Source: Terriglobus albidus (lineage in GTDB: Bacteria > Acidobacteriota > Terriglobia > Terriglobales > Acidobacteriaceae). Taken from it: 64,000 nucleotides of DNA. The stretch is taken from positions 5,146,001 to 5,210,000 of the forward strand of contig NZ_CP042806.1 in the NCBI RefSeq assembly GCF_008000815.1, given 5' to 3'. The notes beneath the pieces were generated by a model that made no database searches, was not told the origin of the DNA, and saw nothing but the letters and a program-made list of their open reading frames with translations. Each line of letters begins with the position of its first letter. The first letter of the stretch is position 1. The translations under genes and the position numbers were made by a program. Of the stretch, positions 1 through 64,000 are shown piece by piece.

Positions 1-665
1 GGCCGTTGTGTCGCACTGAGGCCAATACGCTGCAGCCGACGTCCGCAGAGAGCCTCCAAGCGCTCAAGCGACATCGCCATGTGCGCGCCACGCTTGGTGG
101 GAACGAGAGCATGGATCTCATCGATGATGACGGTCTCGACGGACCGCAGCGCCTCTCCCGCCTCACTCGTGAGCAGCAGGTAAAGAGACTCCGGAGTCGT
201 GATCAGAATGTCGCCGGGGTGGCGGCGAAAGCGCGCCCGCTCCAATTGGCTGGTATCGCCGGTACGCACGGAGATAACGGGCTCGTAGAACTCCGTCTCC
301 ATCTGCCGCGCCTGGTTGGCAATGCCTGCCAGCGGTGAGCGCAGATTGCGTTCGACATCCACCGCCAGCGCCTTCAGGGGCGACAGATACAGAACCGTCA
401 CACCCTGCCCTTGCTTTTCGGGAGGCGTCTGCAGCATGAGCCGGTCCAGACACCAGAGGAATGCGGTCAACGTTTTACCGGTACCGGTCGGCGCCAGAAT
501 CAGTGTGGAGTCGCCGCGTGCAATGGCCGGCCAGCCCTCCACCTGCGGCGGCGTCGGCGCCTCAAAGACGGCGCGGAACCACGCTGCCGTGACCGGGTGA
601 AAGAGCTCCAGCACATCGGCTGCGGGGGTGGCGGGGCTGGAGGCGTCTTTCGTCGTGCGGGCCAT
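1..665 (-). CDS. lhr: Lhr-type DEAD/DEAH helicase, N-terminal part (runs off the window)
   Basis: About 221 residues read from an ATG at 665 leftwards and stay open to the window edge, so the gene is partial. A Q-like motif (PTPPQVEGWPAI) is followed by Walker A APTGTGKT, motif Ia YLSPLKALAVD, TTPESL, and the Walker B box DEIHAL, then LSATQRP at the edge. This order and wording fit the large helicase-related protein Lhr, an SF2 ATPase that unwinds DNA or RNA:DNA hybrids in repair. Full Lhr proteins exceed 1,300 residues. The gene is divergent from cdd, with 99 bp between them. The family call is secure; whether it is full-length Lhr or the shorter Lhr-Core form cannot be seen here. Confidence 0.9.
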   Translation of the reverse strand, partial: MARTTKDASSPATPAADVLELFHPVTAAWFRAVFEAPTPPQVEGWPAIARGDSTLILAPTGTGKTLTAFLWCLDRLMLQTPPEKQGQGVTVLYLSPLKALAVDVERNLRSPLAGIANQARQMETEFYEPVISVRTGDTSQLERARFRRHPGDILITTPESLYLLLTSEAGEALRSVETVIIDEIHALVPTKRGAHMAMSLERLEALCGRRLQRIGLSATQR

Positions 666-764
666 GCGTTGCGTCTATTAGATGCTGCTCTGAGGCTTAT
701 GGCGAGTGCTGGTTACACCCACCATCAAACCCAGCCGTTGCCTTTGGTATGATCGTTTTCCACG

Positions 765-1205
765 ATGACGACAGCTCCGAAACCGCACGCCTCCGGCCTG
801 GACCATGAACTGATTGAGCAACTCCACACGCTCGCCCAGCGCGTCGCGCGGAACTCTTATTCCCCGTACTCGAAGTTCAAGGTGGGAGCGGCGGTGCTTC
901 TCTCTGACGGCTCCATTCATGTGGGTTGCAATGTAGAAAACGCGTCGTACCGGCTAACCTGCTGCGCCGAGCAAAGCGCCATCTCCTCGGCGGTGTCGCA
1001 CAAGGGACCAGAGATCAAGATCCGCGCCGTCTCTGTCACTAACCTGAACGGTGCGGCCAGCATGCCCTGCGGCGCCTGCCGCCAGACTCTGTTGGAGTTC
1101 GGCGACACCGAGACCTGGATCTTCTTCCCCGGTCTTGATGGAGTGGCCGCCTCAGCGCCGTTATCCGCCCTGATTCCCTTCGGCTTCAAACTCGCCCACG
1201 ACTAG
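765..1205 (+). CDS. cdd: Cytidine deaminase
   Basis: The 146-residue protein has the length of the small homotetrameric cytidine deaminases that convert cytidine or deoxycytidine to uridine or deoxyuridine. The zinc site is visible: Cys67-Ala68-Glu69 (ligand and catalytic Glu) and PCGAC with Cys102 and Cys105. The substrate-binding signature NVENASY sits at 56-62. It is the first of three codirectional genes (deaminase, nucleoside phosphorylase, nucleoside transporter) forming a pyrimidine nucleoside salvage set. A TATGAT element at 748-753 lies only about 12 bp upstream of the ATG, so the transcript may have a very short leader; no clear Shine-Dalgarno sequence is present. Confidence 0.95.
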   Translation: MTTAPKPHASGLDHELIEQLHTLAQRVARNSYSPYSKFKVGAAVLLSDGSIHVGCNVENASYRLTCCAEQSAISSAVSHKGPEIKIRAVSVTNLNGAASMPCGACRQTLLEFGDTETWIFFPGLDGVAASAPLSALIPFGFKLAHD

Positions 1206-1257
1206 CCGCCGGTGAGCCGGTATGCTGTCCTGATGCACGCGAAGGACCTGCAGCACC

Positions 1258-2598
1258 ATGTCTGAACATCTTCATCCCATTGACATCATCCTTGCCAAGC
1301 GCGACGGCAAGGAATTGAGCGGCGAACAGATCGAAAACTTCATCGCCGACGTTGTATCCGGTGACGTCACCGACGCCCGGCTCGCCGCCTTTCTGATGGC
1401 AGTCTTTCAGCGCGGTCTCACCCGCACCGAGCTTGCCTATCTGACCAGCGCCATGCGTTTTTCCGGCGAGGTCTTCGACGCCGCCATCTCGCGCGGGACC
1501 AATGTCGATAAGCACTCCACCGGCGGTATCGGTGACAAGACATCGCTGCTGCTGGCGCCCATTGCGGCCGCCGCGGGCCTGTGTGTCCCGATGATCTCGG
1601 GCCGCTCGCTGGGACACTCCGGTGGGACCCTGGACAAGCTTGAGACCATTCCCGGCTACAACACGCAGCTCACCATGGAACAGTTCGGTGAGGTCATCCG
1701 CAAGGCCGGCTGCTCCATCATCGGGCAGACCGAACGCCTGGTCCCCGCCGACCGCATCCTCTACGCCATGCGCGACCACACCGGCACGGTGGAATCGCCC
1801 TATCTGATCTGCGCCAGCATCATGAGCAAGAAGCTCGCTGCCGGCCTCAATGCGTTGGTGCTGGACGTAAAGACCGGCTCCGGCGCCTTCATGAAGAAGG
1901 TCGAGGACGCGGAGTTTCTGGCCAGCCTTCTGGTCTCGACCGGTGAGCTCGCCGGCACAAAGACCGGTGCTCTGCTCACGACCGTCGATCAGCCATTGGG
2001 CCGTTTCAGCGGCAACTGGATTGAGGTGTGGGAGTGCGTGGACATCATGAAAGGTATTCGCCACCCCTTTAGCGAAGACCTCATCGAGTTGACGATTGGC
2101 CTCGCCGGACAGATGCTCTTCCTCGGCGGGAAGGCAGGTTCCGCGGAAGAGGGCGAACGCCTCAGCAAGGAACTGCTGGAGAACGGCAAGGCTTGGGAGC
2201 ACTGGGTACTGATGGTAGAAGCCCATGGTGGCGATGTCCGCGTCTTCGAGAATCCAGCAGCCTTCCACAAGCCAGCCGCCACCCGCACCCTGACAGCAAA
2301 GCGTAGCGGCTACCTGGCATCGATGAATTGCACGCAGGTCGGCTGGGCGATCCAGCGTCTGGGCGCCGGACGCGAACGGCCAGGTGACCCGGTCAGCGCC
2401 GATGCCGGCCTGACGATGCACGCCAAACTCGGTGACTACCTGAAGGAAGGCGATCCACTAGTGACCATCTTCGCGGCCAGCACTTCGAAGATCGATGGTC
2501 CAGCTGAGATGCTGATCGAGACCATGGAGATCAGCGACGAGAAGCCGCAGGTGCGTCCGCTCATTCTGAAACCAATTACCGCGGCTGATGTGAAGTAG
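1258..2598 (+). CDS. deoA: Thymidine / pyrimidine-nucleoside phosphorylase
   Basis: This 446-residue protein belongs to the thymidine phosphorylase family, which splits thymidine, deoxyuridine or uridine with phosphate into base and (deoxy)ribose 1-phosphate. The family signature KHSTGGIGDKTS is at 85-96, followed by the glycine-rich segment SGRSLGHSGGTLDKLE. The C-terminal domain contains the GDxLxxG-like segment (GDYLKEGDPL) of the family. It begins 52 bp after cdd and precedes the transporter by 65 bp. The sequence does not settle whether the enzyme is thymidine-specific (DeoA) or the broader Pdp type; the name deoA is a best guess. Confidence 0.9.
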   Translation: MSEHLHPIDIILAKRDGKELSGEQIENFIADVVSGDVTDARLAAFLMAVFQRGLTRTELAYLTSAMRFSGEVFDAAISRGTNVDKHSTGGIGDKTSLLLAPIAAAAGLCVPMISGRSLGHSGGTLDKLETIPGYNTQLTMEQFGEVIRKAGCSIIGQTERLVPADRILYAMRDHTGTVESPYLICASIMSKKLAAGLNALVLDVKTGSGAFMKKVEDAEFLASLLVSTGELAGTKTGALLTTVDQPLGRFSGNWIEVWECVDIMKGIRHPFSEDLIELTIGLAGQMLFLGGKAGSAEEGERLSKELLENGKAWEHWVLMVEAHGGDVRVFENPAAFHKPAATRTLTAKRSGYLASMNCTQVGWAIQRLGAGRERPGDPVSADAGLTMHAKLGDYLKEGDPLVTIFAASTSKIDGPAEMLIETMEISDEKPQVRPLILKPITAADVK

Positions 2599-2663
2599 CA
2601 CTGGTGTAGCGGCGCGGAGGCCGTTACACTCCGTGTACACCGTTCACCCCCTGGAGTCATGAT

Positions 2664-3893
2664 TTGGGTCGATTTACCGGATTGCTTGGCCTGGTGACGC
2701 TGCTTGGCGTCGCGTACGTTCTGTCCACCAACCGCAAAGCGATTCGCTGGCGCACCGTGGGCTGGGGCCTGGGGCTGCAACTGCTCTTCGCCTTTCTGGT
2801 CATCAAGTGGACGGTTGGACAACAGATCCTGGCCAAGTGCTCTTACTTCATCACCAGCTTCCTGGGCCACTCGGTCGATGGATCCTCGATGGTCTTTGGT
2901 CCGCTGGGCGATCCTAAGAGCCCGCTCAGCATCTTTGCCTTCGCGGTGTTGCCGACCATCATCTTCGTCTCCGCCTTCTTCGCTGTGCTCTATCACCTGG
3001 GCGTCATGCAGTGGGTCATCCGTGGCATGGCGTGGGTGATGCAGCGGACGATGGCAACCTCCGGCGCGGAGAGCACGAACGTTGCCGCCAGCATCTTCAT
3101 GGGCCAGACCGAAGCGCCGCTGACCATTCGCCCGTTTCTGAATGGAGCGACGCGGTCAGAGCTGATGACCATCATGACCTCGGGCATGGCCCACGTCTCC
3201 GGCGGCATTATGGCTGCGTATATCTCCTTCGGTATCCATGCGAAGGACCTGCTCTCGGCAGTCATCATGACTGCGCCCGGCACCATCCTGCTCTCGAAGA
3301 TGCTGGTGCCGGAGACCGAAGTTCCCGCTACCGCCGGTACCGTTCACATGCCTCCGCAGGATGGGGAGCACTCCAAAGAGAACCTGATCGGCGCTATCGC
3401 GCGCGGCACCATCGATGGCGGACAGCTCGCCTTCAATGTGGCCATCATGCTGATCAGCTTTCTGGCCCTGGTAGGCCTGGCAAACGGCATCATGGGCGGC
3501 ATTGCGAAACATATTCCCTTCCCGCCCTCGCTGAACTCGGTTCTCGGGTTTCTCTGTGCACCGGTGGCGTGGCTGATCGGAATTCCCTGGCATGAAGCGC
3601 GTACGGTGGGGAACCTGCTCGGAACCCGAGCCATTCTGAATGAGTTCATCGCCTACAAGAACCTCGGTGACCTGGCAAACGCGCACGGTATCTCCGCCCG
3701 ATCGCTTTCGATTGCCACCTTTGCCCTTTGCGGATTCGCCAACCTTGGCTCCATCGGCATGCAGATCGGCGGTATCGGAGCCCTGGCCCCCAGCCGCCGC
3801 AACGACCTTGCCCGGCTCGGCCTGCGCGCCATGCTGGCCGGAACGATGGCCAACCTGGTATCGGCTTCGATCGTCAGCATGTTGATCAGTTAA
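2664..3893 (+). CDS. nupC: NupC-type concentrative nucleoside transporter
   Basis: The 409-residue integral membrane protein resembles the CNT/NupC family of cation-coupled nucleoside importers: GQTEAPLTIRPF and the late segments GxxxSARSLSIATFALCGFANLGSIGIQIGG-like are characteristic. Around nine hydrophobic segments are visible. The start is a TTG at 2664 with GGAG seven bases upstream. An ATG at 2659 is out of frame and quickly hits a stop, so it is not used. It follows the cytidine deaminase and thymidine phosphorylase genes, so uptake, deamination and phosphorolysis are probably coregulated. Confidence 0.9.
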   Translation: MGRFTGLLGLVTLLGVAYVLSTNRKAIRWRTVGWGLGLQLLFAFLVIKWTVGQQILAKCSYFITSFLGHSVDGSSMVFGPLGDPKSPLSIFAFAVLPTIIFVSAFFAVLYHLGVMQWVIRGMAWVMQRTMATSGAESTNVAASIFMGQTEAPLTIRPFLNGATRSELMTIMTSGMAHVSGGIMAAYISFGIHAKDLLSAVIMTAPGTILLSKMLVPETEVPATAGTVHMPPQDGEHSKENLIGAIARGTIDGGQLAFNVAIMLISFLALVGLANGIMGGIAKHIPFPPSLNSVLGFLCAPVAWLIGIPWHEARTVGNLLGTRAILNEFIAYKNLGDLANAHGISARSLSIATFALCGFANLGSIGMQIGGIGALAPSRRNDLARLGLRAMLAGTMANLVSASIVSMLIS

Positions 3894-4107
3894 TCGTTCC
3901 AATCGGAAGACCATCTCTCGCAACCGCAAGACCGGCCGATGATATTGGTGGGCGGCAAAGCGTAACCAGAACTCGCTCAATTGTTCCCAAAATGGGAATT
4001 GAACGATACATTGGTTATCGTCGTAACCTGCTAGTCCTTTGTTACGTTGATTTTGCCATGTTACCTTAGCTTCGAAAATCACCTAATTTCTTTCTACGAG
4101 GTTGTAA

Positions 4108-4254
4108 ATGCAGGAAGTCGCATCCGCTGCTGAACAGTCCAAGGCCCCTGAAACTACCCCCACCTGGCATCAGCCAACTCTCACGGTTCTGGAAGCCGGA
4201 GATGCAGAGAGCACTGTAACCAACAGCGGTGGCGATGCTGGTGGTTTCTCCTAG
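4108..4254 (+). CDS. Candidate RiPP (lasso-like) precursor peptide
   Basis: This 48-residue ORF has a good ribosome site (CGAGG, seven bases before the ATG). The peptide is charged and flexible to residue 19, then shows Trp20-xx-Pro23-x-Leu25, which matches the aromatic-xx-P-x-L leader signature recognised by RRE (PqqD-like) domains in lasso peptide systems. The C-terminal stretch after Glu34 is STVTNSGGDAGGFS, rich in Gly, Ser and Thr. Asp43 would sit at core position 9, 8 or 7 if the core began at Ser35, Thr36 or Val37, as a lasso ring needs, but the classical Thr at core position -2 does not fit these starts. An asparagine-synthetase-like gene follows 175 bp downstream. Precursor status is inference from size, motif and neighbour. 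Confidence 0.65.
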   Translation: MQEVASAAEQSKAPETTPTWHQPTLTVLEAGDAESTVTNSGGDAGGFS

Positions 4255-4295
4255 TCCCTTCCCCCAGAATCCAAAAGAGAATATTGCAAAGATGC

Positions 4296-4327
4296 AGTGA
4301 GGCGACGTGAATATACATCGCCTCACC
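4296..4327 (+). promoter_or_regulatory. Stem-loop between precursor peptide and AsnB-like gene
   Basis: GTGAGGCGA at 4297-4305 pairs perfectly with TCGCCTCAC at 4318-4326 around a 12-base loop. There is no T-run after it, so it is not a canonical terminator. It may protect the precursor message or reduce read-through so that peptide is made in excess over enzyme, as is common in RiPP operons (inference). Confidence 0.55.
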
Positions 4328-4429
4328 GCACAACTCTCCACACCGACGCCGAGGATTCATTGTGCCAGTGTGTGCATAAACGACAGCGTTTACCCCTAAT
4401 CCGATTTATTGGTTGATTACCTTTTGAGT

Positions 4430-6292
4430 ATGTGGATTGCAGGAATCTGCCAGGGGACGATATGCCCGACACCGACTAATCGCATTCCTTCCTGTTTCTC
4501 CGAAGGCAAGCGGCAATCTCTTCCCGGCGCCCTTCTCCTTGCCTCTTCTGATACCGTTTATTTCTCCACGCCAGAGCTCGTTCTTCAGCTCGATGGCCGT
4601 ATTGACAATCGGACCGATCTGTCCTCAGCTCTTGATCTGCCTCTTGGGGCATCGCTCTCAGAGTTGCTTAAATGTGCGTGGCGTCACTGGGGAGATGAAC
4701 TACCGGGCCGTCTGATAGGAGATTTTTCTCTCGCAGTTTGGGATGGCGTCCAACGCAAACTTCTGCTGGCGCGCGATGCCGCAGGAGTTCGGCCTCTCCA
4801 TTTCACCTTCACGCCACACGGCATTACGTTCGCATCGCTCGCCAGACACCTGCTGCAGCTCAGCGGAAGGCTTGCGCGGCCTGACGAAGAGCGAGTCGCG
4901 GAGTGGCTGGGAGGGCACTTACATCTCTCCACAAACACCTTCTTTGAAGGGATTCAGACGATATCCCCGGGGCATGCTCTCGTCTGGCAAAATGGCCGGC
5001 ATAGCATTCGTTCATTCTGGAATCCCCTGCAAACGCCATTACTCCGCCTTCGCGATTCGCGGGAGTACGCCGAAGGCATGCTGCATTATTTGGAACAGGC
5101 CGTACACCGCCGAATCCCCGAACATGGTCTGCTTGCAACCCATCTGAGCGGAGGCCTGGACAGCTCCAGTCTTACCGATACCGCCGCCAGGTATTTGGCA
5201 TCTCAGAGCCGTTCCCTCGTAGCTTTTACTGCCATTCCCGCGAGCCCACTGGACGAGAGTCTCTTCTGTACGCGCTTTACCAATGAGGCCCCTTTTGCCG
5301 CCTGCGTGGCGCAGCAGCACGACAACATCGAACACATCCTCGTCTCCAACCATAGCCGCGGTCTCTTCCAGACTCTCGATCGCTTCACGGACGCGGCGGA
5401 CCGGCCTTTTCTCAACCCGCCAAACGCCGTTTGGCTGCTTTCAGTTCTGGAGACGGCGGCCCAGCATGGTGCCGTTACTCTCTTGGATGGAGTCGCCGGA
5501 AATTTCACCCTAAGCTATCACGGCCAACGCGCTCTCCCCGGCCTGCTTATCGCGGGACGCGTTCCCACCTTGAGCCGCGTTGCCTTCGGCCTGCATCGCC
5601 ATGGCGAAAGCTGGAAACACATTCTCGCAAATCTCACGCAGCCGTTCTTCCCTAAGGCACACCACATGCTGATGCAGCTCTCGGGGAGAAAGCCCGCAGC
5701 TCGTGCAATTGCCATGGGTGCGTCCCTCGAATTCGTCAAGAAGTTCGGATATTTTGCCGACACGCTACGCCCCCGGGTTAGGGGGCGATTTGAGAGAGCC
5801 GAGATACTCACTGGTCTCGAACTGGAACAGTATCTAAGCATCGGCAGGACTGTCGCCTCCATTGATGACGTTATCCCCGCGATGGATCGGGATCTCATTG
5901 AGTTCTGTCTATCGATCCCGGAAGAGATTTACTGCCAAGATGGAGACCGGCGCTCGCTGATTCGCACCACCATGAAGGGCCGCCTTCCTGACATGGTGCG
6001 CAACGAACGCCGCCGCGGGCTGCAGGCTGCCGACTTCCTTCCTCTGCTCACAGCAGAGCTGCCCGCCATCCGGACTGAGCTTGCACAGATGGAACAGGTC
6101 GATCTGGTCCGGCGCGCCATTGATTTGCCGCGGCTACACCGCCTCGTGGAACACTGGCCCTCGGCCTATCATCCCAGCATCTTTGCCGATTATGCATTCG
6201 CACTTCCGCGGGCTCTTTCGATGGGCCGCTTTCTTCGGCGAATGGAAGAGGGCTCGCTCTTTTCTACGGTCACTTCAAACGCAGTGAGCTAG
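4430..6292 (+). CDS. Asparagine-synthetase-like protein (possible RiPP cyclase)
   Basis: The 620-residue protein has an N-terminal glutamine-amidohydrolase-like domain (about 1-190; DGRIDN, RLIGDFSLAVWD, ARDAAGVRPLHF) and a C-terminal asparagine synthetase domain with the PP-loop SGGLDSSS at 240-247. I start it at the ATG at 4430 (MWIAGICQG); an in-frame TTG at 4409 adds seven untypical residues. With this start the N-terminal catalytic Cys of glutamine-hydrolysing enzymes is replaced by Trp, as in lasso peptide cyclases and other AsnB paralogues that activate a carboxylate without glutamine. The ATP-pyrophosphatase core looks intact. It follows the small peptide gene. Its stop overlaps the stop of the convergent glycerate kinase gene by four bases. 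No RRE or transglutaminase-like peptidase gene lies nearby. Confidence 0.85.
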   Translation: MWIAGICQGTICPTPTNRIPSCFSEGKRQSLPGALLLASSDTVYFSTPELVLQLDGRIDNRTDLSSALDLPLGASLSELLKCAWRHWGDELPGRLIGDFSLAVWDGVQRKLLLARDAAGVRPLHFTFTPHGITFASLARHLLQLSGRLARPDEERVAEWLGGHLHLSTNTFFEGIQTISPGHALVWQNGRHSIRSFWNPLQTPLLRLRDSREYAEGMLHYLEQAVHRRIPEHGLLATHLSGGLDSSSLTDTAARYLASQSRSLVAFTAIPASPLDESLFCTRFTNEAPFAACVAQQHDNIEHILVSNHSRGLFQTLDRFTDAADRPFLNPPNAVWLLSVLETAAQHGAVTLLDGVAGNFTLSYHGQRALPGLLIAGRVPTLSRVAFGLHRHGESWKHILANLTQPFFPKAHHMLMQLSGRKPAARAIAMGASLEFVKKFGYFADTLRPRVRGRFERAEILTGLELEQYLSIGRTVASIDDVIPAMDRDLIEFCLSIPEEIYCQDGDRRSLIRTTMKGRLPDMVRNERRRGLQAADFLPLLTAELPAIRTELAQMEQVDLVRRAIDLPRLHRLVEHWPSAYHPSIFADYAFALPRALSMGRFLRRMEEGSLFSTVTSNAVS

Positions 6293-7599
6293 TCGTCTGC
6301 CAGCAATATCCGCAGATCGCGCAGGTTGTTCCCCGTCGGTCCGGTGAAGATGGCATCTCCCAAGAGAGAGAAGACGGTTCCGGAGTCGAATCGTTCCAGC
6401 GCTCCGGCAGGATCCTTTGCATATTCCCAGGTCGCAGTATCAGCCACTGCCCCAGCAGCCAGGCTGTTGCCGTCCAGACCGTCACTGCCGGCACTTAACA
6501 CAGCAGTATTCGCCATACCGTCGATGAGTTGTGCAGCGTAGAGCGCGAAGTGCTGGTTGCGTCCTCCGTTGCCGGCCGGTCCGGTAACCGGCACAGCGAC
6601 CTCTCCCGCAGAGATCAGCGCTATCCGTTTGCCCGGTTGCCGCAGGCGGGCAAGCTTGTAGAGCAGATAGACTGCCGCCTTGTCATAAGGCCACTCATCG
6701 CATCCGTTGTCGACTACCGCCTCGAATCCGAGATCGCGAGCGATGGCAGCGGCCTCCGTACAAAGAGTGGACGACGAAAGCACTTCGAGATAGAAGGCCC
6801 TGGCAAAAGCAGGATCGTTCCGCTTTGGCGTCTCCGGCAGCTCGAGACCCGCGAACAGTTCAGCGATCGCGGGAGGCAACGGTTCCTTCAAGCGAGACAG
6901 CAACACCCGGCAGTAGGTGATCGTACTTCCATCCGGAATGGTGGGTCCGGAGGCGATCACATCCGGGCGCCCCTCCGGCACATCGCTCACCAGCAGGGTC
7001 ACCTGCGTCGCAGCATTGGCTGCGGCAACAGCCAACCGGCCTCCTTTGACTGCAGATACGTGTTTGCGCAGTGCATTCATCTCCGCGATGTTCAGTCCCG
7101 AATGCACCAGCATGCGATGGAACGCCGCCATCTCATCCATGGAGATCTCAGGCACTAACGGCATCTCCATCATGGCGGAAGCTCCGCCGCTGATAAGCCA
7201 CAACACCAGGGTCTCACCGTCTGCTTCGCGTGCCAGCTCGAGCGCGAGCTCGGCGGCACGGCGCGAGCTCTCGTCTGGAAAGGGATGCGATCCACGCAGA
7301 AACGTTAGCTCTGCCGGAGCTCCTGAGTTTTCCGGAGCCAGCACCAATCCCGTGAATGGCAGGTATCCCCGCAACAGATCCGCACTGTATACGGCCATGG
7401 GGACTGCCGCCTTGCCGAGTGCAATGATGACGGCGCGCCGGTAGAGTTCAAGCGGGAAACTATGCTCTCCCACCTGAAGGATACCGTCGGCCCACCGTAC
7501 CTGCTCCGCAAGATGCGTGTCGAGCCGGGCTGCTTCGAGAGTCCGCAGATAGATCTGTTTTGCGTGTTCCTTGAGCGTCGCCACTGTTCGTGTATCCAC
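6289..7599 (-). CDS. Glycerate 2-kinase (GckA/TtuD, MOFRL family)
   Basis: About 436 residues. The N-terminal half carries VIIALGKAAVPMA and LISGGASAMMEMP. The C-terminal MOFRL-type segment includes AGNGGRNQHFALYAA and SAGSDGLDG. These are typical of the GckA/TtuD glycerate kinases that phosphorylate D-glycerate to 2-phosphoglycerate. I chose the GTG at 7599, preceded by AAAGAG; a TTG at 7641 would overlap the divergent gene. The gene is convergent with the AsnB-like gene (stops share CTAG) and its start lies only 14 bases from the divergent PPC-domain gene. Confidence 0.88.
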   Translation of the reverse strand: MDTRTVATLKEHAKQIYLRTLEAARLDTHLAEQVRWADGILQVGEHSFPLELYRRAVIIALGKAAVPMAVYSADLLRGYLPFTGLVLAPENSGAPAELTFLRGSHPFPDESSRRAAELALELAREADGETLVLWLISGGASAMMEMPLVPEISMDEMAAFHRMLVHSGLNIAEMNALRKHVSAVKGGRLAVAAANAATQVTLLVSDVPEGRPDVIASGPTIPDGSTITYCRVLLSRLKEPLPPAIAELFAGLELPETPKRNDPAFARAFYLEVLSSSTLCTEAAAIARDLGFEAVVDNGCDEWPYDKAAVYLLYKLARLRQPGKRIALISAGEVAVPVTGPAGNGGRNQHFALYAAQLIDGMANTAVLSAGSDGLDGNSLAAGAVADTATWEYAKDPAGALERFDSGTVFSLLGDAIFTGPTGNNLRDLRILLADD

Positions 7600-7613
7600 G
7601 ATACTCTTTCGGC

Positions 7614-8171
7614 ATGCGACCGTTTGTGATCTCTCTGGCAATCTCCGTCTGTCTCGCTCTCACACAAGCCCACGCACAGGAACAAACCATCCTGCCCACA
7701 CGACCTATTCCGCCGGGCAAAGCGCCTCATATGCAGGTGAAGCTGGTGAAAGATACGCCGGAAGAGAAAGTCTACGCCGTGATCTTCCTGAAGGGCGATG
7801 AGGCTCTAAGCGGCATGGTCGACTTCGCCAACAAGTACCACGCCAACGATGCGCACTTCACCGCCATCGGAGCCATCAGCAGCGCTACTCTCGGCTGGCT
7901 CGATCTCTCTCGCAAGATCTATGTCGCCATCCCTGTACAGGAGCAGGTGGAGGTAGTTTCCCTGATGGGAGATATCGCGACCTTTCAGGACAAGCCCGTT
8001 GTGCACATGCACGCTGTCCTGAGTAAACGCAACGGCTCGACGGTCGGTGGTCACGTGTGGGAGTTGAATGTTAATCCGACACTTGAATTCTTCGTGACCG
8101 TAAACAACACGCCACTGAAGAAGCGGCCAGACGATCCTTCCGGCATGAAGCTGATCGACCCTACACAGTAG
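7614..8171 (+). CDS. Exported PPC (DUF296) domain protein
   Basis: From the ATG at 7614 the protein is 185 residues. It opens with a Sec-type signal peptide ([17 protein letters not shown] then AHA-Q as a cleavage site). The remainder is a PPC/DUF296 domain: [31 protein letters not shown], the central [19 protein letters not shown] and [17 protein letters not shown]. In plants this fold is attached to AT-hooks; bacterial single-domain members are homotrimers of uncertain function. An export signal on it is a point of interest. Its 3' end overlaps the convergent monooxygenase-like gene by 11 bp. Confidence 0.85.
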
Positions 8172-9162
8172 CTATGGGAAGCATGGCCTCCGCCAGCAGC
8201 TCATAGCTGCGCAGACGGTCGTTGAAATCGTAGGTGTCGGTGACGGCAATAATCTCTTTGGCGCCGGTGTCGCGAGCGAGCTTCTCGATGCCGGCGCGCA
8301 CCGTCTCCGGACCGCCAACAATCGCTGCTCCCAGCTTGCTCTCCACCGCGGCTTGCTCATAGTCGGCCCACAGGCCGTCCATGGAATCCACCGGAGGCAG
8401 CAGCTCCACTGGCTGGTTGCGGATCAGCCGCAGGAAGCGCTGTTGCGGAGTGGTGAACAGGCGCTTCGCCTCCGCGTCTGTCGGCGCAGCGATCACCTGT
8501 ACGCCGACCATCATGTGTGGCTCCTGCAATACACCCGGACGAAACATCTCGCGATAAAGCCGGGCCGCAGCGTACAGATATTCGGGGGCGAAGTGCGCTG
8601 CGAAGGCGTATGGCAGGCCGAGCATACCCGCAAGCTGTGCGCCAAAAGCACTGGAACCCAATAGCAGAACGGGGACCCGGCTTCCCTCGCCGGGAAATGC
8701 GTGTACGATCTGGTCCGGTCTGGGATCGCCAAGATACGTCCGCAGCTCTTCCAGAAGCGCCGGGAAGTCATCGCCAGACTGCTTCAAGTCTCGGCGCAAG
8801 GCCCGCATGGTGTGGAAGTCACCGCCAGGAGCGCGTCCCAGGCCAAGATCGATACGTCCGGGATACAGCGCTTCCAGCGTGCCGAACTGTTCTGCCACCA
8901 CCAGCGGCGCGTGATTGGGCAGCATGATACCGGCAGAGCCAACGCGGATCGACTTCGTCGCGCCTGCGATATGCCCAATGAGCACGGCTGTCGCAGAACT
9001 GGCAATGCCGGCGATGGAGTGATGCTCGGCCAGCAGGAAGCGCTGATAACCAAGGTTCTCGACGTGCTGCGCCAGGGTTACGGAACGGGCAATACCCTCC
9101 GATGCCTCTTCTCCGGGCCGCAGCCCCACCAGGTCCAGAACGCTCAAGCGAAGTTCGCTCAT
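8161..9162 (-). CDS. LLM-class flavin-dependent oxidoreductase
   Basis: The 333-residue protein belongs to the bacterial luciferase-like monooxygenase superfamily, in the YhbW/MsnO8-like single-subunit group. Landmarks are [13 protein letters not shown] at the N-terminus, [50 protein letters not shown]-like (FMN-binding TIM barrel) and [14 protein letters not shown] near the end. Members use FMNH2 and oxygen; the substrate cannot be told. It is convergent with the PPC gene, overlapping by 11 bp, and lies upstream of nothing obviously linked. Confidence 0.88.
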
Positions 9163-9216
9163 GGTGATTGGATGATGTCACTTCCGTAAACGCTTCGAGC
9201 GATGTCGAAGTTATGG

Positions 9217-9258
9217 GCTGTAAAACGCCGTTATGCGGCTGTAAAACGCCGCTATGCG
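9217..9258. repeat. 21-bp tandem duplication at the end of the MFS gene
   Basis: Two adjacent 21-bp units (9217-9237 and 9238-9258) differ at one base, and a third partial unit follows. The second copy contains the last codons and stop (9252-9254) of the minus-strand MFS gene and the first copy repeats them just beyond the stop, so this is a small duplication around the stop codon. Confidence 0.85.
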
Positions 9259-10490
9259 GCTGTCGGCTGCCGCTTCACGTACCGGCCTCCCAGGAGAAGG
9301 ATTACACCTGCGACAACCAGGGCGAGGGTTGTGATGCCCATGCCGAGCCGCAGATTGGAGTGGTCGCTTACCAGGCCGATCAGCAGTGGCGAGGGCATAT
9401 CGCCCAGCAGGTGGATGAGCAAAAGCTGCCCGGCCAGTGCCGATGCCCGGTTAGCGGCAGTCACCGCATTGACCGTGGCGGCGTTGATGGGTCCAGTACC
9501 GAGAAACAGACAGATCTCTGCCCCCGCGAGCGCAGGCAACGTGATCCACGATGGGCCGAAAAAAGTCAGCAACGCAAACGGAATGGAGGAGAGGCAGCCG
9601 AACGCCGAAACCAGGTACAACGCACTGGAATTGCGTTTTATTAGGCGGCTGGCGATCCAGCCGCCCGTGGCAGTCCCAACAATGCCGGTGACAGCCGTGA
9701 TGGCTCCGATGGTGAATCCGGCTTGCCCCAGCGAGTAGCCGTTCACCCGATGCAGGAACGACGGCATCCACCAGGAGAGGCCGCCCATGCAGAAGGTGAT
9801 AAACGCGTATCCAAAGATCGAGCTGAGATAGGCGCGGTTCGTGACCAGCGCCAGCAGATCGGCTTTACCAACCTTGGTCTTCTCCGCTTCACTGGCGCCG
9901 CGCTCCGGCTCACGCATCAGGAAGAGGATCATCAGCGCAAAGAGAATGCCGGGAACCGCTGAGACATAGAACGGAGCGCGCCAGCCCCAATGACTGCCGA
10001 CCATACCGCCGATCAGGTAGCCGAGCGCGGCACCGACGGGAATGGCCAGGTTGAAGATGGTCATTACCCGGTTGCGTTCCTGCGCCGGAAAGAAGTCAGA
10101 CAAGATGGCAGGAGCGAAGATGCCAAAGCTCGCCTCTCCCAGTCCCAGAGCCGCATGACGCAGATTCAGCGCGCCGAAGGTGTGGACGGTCGCCGAGAGC
10201 AGGTTCATGCTGCTCCAGAAGATTGCGCCGAAGACCACCAGCGGCTTACGCGGAAAACGGTCGCCCAGCCAGCCGGTGATTGGTGCGGCGCAGATATAGG
10301 CCAGCATGAACCACGTTGTCAGCGAACCGATCTCCGCGTCCGAGGCATGGAACTCGCCCTTCACCATCTCCTGCACACCGGGCAGGATGTAGCGGTCAAT
10401 GTAGTTGACGAAGTTTAGAGCGGTGAGAAGGATGAGGGCGGTTGTGGCCCCGGCGACACGCTTGGTCGTCAGCTTGGTGGAGGTCGTCAT
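9252..10490 (-). CDS. MFS transporter, spinster-like
   Basis: This 412-residue protein shows 12 hydrophobic segments with the MFS A-motif GWLGDRFPRKPLV in the loop after TM2. The opening NFVNYIDRYILPG and the GLGEASFGIFAPAILSDFFP segment resemble spinster-type carriers (animal Spns and their many bacterial relatives). Substrate is unknown. The gene stands alone; a rho-independent terminator for queF lies 62 bp before its start. A 21-bp duplication marks its stop. Confidence 0.85.
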   Translation of the reverse strand: MTTSTKLTTKRVAGATTALILLTALNFVNYIDRYILPGVQEMVKGEFHASDAEIGSLTTWFMLAYICAAPITGWLGDRFPRKPLVVFGAIFWSSMNLLSATVHTFGALNLRHAALGLGEASFGIFAPAILSDFFPAQERNRVMTIFNLAIPVGAALGYLIGGMVGSHWGWRAPFYVSAVPGILFALMILFLMREPERGASEAEKTKVGKADLLALVTNRAYLSSIFGYAFITFCMGGLSWWMPSFLHRVNGYSLGQAGFTIGAITAVTGIVGTATGGWIASRLIKRNSSALYLVSAFGCLSSIPFALLTFFGPSWITLPALAGAEICLFLGTGPINAATVNAVTAANRASALAGQLLLIHLLGDMPSPLLIGLVSDHSNLRLGMGITTLALVVAGVILLLGGRYVKRQPTAA

Positions 10491-10551
10491 TCGTGAGGAG
10501 AATATCAGCTTGCCGAGATCACCTTCTCGCGCCGGTGCAACGCATAAGAAA

Positions 10552-10572
10552 AGGCGCCTGTCGCAGGCGCCT
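10552..10572 (-). terminator. Rho-independent terminator of queF
   Basis: AGGCGCCTG (10552-10560) pairs with CAGGCGCCT (10564-10572) around a 3-base loop. Read on the minus strand it is followed by TTTCTTAT. It lies 24 bp after the queF stop. Confidence 0.85.
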
Positions 10573-10595
10573 CTCTCGTTCGTTAGATATCGCTA

Positions 10596-10997
10596 TTACT
10601 TCTTCGGCCGTGGCCAGCGAGCGGTAACAATCGTCGAGATGCCGCCACGCGGGCGGAAGTCGCCCTTCACCTCGGCCCAGACCGGATCGGTGGCCTTCAC
10701 CACGTCTTCCAACACCTGGTTGCAGATGTTCTCCTGGAAGATGCCAAGGTTGCGATAGGTGAACAGATACTCCTTCAGGCTCTTCAGCTCCAGGCAGCGC
10801 TTCTTCGGCATGTAGCGAATCTGCAGCACGCCAAAGTCCGGCAGACCGGTCTTGGGGCAGACGGAGGTGAACTCCGGATCGTCGATCAGGATCTCGTAGG
10901 CCGGAAACTGGTTCGCCCAGGTTTCGATCTCAGGAAACTTGGTATCGAGCCCGGCGGCAGCGTGCTCATCGGTGTAACGCGGTTGCTTCTTTGCCAT
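10596..10997 (-). CDS. queF: NADPH-dependent 7-cyano-7-deazaguanine (preQ0) reductase
   Basis: This 133-residue protein matches type-I (unimodular) QueF, which reduces preQ0 to preQ1 in queuosine synthesis. The active-site Cys47 lies in SVCPKTGLPDF with the catalytic Asp54, and the QueF signature ELKSLKEY sits at 70-77. The C-terminal IFQENICNQVLEDV segment carries the family Glu. The start ATG at 10997 is preceded by a T/A-rich stretch. It is a single gene with its own terminator. Confidence 0.95.
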   Translation of the reverse strand: MAKKQPRYTDEHAAAGLDTKFPEIETWANQFPAYEILIDDPEFTSVCPKTGLPDFGVLQIRYMPKKRCLELKSLKEYLFTYRNLGIFQENICNQVLEDVVKATDPVWAEVKGDFRPRGGISTIVTARWPRPKK

Positions 10998-11060
10998 TTT
11001 TTTATTTTAGTGCCTGGTTTGGGAGCCAGAGCATTCGAGGGGAAGCAGGGGCTCGTTTTG

Positions 11061-11084
11061 TTGAATAGTTGAATAGTTGAATAG
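11061..11084. repeat. Three tandem TTGAATAG units
   Basis: TTGAATAG occurs three times in a row in the gap between queF and the SDR gene. A looser triple ATTCAAC array in the opposite orientation lies at 13564-13587 after ino1, so the motif seems to mark gene ends in this genome. Confidence 0.8.
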
Positions 11085-11118
11085 TGAGGGGCCCGCTAAA
11101 ACGCGCGCTCTTTGATCC

Positions 11119-11865
11119 TCACCGCAGGCCGCCGGCTACGACGAGCTTCTCGCCTGTGATCCACCTGGATGCGTCCGAGGCGAGGAACAGAACTGCATCC
11201 GCGACCTCTTCCACCGAGCCGACACGCTTCAGCGGCATCTGTCCGACGAACTGCTTTTCAAACTCGGAGTCTTTGAACCCAAGAGTGGTGTAGCCCTCGG
11301 TGACGACCGGTCCAGGGTTGACCGAGTTCACGCGGATCTTCGGGCCGAGTTCTTTGGACAGAACGCCAGTCACCGCATCCAGTGCAGCTTTGGTTGCCGA
11401 ATAGATGACCGATCCTGGAGCCGTCAGCGTGGATGCGGCTGAACCGATATTCACGATGCTTCCGCCCTCCTCCGGGAAGTACTTCAATGCCTCTTTGGCC
11501 GATAGGATCGCTCCCAGAACATTGGTGTTGAACTCGCGATGGAACTCCGCCTCCTGCACCTCCGCAAGCGGGGCGAATGCGTAAACGCCGGCATTGTTCA
11601 CCAGGATGTCCACCTTGCCGTACGCCTTCTTCGCCTCTTCAAAGACCCGGACGACCTCCGCACTGTTGGCGACACTTCCCTGCACGGCAATTGCCTTGCC
11701 ACCGTTCTTCGTGATCTCGGCAATCTGCTTCTCCGCGTCCTCACGGCTGGCCCCGTAGTTCAGCACCACTGCGGCGCCCTCTGCAGCCAGCTTCTTTGCG
11801 ATACCCGCGCCGATGCCCTTCGAAGCGCCCGTTACGACGGCGACCTTTCCGTTCAAAACTCCCAT
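11119..11865 (-). CDS. SDR-family oxidoreductase
   Basis: The 248-residue classical SDR has the cofactor motif TGASKGIG at 12-19, the NNAG box (VNNAGVYAF), the catalytic Ser in NIGSAAS, and Tyr-x-x-x-Lys in YSATKAA. The N-terminal ASREDAEKQIAEI pattern and the C-terminus DASRWITGEKLVVAGGLR resemble glucose-1-dehydrogenase or 3-oxoacyl-ACP reductase-like enzymes acting on NADP(H). Substrate is unknown. It is monocistronic, read away from the M48 protease terminator. Confidence 0.85.
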   Translation of the reverse strand: MGVLNGKVAVVTGASKGIGAGIAKKLAAEGAAVVLNYGASREDAEKQIAEITKNGGKAIAVQGSVANSAEVVRVFEEAKKAYGKVDILVNNAGVYAFAPLAEVQEAEFHREFNTNVLGAILSAKEALKYFPEEGGSIVNIGSAASTLTAPGSVIYSATKAALDAVTGVLSKELGPKIRVNSVNPGPVVTEGYTTLGFKDSEFEKQFVGQMPLKRVGSVEEVADAVLFLASDASRWITGEKLVVAGGLR

Positions 11866-11972
11866 GATTCCCCTCCGTTGTAGAACTCGAATATTTCGAT
11901 AACCGTCTAACTAGATGAACGACGCCCAGGGAAGATTCGACGTTAATCAAAATTTCAGCAAGGACTTAAACG

Positions 11973-12007
11973 AAAGATGCCGCCCAGGCTATCTGGGCGG
12001 CATCTTT
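11973..12007 (-). terminator. Strong terminator after the M48 protease gene
   Basis: A 15-bp perfect stem, AAAGATGCCGCCCAG (11973-11987) with CTGGGCGGCATCTTT (11993-12007), closes a 5-base loop, with T-rich tails on both strands. It ends transcription from the protease gene, 18 bp after its stop, and may act in both directions. Confidence 0.88.
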
Positions 12008-12024
12008 TTGGGAGTGAGACAACG

Positions 12025-13200
12025 CTACTCGCGGCGGCCGAGGGTCGGGCGGTCGTCATCCGACTTGCCGTTGCCGTTCGAGTCCGGGTCGTTGTTGCCG
12101 CCGGCGGTGCGGCGCAGGGTGGGCTTGTTGCCATCCTTGGTGTCGTTCAGCTTGCGCTTGTTCTCGAGCCGCGCCAGGCGGGCCTTCACGTCATCGAACT
12201 CCGAGGTCGTGACCACGTAGTCCGGCTTTGACGGCAGGATGGTGGCGATCTCATCCTCGCTACGCTCGATACGGTCAGGCGTCTGCGGATGCGAGCTGAA
12301 GGCCTTGGAGATCATGCCGGGCTTGTGCTTCTGCAGGGCGTCAATCTTTTCAAAGAACTGGATAAACGCCTGCGGATCGTAGCCGGAGCGGTACATATAC
12401 TGCAGTCCGAGCCAGTCGGCCTGCGCTTCAAAGTTACGGGAGAACTGCAGGAAGGTCAGCGGCAGAGCGAGCTGGCTGGCCTGGTAGATACCGTATCCGG
12501 TCCAGGTTCCCGAGGTGAAGATGATCAGCGGCACCTGGCCGATCTGCATGTAGTTCATGCGGGTCATCTCGCGGGCTGCATGGTGCGCCGCCACGTGAGC
12601 GATCTCATGGGCCATCACACCTGCCAGCTCAGCCTCTTCGTCGCAGGCCAAAATGAGCCCGCTGTTCACGTAGAAGAAGCCGCCGGGCAGAGCCATAGCA
12701 TTGACCTCATCGGTATCGAGCACCTTGATGGTGAACGGAACCTTCGAGTCGGAGTTCTTTACGATGTTCTGGCCGATGCGGTTGACGTACTCATTGATGA
12801 CAGGGTCGTTGATCAGGCGGGCGCTGCGCTCGATCTCCATGGCGTAGCCCTTGCCGTTCCTGATCTCCCAGTCGGTGGAGTACCAGTTGCCCATACCGCG
12901 GCCGCCGATATCGCGGGTGCCGGCAGCATCGACGTCGTCGTCGCTGCCCTTCTTAATGTTCTTGTTCAGCTTTTCGCCCGGCTGCGGGATGGAATCGGCC
13001 TTCTTCGCAGCCTCTTCCTTCGCCTTCTGGATCTCTTCAGGCGTGGATTTGCTGGCGTCGGTCGGCACGGGGGAGCCGGTTGGTGACTGGGGAGACTTGC
13101 TGCTGTCCTTATCGCTGGGCTGCGACTGTGCGTAGACCGCACCCGGGACGGCCAATCCGGCCATCGCCAGCGCGAGTATGGCTGTCTGAAACCGACGCAT
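12025..13200 (-). CDS. Exported M48-family zinc metalloprotease
   Basis: The 391-residue protein begins with a signal peptide (RRFQTAILALAMAGLAVPGAVYA-Q) and a low-complexity Ser/Pro/Lys linker (about 26-95). The peptidase domain follows, with the zinc motif HEIAH at 198-202 and the upstream MALPGGFFYVNSGLI segment typical of periplasmic BepA/YfgC-like M48 proteases. The third-ligand region EAQADWLGLQYM is present. The C-terminus (about 330-391) is a charged, disordered tail. BepA-like proteins act in outer-membrane protein quality control; that role is inferred here. The gene is monocistronic with a strong terminator. Confidence 0.9.
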   Translation of the reverse strand: MRRFQTAILALAMAGLAVPGAVYAQSQPSDKDSSKSPQSPTGSPVPTDASKSTPEEIQKAKEEAAKKADSIPQPGEKLNKNIKKGSDDDVDAAGTRDIGGRGMGNWYSTDWEIRNGKGYAMEIERSARLINDPVINEYVNRIGQNIVKNSDSKVPFTIKVLDTDEVNAMALPGGFFYVNSGLILACDEEAELAGVMAHEIAHVAAHHAAREMTRMNYMQIGQVPLIIFTSGTWTGYGIYQASQLALPLTFLQFSRNFEAQADWLGLQYMYRSGYDPQAFIQFFEKIDALQKHKPGMISKAFSSHPQTPDRIERSEDEIATILPSKPDYVVTTSEFDDVKARLARLENKRKLNDTKDGNKPTLRRTAGGNNDPDSNGNGKSDDDRPTLGRRE

Positions 13201-13593
13201 TGCGACACCTCATCCGCCGGGGAACGCACCCCGGCACCTTCTTAGACGTAGTATGCGCCTGCAGGGTAACAGATGACCACCCTAGCTCGGTCTGGAACCT
13301 CACAGACCGGCCCAAATCGGACTCCTTCCGGAGATGGGGCGGTCCAATTGTCAGAATCTCATCACCGGAAACGGTTCGTGCACAGCGCGAATATCCCAAC
13401 CCATCGCGCTTCACTCCGATACGCGATGGATGGGGCGCCCAGTGTAGTGACTGGATAAAGCATTGAGCCACACCGATGAAGCGGGTCCTTCGCTCTGCTC
13501 AGGATGACAGGAAAAGGCGGCGCCTGCAGACAAGTAAGCCTCCGCATGCGGAGGCTTACTTACTATTCAACCATTCAACGATTCAACTAATAA
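13201..13593. other. Gene-free stretch with dispersed repeats
   Basis: No credible ORF is present. It holds a dispersed repeat of the type GGGTCCTTCGC-TCAGGATGACA at 13483-13509 (a second copy is at 63771-63796), a 28-bp perfect palindrome at 13533-13560 and an ATTCAAC triple array at 13564-13587. The protease promoter should lie at the left end. Confidence 0.6.
13533..13560 (-). terminator. Perfect palindrome, probable ino1 terminator
   Basis: AGTAAGCCTCCGC is followed by two bases and its exact reverse complement. It lies 34 bp beyond the minus-strand ino1 stop. The tail on the minus strand is only weakly T-rich, so efficiency is uncertain. Confidence 0.65.
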
Positions 13594-14934
13594 CTAATCC
13601 CCGTAATAATCCAAGCCTAAGTGAGTAATAAGACCCTCACCCATAATGTGACGAAGAGTGTTCTTCAGCTTCATCGACTGTATAAACAGATCGTGCTCCG
13701 GATACAGACCTTCAGGCACCGTCGGCGCCTTGAAGTAGAAGCTCAGCCACTCCTGCATGCCCAGCTTCTTCAGCGCCGGTGTGCGATTGGCGAGGTCCAT
13801 GAAGAGGATCAGATCCAGTGCCAGCGGCGCGGCCAGAATGGAGTCGCGGCAGAGGAAGTCGACCTTGATCTGCATCGGATATCCGAGCCATCCGAAGATA
13901 TCGATATTATCCCAGCCTTCTTTGTTATCGCCGCGCGGCGGGTAATAGTTGATGCGGACCTTGTGATAGATATCCTTATACAGATCCGGATGGAGCTTCG
14001 GCTGCAGGATGTAATCCAGCACACCGAGCTTGGTCTCTTCCTTGGTCTTGAAGTTATCCGGATCGTCCAGAACTTCACCGTCGCGGTTGCCGAGAATGTT
14101 GGTCGAGTACCAGCCTGAGAGGCCTAGCATGCGGGTCTTGAAGGCCGGCGCAAGCACGGTCTTCATGAAGGTCTGGCCGGTCTTGAAGTCTTTACCCGCG
14201 GTGGGCACACCTGCCTGCTTCGAAAGGTCCTGCAGCGCAGGAATATCCACGGTGAGATTGGGCGCGCCGTTGATGAAGGGAATGCCTTCCTTCAGGCAGG
14301 CCCACGCGTAGATCATCGACGGAGCGATATCGGGGTCGTCGTTAACCAGGCCTTTTTCAAATTTTTCCAGCGTGGAGTGGACCTCTTTCGGCTCCAGGAA
14401 GATCTCGGTGGAGCCGCACCAGATCATCACCTGGCGATCGGTCCTGGTCTTGAACTCCGCGATATCGTTTCGGATCTGATTGGCCAGATCGCACTTGCTG
14501 CGGCCGGTCTTCACCTTCTTGCCATCGAGACGCTTGACGTAGTGCTTGTCAAAGACCGCCGGCATCGGCTCAATGCCTTCGAGGAACGGCTTAATTTGAT
14601 CCAGTTGATCGCGATCGAGAACCTGAGCCGTCTTTGCGGCGTCATATAGATTGCCACCGAAGATGTCCCAACCGGTGAAGACGAGGTCATTCAGGTCAGC
14701 CAGTGGAACGAAGTCCTTAATCAGCGGTGAATTTCCCTCGGTACGCTTGCCGAGCCGGATGGTTCCCATCTCGGCCAGTGAACCGATCGGTTTTGCAAAA
14801 CCTTTGCGAACTGCTTCAACACCTGCGATGAGCGTCGTCGCAACTGCTCCCATGCCTGGAATCATGACGCCAAGCTTTCCCTTGGCGGGCTGAATCTGCG
14901 CCGCAGCTTCGTTGGCTGCGTTGTGATTAGACAT
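13594..14934 (-). CDS. ino1: Inositol-3-phosphate synthase
   Basis: The 446-residue protein resembles myo-inositol-1-phosphate synthase, which cyclises glucose 6-phosphate with NAD+. The N-terminal Rossmann motif is VMIPGMGAVATT. Family segments include WDIFGGNLYDAA, SLSGWYSTNILGNRDG-like (LGLSGWYSTNILGNRDG), and the Lys-rich catalytic stretch KVRINYYPPRGDNKEGWDNIDIFGW split over two motifs with VDFLCRDSILAAPLALDL after it. In Acidobacteria it probably supplies inositol for lipids or solutes. It is divergent from the ROK kinase gene with about 105 bp between. Confidence 0.93.
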   Translation of the reverse strand: MSNHNAANEAAAQIQPAKGKLGVMIPGMGAVATTLIAGVEAVRKGFAKPIGSLAEMGTIRLGKRTEGNSPLIKDFVPLADLNDLVFTGWDIFGGNLYDAAKTAQVLDRDQLDQIKPFLEGIEPMPAVFDKHYVKRLDGKKVKTGRSKCDLANQIRNDIAEFKTRTDRQVMIWCGSTEIFLEPKEVHSTLEKFEKGLVNDDPDIAPSMIYAWACLKEGIPFINGAPNLTVDIPALQDLSKQAGVPTAGKDFKTGQTFMKTVLAPAFKTRMLGLSGWYSTNILGNRDGEVLDDPDNFKTKEETKLGVLDYILQPKLHPDLYKDIYHKVRINYYPPRGDNKEGWDNIDIFGWLGYPMQIKVDFLCRDSILAAPLALDLILFMDLANRTPALKKLGMQEWLSFYFKAPTVPEGLYPEHDLFIQSMKLKNTLRHIMGEGLITHLGLDYYGD

Positions 14935-15040
14935 ACTGCGTCACAACCTTCCCTCTATGTTTGTTACTTTCCGTTGTTTTCCGTTGTACGGAAGCTAAAG
15001 TATCTCACCAATTTCATGTGCGACAACTTATGCTTTAACC

Positions 15041-15943
15041 ATGCAGAACGCGCGTATTGGCATTGATCTGGGTGGAACGAAGATAGAGGCCCTGGTGTTG
15101 GATGAGCACGGCCAGGAACGTAAACGGTTACGCATTTCAACCCCGCGAGAGTACTCCGCAACCGTCGAAGCTATCCGTGACTTAGTCACCGGAATAGAGT
15201 CTGAACTTGGTATCTCCGCCACAGTCGGTGTAGGTATGCCGGGCACCATTGTGCGCAGCACGGGGCTGGTCAAGAACGCGAATTCAACCTGGCTGATCGG
15301 CAAGCCGTTTGAGCGCGATCTGAGCACGGCACTCAACCGTGAAGTCCGCTGCGCCAACGACGCGAACTGCCTCGCCGTCTCCGAGGCGACCGACGGCGCC
15401 GCCGCAGGCATCGCCACCGTCTTCGCTGTCATCATCGGAACCGGCTGCGGCGGAGGCATCGCCCTGCACGGCCGCGTCCACGAGGGGCGCAATGCCATCG
15501 CCGGAGAGTGGGGGCACAATGGCCTGCCCTGGCCCACGGCTGATGAGGTTCCCGGTCCTCCCTGCTACTGCGGTAAGCACGGCTGCATGGAGACCTGGGT
15601 CTCCGGGACCGGTCTGGGCAACGACTTCACTCGCGTTACCGGTGTCGCAAAAACCGGCGCCGAGGTGGGGGTCATGGCCGAGGGTGGCGACCCTGATGCC
15701 ATGGCTGCTTTTTCTCGTTTGGAGGACCGTTTGGCCAGGGGTTTATCCAACGTTATCCACATCCTCGACCCCGACGTGATCGTCATGGGAGGGGGGCTTT
15801 CGAAGGCAAAACGCCTCTACGAGAACCTCCCAGCCCTGATCGAAAAGTACAGTTTCGGCGGCGGCGTAGACACGCCCGTAGTCCACGCCAAGCACGGCGA
15901 CTCCTCCGGTGTCCGCGGAGCAGCGTGGCTCTGGCCCCTCTAA
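15041..15943 (+). CDS. mak: ROK-family sugar kinase, fructokinase (Mak)-like
   Basis: The 300-residue protein is a ROK kinase very like E. coli Mak (manno(fructo)kinase). The ATP phosphate loop is GIDLGGTKIEALVL (7-20). GMPGTI, the segment KNANSTWLIGKPF, catalytic Asp107 in ANDANCLAVSEA, and IIGTGCGGG follow. The zinc site consists of His159 (EWGHN) with CYCGKHGC at 175-182. It phosphorylates hexoses such as fructose at O-6; the exact sugar is inferred from similarity. It is a single gene divergent from ino1. Confidence 0.85.
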   Translation: MQNARIGIDLGGTKIEALVLDEHGQERKRLRISTPREYSATVEAIRDLVTGIESELGISATVGVGMPGTIVRSTGLVKNANSTWLIGKPFERDLSTALNREVRCANDANCLAVSEATDGAAAGIATVFAVIIGTGCGGGIALHGRVHEGRNAIAGEWGHNGLPWPTADEVPGPPCYCGKHGCMETWVSGTGLGNDFTRVTGVAKTGAEVGVMAEGGDPDAMAAFSRLEDRLARGLSNVIHILDPDVIVMGGGLSKAKRLYENLPALIEKYSFGGGVDTPVVHAKHGDSSGVRGAAWLWPL

Positions 15944-15947
15944 AAAC

Positions 15948-16065
15948 AGTTGCCAGTTAACAGTTGCCAGTTGACGAGGTGCGGCATGGGCGATCAGAAC
16001 GCCTCAACACACCGAGGCAGGGGAACCCATCACAGGCTCGCCAGTCAAACTGGCAACTGGCAACT
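15948..16065. repeat. Inverted AGTTGCCAGTT repeats after the ROK gene
   Basis: Two direct copies of CAGTTGCCAGTT (15948-15959, 15961-15972) are matched by an inverted pair within 16044-16065. Together they can form a long stem around about 70 bases between the convergent ROK kinase and dedA genes, possibly a bidirectional transcription stop. Confidence 0.7.
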
Positions 16066-16083
16066 AGAAACTAGAAACTGCTT

Positions 16084-16725
16084 TTAAGCGTTTGCTTCGC
16101 TGCGTGAATTCTTCAGGTGCGTCCAGACGAACCAGACGATGCCGGCGACGAGCAGCAGCAGGATCGCGGCATCCGCCTTGTGCAAAACCTTCTTCAGCAT
16201 GGAGTTAGGGTCGTTCCAGCTTTCGCCTGCCTTCATTCCCACCCATGCCAGCGCAAAGCACCATGGCCAGGAGCCGATAAAGGTATAGATGTGGAAGCGG
16301 AGCTGCGGCATCCTTGCGATGCCGGCGGGGAGCGCTATAAAGGTGCGCACCACGGGCAGCAGACGGCCAATCAGGACCGTGATGTCTCCGTACTTCTGGA
16401 AGTAATGGTCGACACGGTCGAGGTCGTGCTTGCTCATCAGCACGTAGCGCCCGAACTTCTCCACCAACGGACGTCCGCCGTAGGCTCCCAGCCAGTACGC
16501 CACCACCGAGCCAAGATTGCAACCGAGCGCACCCATAGTGGCGGCCCAGAAGAGGCTCATCTTGCCCTGGTAGACCACATAGCCGGCAAACGGCATGATG
16601 ATTTCGCTGGGAAGCGGAATGCAGGCCGACTCAATGCCCATAAGGAGAACAATGCCGGGATAGTGCAGCGCGGCGATCAGGCCGGTAATGTACGGCAAGA
16701 GAAAATTGATAATTTTTTCAGTCAT
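16084..16725 (-). CDS. DedA-family membrane protein
   Basis: The 213-residue protein has five or so hydrophobic segments and the DedA/SNARE-associated domain signatures ESACIPLPSEIIMPFAGY, GALGCNLGSVVAYWLGAYGGR, and the conserved FxxxGR-type loop with LIGRLLPVVRTFIALPAGIARM. DedA proteins act in undecaprenyl-phosphate or phospholipid recycling and membrane homeostasis. A terminator hairpin separates it from the upstream ThyX-like gene, so it is probably transcribed on its own. Confidence 0.9.
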   Translation of the reverse strand: MTEKIINFLLPYITGLIAALHYPGIVLLMGIESACIPLPSEIIMPFAGYVVYQGKMSLFWAATMGALGCNLGSVVAYWLGAYGGRPLVEKFGRYVLMSKHDLDRVDHYFQKYGDITVLIGRLLPVVRTFIALPAGIARMPQLRFHIYTFIGSWPWCFALAWVGMKAGESWNDPNSMLKKVLHKADAAILLLLVAGIVWFVWTHLKNSRSEANA

Positions 16726-16817
16726 TTGGTGAGGAGGCTTGCCCTTGCAGTATACCGGGAGCCCGGTTGCGACAGTGTCAAAAGCACTTGCTGGATGCTA
16801 GTTGCTGGTTGCAAGAG

Positions 16818-16846
16818 AAACGGGGAGCGCTTTGCGCTCCCCGTTT
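16818..16846 (-). terminator. Terminator after the ThyX-like gene
   Basis: AAACGGGGAGCGC (16818-16830) pairs perfectly with GCGCTCCCCGTTT (16834-16846) around TTT. On the minus strand TTTCTCTT follows. It separates the ThyX-like gene from dedA. Confidence 0.85.
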
Positions 16847-16962
16847 TGCGTAGTTCCTGTAAAGATTTCTTTTTGTTTAGCTTACGAGGTATTCCTCAAC
16901 CGCCAAGGTAGGCTTCTCTGTTGTCATCCCCTAGGGATCTGCTCTATTCGCAGTTCGGGAGT

Positions 16963-17001
16963 AGAGATGCAGATTTCTCCGCTGACGCTACGAAATGACA
17001 A
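16963..17001. repeat. Dispersed GCAGATTTCTCCGC-CGAAATGACAA repeat, copy 1
   Basis: This element directly follows the ThyX-like gene. Two further copies in inverted arrangement lie at 21125-21160 and 21250-21284. Confidence 0.75.
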
Positions 17002-17005
17002 GTGC

Positions 17006-18583
17006 CTACCGTTTCAACAGGTCGATGGGTTCGTCGATGTCTACCGTACGGAAGTAGCTTGCCAGCGAGGGATGGCGCTCAGTTACGGCACGATACATCT
17101 GCCATGCCACGTTGCGATAGGAGAAGTGTCCGGCGACGCCGGAACGCAACTCACTGATATAGAGGGCTTCTGCGAAGTCCATCTTGAAGAGTGCACGGAC
17201 GCGCGTCCCCAGCGGCAGCAGGTACTGGGCTGACTGTTCCGCCTCCGGCAGACCGGAGTCGCGGAGTGCACGGTAGGCGGCAAAGCTTGCCTCCATCGCT
17301 TCACGGTACTCCACTTCCAGACCTGCATCGGCCAGCGTCGGCTGGCCTGGGCACTCGGGGATGTCGTAGCCATGCACGTCCGTAAACTCCTGGATGAGCT
17401 GCACGCACTTGCGATGGCGGTGCATGTCGCGGAAGCCGCCGATGTCCATCAGGATGTCGAAGCCGAAGCCGTGGCCCGAAGAGAAGGCGCGCGTGAGCTC
17501 GTCGTGCCGTCCACGATGTTTCGCTCCGAGTGCCACAATGCCATCGCGCTGCGCTGCAGACAAACCGGTGACCACATTGCGAATCTGGCGGTAGGAGTAG
17601 TGGCAGTGTGGATAGAGCAATGACGCCGCAAGTTCTACTTCCAGCCCCTCGGAATCATCCACCAGATCGACCACCGGAGCCGGCTCAATCGCCGCTCCCT
17701 GCATCAGCTCAGCCGCGGCAGCACGCAGTTCCTGCTTTGTCGATGCCTCATAGGCAGAGGGCTGGGTGTACTTGACCAGCGTGGGAGAGACCTTCACCTC
17801 GCGGCCCAGAACCGACATGGCACGATCACCGCAAATCCCATCCACGGATGAGATCTCCTGGCACAGCACCCGGGCCTCATCGGCATGAACGTTCCATGCC
17901 GGTCCACTGGCGGCTTCACGCAACTTCTCGCCAAGCTGCCGAATCTCGGCAAACTCCGAACCGAGAAGGCGCGCAATCTGCCCTTCCAGCGTACGTGCAT
18001 TCACGATCTGTCCGAGGGAGGTATTCGTCGCCAGCGGCAGCAGGTAACGAGCCACATCAAACGCCCGCGCCTTGAGCGTGCGCACATAGGCATCGTCTTT
18101 CATCTCGGCCGGCTGGGGGATCGCTTCCTTCAGCGTCTCCAGCATCTGCTTGCCGATGCGGTCGTAGGCGATGAACAGCTTCTCGGCGGCAGCGGTGTAC
18201 TCCGCGGTCTTTTCGCCCAGTGCCGGCGTATACCAGCCGCTCTTTTTAAAGTCCTGGTAGCGGGTCGAGCGCTCCTGTCCATCCCAGCGCTGCTCGTCCA
18301 CCAGCGCAATCGCTGCCAACAGGCTCAGCCGTTCGATCGCAAAAGCGACGTGCGCCAGGTCGGCGATGGAGCGATGGCCGTAGGCAAAGTAGAACGTGTT
18401 GAGGAACTGTTCAGCGCGCTGCGTGCTGATCTCTTTCAGCGACTCTTTCATCGAAAGAGCGGAGCGCGAATACTTGGCCATCGCATAGGCCAACACCTCA
18501 GGGTCGGCGCCGTGTATGGCGTACACCTCGGTCGTGTTCATGTTCTCCGGAAATGCGGTGGGGTTCTGGCGGACGTCACTCAT
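17006..18583 (-). CDS. Tandem ThyX-like (FAD-dependent thymidylate synthase family) protein
   Basis: About 525 residues from the ATG at 18583, which has GGAGAT just upstream; an ATG at 18604 is less well placed. Each half resembles one ThyX domain of about 250 residues. The first half has FAYGHRSIADLAH (about 68) and ERSTRYQDF (104-112). The second has SGHGFGFDILMDIGGFRDMHRHRKC and FSYRNVAWQMYRAV. The ThyX signature RHRxxSxxxxSxRY is split or degenerate: the first half keeps RSTRY with QRWDG before it, and the second keeps RHR without the serines. Such double-domain proteins occur in several phyla; whether they make dTMP is uncertain. It is divergent from fabG. Confidence 0.8.
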   Translation of the reverse strand: MSDVRQNPTAFPENMNTTEVYAIHGADPEVLAYAMAKYSRSALSMKESLKEISTQRAEQFLNTFYFAYGHRSIADLAHVAFAIERLSLLAAIALVDEQRWDGQERSTRYQDFKKSGWYTPALGEKTAEYTAAAEKLFIAYDRIGKQMLETLKEAIPQPAEMKDDAYVRTLKARAFDVARYLLPLATNTSLGQIVNARTLEGQIARLLGSEFAEIRQLGEKLREAASGPAWNVHADEARVLCQEISSVDGICGDRAMSVLGREVKVSPTLVKYTQPSAYEASTKQELRAAAAELMQGAAIEPAPVVDLVDDSEGLEVELAASLLYPHCHYSYRQIRNVVTGLSAAQRDGIVALGAKHRGRHDELTRAFSSGHGFGFDILMDIGGFRDMHRHRKCVQLIQEFTDVHGYDIPECPGQPTLADAGLEVEYREAMEASFAAYRALRDSGLPEAEQSAQYLLPLGTRVRALFKMDFAEALYISELRSGVAGHFSYRNVAWQMYRAVTERHPSLASYFRTVDIDEPIDLLKR

Positions 18584-18673
18584 GGCATCTCCAAGCATAG
18601 CCAATCGGCATCTGGAATACGCCGGTCATTTTCCCGGGCGGCAGATGGAGGTCTACATCGGCGTTCGCCCGCC

Positions 18674-18679
18674 TATAAT
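18674..18679 (+). promoter_or_regulatory. -10 box (TATAAT) upstream of fabG
   Basis: A perfect TATAAT lies 37 bp before the fabG ATG. No good -35 hexamer is seen at the expected distance, so only the -10 is called. Confidence 0.5.
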
Positions 18680-18715
18680 CGGCACTGACAGCAAAAAGGA
18701 GTACCCGCAGCAAAG

Positions 18716-19462
18716 ATGCCGACACTTCAAGGCCGTATCGCACTCGTCACTGGAGCATCGCAGGGCATTGGACGCGCCTGCGCACTGGAACTTGCCCGTC
18801 ACGGAGCCACCGTCGCACTGGCCGCACGCCAGATCGACAAGCTTGAGGCCGTCGCAGCCGAGATTCGCGAGGCCGGCGGTACCGCCGAGGCCTTCGCTCT
18901 CGATATCTCCTCTGAGGAGTCCATCAAGGCCGCGGCCAAGGAGATCATCGCCAAACTCGGCAAGGTAGAGATTCTGGTCAACAATGCCGGCATTACCCGC
19001 GACACGCTGGTCCTGCGTATGAAGCGCGACGACTGGGACTCCGTGCTCTCTACCAACCTGACCGGCAGCTTTCTTCTGACCCAGGCGCTGATCTCGCCGA
19101 TGATGAAGAACCGCTGGGGCCGGATCATCAACATCACCTCAGTTGTCGGCGAGATCGGACAGGCCGGACAGGTCAACTACGCCGCCTCAAAGGCCGGCCT
19201 GGTCGGCATGACCAAGGCGCTGGCGCGCGAGTTTGCCAGCCGCAGCATCACCGTCAACGCGGTTGCGCCCGGCTTTGTCGAGACGGCCATGACCCACGTC
19301 CTGTCCGACGAGCAAAAAGCATTCTTCGGCACACAGATTCCGCTGGGCCGTCCCGGTACCGACAAAGAAGTTGGCTATGCAGTCGCCTTCCTCGCCAGTG
19401 AAGAGGCCGGCTACATTACCGGACACACACTTGATGTAAATGGCGGCATGTACATGGGCTAA
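18716..19462 (+). CDS. fabG: 3-oxoacyl-[acyl-carrier-protein] reductase
   Basis: The 248-residue SDR fits FabG closely. It has TGASQGIGRA at 13-22, NNAGITRD, the catalytic Ser in NITSVVGEIGQAGQVNY with YAASKAG, and the C-terminal GYITGHTLDVNGGMYM. FabG performs the NADPH-dependent reduction step of fatty-acid elongation. The ribosome site AAAAAGGAG is about 15 bases upstream of the ATG. Its last codons and stop are built into a perfect hairpin. Confidence 0.9.
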   Translation: MPTLQGRIALVTGASQGIGRACALELARHGATVALAARQIDKLEAVAAEIREAGGTAEAFALDISSEESIKAAAKEIIAKLGKVEILVNNAGITRDTLVLRMKRDDWDSVLSTNLTGSFLLTQALISPMMKNRWGRIINITSVVGEIGQAGQVNYAASKAGLVGMTKALAREFASRSITVNAVAPGFVETAMTHVLSDEQKAFFGTQIPLGRPGTDKEVGYAVAFLASEEAGYITGHTLDVNGGMYMG

Positions 19463-19477
19463 AAGGCCCATGTACAT
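19448..19477 (+). terminator. Hairpin spanning the fabG stop codon
   Basis: ATGTACATGGGC (19448-19459) pairs perfectly with GCCCATGTACAT (19466-19477). The TAA stop (19460-19462) lies in the 6-base loop. No T-run follows, so it may be an RNA-stability or attenuation element instead of an intrinsic terminator. Confidence 0.6.
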
Positions 19478-19545
19478 CTCCATAGATTTGAGTTGCGGGC
19501 AAGTGATATACCCTTGAGCGTTATAACCGACGAGGAGTAGATGCC

Positions 19546-21120
19546 CTGAAGCGATCCCGTCTCATCGCCGGAGCCGTACTTCTCTCCTGCACCGCCGCCG
19601 TGCTTCCGCTGATGGCGATGTATCTGCTTGGCCGCTCTCGCTCCATCGAGACGGAACAGCGCCACCTGACCGACTACGGCAACTGGACCGTCATGCGGGC
19701 CAACATCACGCTTAACGACGCGATTGCAGCGTTGAAGGACGTGGAGGCCCAGCATTGGCATGACTGCTCCCAGGCGCACATTGAAGCCATGCGGTTGTAC
19801 ACCATGAATCACCGCGCCATTAATGAGGTGGGCTTCTTCAAAGATGGATATCTTGTCTGCACCTCGTGGGGCGTAGTCGAGCATCCTCCTGCGCGGCGTC
19901 CGGCGGACTACCAGATCGAAGGCATCGGCGTTCACACACGCGTGATCCCCCTTGTCACCCGAGGCCAGCCCATGATCGGCTTCGAGTATGGCTCGCACAA
20001 CGTGCTGGTCGATCCCATCCGCATGGTCGACGTTCTGGTCGACAATGAAATGACCCTCGCCCTGGCGAACAGCAAAGGCGAGGTTCTGGCCACGCTCAAC
20101 AATCCTGACCCGGCGGTTGTTCGCCAGGCAATCGATCATCCAGGTCCCGGCGCGGCCGGTAACTTCCTCTACTCCAGCTACCGGACACCGCTCTGGATAG
20201 CTGTAGCCATCGAACACCGCACCTATACGCACGCGAACTTTCGCCGTCAACAGGCGATGCTGTTGCCTCTTGGCTTCCTGATGGCGAGCCTCATGGTCGG
20301 CCTGATCGCCTGGGCATTGCGCCGCCGGCTCTCGCCTCTCTCCGAGCTGGAGATCGCCGTCAAGAGCAAAGAGTTCATTCCCTGGTATCAGCCCATCGTC
20401 GAGCTGGCGACCGGCCGCTGCATTGGTGCGGAGGCCCTTGCACGCTGGCACCGCCCCGATGGGACAATCGTCGGCGCGAACATCTTTATCCCAGTGGCGG
20501 AACAGAGCGAGCTCATCTGCCTGATTACCGATCAGATTGTGGAGAAGACCATCGCCGATATGTATCCCTTCCTCTCCAGCGAAACCGGCCTGCATATTGC
20601 CATCAATCTATGCGCCGAGGATGTAGAGACCGGCCGCCCCCTCCCCCTTCTGGCTGAACTGCTGCGCGAAAGACGCATTCCTCCAGACCGCATCTGGCTG
20701 GAGGTGACCGAGCGTGGATTCATCAACGCCACTGCTGCCCGGGATACGCTGATGCGCGCGCAGGCACAGGGACACGTCATCGCTGTGGACGACTTCGGAA
20801 CCGGCTACTCGAACCTGGGCCTTCTCCACTCGCTCCCGCTGAATGTTCTCAAGATCGATAAGTCATTCGTCGATGCCATCGGCACGGAGTCGGCCACCAG
20901 CACCGTCATCGCCCACATCATCGATATGGCGAACGAGCTGCAGCTCGAGATCATTGCTGAAGGGATTGAGACAGCCGCGCAGGCGGAGTATCTGCGCAGC
21001 CGCGGCGTTCGTTACGGCCAGGGATGGTTCTTTGCCAAGGCTATGCCGCGCGAAGAGTTCCTGGCCTACTATCGTCTGCACAAAGACAAGGAAGTGAAGT
21101 CGGAACCAGCGCTTACCTGA
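19546..21120 (+). CDS. CSS-motif EAL-domain cyclic-di-GMP phosphodiesterase
   Basis: About 524 residues if translation starts at the CTG at 19546, which has AGGAG eight bases upstream; the first conventional in-frame start, a GTG at 19600, would cut into the first membrane helix. Layout: TM1 (about 6-26), periplasmic CSS-motif sensor domain (Cys74 in DCSQ, Cys105 in VCTSWG), TM2 (about 240-258), EAL domain from 275. The catalytic motifs are intact: EALARW (296-301), EVTERGF, DDFGTGYSNLGLL, KIDKSFV, EGIET, YGQGWFFAKAM. Proteins of this type (E. coli PdeC-like) hydrolyse c-di-GMP and respond to periplasmic redox through the CSS cysteines. Confidence 0.85.
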   Translation: MKRSRLIAGAVLLSCTAAVLPLMAMYLLGRSRSIETEQRHLTDYGNWTVMRANITLNDAIAALKDVEAQHWHDCSQAHIEAMRLYTMNHRAINEVGFFKDGYLVCTSWGVVEHPPARRPADYQIEGIGVHTRVIPLVTRGQPMIGFEYGSHNVLVDPIRMVDVLVDNEMTLALANSKGEVLATLNNPDPAVVRQAIDHPGPGAAGNFLYSSYRTPLWIAVAIEHRTYTHANFRRQQAMLLPLGFLMASLMVGLIAWALRRRLSPLSELEIAVKSKEFIPWYQPIVELATGRCIGAEALARWHRPDGTIVGANIFIPVAEQSELICLITDQIVEKTIADMYPFLSSETGLHIAINLCAEDVETGRPLPLLAELLRERRIPPDRIWLEVTERGFINATAARDTLMRAQAQGHVIAVDDFGTGYSNLGLLHSLPLNVLKIDKSFVDAIGTESATSTVIAHIIDMANELQLEIIAEGIETAAQAEYLRSRGVRYGQGWFFAKAMPREEFLAYYRLHKDKEVKSEPALT

Positions 21121-21124
21121 CATC

Positions 21125-21284
21125 TTTGTCATTTCGCAGCGTAGCGGAGAAATCTGCTTTTTTGCCCACCCTTTGCCGGTTTACCCGCGAAAGGTGGATA
21201 TCGCGCTACGCGCGAGTGTCTTTACAGGTTCGAAAAGATATTCGTAGAGAAGCAGATTTCTCCGCTCCGCTCCGAAATGACAAA
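21125..21284. repeat. Inverted pair of the dispersed CGAAATGACAA repeat
   Basis: The left arm 21125-21160 and the right arm 21250-21284 are near-perfect reverse complements, each about 35 bp, separated by 89 bp. The same unit occurs once at 16963-17001. The pair sits between two convergent genes and could fold into a long hairpin, acting as a bidirectional stop or being a non-autonomous mobile repeat. Confidence 0.75.
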
Positions 21285-21310
21285 CAAACAACCCTACATG
21301 CTGATACACC

Positions 21311-22249
21311 CTACGCCTGGTCGCTCATGGTAACGACGACCTTACCGGGGCGATTGCCTCGAATCTCCCGGCTGGTAAAGGCGGCAGGCGCACGCTCCAG
21401 ACCGATCTCTGCAGCCACATAGGGCGCGAGATATCCGGCATCGAGCAGCATGGCGATGTCGGAGAGCTGTGTCCGGTCTCCGTTCACGATGAAGAATGCG
21501 GCCTGCTCCCGCGGATCCTGGCTATTTTCGTCAACGATAGTCACCATGCGCCCGCCTTTCCGAAGCAGCGGCCACGCCTGTTCCAACAGATCTCCGCCGA
21601 CCGTATCGAAGATCAGATCCATGCCGGTAACGACGTCCGCCAGCTTGTCCTTCGATGGATCAATCACGCGTTCGGCGCCCAGCTTCTTCACAAAGTCGTG
21701 CTTCCCTTCTGATGCCGTCGTGAGAATCTCCGCTCCGTGCATCCGTGCAAGCTGGATGACATACGCTCCAACGGCTCCGGCGCCGCCTAACACCAATACT
21801 TTCTCGCCTGCCCTGAGGTCGCCACGGTCGAAGAGCCCCTGCCATGCGGTAAGGGCTGAGATCGGTACGCTTGCTGCTGCTGCAAAGGAAAGGTTCTTTG
21901 GCAAAGTGACAACCATCTCCGGCTGGGTGACACAGAACTCCGCCAGTGCGCCGTTGGCATACCAGTCATTCATGCCAAAAACAGCCTGCCCGGGCACCAT
22001 GCCCGCTACTCCGCCGCCGACCGCGGCGACGGTACCGGAAAACTCATGCCCGGGAATCGGTCTAACGCGCGGGCTGCCGTCTTTCGCATGGGTTGTGGGG
22101 GACCAGAGGAGCTCGCTCGGCGTAACTGCAGCGGCGTGGACGCGGATAAGAATCTCACCTTCGCCGCAGGTTGGAGTATCTACCTCGGCCAGGGCGAACT
22201 CGAAGGTCTCAATGGCATCAGTGGCTGCGGTGATGCACACGCATTTCAT
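21311..22249 (-). CDS. NADP-dependent MDR oxidoreductase (quinone reductase-like)
   Basis: About 312 residues from the ATG at 22249 (MKCVCITAATD). Medium-chain dehydrogenase fold: N-terminal GroES-like domain with PGHEFSGTVAAVGGGV, NADP-binding motif VLGGAGAVGAYVIQLA, and AERVIDPSKDKLADVV. It lacks zinc-binding cysteines, as expected for the quinone oxidoreductase branch. A run of nine G residues precedes the start and provides or replaces the ribosome site. Substrate is unknown. Confidence 0.82.
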   Translation of the reverse strand: MKCVCITAATDAIETFEFALAEVDTPTCGEGEILIRVHAAAVTPSELLWSPTTHAKDGSPRVRPIPGHEFSGTVAAVGGGVAGMVPGQAVFGMNDWYANGALAEFCVTQPEMVVTLPKNLSFAAAASVPISALTAWQGLFDRGDLRAGEKVLVLGGAGAVGAYVIQLARMHGAEILTTASEGKHDFVKKLGAERVIDPSKDKLADVVTGMDLIFDTVGGDLLEQAWPLLRKGGRMVTIVDENSQDPREQAAFFIVNGDRTQLSDIAMLLDAGYLAPYVAAEIGLERAPAAFTSREIRGNRPGKVVVTMSDQA

Positions 22250-22369
22250 ACATACCCCCCCCCAAGGCACAGACTAGTGTGTGTACAGAGGAACTCCCAG
22301 ACCAGAGCAGCGTGCTCCAGGCCACCCCTTTCGAGTGGGCCCGGAACTGGTTATTGTGTTCCGATCGGG

Positions 22370-22507
22370 CTACGAGCCGCCACGCTCCCGGTCACCTTCG
22401 GGTCCGTCGTACTCGCTGTCGTAGTCACGTTCGTGGCCGCCGCGCCGCTTGCCATCCCACTCGCGCCGGGCCTCTTCTTCCGCTCGCTCTTCTCTGCCGT
22501 CTGCCAT
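22370..22507 (-). CDS. Small highly charged protein, unknown
   Basis: A 45-codon ORF starts with ATG at 22507 and has AGGAG nine bases upstream. The predicted peptide begins MADGREERAEEEARREWDG and continues with alternating Arg, Glu, Asp and Gly to the end. No family is recognised. It sits alone in a 387-bp gap between two minus-strand genes. The good ribosome site is the main support; composition bias alone could produce such an ORF. Confidence 0.4.
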   Translation of the reverse strand: MADGREERAEEEARREWDGKRRGGHERDYDSEYDGPEGDRERGGS

Positions 22508-22657
22508 ACTTCGATGCTCCTGCTTGTTACGATCTGCCGGTCCCTTAGAACATTTTCCCTGTTGCTGGGTATCCCGGAAAGAGCGTGCGGTGGCGTTTTC
22601 ATTGCGGAAAACGCCCACAGATGAGGAAGCCCTGCATCACACCCACAGGGAAATGCT

Positions 22658-23752
22658 CTACAGCTTGACGCCTGCTGACTCGTAGATCTTCTCAATATAA
22701 GTAAGATCGCGCAGGCCCTCTTCACCGGGAGTCTTTGGCGTGCGCCCAGTCTGGACACACTCCGCAAAGTGATCGGCCTCGCGCTCAAACTGCTTCGGGT
22801 CTTTTTCCGGATTGCTCTCCTCCCAGTGCTCGCCTTTCGCCCGGCCTCGCATGGTGACACCGTCATAGCCATAGGTCGGCCCCATCTCCAGGGTTCCGGA
22901 AACGCCATGAACGCGCATGAAGCCTTCCATCTGTCCTCCGTAGGTGGAGGCACAACTGGCTACCACACCGCTGGGAAAGCGCATGCTCCATTCGACCGAC
23001 TCTTCCATCTCTGCAAAGCGCGGATCATTCTTATGCACTGTACTGGCAACGGCCTTGATCTCTACCGGCTCCTCCCCCGTGAACATGCGTGCCGCCTGCA
23101 GCGCGTAGATGCCGACGTCGTAGACACTGCCGCCGCCGGCCAAGGCCTTCTTCGTACGCCATACGCCAGGCTGAATATTGAAACCGAACTGCCCTTCAAA
23201 TGCGACCACGTCGCCGATCTTGCCGCTGCGCACCATCTCGATGCACTTCAGCGTCAGCGGCTCATACTGCATGCGGTAGGCGATCATCAACTTCACGTTC
23301 GCGGTTTTACAGGCATCGATCATCTGCTGGCACTCAGCCGAGCTCAGCGCCATGGGCTTTTCGCAGAAGACATGCTTGCCCGCCTTGGCCGCGCGGATGG
23401 TGTATTCGGCATGCATCGAGTTCGGCAGAGCGACATAAACCGCCTGCACCGTCTTGTTGTCGCGGATGCGGTCGAAGTCTTCGTAGCTATAGATCGAGTC
23501 CTTGGGGACGCCATACTCCGCCGCGATGCGCTCGGCCTTGTCACGATGACCGCTGACCAGGGCCGTGATCTTACAACGCTGTGACTGCTTCACACCCCGC
23601 ATGAAGTGGTCGGCGATAACACCCAGCCCGATGACGGCGAATCCAACCCGTTCCTGTTGTTGTGCGAATATGTCTGGAACCGCACCAGGGACAGCGATGG
23701 CTGCCGTGCTGAGTGCACCTAGTCTGGTAAATTCACGCCTTGTCCACGCCAT
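22658..23752 (-). CDS. Gfo/Idh/MocA-family oxidoreductase with Tat signal
   Basis: About 364 residues. I prefer the ATG at 23752 (MAWTRREF) with GGAGG ten bases upstream. A twin-arginine-type leader (TRREFTRLGALSTAAIAVPGA) precedes a Rossmann domain (AVIGLGVIADHFMRG) and the family motif CEKPMALSSAE, with GGSVYDVGIYALQAARM in the C-terminal domain. This resembles glucose-fructose oxidoreductase-like exported enzymes that keep tightly bound NADP. Substrate is not determined. It is divergent from the poly-Cys leader and peroxiredoxin unit. Confidence 0.87.
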   Translation of the reverse strand: MAWTRREFTRLGALSTAAIAVPGAVPDIFAQQQERVGFAVIGLGVIADHFMRGVKQSQRCKITALVSGHRDKAERIAAEYGVPKDSIYSYEDFDRIRDNKTVQAVYVALPNSMHAEYTIRAAKAGKHVFCEKPMALSSAECQQMIDACKTANVKLMIAYRMQYEPLTLKCIEMVRSGKIGDVVAFEGQFGFNIQPGVWRTKKALAGGGSVYDVGIYALQAARMFTGEEPVEIKAVASTVHKNDPRFAEMEESVEWSMRFPSGVVASCASTYGGQMEGFMRVHGVSGTLEMGPTYGYDGVTMRGRAKGEHWEESNPEKDPKQFEREADHFAECVQTGRTPKTPGEEGLRDLTYIEKIYESAGVKL

Positions 23753-23829
23753 TACTCTCATTCCTCCGTTTTCGCGTTCGCGCTATAGGATGCTTGTGAC
23801 CCCGGAGAATTCTGCCATATTCCGCAGGT

Positions 23830-23859
23830 TTGACACCGGCCCCATCAGAGGGCTAGGCT
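23830..23859 (+). promoter_or_regulatory. Putative promoter of the poly-Cys leader / peroxiredoxin unit
   Basis: A perfect TTGACA -35 (23830-23835) is followed after 18 bp by TAGGCT (23854-23859, three of six matches to the -10 consensus). Transcription would begin near 23866, about seven bases before the leader ATG, making the leader ORF almost leaderless. Confidence 0.5.
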
Positions 23860-23872
23860 TTGTATCAAGCTA

Positions 23873-23950
23873 ATGATCACTCGTTTTGCCAACTCCTGCA
23901 TGTGCTGCTGCCGCTGCTGTTGCTGTGGCCCGGTGCGGGTGTGCGAATGA
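23873..23950 (+). CDS. Poly-cysteine leader peptide (candidate cysteine attenuator)
   Basis: A 25-codon ORF, ATG to TGA, with nine Cys codons. Seven of the eight residues 11-18 are Cys apart from Arg14, Cys9 precedes them, and Cys24 lies near the end. There is no ribosome site; a TTGACA promoter upstream predicts a nearly leaderless transcript. A perfect intrinsic terminator begins 41 bp after its stop and the peroxiredoxin gene follows. Codons 22-23 (CGGGTG, 23936-23941) can pair with CACCCG in the left terminator arm (23995-24000). This is the layout expected of ribosome-stalling attenuation: slow decoding of Cys codons would favour the antiterminator. Poly-Cys attenuator ORFs are known from mycobacteria; here the function is inferred. 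Confidence 0.65.
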   Translation: MITRFANSCMCCCRCCCCGPVRVCE

Positions 23951-23990
23951 GCGAATCGAACTGACAATAGTTCAGAGATTAGGACTCAGA

Positions 23991-24024
23991 AACCCACCCG
24001 AAGCCTGCAGGCCGGGTGGGTTTT
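23991..24024 (+). terminator. Intrinsic terminator / attenuator upstream of peroxiredoxin
   Basis: AACCCACCCG (23991-24000) pairs perfectly with CGGGTGGGTT (24013-24022), and the loop itself holds a short GCC/GGC stem. TTTT follows or overlaps the arm end, then CAACTTT. It stands between the poly-Cys ORF and the peroxiredoxin start at 24090, so it would block that gene unless disrupted. The alternative pairing of 23936-23941 with 23995-24000 offers such disruption. Confidence 0.8.
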
Positions 24025-24089
24025 CAACTTTCGGCCGCTTTTTGACCCGATAGGAAACGAACGAACTTTCAAGGAAGGAAACAAAGCAG

Positions 24090-24746
24090 ATGTCACTCCG
24101 GATCAATGACACCGCTCCCGATTTCAAGGCGGAAACTTCGCAAGGCACGATCAACTTCCACGAGTGGATCGGCGACAACTGGGCAGTACTTTTCTCGCAC
24201 CCCAAGGACTTCACTCCGGTCTGCACCACCGAGCTCGGCGCCGTAGGCGCTCTCGAGAAGGACTTCGCTGCCCGCGGCGCCAAGGTCATCGGCCTTAGCA
24301 TCGACCCGGCAGAGAGCCACAGCCGCTGGGCACAGGACATCAAGGACGTGACCGGCGCCGATGTGAACTATCCGATCATCGCTGACACCGACCTGGCCGT
24401 TGCCAAGCTGTACGGCATGCTTCCCGCCGAAGCCGGCGATAGCTGCGAGGGCCGCACCCCGGCCGACAACGCCACCGTTCGCGTGGTCTACGTCATCGGA
24501 CCCGACAAGAAGATCAAGCTGCAGCTTGCTTACCCGATGACCACGGGCCGCAACTTCGATGAGATCCTGCGCGTTCTGGACTCCATCCAGCTCACCGCCA
24601 AGCACAAGGTTGCGACTCCGGCGAACTGGAAGCCCGGCGAAGATGTCATCATCACCGGCGCGGTCTCGAACGAAGAAGCAGACAAGATCTTCCCGGGCTA
24701 CAAGACCGTGAAGCCTTACCTGCGCACGACCGCACAGCCGAAATAA
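24090..24746 (+). CDS. 1-Cys peroxiredoxin (Prx6 type)
   Basis: The 218-residue thiol peroxidase reduces peroxides in the cytoplasm. The peroxidatic Cys45 lies in HPKDFTPVCTTELG, the Prx6-subfamily version of the active site. The C-terminal region with ANWKPGEDVIITGAVSNEEADKIFP is the Prx6 extension. The other visible cysteine (in GDSCEGR) is not in a canonical resolving position. A strong AAGGAAGGA precedes the ATG. Upstream is the poly-Cys ORF and terminator; downstream is tRNA-Cys. Control by cysteine supply fits an enzyme whose catalysis and recycling depend on thiols. Confidence 0.93.
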   Translation: MSLRINDTAPDFKAETSQGTINFHEWIGDNWAVLFSHPKDFTPVCTTELGAVGALEKDFAARGAKVIGLSIDPAESHSRWAQDIKDVTGADVNYPIIADTDLAVAKLYGMLPAEAGDSCEGRTPADNATVRVVYVIGPDKKIKLQLAYPMTTGRNFDEILRVLDSIQLTAKHKVATPANWKPGEDVIITGAVSNEEADKIFPGYKTVKPYLRTTAQPK

Positions 24747-24779
24747 CGTAGTGTTGTTGTAATCTGTAACAGGAAATTC

Positions 24780-24816
24780 AACTCCGCCGGGCCCTTCACT
24801 GCGGCGCGGCGGAGTT
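24780..24816 (+). other. GC-rich hairpin between peroxiredoxin and tRNA-Cys
   Basis: AACTCCGCCG (24780-24789) pairs with CGGCGGAGTT (24807-24816). It ends five bases before the mature tRNA. No T-run follows, so read-through and processing into tRNA-Cys is possible; it could equally be a weak terminator. Confidence 0.6.
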
Positions 24817-24821
24817 CCAGA

Positions 24822-24897
24822 GCACCGGTGGCGAAGTGGCTAACGCGCTGGTCTGCAAAACCAGTATTCGCGGGTTCAATTCCCGCCCGGTGCTCCA
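24822..24897 (+). tRNA. tRNA-Cys (anticodon GCA), CCA encoded
   Basis: The cloverleaf is complete. The acceptor GCACCGG pairs with CCGGTGC, the D-stem is GCG/CGC, the anticodon stem CTGGT/ACCAG holds loop CTGCAAA (GCA anticodon), and the T-stem GCGGG/CCCGC holds TTCAATT. U73 as discriminator, typical of tRNA-Cys, and an encoded CCA finish it. It lies 75 bp after the peroxiredoxin stop, and a degenerate copy of its 3' part lies 17 kb downstream. Confidence 0.97.
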
Positions 24898-24918
24898 AAG
24901 AATCAGTTCAGCCTCTAT

Positions 24919-24979
24919 CTCGCGCAAATCGCCCATACTTCAACTTGTCTGTTTACGTCCCGTCCGTCCCCAGGTTTCC
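24919..24979 (+). repeat. Flanking repeat, copy A
   Basis: A roughly 60-bp sequence just after tRNA-Cys recurs inverted at 27107-27168 (copy C), and its second half recurs directly at 26388-26421 (copy B). The shared core is CTGTTTACGTCCCGTC followed by CCCCAGGTTTCC. Confidence 0.8.
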
Positions 24980-25014
24980 CCAGGCTTCAATCACCCCAAT
25001 CAATCGACCAAGGC

Positions 25015-26121
25015 TTATTCATATGCCATTCCGCCTGCTGTAATTCGGTAATCGGGGTTTGCGTTCGTATTCAATGTGACATACACCCGCGTATCTGAAG
25101 GCAGAGTCTTGTATTTTCCGCTTTCCGTATCAATGAGCAGTTGTCCGTTGAAGTTTTCGCAGTAAGGGGTGTTGAGAAGAAAATAGCGATTTCCTGGAAG
25201 GAACACGCTCCTGAGCAGTTCCGAACAGTAATACTCGCCCTTCAACCCTTCGCCGCGCGTAAAGGATACGTAAGTTTTGCTCCCGATCCTAAAATCCTGG
25301 TTCGGATCACTTTGAGCTGAAACAAGCGCAGCCTGATGACTTCGAAGTTCGTGGTCCTGATAGGCAAAAATCGAAAATGAAAAGAACGGTGACTCCAAGA
25401 ACGTCTTTTGGAGGGAACGTACCGGAATCGTGGCAGCAAAAGAGCCTTCAACATCATTCACGTTGATTCCGTCGAAGTACTGAAGGTGGAGATCTCCCTT
25501 CTCGGTTGGTACCGAAAAATACACGCCCGGCTCCCGACCAAAGAAGTACGTGTACGCTGGGAACGACTTTAGGACCAGTTGCAAATGCCCTGTCTCCAGA
25601 TCGTATCTCCAGAGCTCCCCTTTGCTCGAAAACAGCTGCGATCCCTTTGATTCGTAGAACTCGTCCTTGATGATGTAGAGCGCGCGAGAATCTCTTGACC
25701 ACTGGAAATTATCGTCGCGATAGAACGGTGTTCCTATCGGTTTTGGTTCACGATAGATCGAATCCACTTTCGTGATGGTCCGTACTGCATGTTTTTCCGA
25801 ATCTACGATTACCAATGCGCCGTTCACTACCACAGCAATCAACTGTCCATTCGGCGCGACGAGGTAATCCTTGATGAACCCACTCACCAGGGTCGGCGCT
25901 CGCGGGTCAATCTCATCGGAGTACTTCAGGTCGTTGCCTATCGAGTAGAAGAATGGAGAAGCTGCTCGGGCCTCAAAGGATACTGGGGTGAAATGCGCGA
26001 TCGTGGAGGGTTTACCCCCGGACAAGAACGGCGAAGAGAAGACGATGTATGCGCCGGCGATGATCAGTGCCAGAACTAGAGTCCCAAGGACCAACGCAAA
26101 ACGTCGCTTCCCGTTGGACAC
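25015..26121 (-). CDS. Membrane-anchored or exported protein, unknown function
   Basis: The 368-residue protein has a short basic N-terminus and one hydrophobic segment (about 8-30) acting as signal anchor. The rest is soluble and rich in short beta-strand-like repeats (LRSxxxALYIIKDEF, GELWRYDLETGHLQLVL, GQLLIDTESGKYKTL) resembling a beta-propeller of the TolB/WD40-like type. No catalytic motif is recognised. It is the first gene after tRNA-Cys, in more AT-rich DNA, and lies between copies of a 60-bp inverted repeat. Confidence 0.7.
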   Translation of the reverse strand: MSNGKRRFALVLGTLVLALIIAGAYIVFSSPFLSGGKPSTIAHFTPVSFEARAASPFFYSIGNDLKYSDEIDPRAPTLVSGFIKDYLVAPNGQLIAVVVNGALVIVDSEKHAVRTITKVDSIYREPKPIGTPFYRDDNFQWSRDSRALYIIKDEFYESKGSQLFSSKGELWRYDLETGHLQLVLKSFPAYTYFFGREPGVYFSVPTEKGDLHLQYFDGINVNDVEGSFAATIPVRSLQKTFLESPFFSFSIFAYQDHELRSHQAALVSAQSDPNQDFRIGSKTYVSFTRGEGLKGEYYCSELLRSVFLPGNRYFLLNTPYCENFNGQLLIDTESGKYKTLPSDTRVYVTLNTNANPDYRITAGGMAYE

Positions 26122-26438
26122 GCTCTAACCTCGGAGAGATGGAGAATCTCTTCAAGTGTACGCCGCAAATCGACTTCCATGAACGGCAGCTTTAGAGGAC
26201 AAAGCACACGGCGTGAGTGGACAGTGTTGTGCGCCGCCGGCGCACAACACAAGGGTCACAAGGAACGCAGGAAGCTGATTAGCGAAGGGTCATCTCTCCA
26301 ATTCTGGGGAACCAGGAGACAGACGGGGCGTTCCCATTCCGAACGCGATAAATCTACGCTTCAAACATCAATTGTGCCTGTGCGAACCTTATCTGTTTAC
26401 ATCCCGTCTGTCCCAGGTTTCGATTTCCGTCCTGTCAC
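26122..26438. other. Gap with a long hairpin and repeat copy B
   Basis: No gene seen. GTGTTGTGCGCC (26224-26235) pairs perfectly with GGCGCACAACAC (26239-26250). Repeat copy B lies at 26388-26421. Confidence 0.6.
26388..26421 (+). repeat. Flanking repeat, copy B (partial)
   Basis: This matches the second half of copy A with three or four differences, in the same orientation. Confidence 0.75.
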
Positions 26439-27035
26439 TCAGACAAGCCTGCTTTCTTTTCGGCTCAATCCCACGATGATGATGAGAGTAAGGGAGCTCA
26501 CCAGCAGCGGATACCAGACCTGTGCCAGCCAGGGCACTGGGATGAGAAACAAGATGTCGAGATCCTTGAGGGATGTGGGCCAGCGAATCGTCGCCCAGAG
26601 TCCTGCATAGTAACTGATATCCCAGATGGCAAATGTCCACTGGAAAACGGCCCACTGCTCTATGGGTCTGGCACCAGTCAGCAAAGCAATGCTGACCAAC
26701 ATTACCATCGTTGCTGCTTCGCGCACCATTTCTATAGTCAGCAGGGTATGCGGAAAGTGACCGATAGTTGCAATCTCCAGATGCGCCATTCCCGCTGTCT
26801 GCTGGATCTGTGACAGCGCGCCTGAATAGCCTGGTAAGAGACCAGTAGCCGCGCGCAGATAAACCACGACGGCGGCTTCCACGAAGCCGAAGGCCAGGGC
26901 AAAAATCGCAGTGACAAGAAGCTTCCGCCCTGAAATCTGGAGGCCTCTGCTTCGGCAGCTGAAAAACAAAACCACCGGAATTAATACGAGCGTATTGACC
27001 CAAAGCGGTTGTGCCAGGAGTTGGAATTGTTGCAT
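26439..27035 (-). CDS. Integral membrane protein, unknown function
   Basis: From the ATG at 27035 (GAGG upstream) the protein is 198 residues with about five hydrophobic segments: WVNTLVLIPVVLFF, LLVTAIFALAFGFVEAAVVVYL, ATMVMLVSIALLTG, QWTFAIWDISYYAGLWA and VWYPLLVSSLTLIIIVGL. The conserved-looking AFGFVEAAVVVYLR and FAIWDISYY motifs with embedded charged residues suggest a specific family, but I do not recognise it. A TTG at 27062 is an alternative start. It lies between repeat copies B and C. Confidence 0.7.
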   Translation of the reverse strand: MQQFQLLAQPLWVNTLVLIPVVLFFSCRSRGLQISGRKLLVTAIFALAFGFVEAAVVVYLRAATGLLPGYSGALSQIQQTAGMAHLEIATIGHFPHTLLTIEMVREAATMVMLVSIALLTGARPIEQWAVFQWTFAIWDISYYAGLWATIRWPTSLKDLDILFLIPVPWLAQVWYPLLVSSLTLIIIVGLSRKESRLV

Positions 27036-27106
27036 AACGTCGCCATCCTCGGTGCTTTGCAATCATGCTGCAACAGACAGATGCATCTCAAACGAAATCG
27101 TGCCAA

Positions 27107-27168
27107 GGAAACCTGGGGATAGACGGCACGTAAACTGATAAGTCGAGGTATGGGACGATTTGCGCGAG
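27107..27168 (-). repeat. Flanking repeat, copy C (inverted relative to A)
   Basis: This is the reverse complement of copy A over about 60 bp with roughly ten differences. Copies A and C bracket 24.9-27.2 kb, including two genes of unknown function. Confidence 0.8.
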
Positions 27169-27349
27169 TGGTAGCAGTTGGGCAGTGCGAGACGGTATCT
27201 TCTAGTAGATAATACCAACCGAGCGGGTGTATTTGAAGTTGTTGCATTAGGGCATGCAACAGCAAGGGACGTCGCTGCTGGAATGGGAACGTCCCGTCTG
27301 TTTCCGCCGTTCATATCGGGGGATGCGCTCTCTCTTGAGCTTGCCCACA

Positions 27350-27526
27350 TCAACGACCATCGTCGCGCCCGGCTCTGTTAGTTCCCTCTTCAAGTCGCAT
27401 GTTTCCCGCGGTAATGGATGCGCCGAATCGAAGCTCCTGGTCGGACGTATTCGTAACGCTCACCATATTGGTGTAATCTTCGTCCCACCGCAATATGGGT
27501 ACGGAGTATTTGGCTCGATCGCTCCT
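27350..27526 (-). pseudogene. Possible coding remnant
   Basis: On the minus strand a 59-codon open stretch with protein-like composition (RWDEDYTNMVSVTNTSDQ, LRFGASITAGNMRLEEG) has no usable start. It seems to continue in another frame (ATMVVDVGKLKRERI), implying a frameshift. No family is recognised. The rest of the 509-bp gap at 27036-27544 contains repeat copy C and nothing else clear. Confidence 0.3.
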
Positions 27527-27544
27527 TCATATACTGCGTAAGCT

Positions 27545-28321
27545 TCAATGCGACGTATGGAAAGCTGCTGCTGCGCTTACATGACGCACTACCGCGCCCC
27601 CGCCAAGAGCTATCAGCAGACAAGCTAAGGCCACTGCTCCGACACTTAGAATCGAGTTGCGGATGCTATGCGGCAATGCTTGAGTTCGGCGGTTCAATGC
27701 CCAAAGCACACCGACAATAGCGAGGCGGATCAGCATGCCAATCGCACCTGTGCTGTCGTTCAATGGGTCACCATTATGAATGTGCGTCAGCACAGCGCCG
27801 AACATGTCCACGGCGAGCCCGAGCAGCGACGGGAGAACAGCCCAGGGAAGCAGTAAGCCGAGTGCGCCGAAAATCTCGGCAATCATAATGAACTTGAGAA
27901 AAGAAACCGAGTACCCAGACTGAGTAAAGAATTCAGTCATGGAAGTCATAGAAAACGCCTTTGCGGCGCCATTAGTCGCAAATGTGAAGGCAAGCCCCAT
28001 GCAGAGCGCTCTCAGTAGCAACGGTGTTGTTAAGAGTTCTCGTGCGTCTTTGCGTCGTACTGCTACGCCAAACAAAGCTCCAAAAATAAGATTAATAAGG
28101 TCTCCGACACCGCCGCTCATCTTCGCCCAGACGCTCTGTTGACTCATGAGTATGGTGCAGGCAAATAATCCTGTTCGCAGTACCAGCAGGGCTGCGACGG
28201 CTACGTAGTAGCCCTGTGCGAGTCGATAGGGAGCGACTCTTTCAAAAGCCTTGCTCAATAAAACTCCTACAAGGAAACCGACAAACAATACGGCCAACAT
28301 ATAGTCCACTCGATAGAACAT
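27545..28321 (-). CDS. DoxX-like membrane protein
   Basis: The 258-residue protein has about seven hydrophobic segments. The second half (from about 105) resembles the DoxX-like four-helix family: GLAFTFATNGAAKAFSMTSMTEFFTQSGYSVSFLKFIMIAEIFGALGLLL-type sequence with the conserved E in IAEIFGALGLLLPW, and DPLNDSTGAIGMLIRLA. The first half adds three helices and a basic loop. DoxX relatives are linked to quinone redox or oxidative stress, but this member's role is unknown. Confidence 0.7.
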   Translation of the reverse strand: MFYRVDYMLAVLFVGFLVGVLLSKAFERVAPYRLAQGYYVAVAALLVLRTGLFACTILMSQQSVWAKMSGGVGDLINLIFGALFGVAVRRKDARELLTTPLLLRALCMGLAFTFATNGAAKAFSMTSMTEFFTQSGYSVSFLKFIMIAEIFGALGLLLPWAVLPSLLGLAVDMFGAVLTHIHNGDPLNDSTGAIGMLIRLAIVGVLWALNRRTQALPHSIRNSILSVGAVALACLLIALGGGAVVRHVSAAAAFHTSH

Positions 28322-28596
28322 CTGTGCCCTCGTAAACGTCTATTGTGATGGCCGCTCATCGGATCGGAGCAGGACCTTGCATTTAGCGATGAATTGTCGA
28401 CGATCCACAGGCAAACCGCACAGCAGTCCTAAACGCAGTGACGAGAAAGTTGGCATGTGGGAAGCTACAGTCACTCCCGAGTGACGAGCTATACGGAAGT
28501 TGAAGCTCAGTTTAAGGTGAGGGCTTGAACATCGTTTCTTTCCTTCGTATAGGTTCACTTCATACGCTACTTGCCAACCGAAAATTCGAGGAAAGC

Positions 28597-29538
28597 TCAC
28601 CGCCAGTGCGTGTCTCCGTCGCCCGCGCGCGTGGCGTCTGGCGCCACCGCCAGCTCTGCGTCGGCCGCGATATAGCGGACATAGCGGTAGTCGCGGATAA
28701 AGGTAATCCGGTCGTCGCGCCACTCGAGCCACATTATGTAGCTGGGCTTTGGATTGGCGCGGCCTTCAAAGACCGCGATTACCTCCCGGCCTTCGAGCCA
28801 AGCTGGGGCGAGCCACACGCCATCGATCTTCGCGTAGATGGTGAAGAACAAACCGACGTCCGCAGCGCCGGCGCGAAGCGGGTACGTCGATTGATTGAGC
28901 CTCACGTCGTCGGCTAAGAGCGCCCGCAGACCGTCCCAGTCCCGCTGGTTGAAGAGCGCGACATAGCGTGCCACCGCAGCGGATGCGGGTCGCACTTCTG
29001 CAAGCGGGCGGGCCTGCGCGTTGATCTCCCGAAGACGCGTTCGCCCCCGCGCAAGATGACCCTTCACTGCGTCAACCGTGAGATCGAGAAGGGTGGCGAT
29101 CTCTATCAGAGACTCGCCGAGCACGTCCTTCAGGATAACGACGCTCCGCTGGAGGGTGGGGAGTTCCACAAAGCGCGACACTGCGGTCTTGACTGCTTCC
29201 TGGCGCATTAGCATCTCCACTGGGTCAGGGCTGACCGAGCCGGCGATGTCCGAGGCGGCATCGATCGGTTCGGCCATTCGCACCGCCCGGCTGCGTAGCA
29301 AGTCGAGGGCTCGGTTATGGGCGATTCGAAATAGCCAGGGGCGAAGCGGCGGCGTCTCCTCCATGTCCTGCAATGCCACGAGAGCTCGGGTGAGCGTGTC
29401 CTGCACGACATCCTCGCCGTCAATAACCGATCCCATGAGACGCGCGCAATAGCGGTGCAGCTCCGGCCGCAGTTCTTCAGTCAGAGCGAGGAGCTCCGGG
29501 CGGCGGTCTCGGTTCGGCGAGAGATGTCCTTCGCTCAA
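28597..29538 (-). CDS. ECF-type RNA polymerase sigma factor with SnoaL-like C-terminal domain
   Basis: The 313-residue protein has sigma-70 region 2 (about 20-90; GEDVVQDTLTRALVAL, PWLFRIAHNRALDLLR), region 4 (about 120-175; LPTLQRSVVILKDVLGESLIEIATLLDLTVDAVKGHLARGR) and a C-terminal NTF2/SnoaL-like domain (about 185-300; YVALFNQRDWDGLRALLADDVRLN). This arrangement is typical of ECF groups with fused SnoaL domains, where the extension tunes activity in place of an anti-sigma factor. It starts with TTG overlapping the TGA of the upstream SDR gene (TTGA), implying translational coupling. Confidence 0.85.
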   Translation of the reverse strand: MSEGHLSPNRDRRPELLALTEELRPELHRYCARLMGSVIDGEDVVQDTLTRALVALQDMEETPPLRPWLFRIAHNRALDLLRSRAVRMAEPIDAASDIAGSVSPDPVEMLMRQEAVKTAVSRFVELPTLQRSVVILKDVLGESLIEIATLLDLTVDAVKGHLARGRTRLREINAQARPLAEVRPASAAVARYVALFNQRDWDGLRALLADDVRLNQSTYPLRAGAADVGLFFTIYAKIDGVWLAPAWLEGREVIAVFEGRANPKPSYIMWLEWRDDRITFIRDYRYVRYIAADAELAVAPDATRAGDGDTHWR

Positions 29539-30293
29539 GCCCCCGCTCCCTCAATGATTGTGACGCCTGTGTCGCCCTTGAGCCCGAAAGCGAAACCCTC
29601 GGCATACTTTGGATCGTCCAGCACCGAAACAACTTTCTCCCCGAACTCTCGGGGTGGCATCGGTGCGCCGGAGCGCGCCAGAAACTCTTCGGGTTTGACG
29701 CCCATAGCGCGTGCGTAAGCATTGGCGCCGGTATCGCCGACGCCGGTGCCGCCGATCATCTGCATTGGCACGATCGCCTGAAAGCGGATTCCCAGGTCCT
29801 TTTGCTTCGCGACGCCGTTGGCGTACTTTGCCATGAACCAGAGCATACGCTTGGCGCCCGCATAACCTCCCGAGAGCGGCGAACCGTTCTGAGCTGCTCC
29901 GCTCGATCCCACAAGGACACGGCTTCCACGCCTAAGCGGCAGGTTGAGCGCTGCCTGCACCCAATAAAGTCCAGCCTTGACATCGGTCTCCCAGGGCGCG
30001 GTGAAGTCTTCCCAACTTATCTGGTCTAACTGACCCATCCGCGGCTTTGTACCGGCGTTCAGTGCAAGAATGTCGGGGCGAACCTCTGCGAGGATCCGGT
30101 GGGCAGCATTCTGGTTTGTTATGTCGGCGGAGATCGTGGCGACACCAAGCCGGATTCTGAGGGATGAAAGCGCATCTGCGTCGCGGGCAACGACCGTGAC
30201 GTTAGCGCCGTGCGCCACCAAAGCCTCGACCAGTCCAAGGCCAAGACCCCGGCTTCCGCCAGTGACGATGACATTCTTATCTTTAAGGCTCAT
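29535..30293 (-). CDS. SDR-family oxidoreductase coupled to the ECF sigma gene
   Basis: The 252-residue SDR has TGGSRGLGLGL at 11-21, LALNAGTKPR (NAG box), VGSSGAAQNGSPLSGGYAGAKR (catalytic Ser and Tyr-x-x-x-Lys), and a Gly-rich loop MIGGTGVGDTGA. It ends overlapping the start of the ECF sigma gene, so the two are cotranscribed. It may be the enzyme controlled by, or sensing for, that sigma factor; the substrate is unknown. Confidence 0.82.
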   Translation of the reverse strand: MSLKDKNVIVTGGSRGLGLGLVEALVAHGANVTVVARDADALSSLRIRLGVATISADITNQNAAHRILAEVRPDILALNAGTKPRMGQLDQISWEDFTAPWETDVKAGLYWVQAALNLPLRRGSRVLVGSSGAAQNGSPLSGGYAGAKRMLWFMAKYANGVAKQKDLGIRFQAIVPMQMIGGTGVGDTGANAYARAMGVKPEEFLARSGAPMPPREFGEKVVSVLDDPKYAEGFAFGLKGDTGVTIIEGAGA

Positions 30294-30596
30294 CAGTTTT
30301 GCTCCAGTGTTTCGCTGTAATTAAAACGACTCAGGCTGTGCAAAGGAGTCAATCCACGCCAACGGGGCCTGCAATCATTTGGGCTCCCGTTGCAAATATG
30401 GCGTATCTGTGGAGATGAGCAATTTGGTGTCCAACTTGCCATTTCGTTCTCATCATGTCCCCAATGATGTCTCTACTCGGACCAACGCTAAGCAACAATA
30501 ATTCCTTGATGGTATAGATTGTTTGATCAAGCCGATCCCGGTGTTACGCACACTGGACTTTGCCTCTCGGCTCCCGTCCAGGCCATTCAGAACTCA
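30294..30596. other. Gap without recognisable features
   Basis: 303 bp, AT-richer than its surroundings, presumably holding the SDR/ECF promoter at the left end. No gene, repeat or hairpin that I can support. Confidence 0.5.
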
Positions 30597-31112
30597 TTAT
30601 GGCAATGCGCGTCGCATCAGGATGTAGACCTCGTCGCTATACTCCGGCAGCTGAAAACTCTCACCTTGTTCCTGGAAACTCAGACCACGATAGAATCTGA
30701 GCGTAGTCACCCGAGCGCTACACCAAAGCAAAGTCCCCCAGTGATCCGCCGCATATGCCATGCAGGCCTCAGCTAAACGCTTGCCTAACCCAAGGCGGCG
30801 AAACTCTTTAAGAGTGGCCATTCCACGTAGCCGCCATTGGCCAGCATTCGACGTGACAGGCATGGATTCACAACATATCGTTGCTACCGCAGCAAGCTGC
30901 CCATCCACAAATGCGCCCAGATGCAGCGTGTCCGGCGCATCGTCACCAGGATAGATGCTTCGAGTCGCCGATCCACCCGCGTTTAGCACCTGATCGCGAA
31001 TGATCCTTGCTTCCGAGATGGAGATAGGCTGGAGAACAGTTCCATCGGCGGAGTGAGTTCGAGAGCCGACGAGGGCACCCGTCGCACCTGGCACCGCGGT
31101 AACCTCTTTCAT
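30597..31112 (-). CDS. GNAT-family N-acetyltransferase
   Basis: The 171-residue protein shows the GNAT acetyl-CoA motif A (WRLRGMATLKEFRRLGLGKRLAEACMAYA; R-x-x-G-x-G/A loop as RRLGLGKR) and the motif B region with FYRGLSFQEQGESF near the C-terminus. The core is preceded by about 30 variable residues. Substrate is unknown. It is monocistronic. Confidence 0.8.
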   Translation of the reverse strand: MKEVTAVPGATGALVGSRTHSADGTVLQPISISEARIIRDQVLNAGGSATRSIYPGDDAPDTLHLGAFVDGQLAAVATICCESMPVTSNAGQWRLRGMATLKEFRRLGLGKRLAEACMAYAADHWGTLLWCSARVTTLRFYRGLSFQEQGESFQLPEYSDEVYILMRRALP

Positions 31113-31269
31113 CTTCGACGTCCTTTCAACTTCGATCAGCTCCTGTCAACGCCAAGGCTCATGGTGATGATTGCTAGGGCCAATCTTGATTTCATAATTC
31201 TCATTTCTCCTTCTGCATTTTGCAGATCGTCGGCTCGCCAGGCGAAGGCGACCGTGTGCATCGCTTTGC

Positions 31270-31995
31270 TTAGGACGTGACTGGCTGTGACTGTACGAGC
31301 GCCGCATTCTGGCGTTCCATCGCCTTGGCCGCACTGTTGCGCCAGCTCTCCGCAATGGAGTCTGACATGGGATCGGGGAAGATATCCTCCTCACCTTTCT
31401 CCACTCCGTCGAAGATGGCTCGTGCAACCGACTCCGGAGAGGCCTTCGGTATATCGACGCCTCGGGACATCTCCGTGTCAACGGGGCCGGCCATGACGGC
31501 ATGTACCTTCACGCCTCGTCCTGCCAGCAGGGCGCGCAGCGATTGCGTCAGCGAGAACGCGGCCGCCTTTGATATCGAGTAAGCCGGAATGAGCGGGAAG
31601 GGAGCAAACGCAACCACCGACAGAACGTTTACTATGGTCCCCCGAGAACGAGTCAGCAACGGCAGGAAAGCCTGGGTCACGCCATACGGGCCAAAAAAAT
31701 TGACAGCGAGGGACTGTTCGAGCGCGGCACGATCGCTCAAGTCATCGTAAAGCGCCAAGCCGGCGTTATTGATGAGGATATCGAGAGATTCGACTGTCTC
31801 AACAGCTCCCTGAATCTCAGCAGCTCTGGTCACGTCCAGGGTCAGCGGCATGACACGCTCATCCAAGTGGGCCAAGGGCTGGCGCGTACCTGCGTACACC
31901 CGCTTCGCGCCTCTCCTCAAGGCTTCCTCGACCAGCGCCTGTCCGATACCGCGATTGGCCCCTGTCACCAAAACTGTTCTGCCTGCGATTGTCAT
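31270..31995 (-). CDS. SDR-family oxidoreductase
   Basis: The 241-residue SDR has TGANRGIGQALV at 11-22, the NNAG box (LINNAGLALYDD), the catalytic Ser in VLSVVAFAPFPLIPAYSISKAA (YSISK), and a short C-terminal region (PKASPESVARAIFDGVEKGEEDIFPDP) typical of SDRs close to DltE/YbbO-like enzymes. Substrate is unknown. It lies between the GNAT gene and a decayed enoyl-CoA hydratase gene. Confidence 0.82.
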   Translation of the reverse strand: MTIAGRTVLVTGANRGIGQALVEEALRRGAKRVYAGTRQPLAHLDERVMPLTLDVTRAAEIQGAVETVESLDILINNAGLALYDDLSDRAALEQSLAVNFFGPYGVTQAFLPLLTRSRGTIVNVLSVVAFAPFPLIPAYSISKAAAFSLTQSLRALLAGRGVKVHAVMAGPVDTEMSRGVDIPKASPESVARAIFDGVEKGEEDIFPDPMSDSIAESWRNSAAKAMERQNAALVQSQPVTS

Positions 31996-32109
31996 GTTCC
32001 CTCCGACGAAGTGAATAAAGTCTAGGTATAGCTAAGACGATTGAGGCTCGAGAAAAGAGTCAAACAGTCATCTCTCGACTTGAACAAGAACCAGTTTGAG
32101 GGGCAGTAT

Positions 32110-32530
32110 TTATAAATCCAAAGACGTGAATTTGATCGCTATACCATGGTCATCGGGAGCAGTTGGAATAGATTTGAGGGCGTGCTTTTCAAACGACGCC
32201 AAGCCGTTAGCGAGTGCATCAATGTAGCTCTCTAACTCAGCGTCCGGTAATGCGCGATGGATATAGCCATAGTGCTCGGCTACGATGACGGGAAATCATC
32301 GGCGATCCGGACGACCTCAAGTGTTCTACCACGTCTCATCAGGTCGCCGAGACGCGCCATCGGATTTCCGTCAGGTCCAATTCCACGCCGACTTCGAACT
32401 GACCCGGGCCCCCTCGTTCTTCGCTGGTAAACCGCATATCGCAAGCGAGGACGAATTCGCTGCCAGCGCCCCGGGCTCGTCCACGGATATCGGCAATCGA
32501 TATCCGTGGAGTTTTCGAAGCCTGATAAGA
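32110..32530 (-). pseudogene. Enoyl-CoA hydratase/isomerase (crotonase) remnant
   Basis: Minus-strand fragments in successive frames match the crotonase family. ISIADIRGRARGAGSEFVLACDMRF (read as two pieces; oxyanion-hole region) and GQFEVGV come first, then MARLGDLMRRGRTLEVV after a frame change, then AEHYGYIHRALPDAELESYI to a stop at 32110. The N-terminal third is missing and at least two frameshifts are needed, so the gene is dead. A cupin gene begins a few bases beyond its upper end. Confidence 0.75.
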
Positions 32531-32537
32531 ATATTGA

Positions 32538-32900
32538 CTACGAAAACACAACCTTCCGGGAAGGAGTGGAAGCTTCACTTCGCGCGTCAGCGCGTTCGAA
32601 AGTAAGATTGATTGACCGATCGGCAATCGGCCGTGTGCGGTGGAGAACTCCTCGCGTGATAGTGATCATGTGACCAGGAGGCAGCGTCACAGTTCGATCC
32701 TCGAAGTCAATGTATATGCCTCCTTCGAGTGCCAAGAAACATTCATCTGAGTCGGGATGGCTATGCCAATGATAGGCCTCTGTCATTGTGCTGATACGAA
32801 CTTCATGGTCATTGACCTTAGCGATAGGATGGTTGTCATAACCGTCTACGCCGGCCGACTCGACTGAGAGATTAATGATTTCAAACGAGGGATCTTCCAT
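32538..32900 (-). CDS. Small cupin-domain protein
   Basis: The 120-residue protein is a single cupin barrel. Motif 1 is HWHSHPDSDECFLALEGG, with His, His and Glu metal ligands, and motif 2 is LPPGHMITITRGVLHR with the last His. Such small cupins bind Fe, Mn or Zn and act as isomerases, dioxygenases or sensors; the role is unknown. It lies 23 bp downstream of phzF-like and may be cotranscribed with it. Confidence 0.82.
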   Translation of the reverse strand: MEDPSFEIINLSVESAGVDGYDNHPIAKVNDHEVRISTMTEAYHWHSHPDSDECFLALEGGIYIDFEDRTVTLPPGHMITITRGVLHRTRPIADRSINLTFERADARSEASTPSRKVVFS

Positions 32901-32923
32901 CAGAACTCCTTTACGAATCGTTC

Positions 32924-33826
32924 TTATATCGCGAGGTCAAAGGAGAAAGCAACAACCGCATCTTCCCCGACTATCACACTTCGCGGTTCGCCATTGACAA
33001 TTTCGACGCTACCCTTCACGACTCCGGGGCGCCCGATCTTTCGTCCCTGCAGAGCCTGGAAGCTGAAGCGACCGTCTCGGATACCACTGAATCCATGTTT
33101 GACCAGATAGGCACCGAGCGGACCATTTCCATTTCCGGTAACCGGGTCTTCAGGAATCCCTACCGCGGGAGCAAACATACGGGCCTCAGCAATATACTCT
33201 GTGTCGTCAGGCCTAAGAGTAAACACGAAATATCCATTGACGCCCGTCTCGCTGCTGAGCTTGCCGAGAAGATCGAGATTGGGCGACAAGGCATTCAATA
33301 CCTGGCTGTCCTTGACACCGACAAGGACCTTGGAATGCCCCGTTGAGACGACTTCAATCGGGCAGAGAGGATCCTGGTCGTCAACTTCAACGCCAAGGGC
33401 TGAGGTGATTCGCCTTACAGTTTCGATGTCCAATGACGTGAACGTGGGGGGTGCCTGTTTCATCCGGACGACGAATGTGCCCTTTTCGGAAGCTACCACG
33501 TCAATATCCATAATTCCTGCGGCGCACTTGTGCCGGATGTGCCCGATTCCTCCGCCGCCGTAGAGTGTTCGAACAAAGTGGGCTGCCACGGTCGCGTGCC
33601 CACAGCTTGGCACTTCGCATGTGGGCGTAAAGAACCGAACCCAAACATCGTGATCGTCAGAGTGGGGCGAAAAGACGAACGCCGTCTCCGAGTTGTTCAG
33701 CTCGCGCGCAATCTTCTGCATCTCGAAATCAGTGAGACCATCGGCGTTCAGAATCACTCCAGCCGGGTTTCCTGCGAACTTCTCGCGCGTAAATACGTCA
33801 ACCTGAAATGCCCTATACGTTCGCAC
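32924..33826 (-). CDS. PhzF-family isomerase/epimerase
   Basis: The 300-residue protein has the PhzF/YddE two-lobed fold: FTREKFAGNPAGVIL at 12-26, the catalytic Glu in LNNSETAFVF, FTPTCEVPSCGHATVAAHF and, in the second lobe, EDPVTGNGNGPLGAYL. PhzF itself isomerises a phenazine precursor; most bacterial relatives have unknown substrates. The GTG start at 33826 has GGAGAG upstream. It is probably cotranscribed with the cupin gene. Confidence 0.85.
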   Translation of the reverse strand: MRTYRAFQVDVFTREKFAGNPAGVILNADGLTDFEMQKIARELNNSETAFVFSPHSDDHDVWVRFFTPTCEVPSCGHATVAAHFVRTLYGGGGIGHIRHKCAAGIMDIDVVASEKGTFVVRMKQAPPTFTSLDIETVRRITSALGVEVDDQDPLCPIEVVSTGHSKVLVGVKDSQVLNALSPNLDLLGKLSSETGVNGYFVFTLRPDDTEYIAEARMFAPAVGIPEDPVTGNGNGPLGAYLVKHGFSGIRDGRFSFQALQGRKIGRPGVVKGSVEIVNGEPRSVIVGEDAVVAFSFDLAI

Positions 33827-33907
33827 CGATATCTCTCCAATATTGGATCAACTTCAATTGCTTCCACCCATCCCAAGCGAATGAACTCTAACGAGGGTTG
33901 TCGACCG

Positions 33908-34924
33908 TCAGTCAGTTGCTACTCGGATGACGACTTTTCCGAACGGACCTCGTTCTAAATGCTCGATCGCGGCCCTCGCTTCCTCAAAGGGATATACCGC
34001 ATCAATGATCGGCTTAATCCGGAACCGGGAAAGTGCTTGCGTCATCTTTTCGAAGGCTCGTCGATGTCCTGCTCCCCCGATGCCACGAATTACCGCGGCT
34101 TTTCGTATAAGGGCGAAGAGGTCAAGGGTAGAGCTTGACGCCTCCAGCATACCGATGGTTGAAATCTGGCCGCCCGGACGTATGGCCTTAATCGAGCGCG
34201 TCAGATTCTGTCCACCCACGACCTCCAATACGTGATCAACGCCCTTCCCTTCAGTAAGAGCTAGGGCTTCCGTCTCCCAATCCGGACTGCGCACGTAGTT
34301 GATTACGGCAGAAGCTCCAAGGGCACGAACCAACTCCACTTTCCGGTCACTACTCGAGGTGGCGATCACCCGCGCTCCTAACGCGACGGCAAACTGTAAT
34401 CCGAAGAGTGAAACGCCGCCCGTCCCCTGAATTACAACGGATTGCGACTTCTCGAGTTGGGCCATTTCAACCAAGGCATACCAGGCGGACAGTGCCGCCA
34501 CGGGCAAAGTTGCGGCTTGGTCATCCGTCAGGTATTCCGGAATGGCGACGAATGCCTGCTCATCGACAAGAATGTATTCGGCAAGCGCGCCAGATATTGT
34601 GTTGCCAAGGGTGTGCAGGGACCTATCCTCTGCAGGTTCACCATCAAGCCATCGGGTTGCATAGTGTGTCATGATCCGGTCTCCGACTTTCGCTCGCCTG
34701 ACTTCGCTTCCTATCTCAACAACAACGCCGGCAGCATCGGAGAGTGGAACAATCGGAATCGGCATTCGTGGATTGTAGGTGCCTGCAATGAGTAGCTTGT
34801 CTCGATAGTTCAAAGAAACAGAGCCGACTCTGACCAGGATCTGTTTTGCTGACGGACGTGGAATCGCTTCGTCGACTCGTTGTAATCCATCAATGCCAAA
34901 ATGGTGCAACTTCCATGCCTTCAT
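33908..34924 (-). CDS. Zinc-independent MDR alcohol dehydrogenase-like protein (paralogue 1)
   Basis: About 338 residues from the ATG at 34924 (MKAWKLHHFG), which has GAGGGA upstream; longer reading frames upstream have no domain. MDR fold: VGSVSLNYRDKLLIAGTYNP, DAAGVVVEIGSEV, the cofactor loop IQGTGGVSLFGLQFAVALGARVIATSSSDRK as two motifs, and LGASAVINY. It is strikingly similar to the gene at 37734-38744 (shared LNYRDKL, GTGGVS, LGNTI), so the pair arose by duplication. Substrate is unknown. Confidence 0.82.
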   Translation of the reverse strand: MKAWKLHHFGIDGLQRVDEAIPRPSAKQILVRVGSVSLNYRDKLLIAGTYNPRMPIPIVPLSDAAGVVVEIGSEVRRAKVGDRIMTHYATRWLDGEPAEDRSLHTLGNTISGALAEYILVDEQAFVAIPEYLTDDQAATLPVAALSAWYALVEMAQLEKSQSVVIQGTGGVSLFGLQFAVALGARVIATSSSDRKVELVRALGASAVINYVRSPDWETEALALTEGKGVDHVLEVVGGQNLTRSIKAIRPGGQISTIGMLEASSSTLDLFALIRKAAVIRGIGGAGHRRAFEKMTQALSRFRIKPIIDAVYPFEEARAAIEHLERGPFGKVVIRVATD

Positions 34925-35202
34925 GAGTCCCTCAGAAATCAATTGGGGTCCACGCCTGGTAGCGCGACTCTCCGCCTTAGGTTTGTTTGTGTATAACCGG
35001 ATCAGCGGCCATTCCAAGGCCGCGCTCCACGGAAGAGCGGCCGCGCCCACATTCTTGTTTACGGGTGTGGCTTGTGTTGGTTGTGCAAACACGGCCAAAG
35101 AGTTGTTCGCTCTCACATCCACCATCGGATGCGCACCGCTACGGCGTCGCTAATAACCGTTGTCCCACAAGATGCGGCTCAGGTTTAGGCGCGTAATTTA
35201 GG

Positions 35203-35676
35203 TTAATGGACCGAGTATTCACCTGCGTATTCCCGGGAATCATCGATTAAATCATGGCGAAGTTCCTTGAGCAGGCTCATCGCTTCGTTGCGCATAGCCA
35301 GCGGGACGCCCCAGTAGTCAAAGATGCCCCCACGCCGCGAGTTCTGGCCACAAACAACGAAGACGCCTGTACCAAGGTTTCTCTTCAAGATCGAGGCGAG
35401 CCAGCCCACAAATCCGCTGTTGTCCAAGCCGTCCTGGAAATGGAACGAGAACAACCCGAAGGGCTCAGCGGCTTCCGGGCCAGCCCCCTTAAGCACGCTC
35501 CAAACCTCGTTGTCTCTCACAATGGCGAGCCCACGCTCAGCTTCCGAGGTTGGGAAGGCTTCAACCGGGAACTCATAGAATGCGAACGGACCTTCGTGCC
35601 AGGTGAGTTCCGCCGCGGCAATGACCCGACGCAACCGGCTATCGGTTTGTTCTGTTGTTTCTTGGCTGACGTACAT
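35203..35676 (-). CDS. Conserved-looking protein of unknown function
   Basis: This 157-residue soluble protein has features such as MYVSQETTEQTDSRL, WHEGPFAFYEFP and GVFVVCGQNSRRGGIFDYWG. I do not recognise the family. Its ATG overlaps the TAA of the upstream gene by one base, so the two are coupled and likely work together. Confidence 0.65.
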   Translation of the reverse strand: MYVSQETTEQTDSRLRRVIAAAELTWHEGPFAFYEFPVEAFPTSEAERGLAIVRDNEVWSVLKGAGPEAAEPFGLFSFHFQDGLDNSGFVGWLASILKRNLGTGVFVVCGQNSRRGGIFDYWGVPLAMRNEAMSLLKELRHDLIDDSREYAGEYSVH

Positions 35677-35978
35677 TAGCTGACATCTCCGGTGTCTCTT
35701 ATCTCTTCAAATACATTGTTGCCACGTCCGGGGCGCGTGAGCCATTGAAACGATTCCTCAAGGCGCACCCTGCCGTCCTGGAGATGGCTAATCGTGGCCG
35801 TTGACACGCCTGCGTCCACGTTGCCGTGCAAATCAATCTGCACATAACAGAAGCGCAGCGATGTTCCTGCAGAATCCAGCGTTCCAATCAGGTAGCCGTC
35901 TACGATGGAACCGCCCCGATAATGAGCCGACACCATATCGTTTGTCTGTTTGAACTCCAGAATGGTCTGCCCTGACAC
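35676..35978 (-). CDS. Small protein of the 'N-acetylglutamate synthase'-annotated beta-sandwich family
   Basis: The call uses the GTG at 35978 (100 residues). The pattern SGQTILEFKQTNDMVSAHYRGGSIVDGYLIGTLD, read in two motifs, followed by QIDLHGNVDAG and RVRLEESFQW, resembles small bacterial proteins often labelled N-acetylglutamate synthase without evidence for that activity. Family-like sequence continues upstream in frame (FDLQGKRLRVVATDPLG) to about 36041, but no ATG, GTG or TTG is found there; an ATC at 36041 has AAGGGGG upstream. The true start is uncertain. It is coupled to the next gene by TAATG overlap. Confidence 0.6.
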   Translation of the reverse strand: MSGQTILEFKQTNDMVSAHYRGGSIVDGYLIGTLDSAGTSLRFCYVQIDLHGNVDAGVSTATISHLQDGRVRLEESFQWLTRPGRGNNVFEEIRDTGDVS

Positions 35979-36134
35979 AACTCCCAGTGGATCCGTGGCG
36001 ACTACTCGCAGGCGCTTCCCTTGCAGGTCAAATGTAGTGATGGGCGGCCCCCTTTTGTTAAGTACGGTGTCATAGCACCTATGCTTCGTCTCCCAGTTCG
36101 AGCGTTAGGAGAAGCTAGAACTTTTGCCCCGGGT

Positions 36135-36665
36135 TCATCGAGAGGCTTGATCCTTAGCGGCATTCACTCGAAGCTGTAGTTCTACACCCTTCCGATCGGC
36201 CTGAATCCAGTACTCAACGATCTTTCCGTCTTTCACCCGATAGACTGCGTTTGTGATCTCTACGATAGGCAGGCCAGTTGGTGCGAAGCCCTGGATCGAT
36301 CCCAAGTGCTTCCCTTCCTGTCTCCAACGAACGTAGACCCGGTCTCCGTCCGAAATCAACTCCGTGACCGTCAGTTGATACCTCCCGTACATATTCAAGA
36401 ATTCATGCACGTGTTCGGCATAGCTTGCTGGAGTTCTCACAACCGTAGTCTCGCCTTCCGAGTTAAGTTGGTGGGCACTAACCTGGTCCGCGAGAAACTC
36501 CGATGCCCTCTCGGGAGTGCGCCCCGAGCGCACCGTATCGATAAAACCTTGTACAACGCCTTTCGGCGAGGACGGATTGACCAAGGAGGACTCCTTTGGG
36601 CTTTGGGCCGGGGCAGTGACTTGTAGAAGAGCCACCACAAACATTAGATGTGCGTAGAGTTTCAA
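36135..36665 (-). CDS. Exported SnoaL/NTF2-like protein
   Basis: About 176 residues from the TTG at 36665, which has a perfect AGGAGGT six bases upstream. A signal peptide (LYAHLMFVVALLQVTAPAQ) precedes an NTF2-like domain resembling SnoaL-type ester cyclases: GVVQGFIDTVRSGR, EFLADQVSAHQL, RVYVRWRQEGKHLG, and VYRVKDGKIVEYWIQAD. The ligand or reaction is unknown. It sits 101 bp after the hexapeptide-repeat gene. Confidence 0.75.
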   Translation of the reverse strand: MKLYAHLMFVVALLQVTAPAQSPKESSLVNPSSPKGVVQGFIDTVRSGRTPERASEFLADQVSAHQLNSEGETTVVRTPASYAEHVHEFLNMYGRYQLTVTELISDGDRVYVRWRQEGKHLGSIQGFAPTGLPIVEITNAVYRVKDGKIVEYWIQADRKGVELQLRVNAAKDQASR

Positions 36666-36766
36666 GATATTACCTCCTGGCATAAATCCGCCCGTTTCGT
36701 GCGAGTCGCGCGAGTCGTGCGAACGAGCTGGCAGCCAACTATGCGCACTGGATGCGTTAATCAATC

Positions 36767-37369
36767 TCAACCAACCGGGAGGTCGTTCCGAATTGCCTCT
36801 AAAGATTTCGAGAGGCTACTTGAGATGTGCCTCATAATGCTTGGGGTCTCACGAGGAACCCCATAGACCCAATCAGGAAAATTCAGTGGCTTTTGTATCG
36901 CCCAGATTTCCTCATGCTTTTCAGGAGGCAGAATCTGCACGGGATCGCCCACCGCGATCCAGCCGATCGGCACGATCATCCCCGCGCGCAAGTGCGTACG
37001 AAGATGGACAGTCGCATGCACTCGAACCTCCACACCCCGTTCCAGTCGCGCTCCATGGAAGACGGCGGCAGCTGTCGCTATGAAGACTTCATCGTCCAGT
37101 ACAGCGCCGACAACGTGAGCATTGGGTCCAATCAAACAAGCATCGTTGATCGCGCACGGATGGTTTGCTGTGGCCCGAATAACCGCATTTTCCATCACGA
37201 TGCAATCAGAGCCTATTTGGATCTTTCCGCCGTTTTCTCCAATGATGCGCGCCCCGTAAAGAACCCTTGTATTAGGACCAATGCTTACGTCTCCGCAAAT
37301 TGTCGCGTCAAGCGCGATAGAAGCTGTTGGATCAATCGTCGGACGCTTACCGGCATGTTCGATGATCAT
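36767..37369 (-). CDS. Left-handed beta-helix (gamma carbonic anhydrase-like) protein
   Basis: About 200 residues from the ATG at 37369 with GGGGA upstream. Hexapeptide repeats run from residue 10 to about 130 (PTIDPTASIALDATICGDVSIGPNTRVLYG in two parts). His residues in TANHPCAIND, GPNAHVV and AAVFHGA occupy positions where gamma-class carbonic anhydrases bind zinc. PaaY/CaiE-like proteins share this form. Activity is not established. It follows a decayed racemase gene. Confidence 0.78.
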   Translation of the reverse strand: MIIEHAGKRPTIDPTASIALDATICGDVSIGPNTRVLYGARIIGENGGKIQIGSDCIVMENAVIRATANHPCAINDACLIGPNAHVVGAVLDDEVFIATAAAVFHGARLERGVEVRVHATVHLRTHLRAGMIVPIGWIAVGDPVQILPPEKHEEIWAIQKPLNFPDWVYGVPRETPSIMRHISSSLSKSLEAIRNDLPVG

Positions 37370-37434
37370 TGTTTCCCCGTTTCTCGGATTCGGTTGACGT
37401 TCTATTCGCCTGCATCGCTTACCCATACGGTTTC

Positions 37435-37683
37435 TCACGGGCACGTCAATCGGCGCATGATGACGGCGATATGAGTGCGCGCCCCGTCTACGTGCGGAAA
37501 ACCAGCATTGTCAGGATCGAATACGAGCGATAGATCTGTCCCGGCAAGCACGATGCATCCAGGTTCTCCCGTGAGATGAGCGTGTGGGCCATGGACTGCA
37601 GCGTCTCACGCTCGGCCGGGGAGGCCTGCGATTAGGCCCAGCATCGGCGGTGAGATATCGGGCGTCGTTTTTTCGCTTACCAT
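37435..37683 (-). pseudogene. Aspartate/glutamate racemase-like remnant
   Basis: An ATG at 37683 starts a short frame with PPMLGLIAGLPGRA, like the N-terminus of Asp/Glu racemases, then hits a stop. A second frame downstream reads CIVLAGTDLSLVFDPDN and DGARTHIAVIMRRL, matching the C-terminal end of that family, to a stop at 37435. Most of the middle (over 400 bp) is missing. Assignment is by eye on short fragments. Confidence 0.5.
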
Positions 37684-37733
37684 AGGTGGCTCTCGCACCC
37701 CCTCGAACGGGCCTGCAGGAACGCGCGTCCTCG

Positions 37734-38744
37734 TCACTGCTGAATCCGGATGACAATCTTGCCGAACGCTCCACGATAGAGGTGCTTATAGGCCTCAAGC
37801 GCGTCGTCGAATGAATAGACCGTATCAATAACCGGTCGAATCTGGCTCTTCTCGAGCTCGGCATTCATTTCTTCGAACATCCGGCGCGACCCGGTCACAA
37901 TTCCTTGAATCGAAACCTGCTTCTGCAACACAGGAAAGATTGGAATCTCCGACGTGAAGCCTTCCAGGATTCCAATGACCGCGATCCGCCCCCCAGGGCG
38001 AATGGCCTCAATCGACTGGCCTAAGCTCTTGCCTGCGGCAACCTCCAAGATCTGATCTACACCTCGCTCGGAGGTTAGTCTCAAGGCTTCCTTGTGCCAT
38101 TCAGGTTTTCTGACATAGTTGATGGCGTCGTGCGCACCGAGATCTTTTGCTCGTTCGAGCTTCTCATCGCTACTTGACGTCACAATCACTCGAGCACCGG
38201 CCAGAGAGGCGAGTTGTAGTCCAAAGATAGAGACACCGCCGGTACCTTGCACGAGAACAGTCTGATCCGACGATAAGCCTCCATTCTTCACCAAGGCGTG
38301 CCATGCAGTGAGCGCGCCCACGGGCAGAGTGGAGGCTTCTTCATTGGTTAGGTAGGTTGGCGCTAAGACCAAAGCATCTTCGTTCAAAACCAAATACTCG
38401 GCCAGGCCGCCATTGATGGTGTTTCCCAACGTGTGTACAACCTCGTCAACAGCCGGCCTACCATCGATCCACCGTGTCGCGTAGTTTGAGATGACACGGT
38501 CCCCAACTTGAAAGCGAGACGCCCCTGTTCCAATCTCGATCACTTCTCCGACGGTGTCTGCCACTTGAGTCACCGGAAAGCGAAGCTCAGGATTGTAGAG
38601 GCCCTCAACGACCAGCTTGTCCCGATAGTTCAGAGACACAGCACTGACTCGGATCAAGACCTCGTGAGTTCCGGGCTTTGGGATTGGAATATCTACCATC
38701 TTGAGGTTCTCCAAACCGAAGCCTTCTAATGCCCAAGCTTTCAT
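37734..38744 (-). CDS. MDR alcohol dehydrogenase-like protein (paralogue 2)
   Basis: The 336-residue MDR protein has VSAVSLNYRDKLVVEGLYNPELRFPV, split over two motifs, GEVIEIGTGASRFQVGDRV, the NADP-binding loop VQGTGGVSIFGLQLASLAG and LGAHDAINYV. It lacks the usual zinc cysteines. Very similar to the gene at 33908-34924, about 3 kb away in the same orientation. It is divergent from the AraC-type regulator at 38864, which may control it. Confidence 0.85.
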   Translation of the reverse strand: MKAWALEGFGLENLKMVDIPIPKPGTHEVLIRVSAVSLNYRDKLVVEGLYNPELRFPVTQVADTVGEVIEIGTGASRFQVGDRVISNYATRWIDGRPAVDEVVHTLGNTINGGLAEYLVLNEDALVLAPTYLTNEEASTLPVGALTAWHALVKNGGLSSDQTVLVQGTGGVSIFGLQLASLAGARVIVTSSSDEKLERAKDLGAHDAINYVRKPEWHKEALRLTSERGVDQILEVAAGKSLGQSIEAIRPGGRIAVIGILEGFTSEIPIFPVLQKQVSIQGIVTGSRRMFEEMNAELEKSQIRPVIDTVYSFDDALEAYKHLYRGAFGKIVIRIQQ

Positions 38745-38863
38745 ACAATCTCCCCCAACTTGCCTCTGGCGACATCAATCGTCATCACCTGCTACCGAGC
38801 TTAGGTGTAGGGTTCGGATGCTGCTAGTGGCAATATTGACGTTGTTTATGCAAAACTTGCCAT

Positions 38864-39820
38864 ATGCATGTCGTCCTGTATCTGCCAGAGGCTTTCTATT
38901 CTGCGATTGCTTCCACCTTTGTGGAGACCCTTCTGGCGATCAACGGGGTACGGGGCGAAACGGCATTTTCGTTCGAGTTTGTTTCGAGCAACAGCCACGC
39001 ATGTTCGAAGTCCGGAATCATCTATCCCGTTAAGTCCCGCCCTTCTCGCAAGATGGATGTCTTAGTTTTGCTGACAGGGGTGGGGCTGAATGTCATGGAA
39101 TCGGTTTGTGCCTTGGAAGAAGAGACCGAACGTGCAAAGTCGTTGGTGTTGCTTGCCAAACGGCAGGGCGCTCTCATCGCTGCAACCTGCGGAGCTTCCT
39201 ACATCCTCGCGAAACTGGGCCTTTTGAATGGGAGAAATGCAACAATCTCGTGGTGGCTCGGGAAGGAAGTAAAAAAGAGATTTCCCCGTGTCAAATGGGA
39301 ACCCGCACGCATCGTTATCCGAGATGGGTCCTTATATACAACCGGAGCTGCCTTCGCCGGGTTAGAACTCATCAGCAAGCTCGTGATCGATCTTGGCTTC
39401 GCAAAAGAGGAACGGCAAGTCAGGAAATTGATGGTGCTTCCGCCGGCGCGCGAGTCCCAAGATCCATACGAGGTTCCGGGGCTGGAAGAGTCCACATCCT
39501 TTGAAAAACATTTGCGCCGGCTGGCGCAGCGAAACCTCGTTGACCTTGATCTGTCATTTCTTGCGGCCAAACTCAATACTTCGCCCAGGACGCTCTCAAG
39601 GCGATTTGTCGATGAACTGCAACTTACTCCCGGAAAGTGGATTCAGGAGCAGCGGTTGGAAGCCGCACGTGTCTTGTTGGAATCGACGAAACTGAGCGTC
39701 TCTGAAATATGCTTTCGGGTCGGGTACCAAGATGTTGCTTCGTTCGGTAGGCTCTTTGCGAGAGCAACAGGTTTGACGCCGGGTGAGTTTCGTAAAGAGC
39801 TTCGTCCCACAAGTCGGTGA
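38864..39820 (+). CDS. GlxA-type AraC-family transcriptional regulator
   Basis: The 318-residue protein has an N-terminal DJ-1/PfpI-like amidase domain (about 1-170; the nucleophile-elbow Cys in GALIAATCGASYILA) and a C-terminal AraC HTH domain (about 220-315; LSFLAAKLNTSPRTLSRRFVDELQLTPGKWI in two parts and VSEICFRVGYQDVASFGRLFAR). GlxA-like regulators activate or repress neighbouring genes in response to unknown ligands. It is divergent from the MDR paralogue 2 gene, 119 bp apart, its probable target. Confidence 0.88.
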   Translation: MHVVLYLPEAFYSAIASTFVETLLAINGVRGETAFSFEFVSSNSHACSKSGIIYPVKSRPSRKMDVLVLLTGVGLNVMESVCALEEETERAKSLVLLAKRQGALIAATCGASYILAKLGLLNGRNATISWWLGKEVKKRFPRVKWEPARIVIRDGSLYTTGAAFAGLELISKLVIDLGFAKEERQVRKLMVLPPARESQDPYEVPGLEESTSFEKHLRRLAQRNLVDLDLSFLAAKLNTSPRTLSRRFVDELQLTPGKWIQEQRLEAARVLLESTKLSVSEICFRVGYQDVASFGRLFARATGLTPGEFRKELRPTSR

Positions 39821-39950
39821 TGGATTGATTGAGGCCGTGTTGCCGGATGGATGCGGCAAATGCCTCCAGCTTCGATGGTTCGAAGGTCGGACGTGGGTTG
39901 GTGGTGGATTCCTGAATCTGGTCGCTCTGGAGTTCAACACCCGCGAACAT
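39819..39950 (-). pseudogene. ParB-like N-terminal domain fragment
   Basis: On the minus strand, VELQSDQIQESTTNPRPTF followed by EPSKLEAFAASIRQHGLNQSI closely follows the ParB/Sulfiredoxin-like consensus (I-ES-NPR-F-L-ELA-SI--GL-QPI) seen in plasmid and phage partition or nuclease proteins. The likeness ends where it meets the AraC gene stop, so only the domain's N-terminal piece remains. It is a trace of a former mobile element. Confidence 0.6.
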
Positions 39951-40159
39951 CACAACGTACCATTCACTGTGCCTTGGGGTGTATTGGTAGTCGATAGCGT
40001 CCGATCCCATTGTCGTACCCGACCGTTGGCAGGAATGCATTGACTGCAGTTCCTCTTCCGTCCATCGCAGGCCATCGTTACGTTGTCTCAGGTGCTCCTT
40101 AGCGGAGCACCCTGGTAGAAGAGGCGCTCAAAGCTATGCGGGGTCCAGTAAGAAGAGCC

Positions 40160-41026
40160 TCAGGACGCATCTCCGACCCGTGAGGTCGGCGGCACGTGGC
40201 GGGGTGTGTAATCCCCTGGAGTGCCCAGATAGGTATTGGAAATGAATGCTTGTTCCCCCTGATGTAGAGCATGGCCACTGGCGCCCGAGTCGAGATGAGG
40301 TTTGAGCACCTGAACGTCATCGTAATCTCCGCCATTCTGTGGCCTGAAAGGAATTGGATCAACGAATGGAGCGCTCAGCACGCGTTCAACATAAGTCTGC
40401 GTCATTGCCTCTACAGCTTCCGCACTCGCGTGTCCGACTTCGTAAAATACGGCCGGGGGCACGATATCCATACCGGGGTAGAAGAGAACTCCGTGTTGAA
40501 TGGGCCAAAGGAGATCGTCGATGGTGCCATTGACTCCACGCGGGCCGTAATGTGCCATGCGGCCGCCAACAGTCATCGCGATCATGGAGCGCCTTCCTTT
40601 GAGCGTGCCTTCTCCAAATCGATCTCCCCACCTTCCTCCGCCGTGGACACCGACACCGTATGCGAAACCGTAGGCGTAGACGCGGTCGACCCACCCTTTT
40701 AAGATGGCAGGCATTCCGTACCACCACATTGGGAACTGCAGGATAACTACGTCGGCCCAGAGCAGTTTGCGCTGCTCGTCTGCGATATCAGCCGCCTGCG
40801 TTCCTGTCTTATAAGCTTCACCGGATGCTTTGTCGTAGTTTAGCGGCCCGCTGTCTTTACGTTCGGGAAAATCCTTAGCGTCATAGACCGCCTTCCATCC
40901 CATGGCATAAAGATCCGAAACGATGACCTCATGACCAGCAATCTCGAGCGCAGCAACTGCACGGTTCTTGAGATGGCCTGAAAGCGACAGGGGTTCTGGG
41001 TGTGCATAGACGATGAAATATTTCAT
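40160..41026 (-). CDS. NAD(P)H:quinone oxidoreductase, flavodoxin fold (MdaB/KefF-like)
   Basis: The 288-residue protein starts YFIVYAHPEPLSLSGHLKN (FMN/FAD phosphate loop) and has VVILQFPMWWYGMPAILKGWVDRVYAYGFAYG, in two motifs, plus TVGGRMAHYGPRGVNG, the pattern of NQO1/MdaB/KefF-type reductases. The last 50 residues extend beyond the usual domain. It is divergent from the HxlR regulator gene, a common pairing in which the regulator senses electrophiles or quinones. Confidence 0.85.
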   Translation of the reverse strand: MKYFIVYAHPEPLSLSGHLKNRAVAALEIAGHEVIVSDLYAMGWKAVYDAKDFPERKDSGPLNYDKASGEAYKTGTQAADIADEQRKLLWADVVILQFPMWWYGMPAILKGWVDRVYAYGFAYGVGVHGGGRWGDRFGEGTLKGRRSMIAMTVGGRMAHYGPRGVNGTIDDLLWPIQHGVLFYPGMDIVPPAVFYEVGHASAEAVEAMTQTYVERVLSAPFVDPIPFRPQNGGDYDDVQVLKPHLDSGASGHALHQGEQAFISNTYLGTPGDYTPRHVPPTSRVGDAS

Positions 41027-41163
41027 GATCGAGGTCTTTGACTACATCTCCTTATTGAAGTTGGCGGAAGACGTGGGCGAGCCTGGAAGAGCCTCGCCAT
41101 GCTTTCCTCTCGGACTGCAACAATGAGATGACGCGGGTCGCGACTAAGCTTCATAGTTTTGTT

Positions 41164-41195
41164 ATACTTACATTTTCAGCACATACTTACATTTT
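41164..41195. promoter_or_regulatory. Candidate HxlR operator: ATACTTACATTTT direct repeats
   Basis: Two identical 13-bp copies of ATACTTACATTTT (41164-41176 and 41183-41195), 19 bp apart, lie just upstream of the HxlR-family gene and within the divergent promoter region of the quinone reductase. HxlR proteins often bind motifs containing TACTTAC-like sequences. Confidence 0.6.
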
Positions 41196-41205
41196 GGATA
41201 GTGTT

Positions 41206-41601
41206 ATGAGACAACGGCGCTACAAGTCCTACGAACTGGGCACTGGATGTGGAGTAGAAGCCTGCCTCGAAGTGATCGGCAGCAAATGGAAGGGTGTGAT
41301 CCTGCATCAGCTCATGACGCACGGTGTTCTGCGCTTTAACGAGATACAAAGACTTAAACCCGACCTCAGTCCGCGCATTCTGACGGCACAATTGCGGGAA
41401 CTGGAGAGCGATGGCGTCATCGATCGAAAAGTCTATCCGGTTGTTCCGCCGAAGGTTGAGTACTCTCTTTCTAAGACCGGTGAATCGCTGAAACCTTTGA
41501 TTCAGTCTATGCAGGACTGGGGCGATGCGCATTTGCTTCGCACAAATGCGCCGGTAAAACCTCGCACGAAAGCCACTCCAACTGCTATTGCCGCTGGCTA
41601 A
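41206..41601 (+). CDS. HxlR-family winged-helix transcriptional regulator
   Basis: About 131 residues from the ATG at 41206. HxlR signature: CGVEACLEVIGSKWKGVILHQLMTHGVLRFNEIQ (two motifs) with the N-terminal Cys, then LSPRILTAQLRELESDGVIDRKVY and VEYSLSKTGESLKPLI. Members are redox- or aldehyde-sensing repressors or activators of adjacent oxidoreductase genes, here the divergent quinone reductase. An upstream in-frame start at 41128 would include the operator repeats and is unlikely. Confidence 0.87.
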   Translation: MRQRRYKSYELGTGCGVEACLEVIGSKWKGVILHQLMTHGVLRFNEIQRLKPDLSPRILTAQLRELESDGVIDRKVYPVVPPKVEYSLSKTGESLKPLIQSMQDWGDAHLLRTNAPVKPRTKATPTAIAAG

Positions 41602-41800
41602 GCGCGATGGGGTCGCGATCGCCCACTAGGGCAGTTCATCGACGGGTTGGGGACTGGCTCATCTATCACGCCAATCCTGAGCCCCATCAAGGGTGCGGAA
41701 GCCACCGCAGTCCCGCATCCAGCCATTCCACTGGAATACGGATGGGCCCCCGCTTTGGGAAGCCTGTGCCATTGGAACAGCCCTTGTCGAGCCTTCCGAT

Positions 41801-41850
41801 AAGTAACGAGCGTGCAAAACAAGTGTCCTGCACAGGTTCAATTCCCGCCC
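41801..41850 (+). repeat. Degenerate tRNA-Cys 3' segment, candidate island end (att-like)
   Basis: GGTTCAATTCCCGCCC (41835-41850) is identical to the T-arm of tRNA-Cys (24873-24888) in the same orientation. Upstream, TGCAAAAC and shorter matches (AAGT, AACG) occur in the same order as in the tRNA anticodon region. The copy cannot fold as a tRNA. The DNA after both copies also shares AATCA, TTCA and CCTCT. The rest of 41602-41998 has no gene that I can support. Confidence 0.6.
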
Positions 41851-41998
41851 TCACAATCATTCAACCTCTTTGTACTCAGACCCAGCATCGGCACGAGAGT
41901 AGGAAGAACCGATCCACCGAGTAGAACAGGCTTGACAGGTTTATCGGTTAACATCTAGTCTCCTATCGATTTCTTACACACAGATCACGGGTGCGGAC

Positions 41999-43141
41999 AT
42001 GAAAACCTGGAAGTGGGGATCGCGTTTCCTTATCGCGGTGTGTCTGCCGCTATTCGCGGTCTTTTCAGGCCAGGCCGGCGCGCAAGCGTCAAAGGAAAGA
42101 ACTGCTTCTGTTCCGCCGCTCGATTTTCTCCACATAATGCAGCCCATCCCAGCATCTGCTGCCTTTCATGATCCTGGCTATTTTGTCTGGTGCGGCGCCC
42201 TGATCAAGGGCGGCGACGGGAAATATCACCTGTTCTATTCCCGCTGGAAGGTCATCGACGGATTCGAGTCCTGGGTCACACGGTCGGAGGTTGCCCATGC
42301 GATTGGAAGTTCTCCTGAAGGCCCCTTTGTCTTTCACGACCTAGCTCTGCCGGCGCGTGGAAAAGAGTTCTGGGACGGGATGGTGACACATAACCCGACC
42401 ATCCACCGGTTTGGGAGGAAATACTACCTCTACTACATGGGGAACCGGGGGAATGGGGTCGTCATGTCCACCCTCAACTGGGACCATCGCAACAATCAGC
42501 GTATCGGCGTGGCAGTAGCTGACAATCCCAATGGTCCGTGGAAGCGGCTTGATACTCCATTGATTGACGTCAGCGCAGATGCCAATGCACCTGATGCCCT
42601 TTGCGTATCCAACCCAAGCATTACTCAAGGGTCCGACGGCAGGTTCCGTCTGCTCTATAAGGCTGTAGGAAAACAAAAGCCGTTGCCTGGTGGTGGTCCC
42701 GTGGTCCATCTGATGGCGACTTCCGATTCACCTACCGGGCCCTTTCGTAAGAATCTGACACCGATGTTCACGTTTCAGAATCTCGCATTTCCCTTTGAAG
42801 ATCCGTATCTGTGGTTTGACGCGAAGCGTGACACGTACTTCGTCATCATGAAGGAGATGGCCGGCATCATTTCCGGCACCGGCCACTTTTCGCTCGTGCT
42901 ATTCCAGTCGCACGATACCGTCACATGGGAGAAGGCCGAACATCCACTTGTGTCGACACTGGAGCTTCACTGGAAAGAAATGCCTCTTCAGGCGGTGCGG
43001 CGGCTGGAGCGTCCGCAGCTGATGTTCGACGCAACAGGCAAGCCCATCGTGCTGCTCGTTGCTATCGATGACGGAAGCGCGGAGACTTATAACGTACGTA
43101 TTCCTCTCTCTGAAGAAAACCCCAAAGAACGAAACCTATAG
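41999..43141 (+). CDS. Exported GH43-like glycoside hydrolase
   Basis: The 380-residue protein starts with a signal peptide (about 1-29; FLIAVCLPLFAVFSGQAGAQA). The rest reads as a five-bladed beta-propeller of the GH43/32/62/68 clan: DPGYFVWCGALIKGGDGKYHLFYSRW in two motifs, VTHNPTIHRFGRKYYLYYMGNRG, SNPSITQGSDGRFRLLYKAVG and FEDPYLWFDAKRDTYFVIMKE. Asp and Glu residues at blade starts could be catalytic. The target glycan is unknown. It opens the run of exported carbohydrate-related genes. Confidence 0.78.
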   Translation: MKTWKWGSRFLIAVCLPLFAVFSGQAGAQASKERTASVPPLDFLHIMQPIPASAAFHDPGYFVWCGALIKGGDGKYHLFYSRWKVIDGFESWVTRSEVAHAIGSSPEGPFVFHDLALPARGKEFWDGMVTHNPTIHRFGRKYYLYYMGNRGNGVVMSTLNWDHRNNQRIGVAVADNPNGPWKRLDTPLIDVSADANAPDALCVSNPSITQGSDGRFRLLYKAVGKQKPLPGGGPVVHLMATSDSPTGPFRKNLTPMFTFQNLAFPFEDPYLWFDAKRDTYFVIMKEMAGIISGTGHFSLVLFQSHDTVTWEKAEHPLVSTLELHWKEMPLQAVRRLERPQLMFDATGKPIVLLVAIDDGSAETYNVRIPLSEENPKERNL

Positions 43142-43143
43142 AG

Positions 43144-43223
43144 CGGGCCTTCAGCCCGTCCATGTCTTATCGGCACAGGACCTGGGGCGTTGCCCCAGGA
43201 TGGTATAGAACGCGCCTTCAGCG
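43144..43223. repeat. Cluster of REP-like palindromes after the GH43-like gene
   Basis: Three hairpins stand in a row: CGGGC-CTTCA-GCCCG (43144-43158), CCTGGGGC-GTT-GCCCCAGG (43181-43199), and GCGC-CTTCA-GCGC near 43211-43223. The same 'GGGCTTCAGCCC' type recurs at 62043-62176. Confidence 0.7.
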
Positions 43224-43265
43224 CTTATATTGCTATTGCCCGGGCGCCCACCTCGCCGGCGGTGA

Positions 43266-44129
43266 CTATTGGGCTTTCGCGATTGCTGCAGCCTTACGCT
43301 CGCGCCGTGCTTGCCTTTTCCGTTGAAAGTATGCGGTCAAGTCCGGAGAGAACTCCAGGAACTGGGCTCCGATCATTCCTTCTACCGTGACAATCGAGGC
43401 ATTCTCGATCGTGAGGCCCGCTCCGCGTTCATCGCTGGGATAGTATGCATTCGAAATACCTCCGGCCATGAAGTTGCCCAGTACATTGGAGGCATTGAAC
43501 TGGCGGTGGCCGTTGTCTCCGTGGCAAATAAACGCGGTCAACGCAGAGTACATCATGCGAGACCTGATCGAACCGGTCCCTTTACGGTAATACCGGGGAT
43601 CCTGATGAAGAATACTGGGTAAGATTGCGTTCCCGATGAGTGTCCCGTTTGCGTTGTCAGCATACGCAGCGCCGAATCGCTTGAAGTAACCCGCTGGTCC
43701 GTGACCATAGCCAGTGTGATTGTCTGAATATTCTCCATAGCCGGCGGCGAGAACGGCCAGGCCTATGGTGGCGGGATCGGTGATGCTATGGAATGCGAGA
43801 TCGAACTTCTGGGAGCGAGAGAGTGGCGCGGCATGACCATTTAGGACAACATTGAAGTTCGGGAGGACCCCGCCGATACGCTGCTTCTCCTCTGCCTTAA
43901 CCTCACGCGCAGCCTCTTCCTGCTGATCCCTGGCCTGACGCTCGGCGTCTGTCTGTTGTGGCTCGGAAGAGGTTGACGAATTTTGTGACTGCATCAACGT
44001 TGCGGAAGGCGAATCCGGAAGGCTCGCCGCAGTAGCCACCAAATTACCAGCCTTAGACGCAGGCTGTGCATACGTGAGCGATGCGCACATTGTGAAGACA
44101 AAAAAAGCGGCCTTTGAGCAGCGGATCAC
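43266..44129 (-). CDS. Exported protein of unknown function
   Basis: About 287 residues if it starts at the GTG at 44129, which gives a clean signal peptide (CSKAAFFVFTMCASLTYAQ); a TTG at 44201 gives an odd extension. A Ser/Gln/Glu-rich disordered linker (about 25-85) with charged EEAAREVKAEEKQR leads to a compact domain with FDLAFHSITDPATIGLAVLAAGYGEY, GNAILPSILHQDPRYYRKG and FMAGGISNAYYPSDERG. I have the impression of a family frequent in Acidobacteria, possibly outer-membrane associated, with no known role. It is convergent with the GH43-like gene. Confidence 0.72.
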   Translation of the reverse strand: MIRCSKAAFFVFTMCASLTYAQPASKAGNLVATAASLPDSPSATLMQSQNSSTSSEPQQTDAERQARDQQEEAAREVKAEEKQRIGGVLPNFNVVLNGHAAPLSRSQKFDLAFHSITDPATIGLAVLAAGYGEYSDNHTGYGHGPAGYFKRFGAAYADNANGTLIGNAILPSILHQDPRYYRKGTGSIRSRMMYSALTAFICHGDNGHRQFNASNVLGNFMAGGISNAYYPSDERGAGLTIENASIVTVEGMIGAQFLEFSPDLTAYFQRKRQARRERKAAAIAKAQ

Positions 44130-44281
44130 GGGTTCTAAAATGCCCCCAGTTCTATTGCATGAAACGGCTTCATCCGGTTTGAGCCTCCCGATCGACTGCA
44201 AGAAAAATCAAGCGAACTCGTTTTGTGGCTGTTGTTTCCCAAAATCATATAGCCCGGCCCCGCCGCTTTTGACTGTCTCCA

Positions 44282-46945
44282 TTACGGTTCGCGGCGATGA
44301 ATGGCAAAGTACGGCTGATTTGAAAGCGTCCGGTTTAGCGACGGATAAAACGTTGCCCCCTGCGCCTTCCGCAGCTCGAAATAGTACTGCAGGGGAAACG
44401 GAGATTGGGTATAAGTTCCTGGAATCGCCGCCTGAAATGAACTATCTTTCCGCTGCATTGGTATAGACGACCAGCGCTCGCCATGCGTGACGTGGCGATA
44501 CCAGAGACGCGCCTCGTCAATTGGAGAGTAAACTTGGAGATCCAATACCAGAGACGCGCCGGGACGGAAGAAAGTTGCGGCCGAATGAGTAGCTCTGAAC
44601 TCCGGGCGTGGACGTGGCGTGAGCAGGGATTCTGCGTCGGCGCTGGTTTCATGGACATCTGCCGTAGCGAAGTATTGTTCGAGAGCGGACACATCCTTCT
44701 CGATCATGGGGACACGATCAGCCCAGTGGCCTCGCCGTACCGGGATAGAACCATAACTGACGTCGGCGGTGTAGGCCGAGCTGGCGCGGGTTGCCATCGT
44801 CTTCCATGACTCCAGAGCCTTTCGATATTGCCTGACGCCCTCAGCAGCTGTCTTCTTGTTCCCGGTGCCCTGGAAGAGTGCATAACAAACGGCGGCACGG
44901 AAGAGTCCGGCGTAGTATCCGCCCAGGCCGTTCAGAATGAGGATGTCTTCTTCCGCGCGGCGGAATGCCGGGGATGCCGTGCGGCCGGCGACAGACTTCT
45001 GCGCTGCGGCAAGCGCGCTCGATGATTGCGAGACCAGCTCGTCAATCCACTGCGCAACCTCGAGCGGATGATAGTGCGCAACGACGGAATGGCTCAGCAA
45101 GGCGCGTGCATAATCATCGATCGAAAGAAAGATCTGAGGATCGAGCGGACTGATGGCGCTGACATTGTGGGGAGCAGGCGAGTCGCTGTAGAGGGGCTTC
45201 TCTTTCGTCGGCAGGATCGAAATGGGCGTATAGAGCTCAAGCCATAACGAGTGGTTGGATGCGGAAGGCAGCCATGCCGTCGTGATCAGCGGAAGGATGC
45301 GGCTGGAGCTAGCCAGAGCTACCTCGATGTGCTCTGCCGCGCTGCCGTAGGCTCGACGGAGAGAACGCCTGTACGCTTCCGGCGCCGCGTCGGGGTTGTA
45401 CAGGGAGCGGCCCCAGATAAGGTAGGTCAGCTCGAACTTCTCCGCATCGAGTGTCGGAGAAGCCAGTTGCCGGTTCGCATAGGCGTTGCGGCCATCGCGG
45501 TGTCCTGAGCCTTCCCTTCCCTTGAAGGTGAGCGGCTCACAAAGCTCCATGCCCGCGGCGCCGCAGAAGTGGGCGGCGTTGCCATAGCCTGAGGCGAGCG
45601 CAGGATCGGCCCACAGCAGGTGGCGCTGGGTTCCGGGCCAGGCGCGATAGAGAACCTCGATCTCAGATCCCTGTTGATAGAAATCTCCATACCCATAGCG
45701 GGTAAAGTTCCTCGCGCCATTCGAGACGGCGAAGGTGCCGGTCACATTCTCACGCGGATATTCGGTCGCACGAATATCCGCCTGGTGATAGCCGAGCCCC
45801 AGATGTTCTGCCCAGAACTTCGCACCCGCCGTCAGACGCATTCCAGTCTTGTGGCCGATGTCGATCATCGTCTGATTGAGGCCCTTGGCATGCATATCAA
45901 TCTCGATGGGACGACCTGCATCTCGTATCGCTTCAAAGAGCGTCTCCCAGAAGGGATAGCTTCCTTCGGGAATACCGCTCTCGCCGTGAATGCGAAGCGT
46001 CAGCCCGGTGATCTCGGGACATACTTTCAGGATTTCCGCCAAGGCAGCGCGGCAGTACGCGGCATGCGTCTCCGGCGTCAGGCCAAGGATCTGGTGATCT
46101 GCATGAGGGCTGGCTGTCCACTGATAGGCATGCGTCCAGAGGCCAAGCTGGAAGTCGAGGCCGCGACGCCGGGTCTCCTTCGCGATGAACTGCAGGGTCT
46201 CCAGATTCTTTTCCCGTTCTCCCTCGGCCAGCGGTGGATCGACGCGCACATCGGGATGGGCCGCAAGTTTGACCAGGTAGGGATAGGGAAAGTGCAGGTA
46301 GTCCCCGGTTACTCCGGTGGGAAAGTCATAGCCGAACCCCAGCGCGAAGTTGAAACGGTTGAAGCGCGCGGAGGCGATGTTACCGAGATAACGTGTCCAG
46401 AACGAACGGTCGTAGAACCAGGACTTGTCTTCGATCTCAGAGCAGAACGCACGGGCAACGCTGCGCACGCGATTTGGACTCCGCTCAACGATAGACGCAT
46501 TCAGCTGGAAGGCTGTGTCCAGGTGATCACTCTCGCGGATGCGATCTGCTAATTCCAACAGGCCATAGGTGATTCCTCGCCCGTCGAGGCCACTTACGAG
46601 AATGACGTTGCGTTCGGCTTTTGCAGCAACAATCATGGTCATCTCAGCGCTGTGATCGCCCGGCAGTTCGAAGGCTTTGGCGAGCTCACTAGCAGCAGAA
46701 GCGACCACGATCGTCGCCACCGGCTTGCCGCCGGTTTTGACAGATACTCCCTTTGCTTCCAGCGATGACTGCAGCTGTTCCAACGCCCATGCAACACCCG
46801 GCTGTTGTGTCAGTTTTTCTGCGGGATCGGTCTTGATCTGCACCGTTCCATGGGAAGGAGCCGCTGTAGCGGTGCGTCCAAGAGCACTCGTCGTCGAAAG
46901 TGCTGCAAGCTGTACAAACCGCCGCCGTGTGGTGTTGAGACCCAT
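44282..46945 (-). CDS. Large Tat-exported glycosidase-like protein
   Basis: The 887-residue protein has a Tat leader (TTRRRFVQLAALSTTSALG). Residues about 35-150 resemble the N-terminal alpha/beta domain of GH20/GH67-type enzymes (VNVILVSGLDGRGITYGLLELADRI-like). A TIM-barrel-like central region follows (FNRFNFALGFGYDFP, LGLWTHAYQW, LTLRIHGESGIPEGSYPFW, which contains possible catalytic acids), with helical and beta-sandwich C-terminal parts. The substrate may be a uronic acid or hexosamine polymer, but that is a guess. It is divergent from the GH42-like gene at 47119 with 173 bp between. Confidence 0.7.
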   Translation of the reverse strand: MGLNTTRRRFVQLAALSTTSALGRTATAAPSHGTVQIKTDPAEKLTQQPGVAWALEQLQSSLEAKGVSVKTGGKPVATIVVASAASELAKAFELPGDHSAEMTMIVAAKAERNVILVSGLDGRGITYGLLELADRIRESDHLDTAFQLNASIVERSPNRVRSVARAFCSEIEDKSWFYDRSFWTRYLGNIASARFNRFNFALGFGYDFPTGVTGDYLHFPYPYLVKLAAHPDVRVDPPLAEGEREKNLETLQFIAKETRRRGLDFQLGLWTHAYQWTASPHADHQILGLTPETHAAYCRAALAEILKVCPEITGLTLRIHGESGIPEGSYPFWETLFEAIRDAGRPIEIDMHAKGLNQTMIDIGHKTGMRLTAGAKFWAEHLGLGYHQADIRATEYPRENVTGTFAVSNGARNFTRYGYGDFYQQGSEIEVLYRAWPGTQRHLLWADPALASGYGNAAHFCGAAGMELCEPLTFKGREGSGHRDGRNAYANRQLASPTLDAEKFELTYLIWGRSLYNPDAAPEAYRRSLRRAYGSAAEHIEVALASSSRILPLITTAWLPSASNHSLWLELYTPISILPTKEKPLYSDSPAPHNVSAISPLDPQIFLSIDDYARALLSHSVVAHYHPLEVAQWIDELVSQSSSALAAAQKSVAGRTASPAFRRAEEDILILNGLGGYYAGLFRAAVCYALFQGTGNKKTAAEGVRQYRKALESWKTMATRASSAYTADVSYGSIPVRRGHWADRVPMIEKDVSALEQYFATADVHETSADAESLLTPRPRPEFRATHSAATFFRPGASLVLDLQVYSPIDEARLWYRHVTHGERWSSIPMQRKDSSFQAAIPGTYTQSPFPLQYYFELRKAQGATFYPSLNRTLSNQPYFAIHRREP

Positions 46946-47118
46946 CGTGTGAACTCCTCATCGCCGTAAAAATTGGATCCTGAACGTCGTCGGACTTATA
47001 CAGGCTCGCAGCCAGGGACTGCAAACGACGCCGATGCCAGCCATCTGTTACTCTGCGGTCGCGCGACGTAGCCATCATTAAACCGGCATGAACAACTGCG
47101 AAACAGGAGCTAACTTCA

Positions 47119-49299
47119 ATGAGCATGAACCGGCGGGAATTCAACGCCCTGGGTGCAGGCACACTCATATCGCTGGCTGCAAAGAACGCTGCGGGTAGCG
47201 AGTTGGCAACCATCCTTGCAGCTCCGGAACAACAGAGCGACGCTCTTCCCTGGTATCGGACCATCAAGCGGATTGGCCAGACGAATTTCAACGAAAGGGA
47301 CGGGGAGTCGCAGAACGTTGAACAATGGGCTGACTACTGGGCCTCCGCAAAGGTACAGGCTGTGGCCCTTTCGGTCTCCGGCCCTGTGGCCTTCTATCCT
47401 TCGGAGGTTCCCTTCTTCCACCACAGCATCTACCTGAAGGGCCGCGATCTCTTTGGAGAGTGCCTACGCGCCGCCAAAAAGCGCGGCATCCGCGTGTATG
47501 GCCGTATGAGTCCGGATATCCAGTGGACCGATCCGGAACTGCTGCAAACCCATCCACTCTGGTTTCGCAGAAATCAAAACGGAGGCCTGCAGCAATCTGC
47601 ACCAGACATTGCCTTCACCTGCATCTTCAGTGAGCATTATTCGAAACAGCAGCCCGCTATCATTCGCGAACTGAACGCAAACTACGATATCGACGGCGTC
47701 TATATGAACGGATGGCCGACCATGCAGGTTTGCTACTGCGAGAACTGCCGCAAGATCGGAGACCCACACTCGAAGGAATATCGTTCGGCATTGATGGATA
47801 AGGCCTTCGAACTGATTCAGCTTTACAAAGCAACGGTAATGGAGAAGAGCCCGAACAACTTCTACTCCTGCAACCTGGGCGGTGGATTGAAAGAGTCGGG
47901 ACTGGACCAGTGGCGTCTCACGCGTGAAGCCACCTGGTATACAGCCGACAACCAGTCGCGGTCCGGTGTTGCTGCTCCGGTCTGGCAGGATGCCCAACAG
48001 GTGAAATTCGCACGCGCTTTGATGGGAGACCGTTCGGTGGCAGCCGTCAGCGCTAGCTACGGACGCGCGGGCAGCATTATGTGGCGACAGGTGGCTGACA
48101 CGTCCGTTGAGCCGGTATGCCGCATGGCGCAAACGGCTGCCGCTGGCGGAATCATCTGGTATCACTGGCTCGGTCTGGAACAGGGGTTTCATGACGATCG
48201 CCGCTGGCAGGCACCAGGCCGGGAGTTCCTCTCATGGCATGCGAAGAATGATGCGCACTTTCACAACAAGCGTTCTCTCGCAAAGGTGGCCATTCTCACT
48301 TCGCCGCGCTCGGTGACTCTTTACCAGGCGCCCTACACAGAAGATCGTACCGACCATATCGAGGGGATGTATGCGGCACTGCTGGAGGCAAGGATTCCGT
48401 TCGACTTCGTCCATGAGGAGGATCTGAATCAGGATCGCTTGCGCGCATACTCGGTTCTCATTCTGCCGAACGTAACTCTGCTCTCCGATGTACAGGCCAG
48501 TGCGATCAGGCAGTTTGTGCAGGCGGGCGGTTCCCTTCTGGCTACCTTTCAGACCGGTCTGTTCGACGAGAGCGGCAAGGCGCGTAATGATTTCGCACTC
48601 GGAGATCTATTCGGAATCAAAAAAGCTGGCGAAGCCGTGCGCACTACCGCGCAAGCGACGGACCCTATCGGCGGTATTCATCTTCAGTACATCCGCAATC
48701 GTGGACCTCTCACCGAAGGTTTTGAAGAGACACGCTGGATCGCCGGTCCGGTATGGCGGCAGCCGGTCGAACCGATTCAAAGCAGCACGATGACCTTCAT
48801 CAAGCCTTATCCGGTCTATCCGCCGGAGGCCGTCTATCAGCGAGAAGAGCCGAGCGATCTGCCGTCGATGGTGGCTCGTGAAACAGGAGCATCGCGCCTG
48901 GTGTATCTGGCTGGAGATATGGATAGCTCCTTCTGGAGGCTGGATCACCCTGACCTTGGACGGCAGATCACAAACGCCGTGCGCTGGCTGTTGAAAGACA
49001 CCAATACCGTCGATGTGCATGGAGAAGGACTGATGGAAGTGTCCGCATGGGAAACACAACCGGGCTATGCCTTCCACCTGCTGAACTACACGGGGGCGAA
49101 TGCGTTTCGCGGACACATGCGCAAACCTGCAACCCTGACAGATCAAAGGCTGGAGATTCGATTACCGGATGCGAAGAAGATCAAAAAGGCATCCCTGCTC
49201 CACGCAGGGACGCCTGTTGTGTTCCAGCAGAATGGGAATCGTGTTTCTGTTACTGTCCCTCGCGTGGAGCTTTACGAGGTAGTCGCGCTGGAGGTGTAA
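47119..49299 (+). CDS. Tat-exported GH42-like protein with beta-galactosidase trimerisation domain
   Basis: The 726-residue protein has a Tat signal (NRREFNALGAGTLISLAAK). Residues about 60-390 are TIM-barrel-like (YGRMSPDIQWTDPELL, DIDGVYMNGWPTMQVCYCENC, GIIWYHWLGLE). Residues about 395-600 resemble the class-I GATase-like trimerisation domain of GH42 (KVAILTSPRSVTLYQ, VLILPNVTLLSD, FVQAGGSLLATF). A beta-sandwich ends the protein. AGGAG lies nine bases before the ATG. The catalytic residues of true GH42 are not obvious, so the activity is uncertain. Divergent from the large glycosidase-like gene. Confidence 0.75.
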   Translation: MSMNRREFNALGAGTLISLAAKNAAGSELATILAAPEQQSDALPWYRTIKRIGQTNFNERDGESQNVEQWADYWASAKVQAVALSVSGPVAFYPSEVPFFHHSIYLKGRDLFGECLRAAKKRGIRVYGRMSPDIQWTDPELLQTHPLWFRRNQNGGLQQSAPDIAFTCIFSEHYSKQQPAIIRELNANYDIDGVYMNGWPTMQVCYCENCRKIGDPHSKEYRSALMDKAFELIQLYKATVMEKSPNNFYSCNLGGGLKESGLDQWRLTREATWYTADNQSRSGVAAPVWQDAQQVKFARALMGDRSVAAVSASYGRAGSIMWRQVADTSVEPVCRMAQTAAAGGIIWYHWLGLEQGFHDDRRWQAPGREFLSWHAKNDAHFHNKRSLAKVAILTSPRSVTLYQAPYTEDRTDHIEGMYAALLEARIPFDFVHEEDLNQDRLRAYSVLILPNVTLLSDVQASAIRQFVQAGGSLLATFQTGLFDESGKARNDFALGDLFGIKKAGEAVRTTAQATDPIGGIHLQYIRNRGPLTEGFEETRWIAGPVWRQPVEPIQSSTMTFIKPYPVYPPEAVYQREEPSDLPSMVARETGASRLVYLAGDMDSSFWRLDHPDLGRQITNAVRWLLKDTNTVDVHGEGLMEVSAWETQPGYAFHLLNYTGANAFRGHMRKPATLTDQRLEIRLPDAKKIKKASLLHAGTPVVFQQNGNRVSVTVPRVELYEVVALEV

Positions 49300-49318
49300 C
49301 AGCGCAGGGTTCTACAGA

Positions 49319-50161
49319 TCAGGCGAGCGTGCCATCAAACCACTGATTGACATTGGAGGCATGCACGCGAACCGAGAGGAAGAACTGACCGAAGGAAGCG
49401 TAGACGGCGCTCACCTTGTCGAAGCGCATCTCGTAGATGAGCTTTTTGAAGACGATGGGGTCGTCGGCGAAGAGGTCAACGCCCCACTCCCAATCATCGA
49501 GGCCGATGGAACCGGTGATGATCTGCCGGACGTGATCGGCGTAGCGGCGACCGATCAGGCCGTGCTCGTGCATCATAGCGCGGCGGTCAGCCATGGGCTC
49601 GGTGTACCAGTTGACCTGTTCGCCGCGCTTACGATCCATGGGGTAGAAGCAGAGATACTTCGCCGGCGGGATGGCCGGAAAGAGGCGCGAACTGAGCGAG
49701 GCGAAGGTGCGTGCAGTGGCCTCGCCGGCTCCGGCGTTCCACTCGGGCGTACCAGGCTCAAGACCCTTTTCAGCAAGTTGCGCGTAGATCTTCTCCGAAG
49801 ACTCGTAGAGGCCAAGCTCGACGACGGAAAGGTACGAGGATGTCTGTTGAAGAAAGGGATAGAGACGGGTCTGAGCCAGCTCGAGCTCGACACGGTTCAG
49901 GTCTTCCAACGAATCGCGGAAGTGGATCAGGATAAGGTCGCCCTTGTGGCCGATCTGCGAGAACAGTGCTGACTGGTTCGGGTGCCCATTGGGCTCAGTG
50001 TTGCCGCCCTCCCAGCGAGCGAGGAGCCCGCTGAACTCCTCTGAAATGGCAGTGCGCTCGTCAAGGGGAAGCTCTTTCCAAGCAGTCCAGTCAAAGCGGA
50101 AAATCTGATGAAGGACGTTGGAACCTTCAAGCGTCAGGGGTACCTGTGGGAGTTCGGGCAA
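49319..50161 (-). CDS. chdC: Coproheme decarboxylase (HemQ)
   Basis: The 280-residue protein matches the chlorite-dismutase-like HemQ family that decarboxylates coproheme III to haem b in the coproporphyrin-dependent pathway. Key sections: FYPMDRKRGEQVNWYTEP, RRAMMHEHGLIGRRYADHVRQIITGS (proximal His region, read in two pieces), GLDDWEWGVDLFADDP and FKKLIYEMRFDKVSAVYASFG. A TTG start at 50161 has GGAGGT eight bases upstream; an ATG in between is out of frame. The N-terminal half is the degenerate ferredoxin-like repeat usual for the family. Confidence 0.9.
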   Translation of the reverse strand: MPELPQVPLTLEGSNVLHQIFRFDWTAWKELPLDERTAISEEFSGLLARWEGGNTEPNGHPNQSALFSQIGHKGDLILIHFRDSLEDLNRVELELAQTRLYPFLQQTSSYLSVVELGLYESSEKIYAQLAEKGLEPGTPEWNAGAGEATARTFASLSSRLFPAIPPAKYLCFYPMDRKRGEQVNWYTEPMADRRAMMHEHGLIGRRYADHVRQIITGSIGLDDWEWGVDLFADDPIVFKKLIYEMRFDKVSAVYASFGQFFLSVRVHASNVNQWFDGTLA

Positions 50162-50285
50162 AAGGACATACCTCCGTTCACCCTTAATTATCGCAGCAGA
50201 AGAGATTCAGATCCCTACCGGCATTGTTCATCTACAGTGCGGGAATAAAAGCAGTCTCGCTTCGCTCGATATCCCACCCTTGTTA

Positions 50286-50331
50286 CCCCACCCTTTCGCT
50301 TCGCGAAAGAATGGGGCAACGAGTGTATTGC
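50286..50331. repeat. Hairpin repeat GAATGGGGCAACGAGTGTA, copy 1
   Basis: CCCCACCCTTTCGC pairs imperfectly with GCGAAAGAATGGGG and is followed by CAACGAGTGTATTG. A closely related element with a perfect 15-bp stem lies at 63836-63883. Confidence 0.7.
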
Positions 50332-50344
50332 CTCACTTGCGGTG

Positions 50345-53300
50345 TTATTGCGTAACCGTAATGGTTGCACTCCCCGATCCTGAGGCATAGTTGGCTCCGG
50401 TAAAGGTAGCCGTGATGGTGTGGCTGCCGGCCGTCAGACTGGAGGTTGTATAAGTGGCTTTCCCATTGCTGTCCACCGCGATAGTCGCCAATAAGGTGCT
50501 GCCATCATAAAAGGCGACCGATCCGACGCCGGCCGGCGGGCCTGCGCTCCACGAGGTTACAGCCGCCGAGAAGGTCAGGCTTGTTCCGGCGCTTGCATAC
50601 CAGCTCGATGGCGTGAGCGATACATTCACAGGAGCCGCCGTTATGGTGAAGCTCTGCGCCTGAGTCGCTGTGCCATAGTTGGTTTGCTGTGGATAGGTAA
50701 TGACAACCGTGTGGCTACCCGCCACAGGCTTTGTCAGAGTAAAACCAGCACTGCCGTTGCTCAGCGGAACAGATACCGCCGCGCCGCCGTCAAGACTGTA
50801 GTTGATTCCTCCCTGTGGTGCGCCCGCATTGGAGCTCACGTTGACCGTGCATTGATAGTTAGAGCCGTAGGGCGAGGACGCATTCCAACACGAAGCTCCC
50901 ATGGTGACCGGAACCGGAGTGACATTCACCGTGGTCTGCGCCGAGGTGCCTCCCGGGTTGTTTCCATCACCGGAATAGACTGCGGTGAAGGTGTGCGTAC
51001 CGGCTGCCAGCCCAGGCGAGATGTACCAGTAGGCGCATCCATTCCCTTGTAGCGACAGCGTGGTTAGCGAAGAAACTCCGTCTACGATCTGAACGGTTCC
51101 AGTGGGCGTTGCCGTCGTAGCTCCCGTCACACACGCGGTGACATTGGTAGCGCCGGGATACGTCAGTTGCGTACTTGCGAACTGAAGCGCGACGGCAGCG
51201 TCGTAGACATTCAGCGTCAGGTTAGCTGAGCCGGTGAGGTGGTTGGTATCCCCACCATACTGAGCCGTAATCACCTCACTGCCGGAAGTTGTCGGGACAA
51301 AAGAACAGGTTGCGACGCCTGATGTACTTACCGTTGCCGTACACAACACGTTTGAGCCCGCGCTGAAGACGACGGAACCTCCGGGCTGACCTGCCCCGGA
51401 GACCGTAGCTGTCAGCGTCTCTGTCTTTCCTTGTGCAGCAGGATTGGAGCTTGCAGCAAGTGCCACGGTGGCTGCGACTTGCTGAATCGTCAGTGTCCCG
51501 TTCACATAGTGCAGACTGTAGTTCGCCACGCTCAGAGTGCCTGCCGCAGCCGTGATGGTGTACGAGCCGGCATCGGTTGGAGTGGCCGGGTTCGTGGTCA
51601 ATGACGGCGCGCCACTCAGGATGGACGCCGTGTCTCCGTTCACAAACCCGCTGTAGCTGGCAGTATAGGCCGGTACAGTCTGGCCATAGGTGATGGTCGA
51701 AGAGGCTGCGGTAACAGTCAGGGCCGGCTCCGACGCTGTAATAAAGCTCACGTTATCGAACTTGCTGGTTTCTGTGGAGTAGGTTGTGATGTCTCCCGAG
51801 CATGCCGCAAGACCGACATAGTAAGTGCTTGCCATGTTGATGGTGCGAGTGTCGACGACAAACCAGGTCACACCATCAGAGGACTGCGAAGCGGTGAAGA
51901 CATTGCCCGCACGCTCCAATCGGAACCATACCGGTATCCATGTGTACTGGTTACCGGATGTCCAGGTCATAGTGTCGCCTGTCGACGCCCGTCCTCCCAT
52001 CTGTGCGATGCGGCCGCCGGTCGACCCCAGGACCATCGCCGCAGCGGTGGCATTGGCATCCAGTGTCTCCCGCATCATCAAGCCGGTATTGCTCAACGTT
52101 CCGCTCTCACCGAACAGGCGTGCGGTCAGTGTGAAGTCGCCCGTGACCTGTTGATAGGCATAGTGCAGCGAATCAGCCGCGCCTCCGATCCCGCTTCCTT
52201 GACCGGTGACCACGAACGTATTGCTCGCTACGGTGGCATACTGCGCACTGCCAGGCGCCTGTACGACGCCGATGTCCGCATCGAGCCAGCCCGTCGGTAA
52301 TGCTCCCGCACTCATGGGAGTAGCACTTGCAGAGGTCGATGTCGCACTGGTTCCTGACTGATTGACCGCCTGCACCTCGTAGGAATAGGCCGTGCCATTG
52401 GTCACGCTTGAATCGGTGTACTGCGCCATTGTGGTCTGTGTGAGGCTGGCGATCACCGTATACGACGCACCGTCCGTGGAGCGTAGAACGTTGTAGCCGT
52501 TCGCTGTTGCTGTCGTTGACCAGTTCAGAAAGACCTGGCCCACACTGGCGGTTGCGGTCAGTCCAGTTGGCGCAGCAGGGGTAGGCGACGGAGGATACGC
52601 CGACGCAGAAGCATTCAAGGTAAAGGTCAGTGTGCCATATCCGAAGTGGTCGGTGCTGCCATGCTCCGGCCGTTGCAACTGAGCCATTGCCTGGGTGTTG
52701 GGTGTGCTTACTCCCTGAAGAACGTTGTAGTGGTTGTAGAGCAGCTCCCACACTGGACGATCATCCAGACGGTCGCGTCCGTTGGTGGAAGGGTAGTACT
52801 GCAGCACATTGTCGCTGTTGTTGTAGGAGGTATACGGAACCGTCTGGTTCATGTTGTACTGCGCCACATATTCGCCTCCCGCGAGAAGGCGGTTGTTGCC
52901 ATAGCCGAAGAGATCGACGCCCTGGTTCCATGCCGTCTGCGCCGCATAGCCGAGCAGGCCTACACCGAGCTGGGCATGCTCCTGGTCACGGCCTGATTCC
53001 TGCCATTGCCCCAGCGCTCCATCGTTATAGAGCGTCCAGAGCGCGTGATTGATTGCGCCATTCCCTGCTCCGTTCTGATAGTAAGCAACGCCCTGATTGA
53101 ACCAGTCGGTGTTGTCATTGAGCACGCCCATGGCAATCAACGCACCAAGATTGCACGCATCCCAATTCGCCCAATAGTGATCGATTGCCGCGCCATTGTG
53201 ATTGGTAAGGAAGTTATTGACCACCGGATAGAGGTAGTTGGTAAACATGTTCTGGAAGGCGGCGAAGTCGCTATCGGACCAGCCGGAGTAACCGCGCAGG

Positions 53301-56170
53301 GTCTCGCCGGCGAGGGCGAAGTCCTGAACAGCGATGCCCATCAGGCCCGGGATATCGGTGCCTGTCGGCACCTGGTTCACCTTCGAGGCCCATGCGTTCA
53401 GAATCTTCTTCGACTCCTCCGCATAAGTCGTATCGCCGGAGATGCGCCAGCGGAGAGCGTTCAGATAGGCGGCATGGGCATCCAGGTCCGCGTTCTGACG
53501 GCTGCTGCCCATATTTGCTGTTGCGTGGTTTGCATAGGTGCTCTGCGCCTGTGAATCCGTGATGAGCAGGTTCCAGTCATCAATCCAGGGATGCGCACCG
53601 GCGGCCACCTGCGCTGCCATACGGTCGAAGTCGGCCTGGGTATGCAGCCCGCCGGGATGCACAAAGGCACGGCCTGAGACCGTCACGGTAATCGCCGGCG
53701 ACGTACCGCTGGTGTAGTTGCCGTCTCCGCTATAGGTTGCCGTCAGAACATCGGACCCATCGGGGAGTGCTGTTGTCGCAAGCGTCGCGATACCGCCGGT
53801 CAAAGTTCCAGTACCGAGGACAGTGCTTCCGAAGTAGAAGGTCACTGTGCCAGTTGGCGTAGCGCCTGCTCCGGATACTGTGGCTGTCAACGTTTCTTTC
53901 ACACCAAGATTCAACGAAGCTGACGATGGCGTGAGCACAACGGTCGGTACTCCATATACCTGAACGGAGACCGTGGACGACGAAGCGGCAAAGGTGGCAT
54001 CGCCGGGATAACTTGCCCGAACGCTGTTGAGACCGACCGGCACTGCCGTAGTCGACAGAACCGCGTTGCCCGATCCGTCAAGAGCCGCACTGCCAAGCAG
54101 AGTGATGCCATCGTAGAAAGCAACCGTCCCTGTTGGCACGGTTCCGCTGCCCGATACGGTAGCGGTGAAGGTTACGTTCTGCCCCTGGTTGATGGTTGCG
54201 GGAGAAGCCGCGACCGAGGTTGTCGACGACGCGCTGCCGGTGACGTTCACCGAAACCGTGTTCGAGGTGGAGCCTGCATTCGATGTATTTCCGGGGTAGG
54301 TCGCCGTAATGGACAGTGCGCCGGTCGCCGGTGGAGTGTAGGTCAGCGTCGCTACTCCAGAGGAATTCAATGTTGCTGTCCCCAGCAGCGAGCTACCGTT
54401 GTTGTAGAACGAGATGGCGCCGCTTGGGCTTGCGCCGCCGGTGACCGTCGCGGTCAGGGTCATGGCGGTTCCCACGACCACGCTACTGACGGAGGCCTGC
54501 AGCGTCGTTGTTGTCACCGGCAGAGCCGCGGCCTGCAGCAGAATCTGTTGTGGCGACAGCACTCCATCGGTCACAAAGGAGAGAGCGGCCGAGCTCGCGT
54601 TATTGTCCTGCGGCGAATAGGTGATTGCGAGTGTGCAGTTTGCTCTCGGAGCCAGCGAGGTGAAGTTGCAGGCATTTGTGGAAGAAGTTGAAGCGATAGC
54701 AAAGCTACTCGCGTTTGTACCGCTCATGCTCGGAGCGCCACCGGTAAAGTTCAACGTGGTATTGCCCACATTGCTGAGCACAACCGACTGCGCGGCGCTG
54801 GTTGTATTCGGAGCCTGCCCGGCAAAGACCAGCAGCCCTTGCGGACCGGCCTGACGCACCTTGAGATTGCCGGCATCCGTAATGTAAACGCGGCCGGCTG
54901 CGTCGACCGCGACACCTCGCGGACCGCTCAGCAGAGCGCTTGTGGCAACGCCGCCATCTCCGTTCGTCCCAGTCACAGTACCGGCGGTCCCAGTGCCGGC
55001 AACCACGGAGATGACGCCCGTCGCCGCATTCACTTCAAGGATCTCGTTATATCCGTTCACGGCGAGATAGATGTTGCCTGCCGGGTCGGTTGCCAACCCT
55101 GTGGTGCCATTCAATTTTGCCGTGGTCGCCCGCACTCCATAGGGAGAGAGTGTGCCGCCGCCTCCAGCGATGGTGTACAGGTTGCCCTGGACCGGAGATG
55201 TAATCGTCGGATTCTCAAGAGTAATGAGCGCAGCAGCGGCGCTGCCGCCGACATAGATCATCCGGATGAGGTTGTTGTTCTTATCGGAGATGTAGACGTT
55301 ATTCGAGGCATCCACAGCTACCGCATAGGGCTGGTTCAGCAGCGATGAAGAAGCAACAGTGCCGTTTCGACTATTGCCCGATGCGCCTGATGCAGTTCCG
55401 CCGCCTCCAGCGATGGTGCTGATAAATCCGGTGGAGGCGCTCACTTCACGAATCGAGTTATTGCCCTGATCCGCCAGGTACATACTGCCGACGGAGTCGA
55501 ACTTGATATCGTCGACACCGTGGAGTCCGACGGAACTGGAGGTTGCCAGGGTTCCGTCACCTCCATTCGCGCTGGTGCGGCTGCCAGCCACGCGATAGAT
55601 TGCGCCCAGTGTCGGGTTGGTGACGCTTGCTTCAAGAGAGATAAAGTTGGTGCCGACCGTATTGGTTCCTCCGGCATAGATCACCCATACCGTCGAGGAG
55701 GTCCCCGCGACGTAGATGTCACCGGCGGAGTCGATTCCGAGTCCACCGGTATTCGGGGTGATCTTCGCGCTGGTCGCCAGGGTACCGTTCGATGGGGTGC
55801 CGCACTGATTTTCTATACCGGCGACTACATAGATATTGCCGATAACCGGAGAGGTAACGCCGGTCTCAGCGGCGATCAACTGCGCTGCTGTTGCCCCGCC
55901 TTCATAGATCACGCGTACGGTGCAGTAGGTGCCGTCGACGAAGAAAACGTCACCGGAAGAGTCCGCAACGACTCCTTTAATACCGCCTGACATCAGAGCG
56001 CTGGTTGCCGGTCCACCGTCTCCCGTATACCCCGCGGCTCCCGTACCGGCGATGGTCGTAATGATCTCGGGCTGAAAGGTCAGGGCCGGCTGCGCCAGCC
56101 CTGGCACCAGTGAAAGGGTAAAGAAGAACCACAACCAGATCGCCAACCGCCCTTTTCCACTCATTCTCAC
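50345..56170 (-). CDS. Giant exported multidomain protein: NHL repeats, Ig-like repeats, alginate-lyase-like domain
   Basis: About 1,941 residues from the GTG at 56170 (GGAGGA nine bases upstream). Layout: signal peptide (LAIWLWFFFTLSLVPGLAQ); NHL-type beta-propeller (about 27-440; repeated GDGGPATSA, LxGPRGVAVDAAGRVYITDAG); ASPM/Hydin-like sandwich (447-547); three Ig-like repeats (550-830; TPTGTVTFYFGST type); an alpha/alpha-toroid like PL5 alginate lyases (835-1160; HYWANWDACNLGALIAMGV); FnIII (1193-1287); a laminin-G-like sandwich (1290-1477); an MBG-like domain (1483-1563); and four more Ig-like repeats. It is probably cell-surface or secreted and polysaccharide-directed. The lyase function is inferred from fold likeness only. 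Confidence 0.8.
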   Translation of the reverse strand: MRMSGKGRLAIWLWFFFTLSLVPGLAQPALTFQPEIITTIAGTGAAGYTGDGGPATSALMSGGIKGVVADSSGDVFFVDGTYCTVRVIYEGGATAAQLIAAETGVTSPVIGNIYVVAGIENQCGTPSNGTLATSAKITPNTGGLGIDSAGDIYVAGTSSTVWVIYAGGTNTVGTNFISLEASVTNPTLGAIYRVAGSRTSANGGDGTLATSSSVGLHGVDDIKFDSVGSMYLADQGNNSIREVSASTGFISTIAGGGGTASGASGNSRNGTVASSSLLNQPYAVAVDASNNVYISDKNNNLIRMIYVGGSAAAALITLENPTITSPVQGNLYTIAGGGGTLSPYGVRATTAKLNGTTGLATDPAGNIYLAVNGYNEILEVNAATGVISVVAGTGTAGTVTGTNGDGGVATSALLSGPRGVAVDAAGRVYITDAGNLKVRQAGPQGLLVFAGQAPNTTSAAQSVVLSNVGNTTLNFTGGAPSMSGTNASSFAIASTSSTNACNFTSLAPRANCTLAITYSPQDNNASSAALSFVTDGVLSPQQILLQAAALPVTTTTLQASVSSVVVGTAMTLTATVTGGASPSGAISFYNNGSSLLGTATLNSSGVATLTYTPPATGALSITATYPGNTSNAGSTSNTVSVNVTGSASSTTSVAASPATINQGQNVTFTATVSGSGTVPTGTVAFYDGITLLGSAALDGSGNAVLSTTAVPVGLNSVRASYPGDATFAASSSTVSVQVYGVPTVVLTPSSASLNLGVKETLTATVSGAGATPTGTVTFYFGSTVLGTGTLTGGIATLATTALPDGSDVLTATYSGDGNYTSGTSPAITVTVSGRAFVHPGGLHTQADFDRMAAQVAAGAHPWIDDWNLLITDSQAQSTYANHATANMGSSRQNADLDAHAAYLNALRWRISGDTTYAEESKKILNAWASKVNQVPTGTDIPGLMGIAVQDFALAGETLRGYSGWSDSDFAAFQNMFTNYLYPVVNNFLTNHNGAAIDHYWANWDACNLGALIAMGVLNDNTDWFNQGVAYYQNGAGNGAINHALWTLYNDGALGQWQESGRDQEHAQLGVGLLGYAAQTAWNQGVDLFGYGNNRLLAGGEYVAQYNMNQTVPYTSYNNSDNVLQYYPSTNGRDRLDDRPVWELLYNHYNVLQGVSTPNTQAMAQLQRPEHGSTDHFGYGTLTFTLNASASAYPPSPTPAAPTGLTATASVGQVFLNWSTTATANGYNVLRSTDGASYTVIASLTQTTMAQYTDSSVTNGTAYSYEVQAVNQSGTSATSTSASATPMSAGALPTGWLDADIGVVQAPGSAQYATVASNTFVVTGQGSGIGGAADSLHYAYQQVTGDFTLTARLFGESGTLSNTGLMMRETLDANATAAAMVLGSTGGRIAQMGGRASTGDTMTWTSGNQYTWIPVWFRLERAGNVFTASQSSDGVTWFVVDTRTINMASTYYVGLAACSGDITTYSTETSKFDNVSFITASEPALTVTAASSTITYGQTVPAYTASYSGFVNGDTASILSGAPSLTTNPATPTDAGSYTITAAAGTLSVANYSLHYVNGTLTIQQVAATVALAASSNPAAQGKTETLTATVSGAGQPGGSVVFSAGSNVLCTATVSTSGVATCSFVPTTSGSEVITAQYGGDTNHLTGSANLTLNVYDAAVALQFASTQLTYPGATNVTACVTGATTATPTGTVQIVDGVSSLTTLSLQGNGCAYWYISPGLAAGTHTFTAVYSGDGNNPGGTSAQTTVNVTPVPVTMGASCWNASSPYGSNYQCTVNVSSNAGAPQGGINYSLDGGAAVSVPLSNGSAGFTLTKPVAGSHTVVITYPQQTNYGTATQAQSFTITAAPVNVSLTPSSWYASAGTSLTFSAAVTSWSAGPPAGVGSVAFYDGSTLLATIAVDSNGKATYTTSSLTAGSHTITATFTGANYASGSGSATITVTQ

Positions 56171-56221
56171 GTTCGTCACTCCTCCATACGGTCCTGCGTG
56201 TGTGCGCACAAACACCTTCAC

Positions 56222-56602
56222 CCCCGGGTTTCCCCATGGAGCGCTTCCTAAAAACTGCAGTGATTACCGGGAAAGACGTCCCCGGATTGCGTGACGAGTC
56301 TTCGGGTGGCTCTGCCGGATCGTCAACGTTCCAAACAGTTCAGCCCTTGGACGGGAAAACGATTTCCCTTTGATTTCAAGCACTTAAAATCGCGCAGGAC
56401 TTCGTAACAGGACACGTTATGGACAACGTTATGGATTGTTAAATGCGGCGCGGAGGGCGAGGCGGTGGATCTGTAACCTTCTTGAAGCAAATGCGCGACT
56501 AATGCCGTAGAGCCCGCCAGAGGCTCTGACCAGATGCAGATGTCCGCACCCATCCAAATGTCCGGAAGGGTGCGGTTCTTTTTACCCGACCTCCAGGGCG
56601 TG
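56222..56602. other. Gap upstream of the giant exported protein gene
   Basis: No convincing gene. Two direct copies of CGTTATGGA (56415-56423, 56427-56435) four bases apart may be an operator for the downstream gene; this is weak. Confidence 0.4.
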
Positions 56603-59600
56603 TCAGATGTCATCGTTCGCTGAAGGGTGGAAAAGCCGACGGACGGTTTCCTTCAACTTGTGGAACGGTGTCAGATGTTCGTAGCGGTAGACCACCGTGC
56701 CCGGAACAACGAGCGTGACTTCGGTTCCGGCGGCCGTGGAACCTACAGTCAGCTTGCTGCGGATTCGCGAAGCCCGCTCCCTCATCCCCTGTAACCCGAA
56801 GTGCCCCTCACGGCCTTCCGCCAGAAGAGCCGGATCGATCCCCTGCCCGTTATCCTTGACGCGCAGGGAGAGATCGTTCGCATACCGAAGTTCGATCTCC
56901 AGACGGTTTCCCCGGGAATGCGCTACCGCGTTGCGAATCGCTTCATAGCCGATGCGGTAGATCTCGTCGCGCACGATCGGATGCATGTCTCTGGCATCAC
57001 CAACTGCGGAAAAGGCGACGCTCATGGAAGCCGGCAGCTGATGTTCTTCAGCGGCCCGCTGTAGCGCTTCAGAAAGATGGTTCTTCTCCGTAGTGCTATC
57101 CCGTAGAGAGTGCACCGCTGCCCGCGCCTCGTCGACTGCCCTCCCCAGCCATATCGACAGCTTTTCGAGCGCCTGCCGCCGGCGTTTTTCGTCCGTGTCC
57201 TCGCTGAGAGCGTCCTCCGCGACCATCTTGCTGCTCTGTACGGTTTGCAGGAAGGTATCGTGCAATTCGCGCGCGAGCCGTGTTCGCTCAGCCAGCCGGT
57301 CGTCGAAGCGGGCGCTCAAAGTTGCCGCAACCTGACGCAAACGCAGGCGGTAGATCATCCAGATGATCAGGATGATCGCAAGTCCACATAGAACTGCAAA
57401 CCAGGCGGTCTGGTACCAGGCGGGCAGAATCCTGAAGGAGAACGATGCTCCCGTCTCGTTCCAAACGCCGTGATCGTTGCTTGCGATGACCCGGAAGGTA
57501 TAGTGGCCGGGCCGAAGTTTGGTGTAGTAGGCCTGACGTCTGGTTCCGGCGTCCGACCATTCCGTATCGACGGGATCGAGCCTGTAGCGAAACTGGACCC
57601 GCTCCGGAATTCTGAGACTGAGCGCGGTGTAATCGATCTCAATGTTTCCATGTTTCGGAGGAAGCACGAGATTTTGCAGGTGAGAGTAGGTTTGTCCACC
57701 AGCAACCAGAGAACTGATCAGAACCGTCGGCGGCACCAGGTTATAGGAGCGCTCAAGCGACGCCGGATCAAGCCATGCGATCCCTTTGGTGGTAGCAAAC
57801 CATAGACGGCCATCCTCTGCTTCCACCATCGATGGTTCGGGAAATCGTTCGGCAGCCAGGCCCGGAAGGCCATCCAGCGTGTCGAAGCTCTCTGCGGATA
57901 CGGCGTAGTCAGGATTCGCCAGCCACTTCGCCAGCTCGTCGGCTCTGACGCGGACGATGCCGGAAAATCCGCTGATCCAAAGATCGCCAGTTTTGAGGTC
58001 GCCTGTTTTGGTTTCGACAATACCTGACACGCGCCCTGGCAGATTTGCATCTTGCCATCGCATGATGCGGAATTCACCGTGGCTCAATAGTTGCACGCCG
58101 GTCTCAGAGCCAAGCCAGACGTGTTCCCCTTTGACCGTAAGTGCATTCGGGAAGCGGTTCTTTCCGGGGTAGGTGTACTTCTTGTAACTGTTCCCGTCCC
58201 ACTCCACCACATGGTTGGAAAATGCAAACCAGATGTTGCCTGCCGGATCGCTTTCCATGGTGCCTAATATGCCCGGTTCACGGCCGAGAGCGACGTTCTG
58301 ATTGACCCAGGTCTGGCCGACGCGCCGATATACATTTTGGCCGAATGTTAGAAGCCAGAGTTCGTTGTTTTTATCGAGTGCAATTGAGGCGACGACCTCG
58401 CGGTCATCGTTCGGGTAAGAGACCGGCTCAAGATGATCAGCATGGACCTTCCAGAGCAGATGCTTCCCCAGACCGGAGGACCAGATGCCGCCTTTAAAGT
58501 CACGGCGAATAGCGATGACCTGACCGGTCTCAGAGAGCGTCCTGCTTCTGCCGTCGAAACTGACTTCCGTCAGCGGCATCGTCCGACTGCCAATCCAGAC
58601 GTTCTGGTTGTCGCCAATCGCGATAGCGAACTGATGTTCGCTGGCCGGCGGTGTTGCCAATTGCGAGATCAGATTTCGTCGAAGCTGATCCAGTCCCGAG
58701 TTGGTTGCGATCCAAAGGCTGCCTTCGCGATCCGACAGGAGCTTCCAAACAACATCGGAGCTGAGTCCCTGAGCGACGGTGAAACGCTGGCCGCTTGCGG
58801 AATCGACACTCACATCGATTGGGCTCTTCTCTGGCTCTGGAATGCGCAGGATGCCGTTGCCGCTTGCGGCCCAGAGTGTGCCATTGCTATCGAAGGTGAA
58901 GTTACCGAATCGAGGCCGCGTTGGTATTCGCGAGGGGTGTTGCGAAGGTACGTTTGAAGTGGAACTGTCCTCTGAGACTCGTCGCAGCCCCAGCTCGTCG
59001 GAGAGCCACATGGAGCCATTCGGCCCCCCATGAAGGTATGCAAAGTCTCCGACCGGTCCCTCTCCATGCGGGCTGATGACGAATTTGCTGCCACCGCTCG
59101 GAAGATAAAAGAGTTTCCCAGACGGCATCTTCAACCAGATAGTACCGGCGCGATCGATCGCGATGGCGGAAGGAAAGCCGCTGGGAAGACCATAGCGGCT
59201 GCTGACCAGCTCACATCTGTTATCACGAACAAGAAAGAGGCCAGCCGACCCGGCGACCCATAACGTGCCATCGCGATCCTCGACGGTGGAACCTGTCAGC
59301 AGTCCTGGCGTGCAGCCATTGCCGGGGAACGCCGATAGCTTTCCATCTTTCCAAAGAAGCAGTCCAGGCGCTCGCGTTCTGAACCAGACATCTCCGGAAG
59401 AGGCCACAAACACCGAGTTCAACTCCGCGTTTTGCGCAGCACCGGCGGTGATGGCATCGGCTGACTCAAAACGGACTCCATCAAAACGGAAGACTCCCTT
59501 GGAGGTCGTCAGCCATAGATATCCATCCCGGCTCTGCTGAATGTCGAAGACCGCGCCTAAACCATTTTCCGACGACCACGCTGTGTGATGAAAGTTCCTC

Positions 59601-59773
59601 AGCTCCTGGCGGGAGTCTTCCGGTCGTGCTCCCCAAGCAGGTTTCGCTTGAAACACCGATACTCCAAATACCGCGATGAGGAGCATCCCCGCGAAGACAT
59701 CTCGCAGAAATATCGGGAACGAATGGATATCTTTCGGTCTCGCGGCTACGCGACAGCGAGCTGTTCTGGCCAC
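56603..59773 (-). CDS. Membrane histidine kinase with two-component propeller and Y_Y_Y sensor domains
   Basis: The 1,056-residue protein has a signal or TM segment (about 28-48), about 14 'regulator propeller' repeats (60-690; SRDGYLWLTTSKGVFRFDG, DREGSLWIATNSGLDQL), a Y_Y_Y domain (700-790; FRYRLDPVDTEWSDAG, YYTKLRPGHYTFRVIASN), TM (about 798-820) and a HisKA_3/HATPase module. The phospho-acceptor is His838 in LARELHDTFLQT; the N-box has Asn948 and DNGQG lies near 974. GTG start at 59773. Relatives sense polysaccharide breakdown products in the periplasm. No response regulator gene is next to it. Confidence 0.88.
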   Translation of the reverse strand: MARTARCRVAARPKDIHSFPIFLRDVFAGMLLIAVFGVSVFQAKPAWGARPEDSRQELRNFHHTAWSSENGLGAVFDIQQSRDGYLWLTTSKGVFRFDGVRFESADAITAGAAQNAELNSVFVASSGDVWFRTRAPGLLLWKDGKLSAFPGNGCTPGLLTGSTVEDRDGTLWVAGSAGLFLVRDNRCELVSSRYGLPSGFPSAIAIDRAGTIWLKMPSGKLFYLPSGGSKFVISPHGEGPVGDFAYLHGGPNGSMWLSDELGLRRVSEDSSTSNVPSQHPSRIPTRPRFGNFTFDSNGTLWAASGNGILRIPEPEKSPIDVSVDSASGQRFTVAQGLSSDVVWKLLSDREGSLWIATNSGLDQLRRNLISQLATPPASEHQFAIAIGDNQNVWIGSRTMPLTEVSFDGRSRTLSETGQVIAIRRDFKGGIWSSGLGKHLLWKVHADHLEPVSYPNDDREVVASIALDKNNELWLLTFGQNVYRRVGQTWVNQNVALGREPGILGTMESDPAGNIWFAFSNHVVEWDGNSYKKYTYPGKNRFPNALTVKGEHVWLGSETGVQLLSHGEFRIMRWQDANLPGRVSGIVETKTGDLKTGDLWISGFSGIVRVRADELAKWLANPDYAVSAESFDTLDGLPGLAAERFPEPSMVEAEDGRLWFATTKGIAWLDPASLERSYNLVPPTVLISSLVAGGQTYSHLQNLVLPPKHGNIEIDYTALSLRIPERVQFRYRLDPVDTEWSDAGTRRQAYYTKLRPGHYTFRVIASNDHGVWNETGASFSFRILPAWYQTAWFAVLCGLAIILIIWMIYRLRLRQVAATLSARFDDRLAERTRLARELHDTFLQTVQSSKMVAEDALSEDTDEKRRRQALEKLSIWLGRAVDEARAAVHSLRDSTTEKNHLSEALQRAAEEHQLPASMSVAFSAVGDARDMHPIVRDEIYRIGYEAIRNAVAHSRGNRLEIELRYANDLSLRVKDNGQGIDPALLAEGREGHFGLQGMRERASRIRSKLTVGSTAAGTEVTLVVPGTVVYRYEHLTPFHKLKETVRRLFHPSANDDI

Positions 59774-60050
59774 AATCGCACTCTCGGTGTTTTCAGATAC
59801 GGTTTGCTGGGATTTGGAGCAGAAACTCAGGGAATGGGCAGACCCAGGGGAACCAAGGACCTGCCCTTTCCCAAAAGGATTTCAAACATACGCAGACAAC
59901 ACCACCATCGATGGTGATATCACATTGCGTCACGTTTTCGAAATTTGGTGGGGAATGAGTGACCAGCCGGTTGGCGATCTGCCGTCCCGGATGAGACGAC
60001 GCACACCTACCTTCCGGCTGATCAGATTCGACAAAATATCCGGCAGCGCC

Positions 60051-60743
60051 TTACCCCGGCAGTGGCTCTCCGGATTGCTCCTTGACCATATATTCGGCGT
60101 ACCAGTCGTACCAGTTCGCATCCGCCTGACCGGTCCGCTCCTCATGCTTTCCGTGTGCGGCCGCGGCGCGGCGTAAGGCACCGATCAGGTCAGCAACCGA
60201 GGCATAGCTCGTATCACCAACGACACGGCCAGGAAGCCGGGTCGTTATCTCCTGGAAGAGCCATTCGTTCCCGTCCGGATCCTGGAAGGAGGAAAACGAG
60301 CGATAGCTGCTGCGTGCGGGGTCTGGTCCAGCGACGCGATTACTTCCAAAGAGATATGGTTCGTCGGCCCCGGAGTAGTTATCCGACGCGCCGTGGAAGA
60401 TCTCGCTAACCGCAACACCGCGAGCAAGTAGCTCACTGCGGGCAGCGGCGAGGTCGGAGACGATCAGGTACAGCCCCTTCGCCGACCCTGGCGCCGCCGC
60501 GGTCACATCTTTACCAAAGATGATTGAGCAGCCGGAGCCCGGCGGCGTGAACTGGATCACACGATAGTTGCTTCCCTGCGCAAAGTCGGCGTCGAGCCGC
60601 CATCCGAGTTGGGTGTAGAACGCCTTTGCCCGATCGACGTCCGATACCGGGATGACTACAATTTCGAACTTCATGTCGACCTGTTTGGCGCTCGCAACAC
60701 TTACGGCCGCGCTGCTGGACGCTTCCTGAACTGAGCTTGCCAT
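60051..60743 (-). CDS. VOC-superfamily (glyoxalase-like) protein
   Basis: The 230-residue protein starts with a low-complexity leader (about 1-22). A VOC module follows: VIPVSDVDRAKAFYTQLGW, YRVIQFTPPGSGCSIIFG, GLYLIVSDLAAARSELLARG and SFQDPDGNEWLFQEI. The last 60 residues (ALRRAAAAHGKHEERTGQADANWYDWYAEYMVKEQ) form an extra helical tail. Substrate unknown. It lies 63 bp after the alpha/beta hydrolase gene's end, reading the same way, so the two may be cotranscribed. Confidence 0.8.
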   Translation of the reverse strand: MASSVQEASSSAAVSVASAKQVDMKFEIVVIPVSDVDRAKAFYTQLGWRLDADFAQGSNYRVIQFTPPGSGCSIIFGKDVTAAAPGSAKGLYLIVSDLAAARSELLARGVAVSEIFHGASDNYSGADEPYLFGSNRVAGPDPARSSYRSFSSFQDPDGNEWLFQEITTRLPGRVVGDTSYASVADLIGALRRAAAAHGKHEERTGQADANWYDWYAEYMVKEQSGEPLPG

Positions 60744-60806
60744 ATGCTTCTCCTTCCAAAATCGCTGAGGATCATTCCAGTGGCCCCGGGTGTTCGTACT
60801 CCCCTC

Positions 60807-61856
60807 TTACAAACGGTCAACGTCGATCACTGCCTGGGCAAAAGCCTGTGGGGCTTCCTGCGGAAGGTTGTGACCGATACCGCCCGTTATATTTCGGTGT
60901 TGATATTTGCCAGAGAATTTATGGGCATAGGCCGCAGGGTCCGGGTGCGGAGCTCCATTGGCGTCACCCTCCAATGTGATGGTTGGAACGCGAATCGAAG
61001 GGGCCTGTGCCAGTTGCTTTTCGGAATCATCGTACTTCTTCTCGCCTTCGGCAAGTCCAAGCCGCCAGCGGTAGTTATGGATGACGATGGCGACATGGTC
61101 GGGATTGTCAAAGGAGGCTGCGCTACGGTCAAAGGTCTGATCGTCGAAGTTCCATTTCGGTGAGGCGAGCTTCCAGATGAGGTTTGCGAACTCTTTCCGA
61201 TATCGCTCATACCCCGCTCGGCCGCGCTCTGTCGCGAAGTAGAACTGGTACCACCATTCGAGCTCAGCCTTCGGAGGCAGAGGCATCTTGCCGGCTTCCT
61301 GGCTACCGATGAGATAGCCGCTGACGGAGACGAGCGCCTTGCAGCGTTCCGGCCACAGCGCGGCGACGATATCAGCCGTACGGGCGCCCCAATCGAATCC
61401 TGCCAGAACCGCCTTATCGAGATGAAGCGCATCCATCAAGGCCACCAAGTCAAGCGCAAGAGCGGAAGGCTGACCGTTGCGAACCGTCTCCGCAGAGAGA
61501 AACCGCGTCGAACCATAGCCGCGCAGATACGGAACGATGACCCGATACCCTTCGGAGGCTAACCGCGGAGCAACTTCTGCAAAACTGTGAATGTCGTATG
61601 GCCAGCCGTGTAGAAGAAGGACCGGTTTTCCATTGGAAGGCCCAACTTCGGCGTAGCTTACACGAAGTAGGCCTGCATCTATTTCTTTGAGCGAGTCAAA
61701 CGTTGTGCTCTGCGCGGCAGCGGCCGATTGACTTGGCGCCGGCGGCATCTCATTTTCTTTGGCGAAGAGAGGCAGTTCTCCTAACAGCGCTGCTCCGGCA
61801 GAGAGTCCTACTCCCAATATACGTCTGCGAGACAGCTTGTTTGCTTCCTGTTGCAC
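60807..61856 (-). CDS. Exported alpha/beta-hydrolase (epoxide hydrolase/dehalogenase-like)
   Basis: About 349 residues from the GTG at 61856, which has GGAG seven bases upstream; the longer reading frame to 62135 runs through palindromic repeats and is rejected. A Tat-like leader (LSRRRILGVGLSAGAALLG) precedes the hydrolase fold: LLLHGWPYDIHSFAE (oxyanion HGWP), nucleophile elbow GFDWGARTAD (Asp nucleophile), and the C-terminal GIGHNLPQEAP with the catalytic His. An Asp nucleophile suggests epoxide hydrolase or haloalkane dehalogenase chemistry. It may be in one unit with the VOC gene. Confidence 0.82.
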   Translation of the reverse strand: MQQEANKLSRRRILGVGLSAGAALLGELPLFAKENEMPPAPSQSAAAAQSTTFDSLKEIDAGLLRVSYAEVGPSNGKPVLLLHGWPYDIHSFAEVAPRLASEGYRVIVPYLRGYGSTRFLSAETVRNGQPSALALDLVALMDALHLDKAVLAGFDWGARTADIVAALWPERCKALVSVSGYLIGSQEAGKMPLPPKAELEWWYQFYFATERGRAGYERYRKEFANLIWKLASPKWNFDDQTFDRSAASFDNPDHVAIVIHNYRWRLGLAEGEKKYDDSEKQLAQAPSIRVPTITLEGDANGAPHPDPAAYAHKFSGKYQHRNITGGIGHNLPQEAPQAFAQAVIDVDRL

Positions 61857-62042
61857 GGTAAATCTCCTTTGATAAGCCTTGCAATATGGATGGATGCCGC
61901 GCAGATCTCTTCGTTGCAAGGGATTGTCAGCATGCGAAAGGAAATGCTCTGCAAGGTCATGGCCTTGGCCCCGTCGGGAAAGGAAATATTCCAATGGAGA
62001 TCGAATCGGTAAACCGAGCAAAGCTCGAATCGGGGCGGGAGA

Positions 62043-62176
62043 CGCGGGCTTCAGCCCGCGTTTGTTGGCTCTATAAGAAACGGGCTTCAGCCCTGGGCTT
62101 TTTTCCAACAGGAAAAGCCCAGGGCTAAAGCCCATTTACTTTTACGTCTTTATCAGCGGGCTGAAGCCCGCTGAAC
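62043..62176. repeat. Cluster of REP-like GGGCTTCAGCCC palindromes
   Basis: CGCGGGC-TTCA-GCCCGCG (62043-62060), a long stem built on AGCCCTGGGCTTTT and AAAAGCCCAGGGCT (about 62090-62126), and AGCGGGC-TGAA-GCCCGCT (62157-62174) stand in a row. The 61857-62245 gap has no other feature. The same type occurs at 43144-43158. Confidence 0.75.
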
Positions 62177-62245
62177 ACCCCAGCCAGCAAAGCTGGCCGG
62201 GGACCCCGCTGCCCCCACCCGCAAAGCTGCGGTTCGAGGAAGCAA

Positions 62246-63544
62246 TCAAATTTGATCGAGTGCATCAAATAGATCGCGTACGAGATCCTTTGAGCTTTCC
62301 AGTCCGACGGAGAGACGAATCATGGAGTTGGTTATTTTGCATCGCTCGAGATCATCTTCGCTCATATCCGAATGGGTCATGGTTCGCGGATGTTCTATCA
62401 GAGATTCTGTACCTCCAAGCGAGACGGCAAGATGACAGATTTTCACTGCATCTAGAAAACGTGAAGCTTCCTTGAAGCCAGCATCTTTAAGATAAAAAGT
62501 GATCATTGAACCAGGTCCCGTGCATTGCTTCTTGTACGTTACGTAAGAAGGACCGTCGTTCTCGCTGAGCAATCCTGGGAACAGTACTCGCTCAACTTTA
62601 GGATGCTGTGCCAAGGCAGTCGCTACTTTAGTAGCCTTTTCCGCTTGTCGCTCCATTCGTAACCAGCATGTTTCCAAGGAGCGAGTAAGCATCCATGCGG
62701 TGTCCGCGGCCAGAGTTCCGCCGAGAATTGTCCGGAAGTCGCGTATAACTCCAATGAGATCTTTGCCACGCCCTTCCCCAGCCAGTACGATGCCTGCGAT
62801 CAGATCGCTGTGTCCGCCAAGAAACTTGGTAGCCGAGTAAAAGACGAGATCGACCCCTTGCAGAAACGGATGTTGAAACACGGGACCAAGAAAGGTATTG
62901 TCGACCGCGATCAGCGTCCTGGCGCCATTGCGGGTCCTAATCAATTGGACGACGGCTTGAATGTCAGTAATCGTCATACTGGGGTTAGAGGGAGTTTCGA
63001 GGAAAACCATATCGTACGGCTGAGGAGAGTTGTCTAATGCCGATTCGACGGCGGACAAGTCACTCGTATCGACTGCGCGTGCCGAATAACCGAATCGCTC
63101 TCCGAAGTGTTCTAAGAAAAAGTACGTCCCTCCATAGACCGGATCGGTATAGAGTATTCGCGCGCCTACAGGTAAAAGCGCGAGCAGCGTTGTGCTGATG
63201 GCACTCATGCCGGAAGGGAAGGCCGCAGCAAACGCAGCTCCATTCTCGATGGCAACCATCTTGTCCTCCCAAATCTCGACGTTGGGATTGTTGAGGCGCG
63301 AATAAATCAGTCCGGGCTCTTTTCCATCGTCGCCGGGCAAATGGTAGGCACGTTGAAAAAACTGACGACCCTCTTCAGCACTACTGAATTCAAAAGTCGA
63401 AGTTCTGAATAGCGGTGGCTTCACAGAGCGTTCAGAAAATTTCGAAGCGTATCCTGCCAGGATCGCGCGGGTGGACGGATGAAGTTCTCTCAGCCTGCTT
63501 TTGTAGGCTGGTTGTGATTGATCATTACTTTCGGACGAGCTCAT
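62246..63544 (-). CDS. Cys/Met-metabolism PLP-dependent enzyme (trans-sulfuration family)
   Basis: The 432-residue protein resembles cystathionine gamma-synthase, cystathionine gamma-lyase or methionine gamma-lyase. It has the Tyr-Ser-Arg substrate loop (IYSRLNNPNVEIWEDKMVAIENG, in two parts), FPSGMSAISTTLLAL, DNTFLGPVFQHPFLQGVDLVFYSATKFLGGHSD with the PLP Lys in SATKFLGGH, and SLGGTESLIEHPRTMTHSDMS. The exact reaction is not resolved. It is bracketed by palindromic repeats and apparently monocistronic. Confidence 0.87.
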   Translation of the reverse strand: MSSSESNDQSQPAYKSRLRELHPSTRAILAGYASKFSERSVKPPLFRTSTFEFSSAEEGRQFFQRAYHLPGDDGKEPGLIYSRLNNPNVEIWEDKMVAIENGAAFAAAFPSGMSAISTTLLALLPVGARILYTDPVYGGTYFFLEHFGERFGYSARAVDTSDLSAVESALDNSPQPYDMVFLETPSNPSMTITDIQAVVQLIRTRNGARTLIAVDNTFLGPVFQHPFLQGVDLVFYSATKFLGGHSDLIAGIVLAGEGRGKDLIGVIRDFRTILGGTLAADTAWMLTRSLETCWLRMERQAEKATKVATALAQHPKVERVLFPGLLSENDGPSYVTYKKQCTGPGSMITFYLKDAGFKEASRFLDAVKICHLAVSLGGTESLIEHPRTMTHSDMSEDDLERCKITNSMIRLSVGLESSKDLVRDLFDALDQI

Positions 63545-63901
63545 TTGGGTTTCCCTCTTTTTGCGAAAGCCTTCTCATGGCAACGAACATGTTACGAGCG
63601 TAGTCCAGAAATGAAAAATGTCTTCACCCCGCGATGGAGCCCGATACTACGGCTCAACAATGGGCCAGTGGAGGAGTCGCGCGTAGCGCGATACCCCACC
63701 CTAGTGTGGTGAGTCTAAAGTTCGACATAAATCATGAACAGCTTTACCATCCGAAGCGTTGAAAAAAGCAGGTCCTTCACTACGTTCAGGATGACAAAAT
63801 TTACGCTAAGCCCCAGCGACCAAGTTCGCCGGGGACCCCATTCTTCGCGGTTCACCGCGAAGAATGGGGCAACGAGTGTAGTGGCTTAGCCGGGATGAAC
63901 T
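63545..63901. other. Gene-free stretch with dispersed repeats
   Basis: It holds the second copy of the GGTCCTTC-TCAGGATGACA repeat (63771-63796) and a perfect hairpin CCCCATTCTTCGCGG-TTCA-CCGCGAAGAATGGGG (63836-63869), followed by CAACGAGTGTAGTGG as at 50309-50331. No gene seen. Confidence 0.65.
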
Positions 63902-64000
63902 TTAGAAGTGGTGCGCGATTCCCATGACAAGGGCGTAGTCCGCGAAGGCGGCATCGCCGTGGCCTCCGACTGCCAGGTCAGGTACAGACGCCCGGCGATT
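63902..64000 (-). CDS. C-terminal end of a probable outer-membrane beta-barrel protein (partial)
   Basis: The last 32 residues before a TAA at 63902 are open to the window edge. They end in DYALVMGIAHHF: alternating hydrophobic residues and a terminal Phe, the usual C-terminal beta-signal for BamA-dependent outer-membrane proteins. Nothing more can be said from this piece. Confidence 0.5.
   Translation of the reverse strand, partial: NRRASVPDLAVGGHGDAAFADYALVMGIAHHF

Follow-up and report, generated by a model that had tools for sequence, protein, structure and literature searches.

A short open reading frame (ORF) in Terriglobus albidus (genome size 6.4 Mb), with cysteine codons making up nine of its 25, lies ahead of a peroxiredoxin gene that is followed by a gene for tRNA-Cys. 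The arrangement raises the question of whether ribosomes reading these codons decide on the transcription of what lies downstream. A sequence-only reading of the window (the whole stretch of 64,000 nucleotides analysed here) had proposed a cysteine-responsive attenuator. The parts of the locus, in window coordinates, are:

22658-23761, minus strand: Gfo/Idh/MocA-type oxidoreductase gene, divergent, the upstream neighbour of promoter and leader
23830-23859, plus strand: candidate promoter read from the letters, TTGACA (23830-23835), 18-nt spacer, TAGGCT (23854-23859)
23873-23950, plus strand: leader ORF, read directly, 25 codons with nine Cys, nearly leaderless provided that the promoter is correctly placed
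23897-23926, plus strand: Cys run, read directly, eight Cys within ten codons
23935-23941, plus strand: candidate antiterminator strand GCGGGTG, part of the leader tail, its CGGGTG complementary to the terminator left arm
23989-24024, plus strand: intrinsic terminator, read directly and present in relatives, 12-bp stem, 12-nt loop, short T-run
24090-24746, plus strand: 1-Cys-type peroxiredoxin (Prx) gene, 218 aa, from Pfam domains AhpC-TSA and 1-cysPrx_C and from relatives
24780-24816, plus strand: hairpin without T-run between Prx and tRNA, read directly and from comparison of gaps
24822-24897, plus strand: accessory tRNA-Cys(GCA); a second, different tRNA-Cys lies elsewhere in the genome

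Direct reading bore out the ORF with its nine Cys (peptide MITRFANSCMCCCRCCCCGPVRVCE*) and its nearly uninterrupted Cys run, the assignment of the peroxiredoxin to the 1-Cys type, and the 75 bp that separate its gene from tRNA-Cys. The coordinates of the sequence-only reading hold. The TTGACA hexamer is present and would place about 6-8 nt ahead of the leader ATG, as the claim of an almost leaderless ORF requires, but the -10 element TAGGCT is weak and a generic sigma-70 scan of the window did not report the 23830-23859 promoter. The terminator, called perfect, has its 12-bp stem (left arm GAAACCCACCCG, 23989-24000; right arm CGGGTGGGTTTT, 24013-24024), but a T-run of four bases only. It is missing from the list of a generic terminator scan that allowed loops of up to 8 nt, the loop here being 12. 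The proposed antiterminator pairing, CGGGTG (23936-23941) with CACCCG (23995-24000), is present as a complementarity. Assignment of the leader region to a known RNA family was rejected, as an Rfam scan of the window at gathering thresholds matched the tRNA only and no T-box.

Comparison with relatives, which the sequence-only reading had put forward as a check, found Cys runs and terminator kept before the same gene. The Prx was searched for in the T. albidus genome and 60 relatives. In all 17 genus genomes having this Prx, a short ORF rich in Cys and a terminator-like hairpin precede the gene and tRNA-Cys follows it, so that the complete series of leader, terminator, Prx and tRNA-Cys is found in 17 of 19 Terriglobus genomes; the fragmented assemblies G012 (720 contigs) and G015 (410 contigs) yielded neither such a Prx nor a full-length match to the window-type tRNA. 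The leader peptides of the genus, in their longest readings (MITRFANSCMCCCRCCCCGPVRVCE through LLQVMTPNLSLCACCCLAVQAGM), vary widely between relatives outside the Cys run. What stays constant is the run itself and the hairpin, mostly with a CCCACC/GGTGGG-like core. The hairpin stands between leader and gene at 18 of 18 loci (genus plus G035), and TTGACA-like promoters precede the leader in relatives too.

A strict rule, asking for four or more Cys within eight codons of a short ORF, was passed by 84 of the 86 real loci, themselves preselected by a looser Cys rule, and by 7 of 1720 Markov-resampled copies. With the looser rule, 47 of 1720 resampled copies of the leader region qualified, and neither rule accepted any of 29 regions upstream of other tRNA genes in the same genome. 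The leaders use 339 TGC and 205 TGT codons; thus, the third base varies. Searches by peptide motif were less productive. In a scan of 250 family genomes for CCRCCC, considered as a general motif, the 30 loci examined among the matches listed included one clear leader (L088, preceding a sulfite reductase), and the remainder looked like runs in other frames. A shorter motif, CCRCC, likewise matched at a great many places in the genus, and the peptide-motif approach was replaced by a gene-based search. Candidates L001, L002 and L015 from the scan of the T. albidus genome were likewise discarded, as they look like repeats or other-frame runs. A second Prx of the same type in this genome (68% identical; L370, G000:C1:5928094-5928744) has no Cys leader, nor has its counterpart in G006 (L371).

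An Rfam search of the T. albidus genome placed tRNAs at 47 positions, and ARAGORN confirmed 46. Two are tRNA-Cys(GCA) genes, the 76-nt copy of the window and a divergent 75-nt copy beside a tRNA-Gly, and the idea that the window copy might be the sole tRNA-Cys was therefore rejected. The 75-nt type was matched in 181 of 200 family genomes (E<=0.001; matches sometimes partial). Across the phylum, 31 of 396 genomes gave a match to the window type (E<=1e-12), all Acidobacteriaceae. The window tRNA-Cys is thus an accessory copy.

What precedes this accessory gene was tallied at 54 full-length loci in 51 family genomes, with leaders called by the looser rule and no terminator required. A leader and a window-type Prx were found at 33 loci and a leader with a different Prx (36-39% identical) at 5, making 38 with leader and Prx. 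A further 8 have the leader immediately ahead of the tRNA, with no Prx. Two loci have a Prx without detected leader (at one, L263, the Prx lies at the edge of the stretch examined) and 6 have neither, 3 of them belonging to a single genome, G227; in all, 8 of 54 loci carry the tRNA with no leader detected, which speaks against the attenuator as a general rule. The tRNA had been put forward as a possible target of the attenuator; with leaders directly before it at 8 of 54 loci, the case is stronger than was guessed. A second set, which overlaps with the first, was obtained by scanning named genomes with 26 bases of the window tRNA. Among its 60 stretches, 35 show leader, terminator and Prx, and 12 show leader, terminator and tRNA. 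Two have only a terminator by rule, both with a Cys-rich ORF by eye; 5 have none of these elements, and 6 are cut off on the upstream side.

If the tRNA is a target, it should be read from the promoter of the leader. Promoters were compared in the 60-stretch set, at 35 unique loci with Prx and at 13 of the direct kind. Of the latter, 12 have a TTGACA-17-TAGTCT-like promoter that precedes the leader ORF or overlaps it, the Cys ORF starting farther from the promoter than at the window locus; between terminator and tRNA there is no promoter, the best site there scoring at most 4.3 (mean 2.1 vs 7.7). In the 120 nt ahead of tRNAs that follow Prx, no site exceeds the 95th percentile of resampled sequence at any of 35 loci. 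Such a site was found in the 120 nt upstream of 12 of 29 other tRNAs of the T. albidus genome and ahead of 60% of the Prx leaders. The gap between Prx and tRNA ranges from 29 to 196 nt (18 loci). Given a promoter ahead of the leader, no promoter-like site before the tRNA and short gaps, the accessory tRNA-Cys is most likely produced by read-through of the attenuator, in a transcript presumably shared with Prx where that gene is present. GC-rich hairpins without T-run are seen right ahead of the tRNA in the window (24780-24816) and at many of L017-L033; this hairpin is possibly a processing signal separating mRNA and tRNA.

The choice between terminator and antiterminator was examined by folding 86 unique pairs of leader and terminator, 69 from Prx loci and 17 from direct ones, left after removal of sequence duplicates from a set of 114. 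With the right arm not yet made, pairing of the left arm is 0.65 when the ribosome is placed mid-run and 0.18 when it is placed at the stop codon; shuffling the freed tail lowers the former value to 0.45 (Wilcoxon P ~3e-12, relatedness ignored). The left arm is mostly paired at 70 of 86 loci in the stalled state, 5 of 86 at the stop and 25 of 86 with shuffled tails. Own tail-arm pairs surpassed pairs swapped between loci in 20000 of 20000 permutations (n=86; relatedness ignored), the same test having given P = 0.001 with the first 18 loci and P = 0.005 with a subset of 13 (relatedness ignored). An exact Watson-Crick complement of at least 6 bases occurs at 29 of 86 loci (shuffles: mean 11.2, maximum 21). 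Locus by locus this measure reaches p <=0.05 at 17 of 86, and the median locus (p 0.38) is no better than shuffles. Once the whole terminator is included, folding at equilibrium narrows the contrast (0.74 when stalled, 0.89 with the ribosome at the stop and 0.85 for a shuffled tail), and the terminator is still favoured at 73 of the 86 stalled loci. At the window locus taken alone, pairing between tail and arm does not exceed that of shuffled tails (0.54 vs 0.52; duplex p = 0.107). The antiterminator first proposed from this copy thus draws its support from the whole set: the folding supports an antitermination step for the group of loci, and for the window copy such a step is plausible.

Cysteine leaders are not confined to Prx and tRNA-Cys. 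The loci are:

L243, 3809-7068 (G000:C1 from ~3265808): leader locus of the T. albidus sulfite reductase, with relatives' loci L136-L165
L013, ~1480-1560, reverse strand: leader of a TlpA-like redoxin, T. albidus
L375 from 2305 and L376 from 2366: leader of the TlpA-like redoxin in relatives G012 and G015

In T. albidus, leader MQTAKNSCCCPVCCCV and a terminator precede the sulfite reductase gene, a tetrapyrrole methylase gene lying farther on. Among the best 30 loci of 53 genomes with a match to this enzyme, 2 are cut, leaving 28 evaluable, some of them from other families of the class. By the looser rule, 19 of the 28 have a Cys-run ORF upstream (L146, L151 and L165 being doubtful), and 14 of these 19 have a rule-based terminator. 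Leader MSYYAIRACCCRCCCPQQAAVELRSGR, behind TTGACC-17-TATTGT, precedes the TlpA-like redoxin; it recurs with changed residues and a rule-based terminator in G012 and G015, both of which are without the Prx locus. As sulfite reductase serves cysteine supply, cysteine or charged tRNA-Cys can be argued to be the signal, and these further leaders point to one or the other.

In a few genomes the Prx of this type precedes tRNA-Sec in place of the accessory tRNA-Cys. Leader, terminator and Prx are followed by tRNA-Sec after ~150 nt in G027 (L372, 967-2116) and after ~640 nt in G024 (L373, 1295-2915). In G031 (L374, 3334-4184) the Prx lacks a leader and tRNA-Sec follows after ~100 nt. In G032 leader and terminator stand ahead of Prx, with no tRNA in the stretch examined. 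SelB scores above the curated cut-off in G027, G024, G031, G032 and G036, whereas T. albidus, G008 and G035 have no SelB above it.

Sequence comparison establishes the leader and the terminator, the order of the genes, the conservation of all of these and the absence of a promoter-like site ahead of the tRNA. A conserved codon-rich ORF and a terminator between leader and first gene, as expected of an attenuator, were both found, the latter by rule at 35 Prx loci and 12 direct loci of the 60-stretch set. From these features we infer that the leader is translated, that ribosomes stall on it, that antitermination follows and that the tRNA is co-transcribed, as well as what the physiological signal is. 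The attenuator first suggested for this locus is thus supported, and a transcription attenuator, working through ribosomes that read Cys codons, very probably controls the peroxiredoxin-tRNA-Cys transcription unit. Transcription would start just ahead of the leader ORF, which a ribosome would enter almost immediately. With ample Cys-tRNA-Cys, the ribosome would reach the stop codon and mask the segment able to pair with the left arm; the terminator would then fold and transcription stop ahead of the Prx gene. Cys-tRNA-Cys could run short because cysteine is low or oxidised, or because demand exceeds the amount of tRNA-Cys; the ribosome would then stall in the Cys run and the leader tail could pair with the left arm once this is made. 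The left arm being captured, polymerase would continue into Prx and the accessory tRNA-Cys.

Other explanations have to be weighed against this. The attenuator might govern Prx only, the neighbouring tRNA-Cys coming from a promoter of its own or from a processed constitutive transcript. G032, G024 and G027, with leader, terminator and Prx but no accessory tRNA-Cys in the stretch examined, indicate that Prx is a target by itself, and the hairpin found between Prx and tRNA at many loci would fit a separate origin of the tRNA. Still, we consider this unlikely, in view of leaders that immediately precede the tRNA (8 of 54 loci in the family, 12 of 60 stretches), of promoter-like sites before 0 of 35 tRNAs behind Prx and of gaps as short as 29 nt. 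That the Cys run is a product of chance or an antisense TGY repeat, with no translated leader at all, would agree with the many CCRCCC matches of the family that are not leader-like and with the several Cys runs of the T. albidus genome that lie in repeats or other frames. It is extremely improbable against 84 of 86 real and 7 of 1720 resampled loci, a third base that varies (339 TGC vs 205 TGT) and the 0 of 29 regions upstream of other tRNAs.

More elaborate is the proposal that the nascent Cys-rich peptide is itself the sensor, binding copper or another metal or undergoing oxidation, and so alters translation or termination. A copper-responsive upstream ORF in Bordetella, reported in PMC9426467, offers a precedent, and the genes downstream encode redox enzymes; yet the peptides diverge widely beyond the Cys run, similar leaders precede sulfite reductase, a gene of cysteine supply, and others precede a tRNA-Cys gene, all of which makes a peptide sensor very improbable. 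Leader translation could also be coupled to downstream translation or to Rho with no part for the hairpin, as proposed for Cys leaders of actinobacteria, which according to PMC1262725 have no conserved terminators and are explained by a Rho model; a translation-level mechanism in M. smegmatis is likewise cited in PMC13236596 and PMC9031893. For the loci studied here we judge such coupling very improbable, since a terminator-like hairpin separates leader and gene at 18 of 18 loci and a tRNA could not be controlled via its own translation.

Returning to transcription attenuation by ribosomes at Cys codons, on balance we lean towards a broader scheme in which a tRNA gene would be attenuated by the very ribosomes that depend on its product. 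When charged tRNA-Cys runs short, synthesis of tRNA-Cys would be turned on, alone or with Prx, as one arm of a cysteine-attenuation regulon including sulfite reductase and the TlpA-like redoxin, with tRNA-Sec behind the same Prx, with or without leader, in a few selenocysteine-using relatives.

The trp and his attenuators combine a codon-rich leader, a terminator and an alternative pairing of leader tail with left arm. The loci described here share the first two and have a candidate for the third; unlike trp and his, they would read Cys and, in some instances, target the gene of the decoding tRNA itself. In T-box riboswitches it is tRNA charging that chooses between terminator and antiterminator, as it would here, but the window has no T-box match and sensing would require translation. 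Canestrari et al. 2020 (doi 10.1111/mmi.14498) reportedly described leaderless poly-Cys short-ORF attenuators of mycobacteria. Common to these and the present loci are a short Cys-run ORF upstream of genes, which at the window locus is predicted to be nearly leaderless, and cysteine as the proposed signal, whereas the phylum, the terminator-like hairpin and the inclusion of Prx and the tRNA-Cys gene among the targets set the present loci apart. Such leaderless attenuators are cited in PMC13236596, PMC9094748 and PMC9031893. Cys leaders proposed for the cys and cbs operons of actinobacteria (PMC1262725) also have a run of Cys codons near the stop of a short ORF ahead of sulfur genes but no conserved terminator hairpins, unlike the 18 of 18 loci of the genus plus G035.

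The kind of attenuator is itself known, and the most notable addition would be a Cys-codon leader whose target is its own decoding tRNA. In the open-licence literature searched, we found no tRNA gene described as attenuated, no Cys leader from an acidobacterium and no such Prx target. To our knowledge, how bacteria match levels of single tRNAs to demand is poorly understood; a tRNA gene placed under its own codons would, if confirmed, form a self-contained feedback on tRNA supply. It would also tie cysteine sensing to peroxide defence, and would provide a signal and a set of targets for the predicted attenuators of Acidobacteria. PMC2965389 gives associated functions for almost none of the latter, and names hisS as a T-box example.

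A number of loci stood outside the family tally. The genus genomes G002, G005, G006, G013 and G017 were covered by L016-L032; at L269 (G176) no tRNA-Cys was found; and weaker matches, such as that of G095, were left aside. L270-L284 are 15 matches of lower identity, partly to the other tRNA-Cys beside tRNA-Gly. They include L277 with leader and tRNA, L275 and L276 with leader and alternative Prx, and L274 with alternative Prx and no leader, none of the rest having been accepted as a leader or Prx arrangement. G227 has three accessory tRNA-Cys copies (L223, L247, L252), with a leader detected at none. The different Prx (36-39% identical) lies between Cys leader and accessory tRNA-Cys at L213, L259-L262, L275 and L276; AhpC-TSA and 1-cysPrx_C domains are also present in 2 of 2 checked among the five of the tally. 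The 60 stretches are titled Acidobacteriaceae, Acidobacteria or genera such as Terriglobus, Granulicella and Silvibacterium, one being titled Verrucomicrobia. This contig (L335) has the leader-Prx-tRNA arrangement with a Prx 81% identical, and its title probably reflects a misassigned bin.
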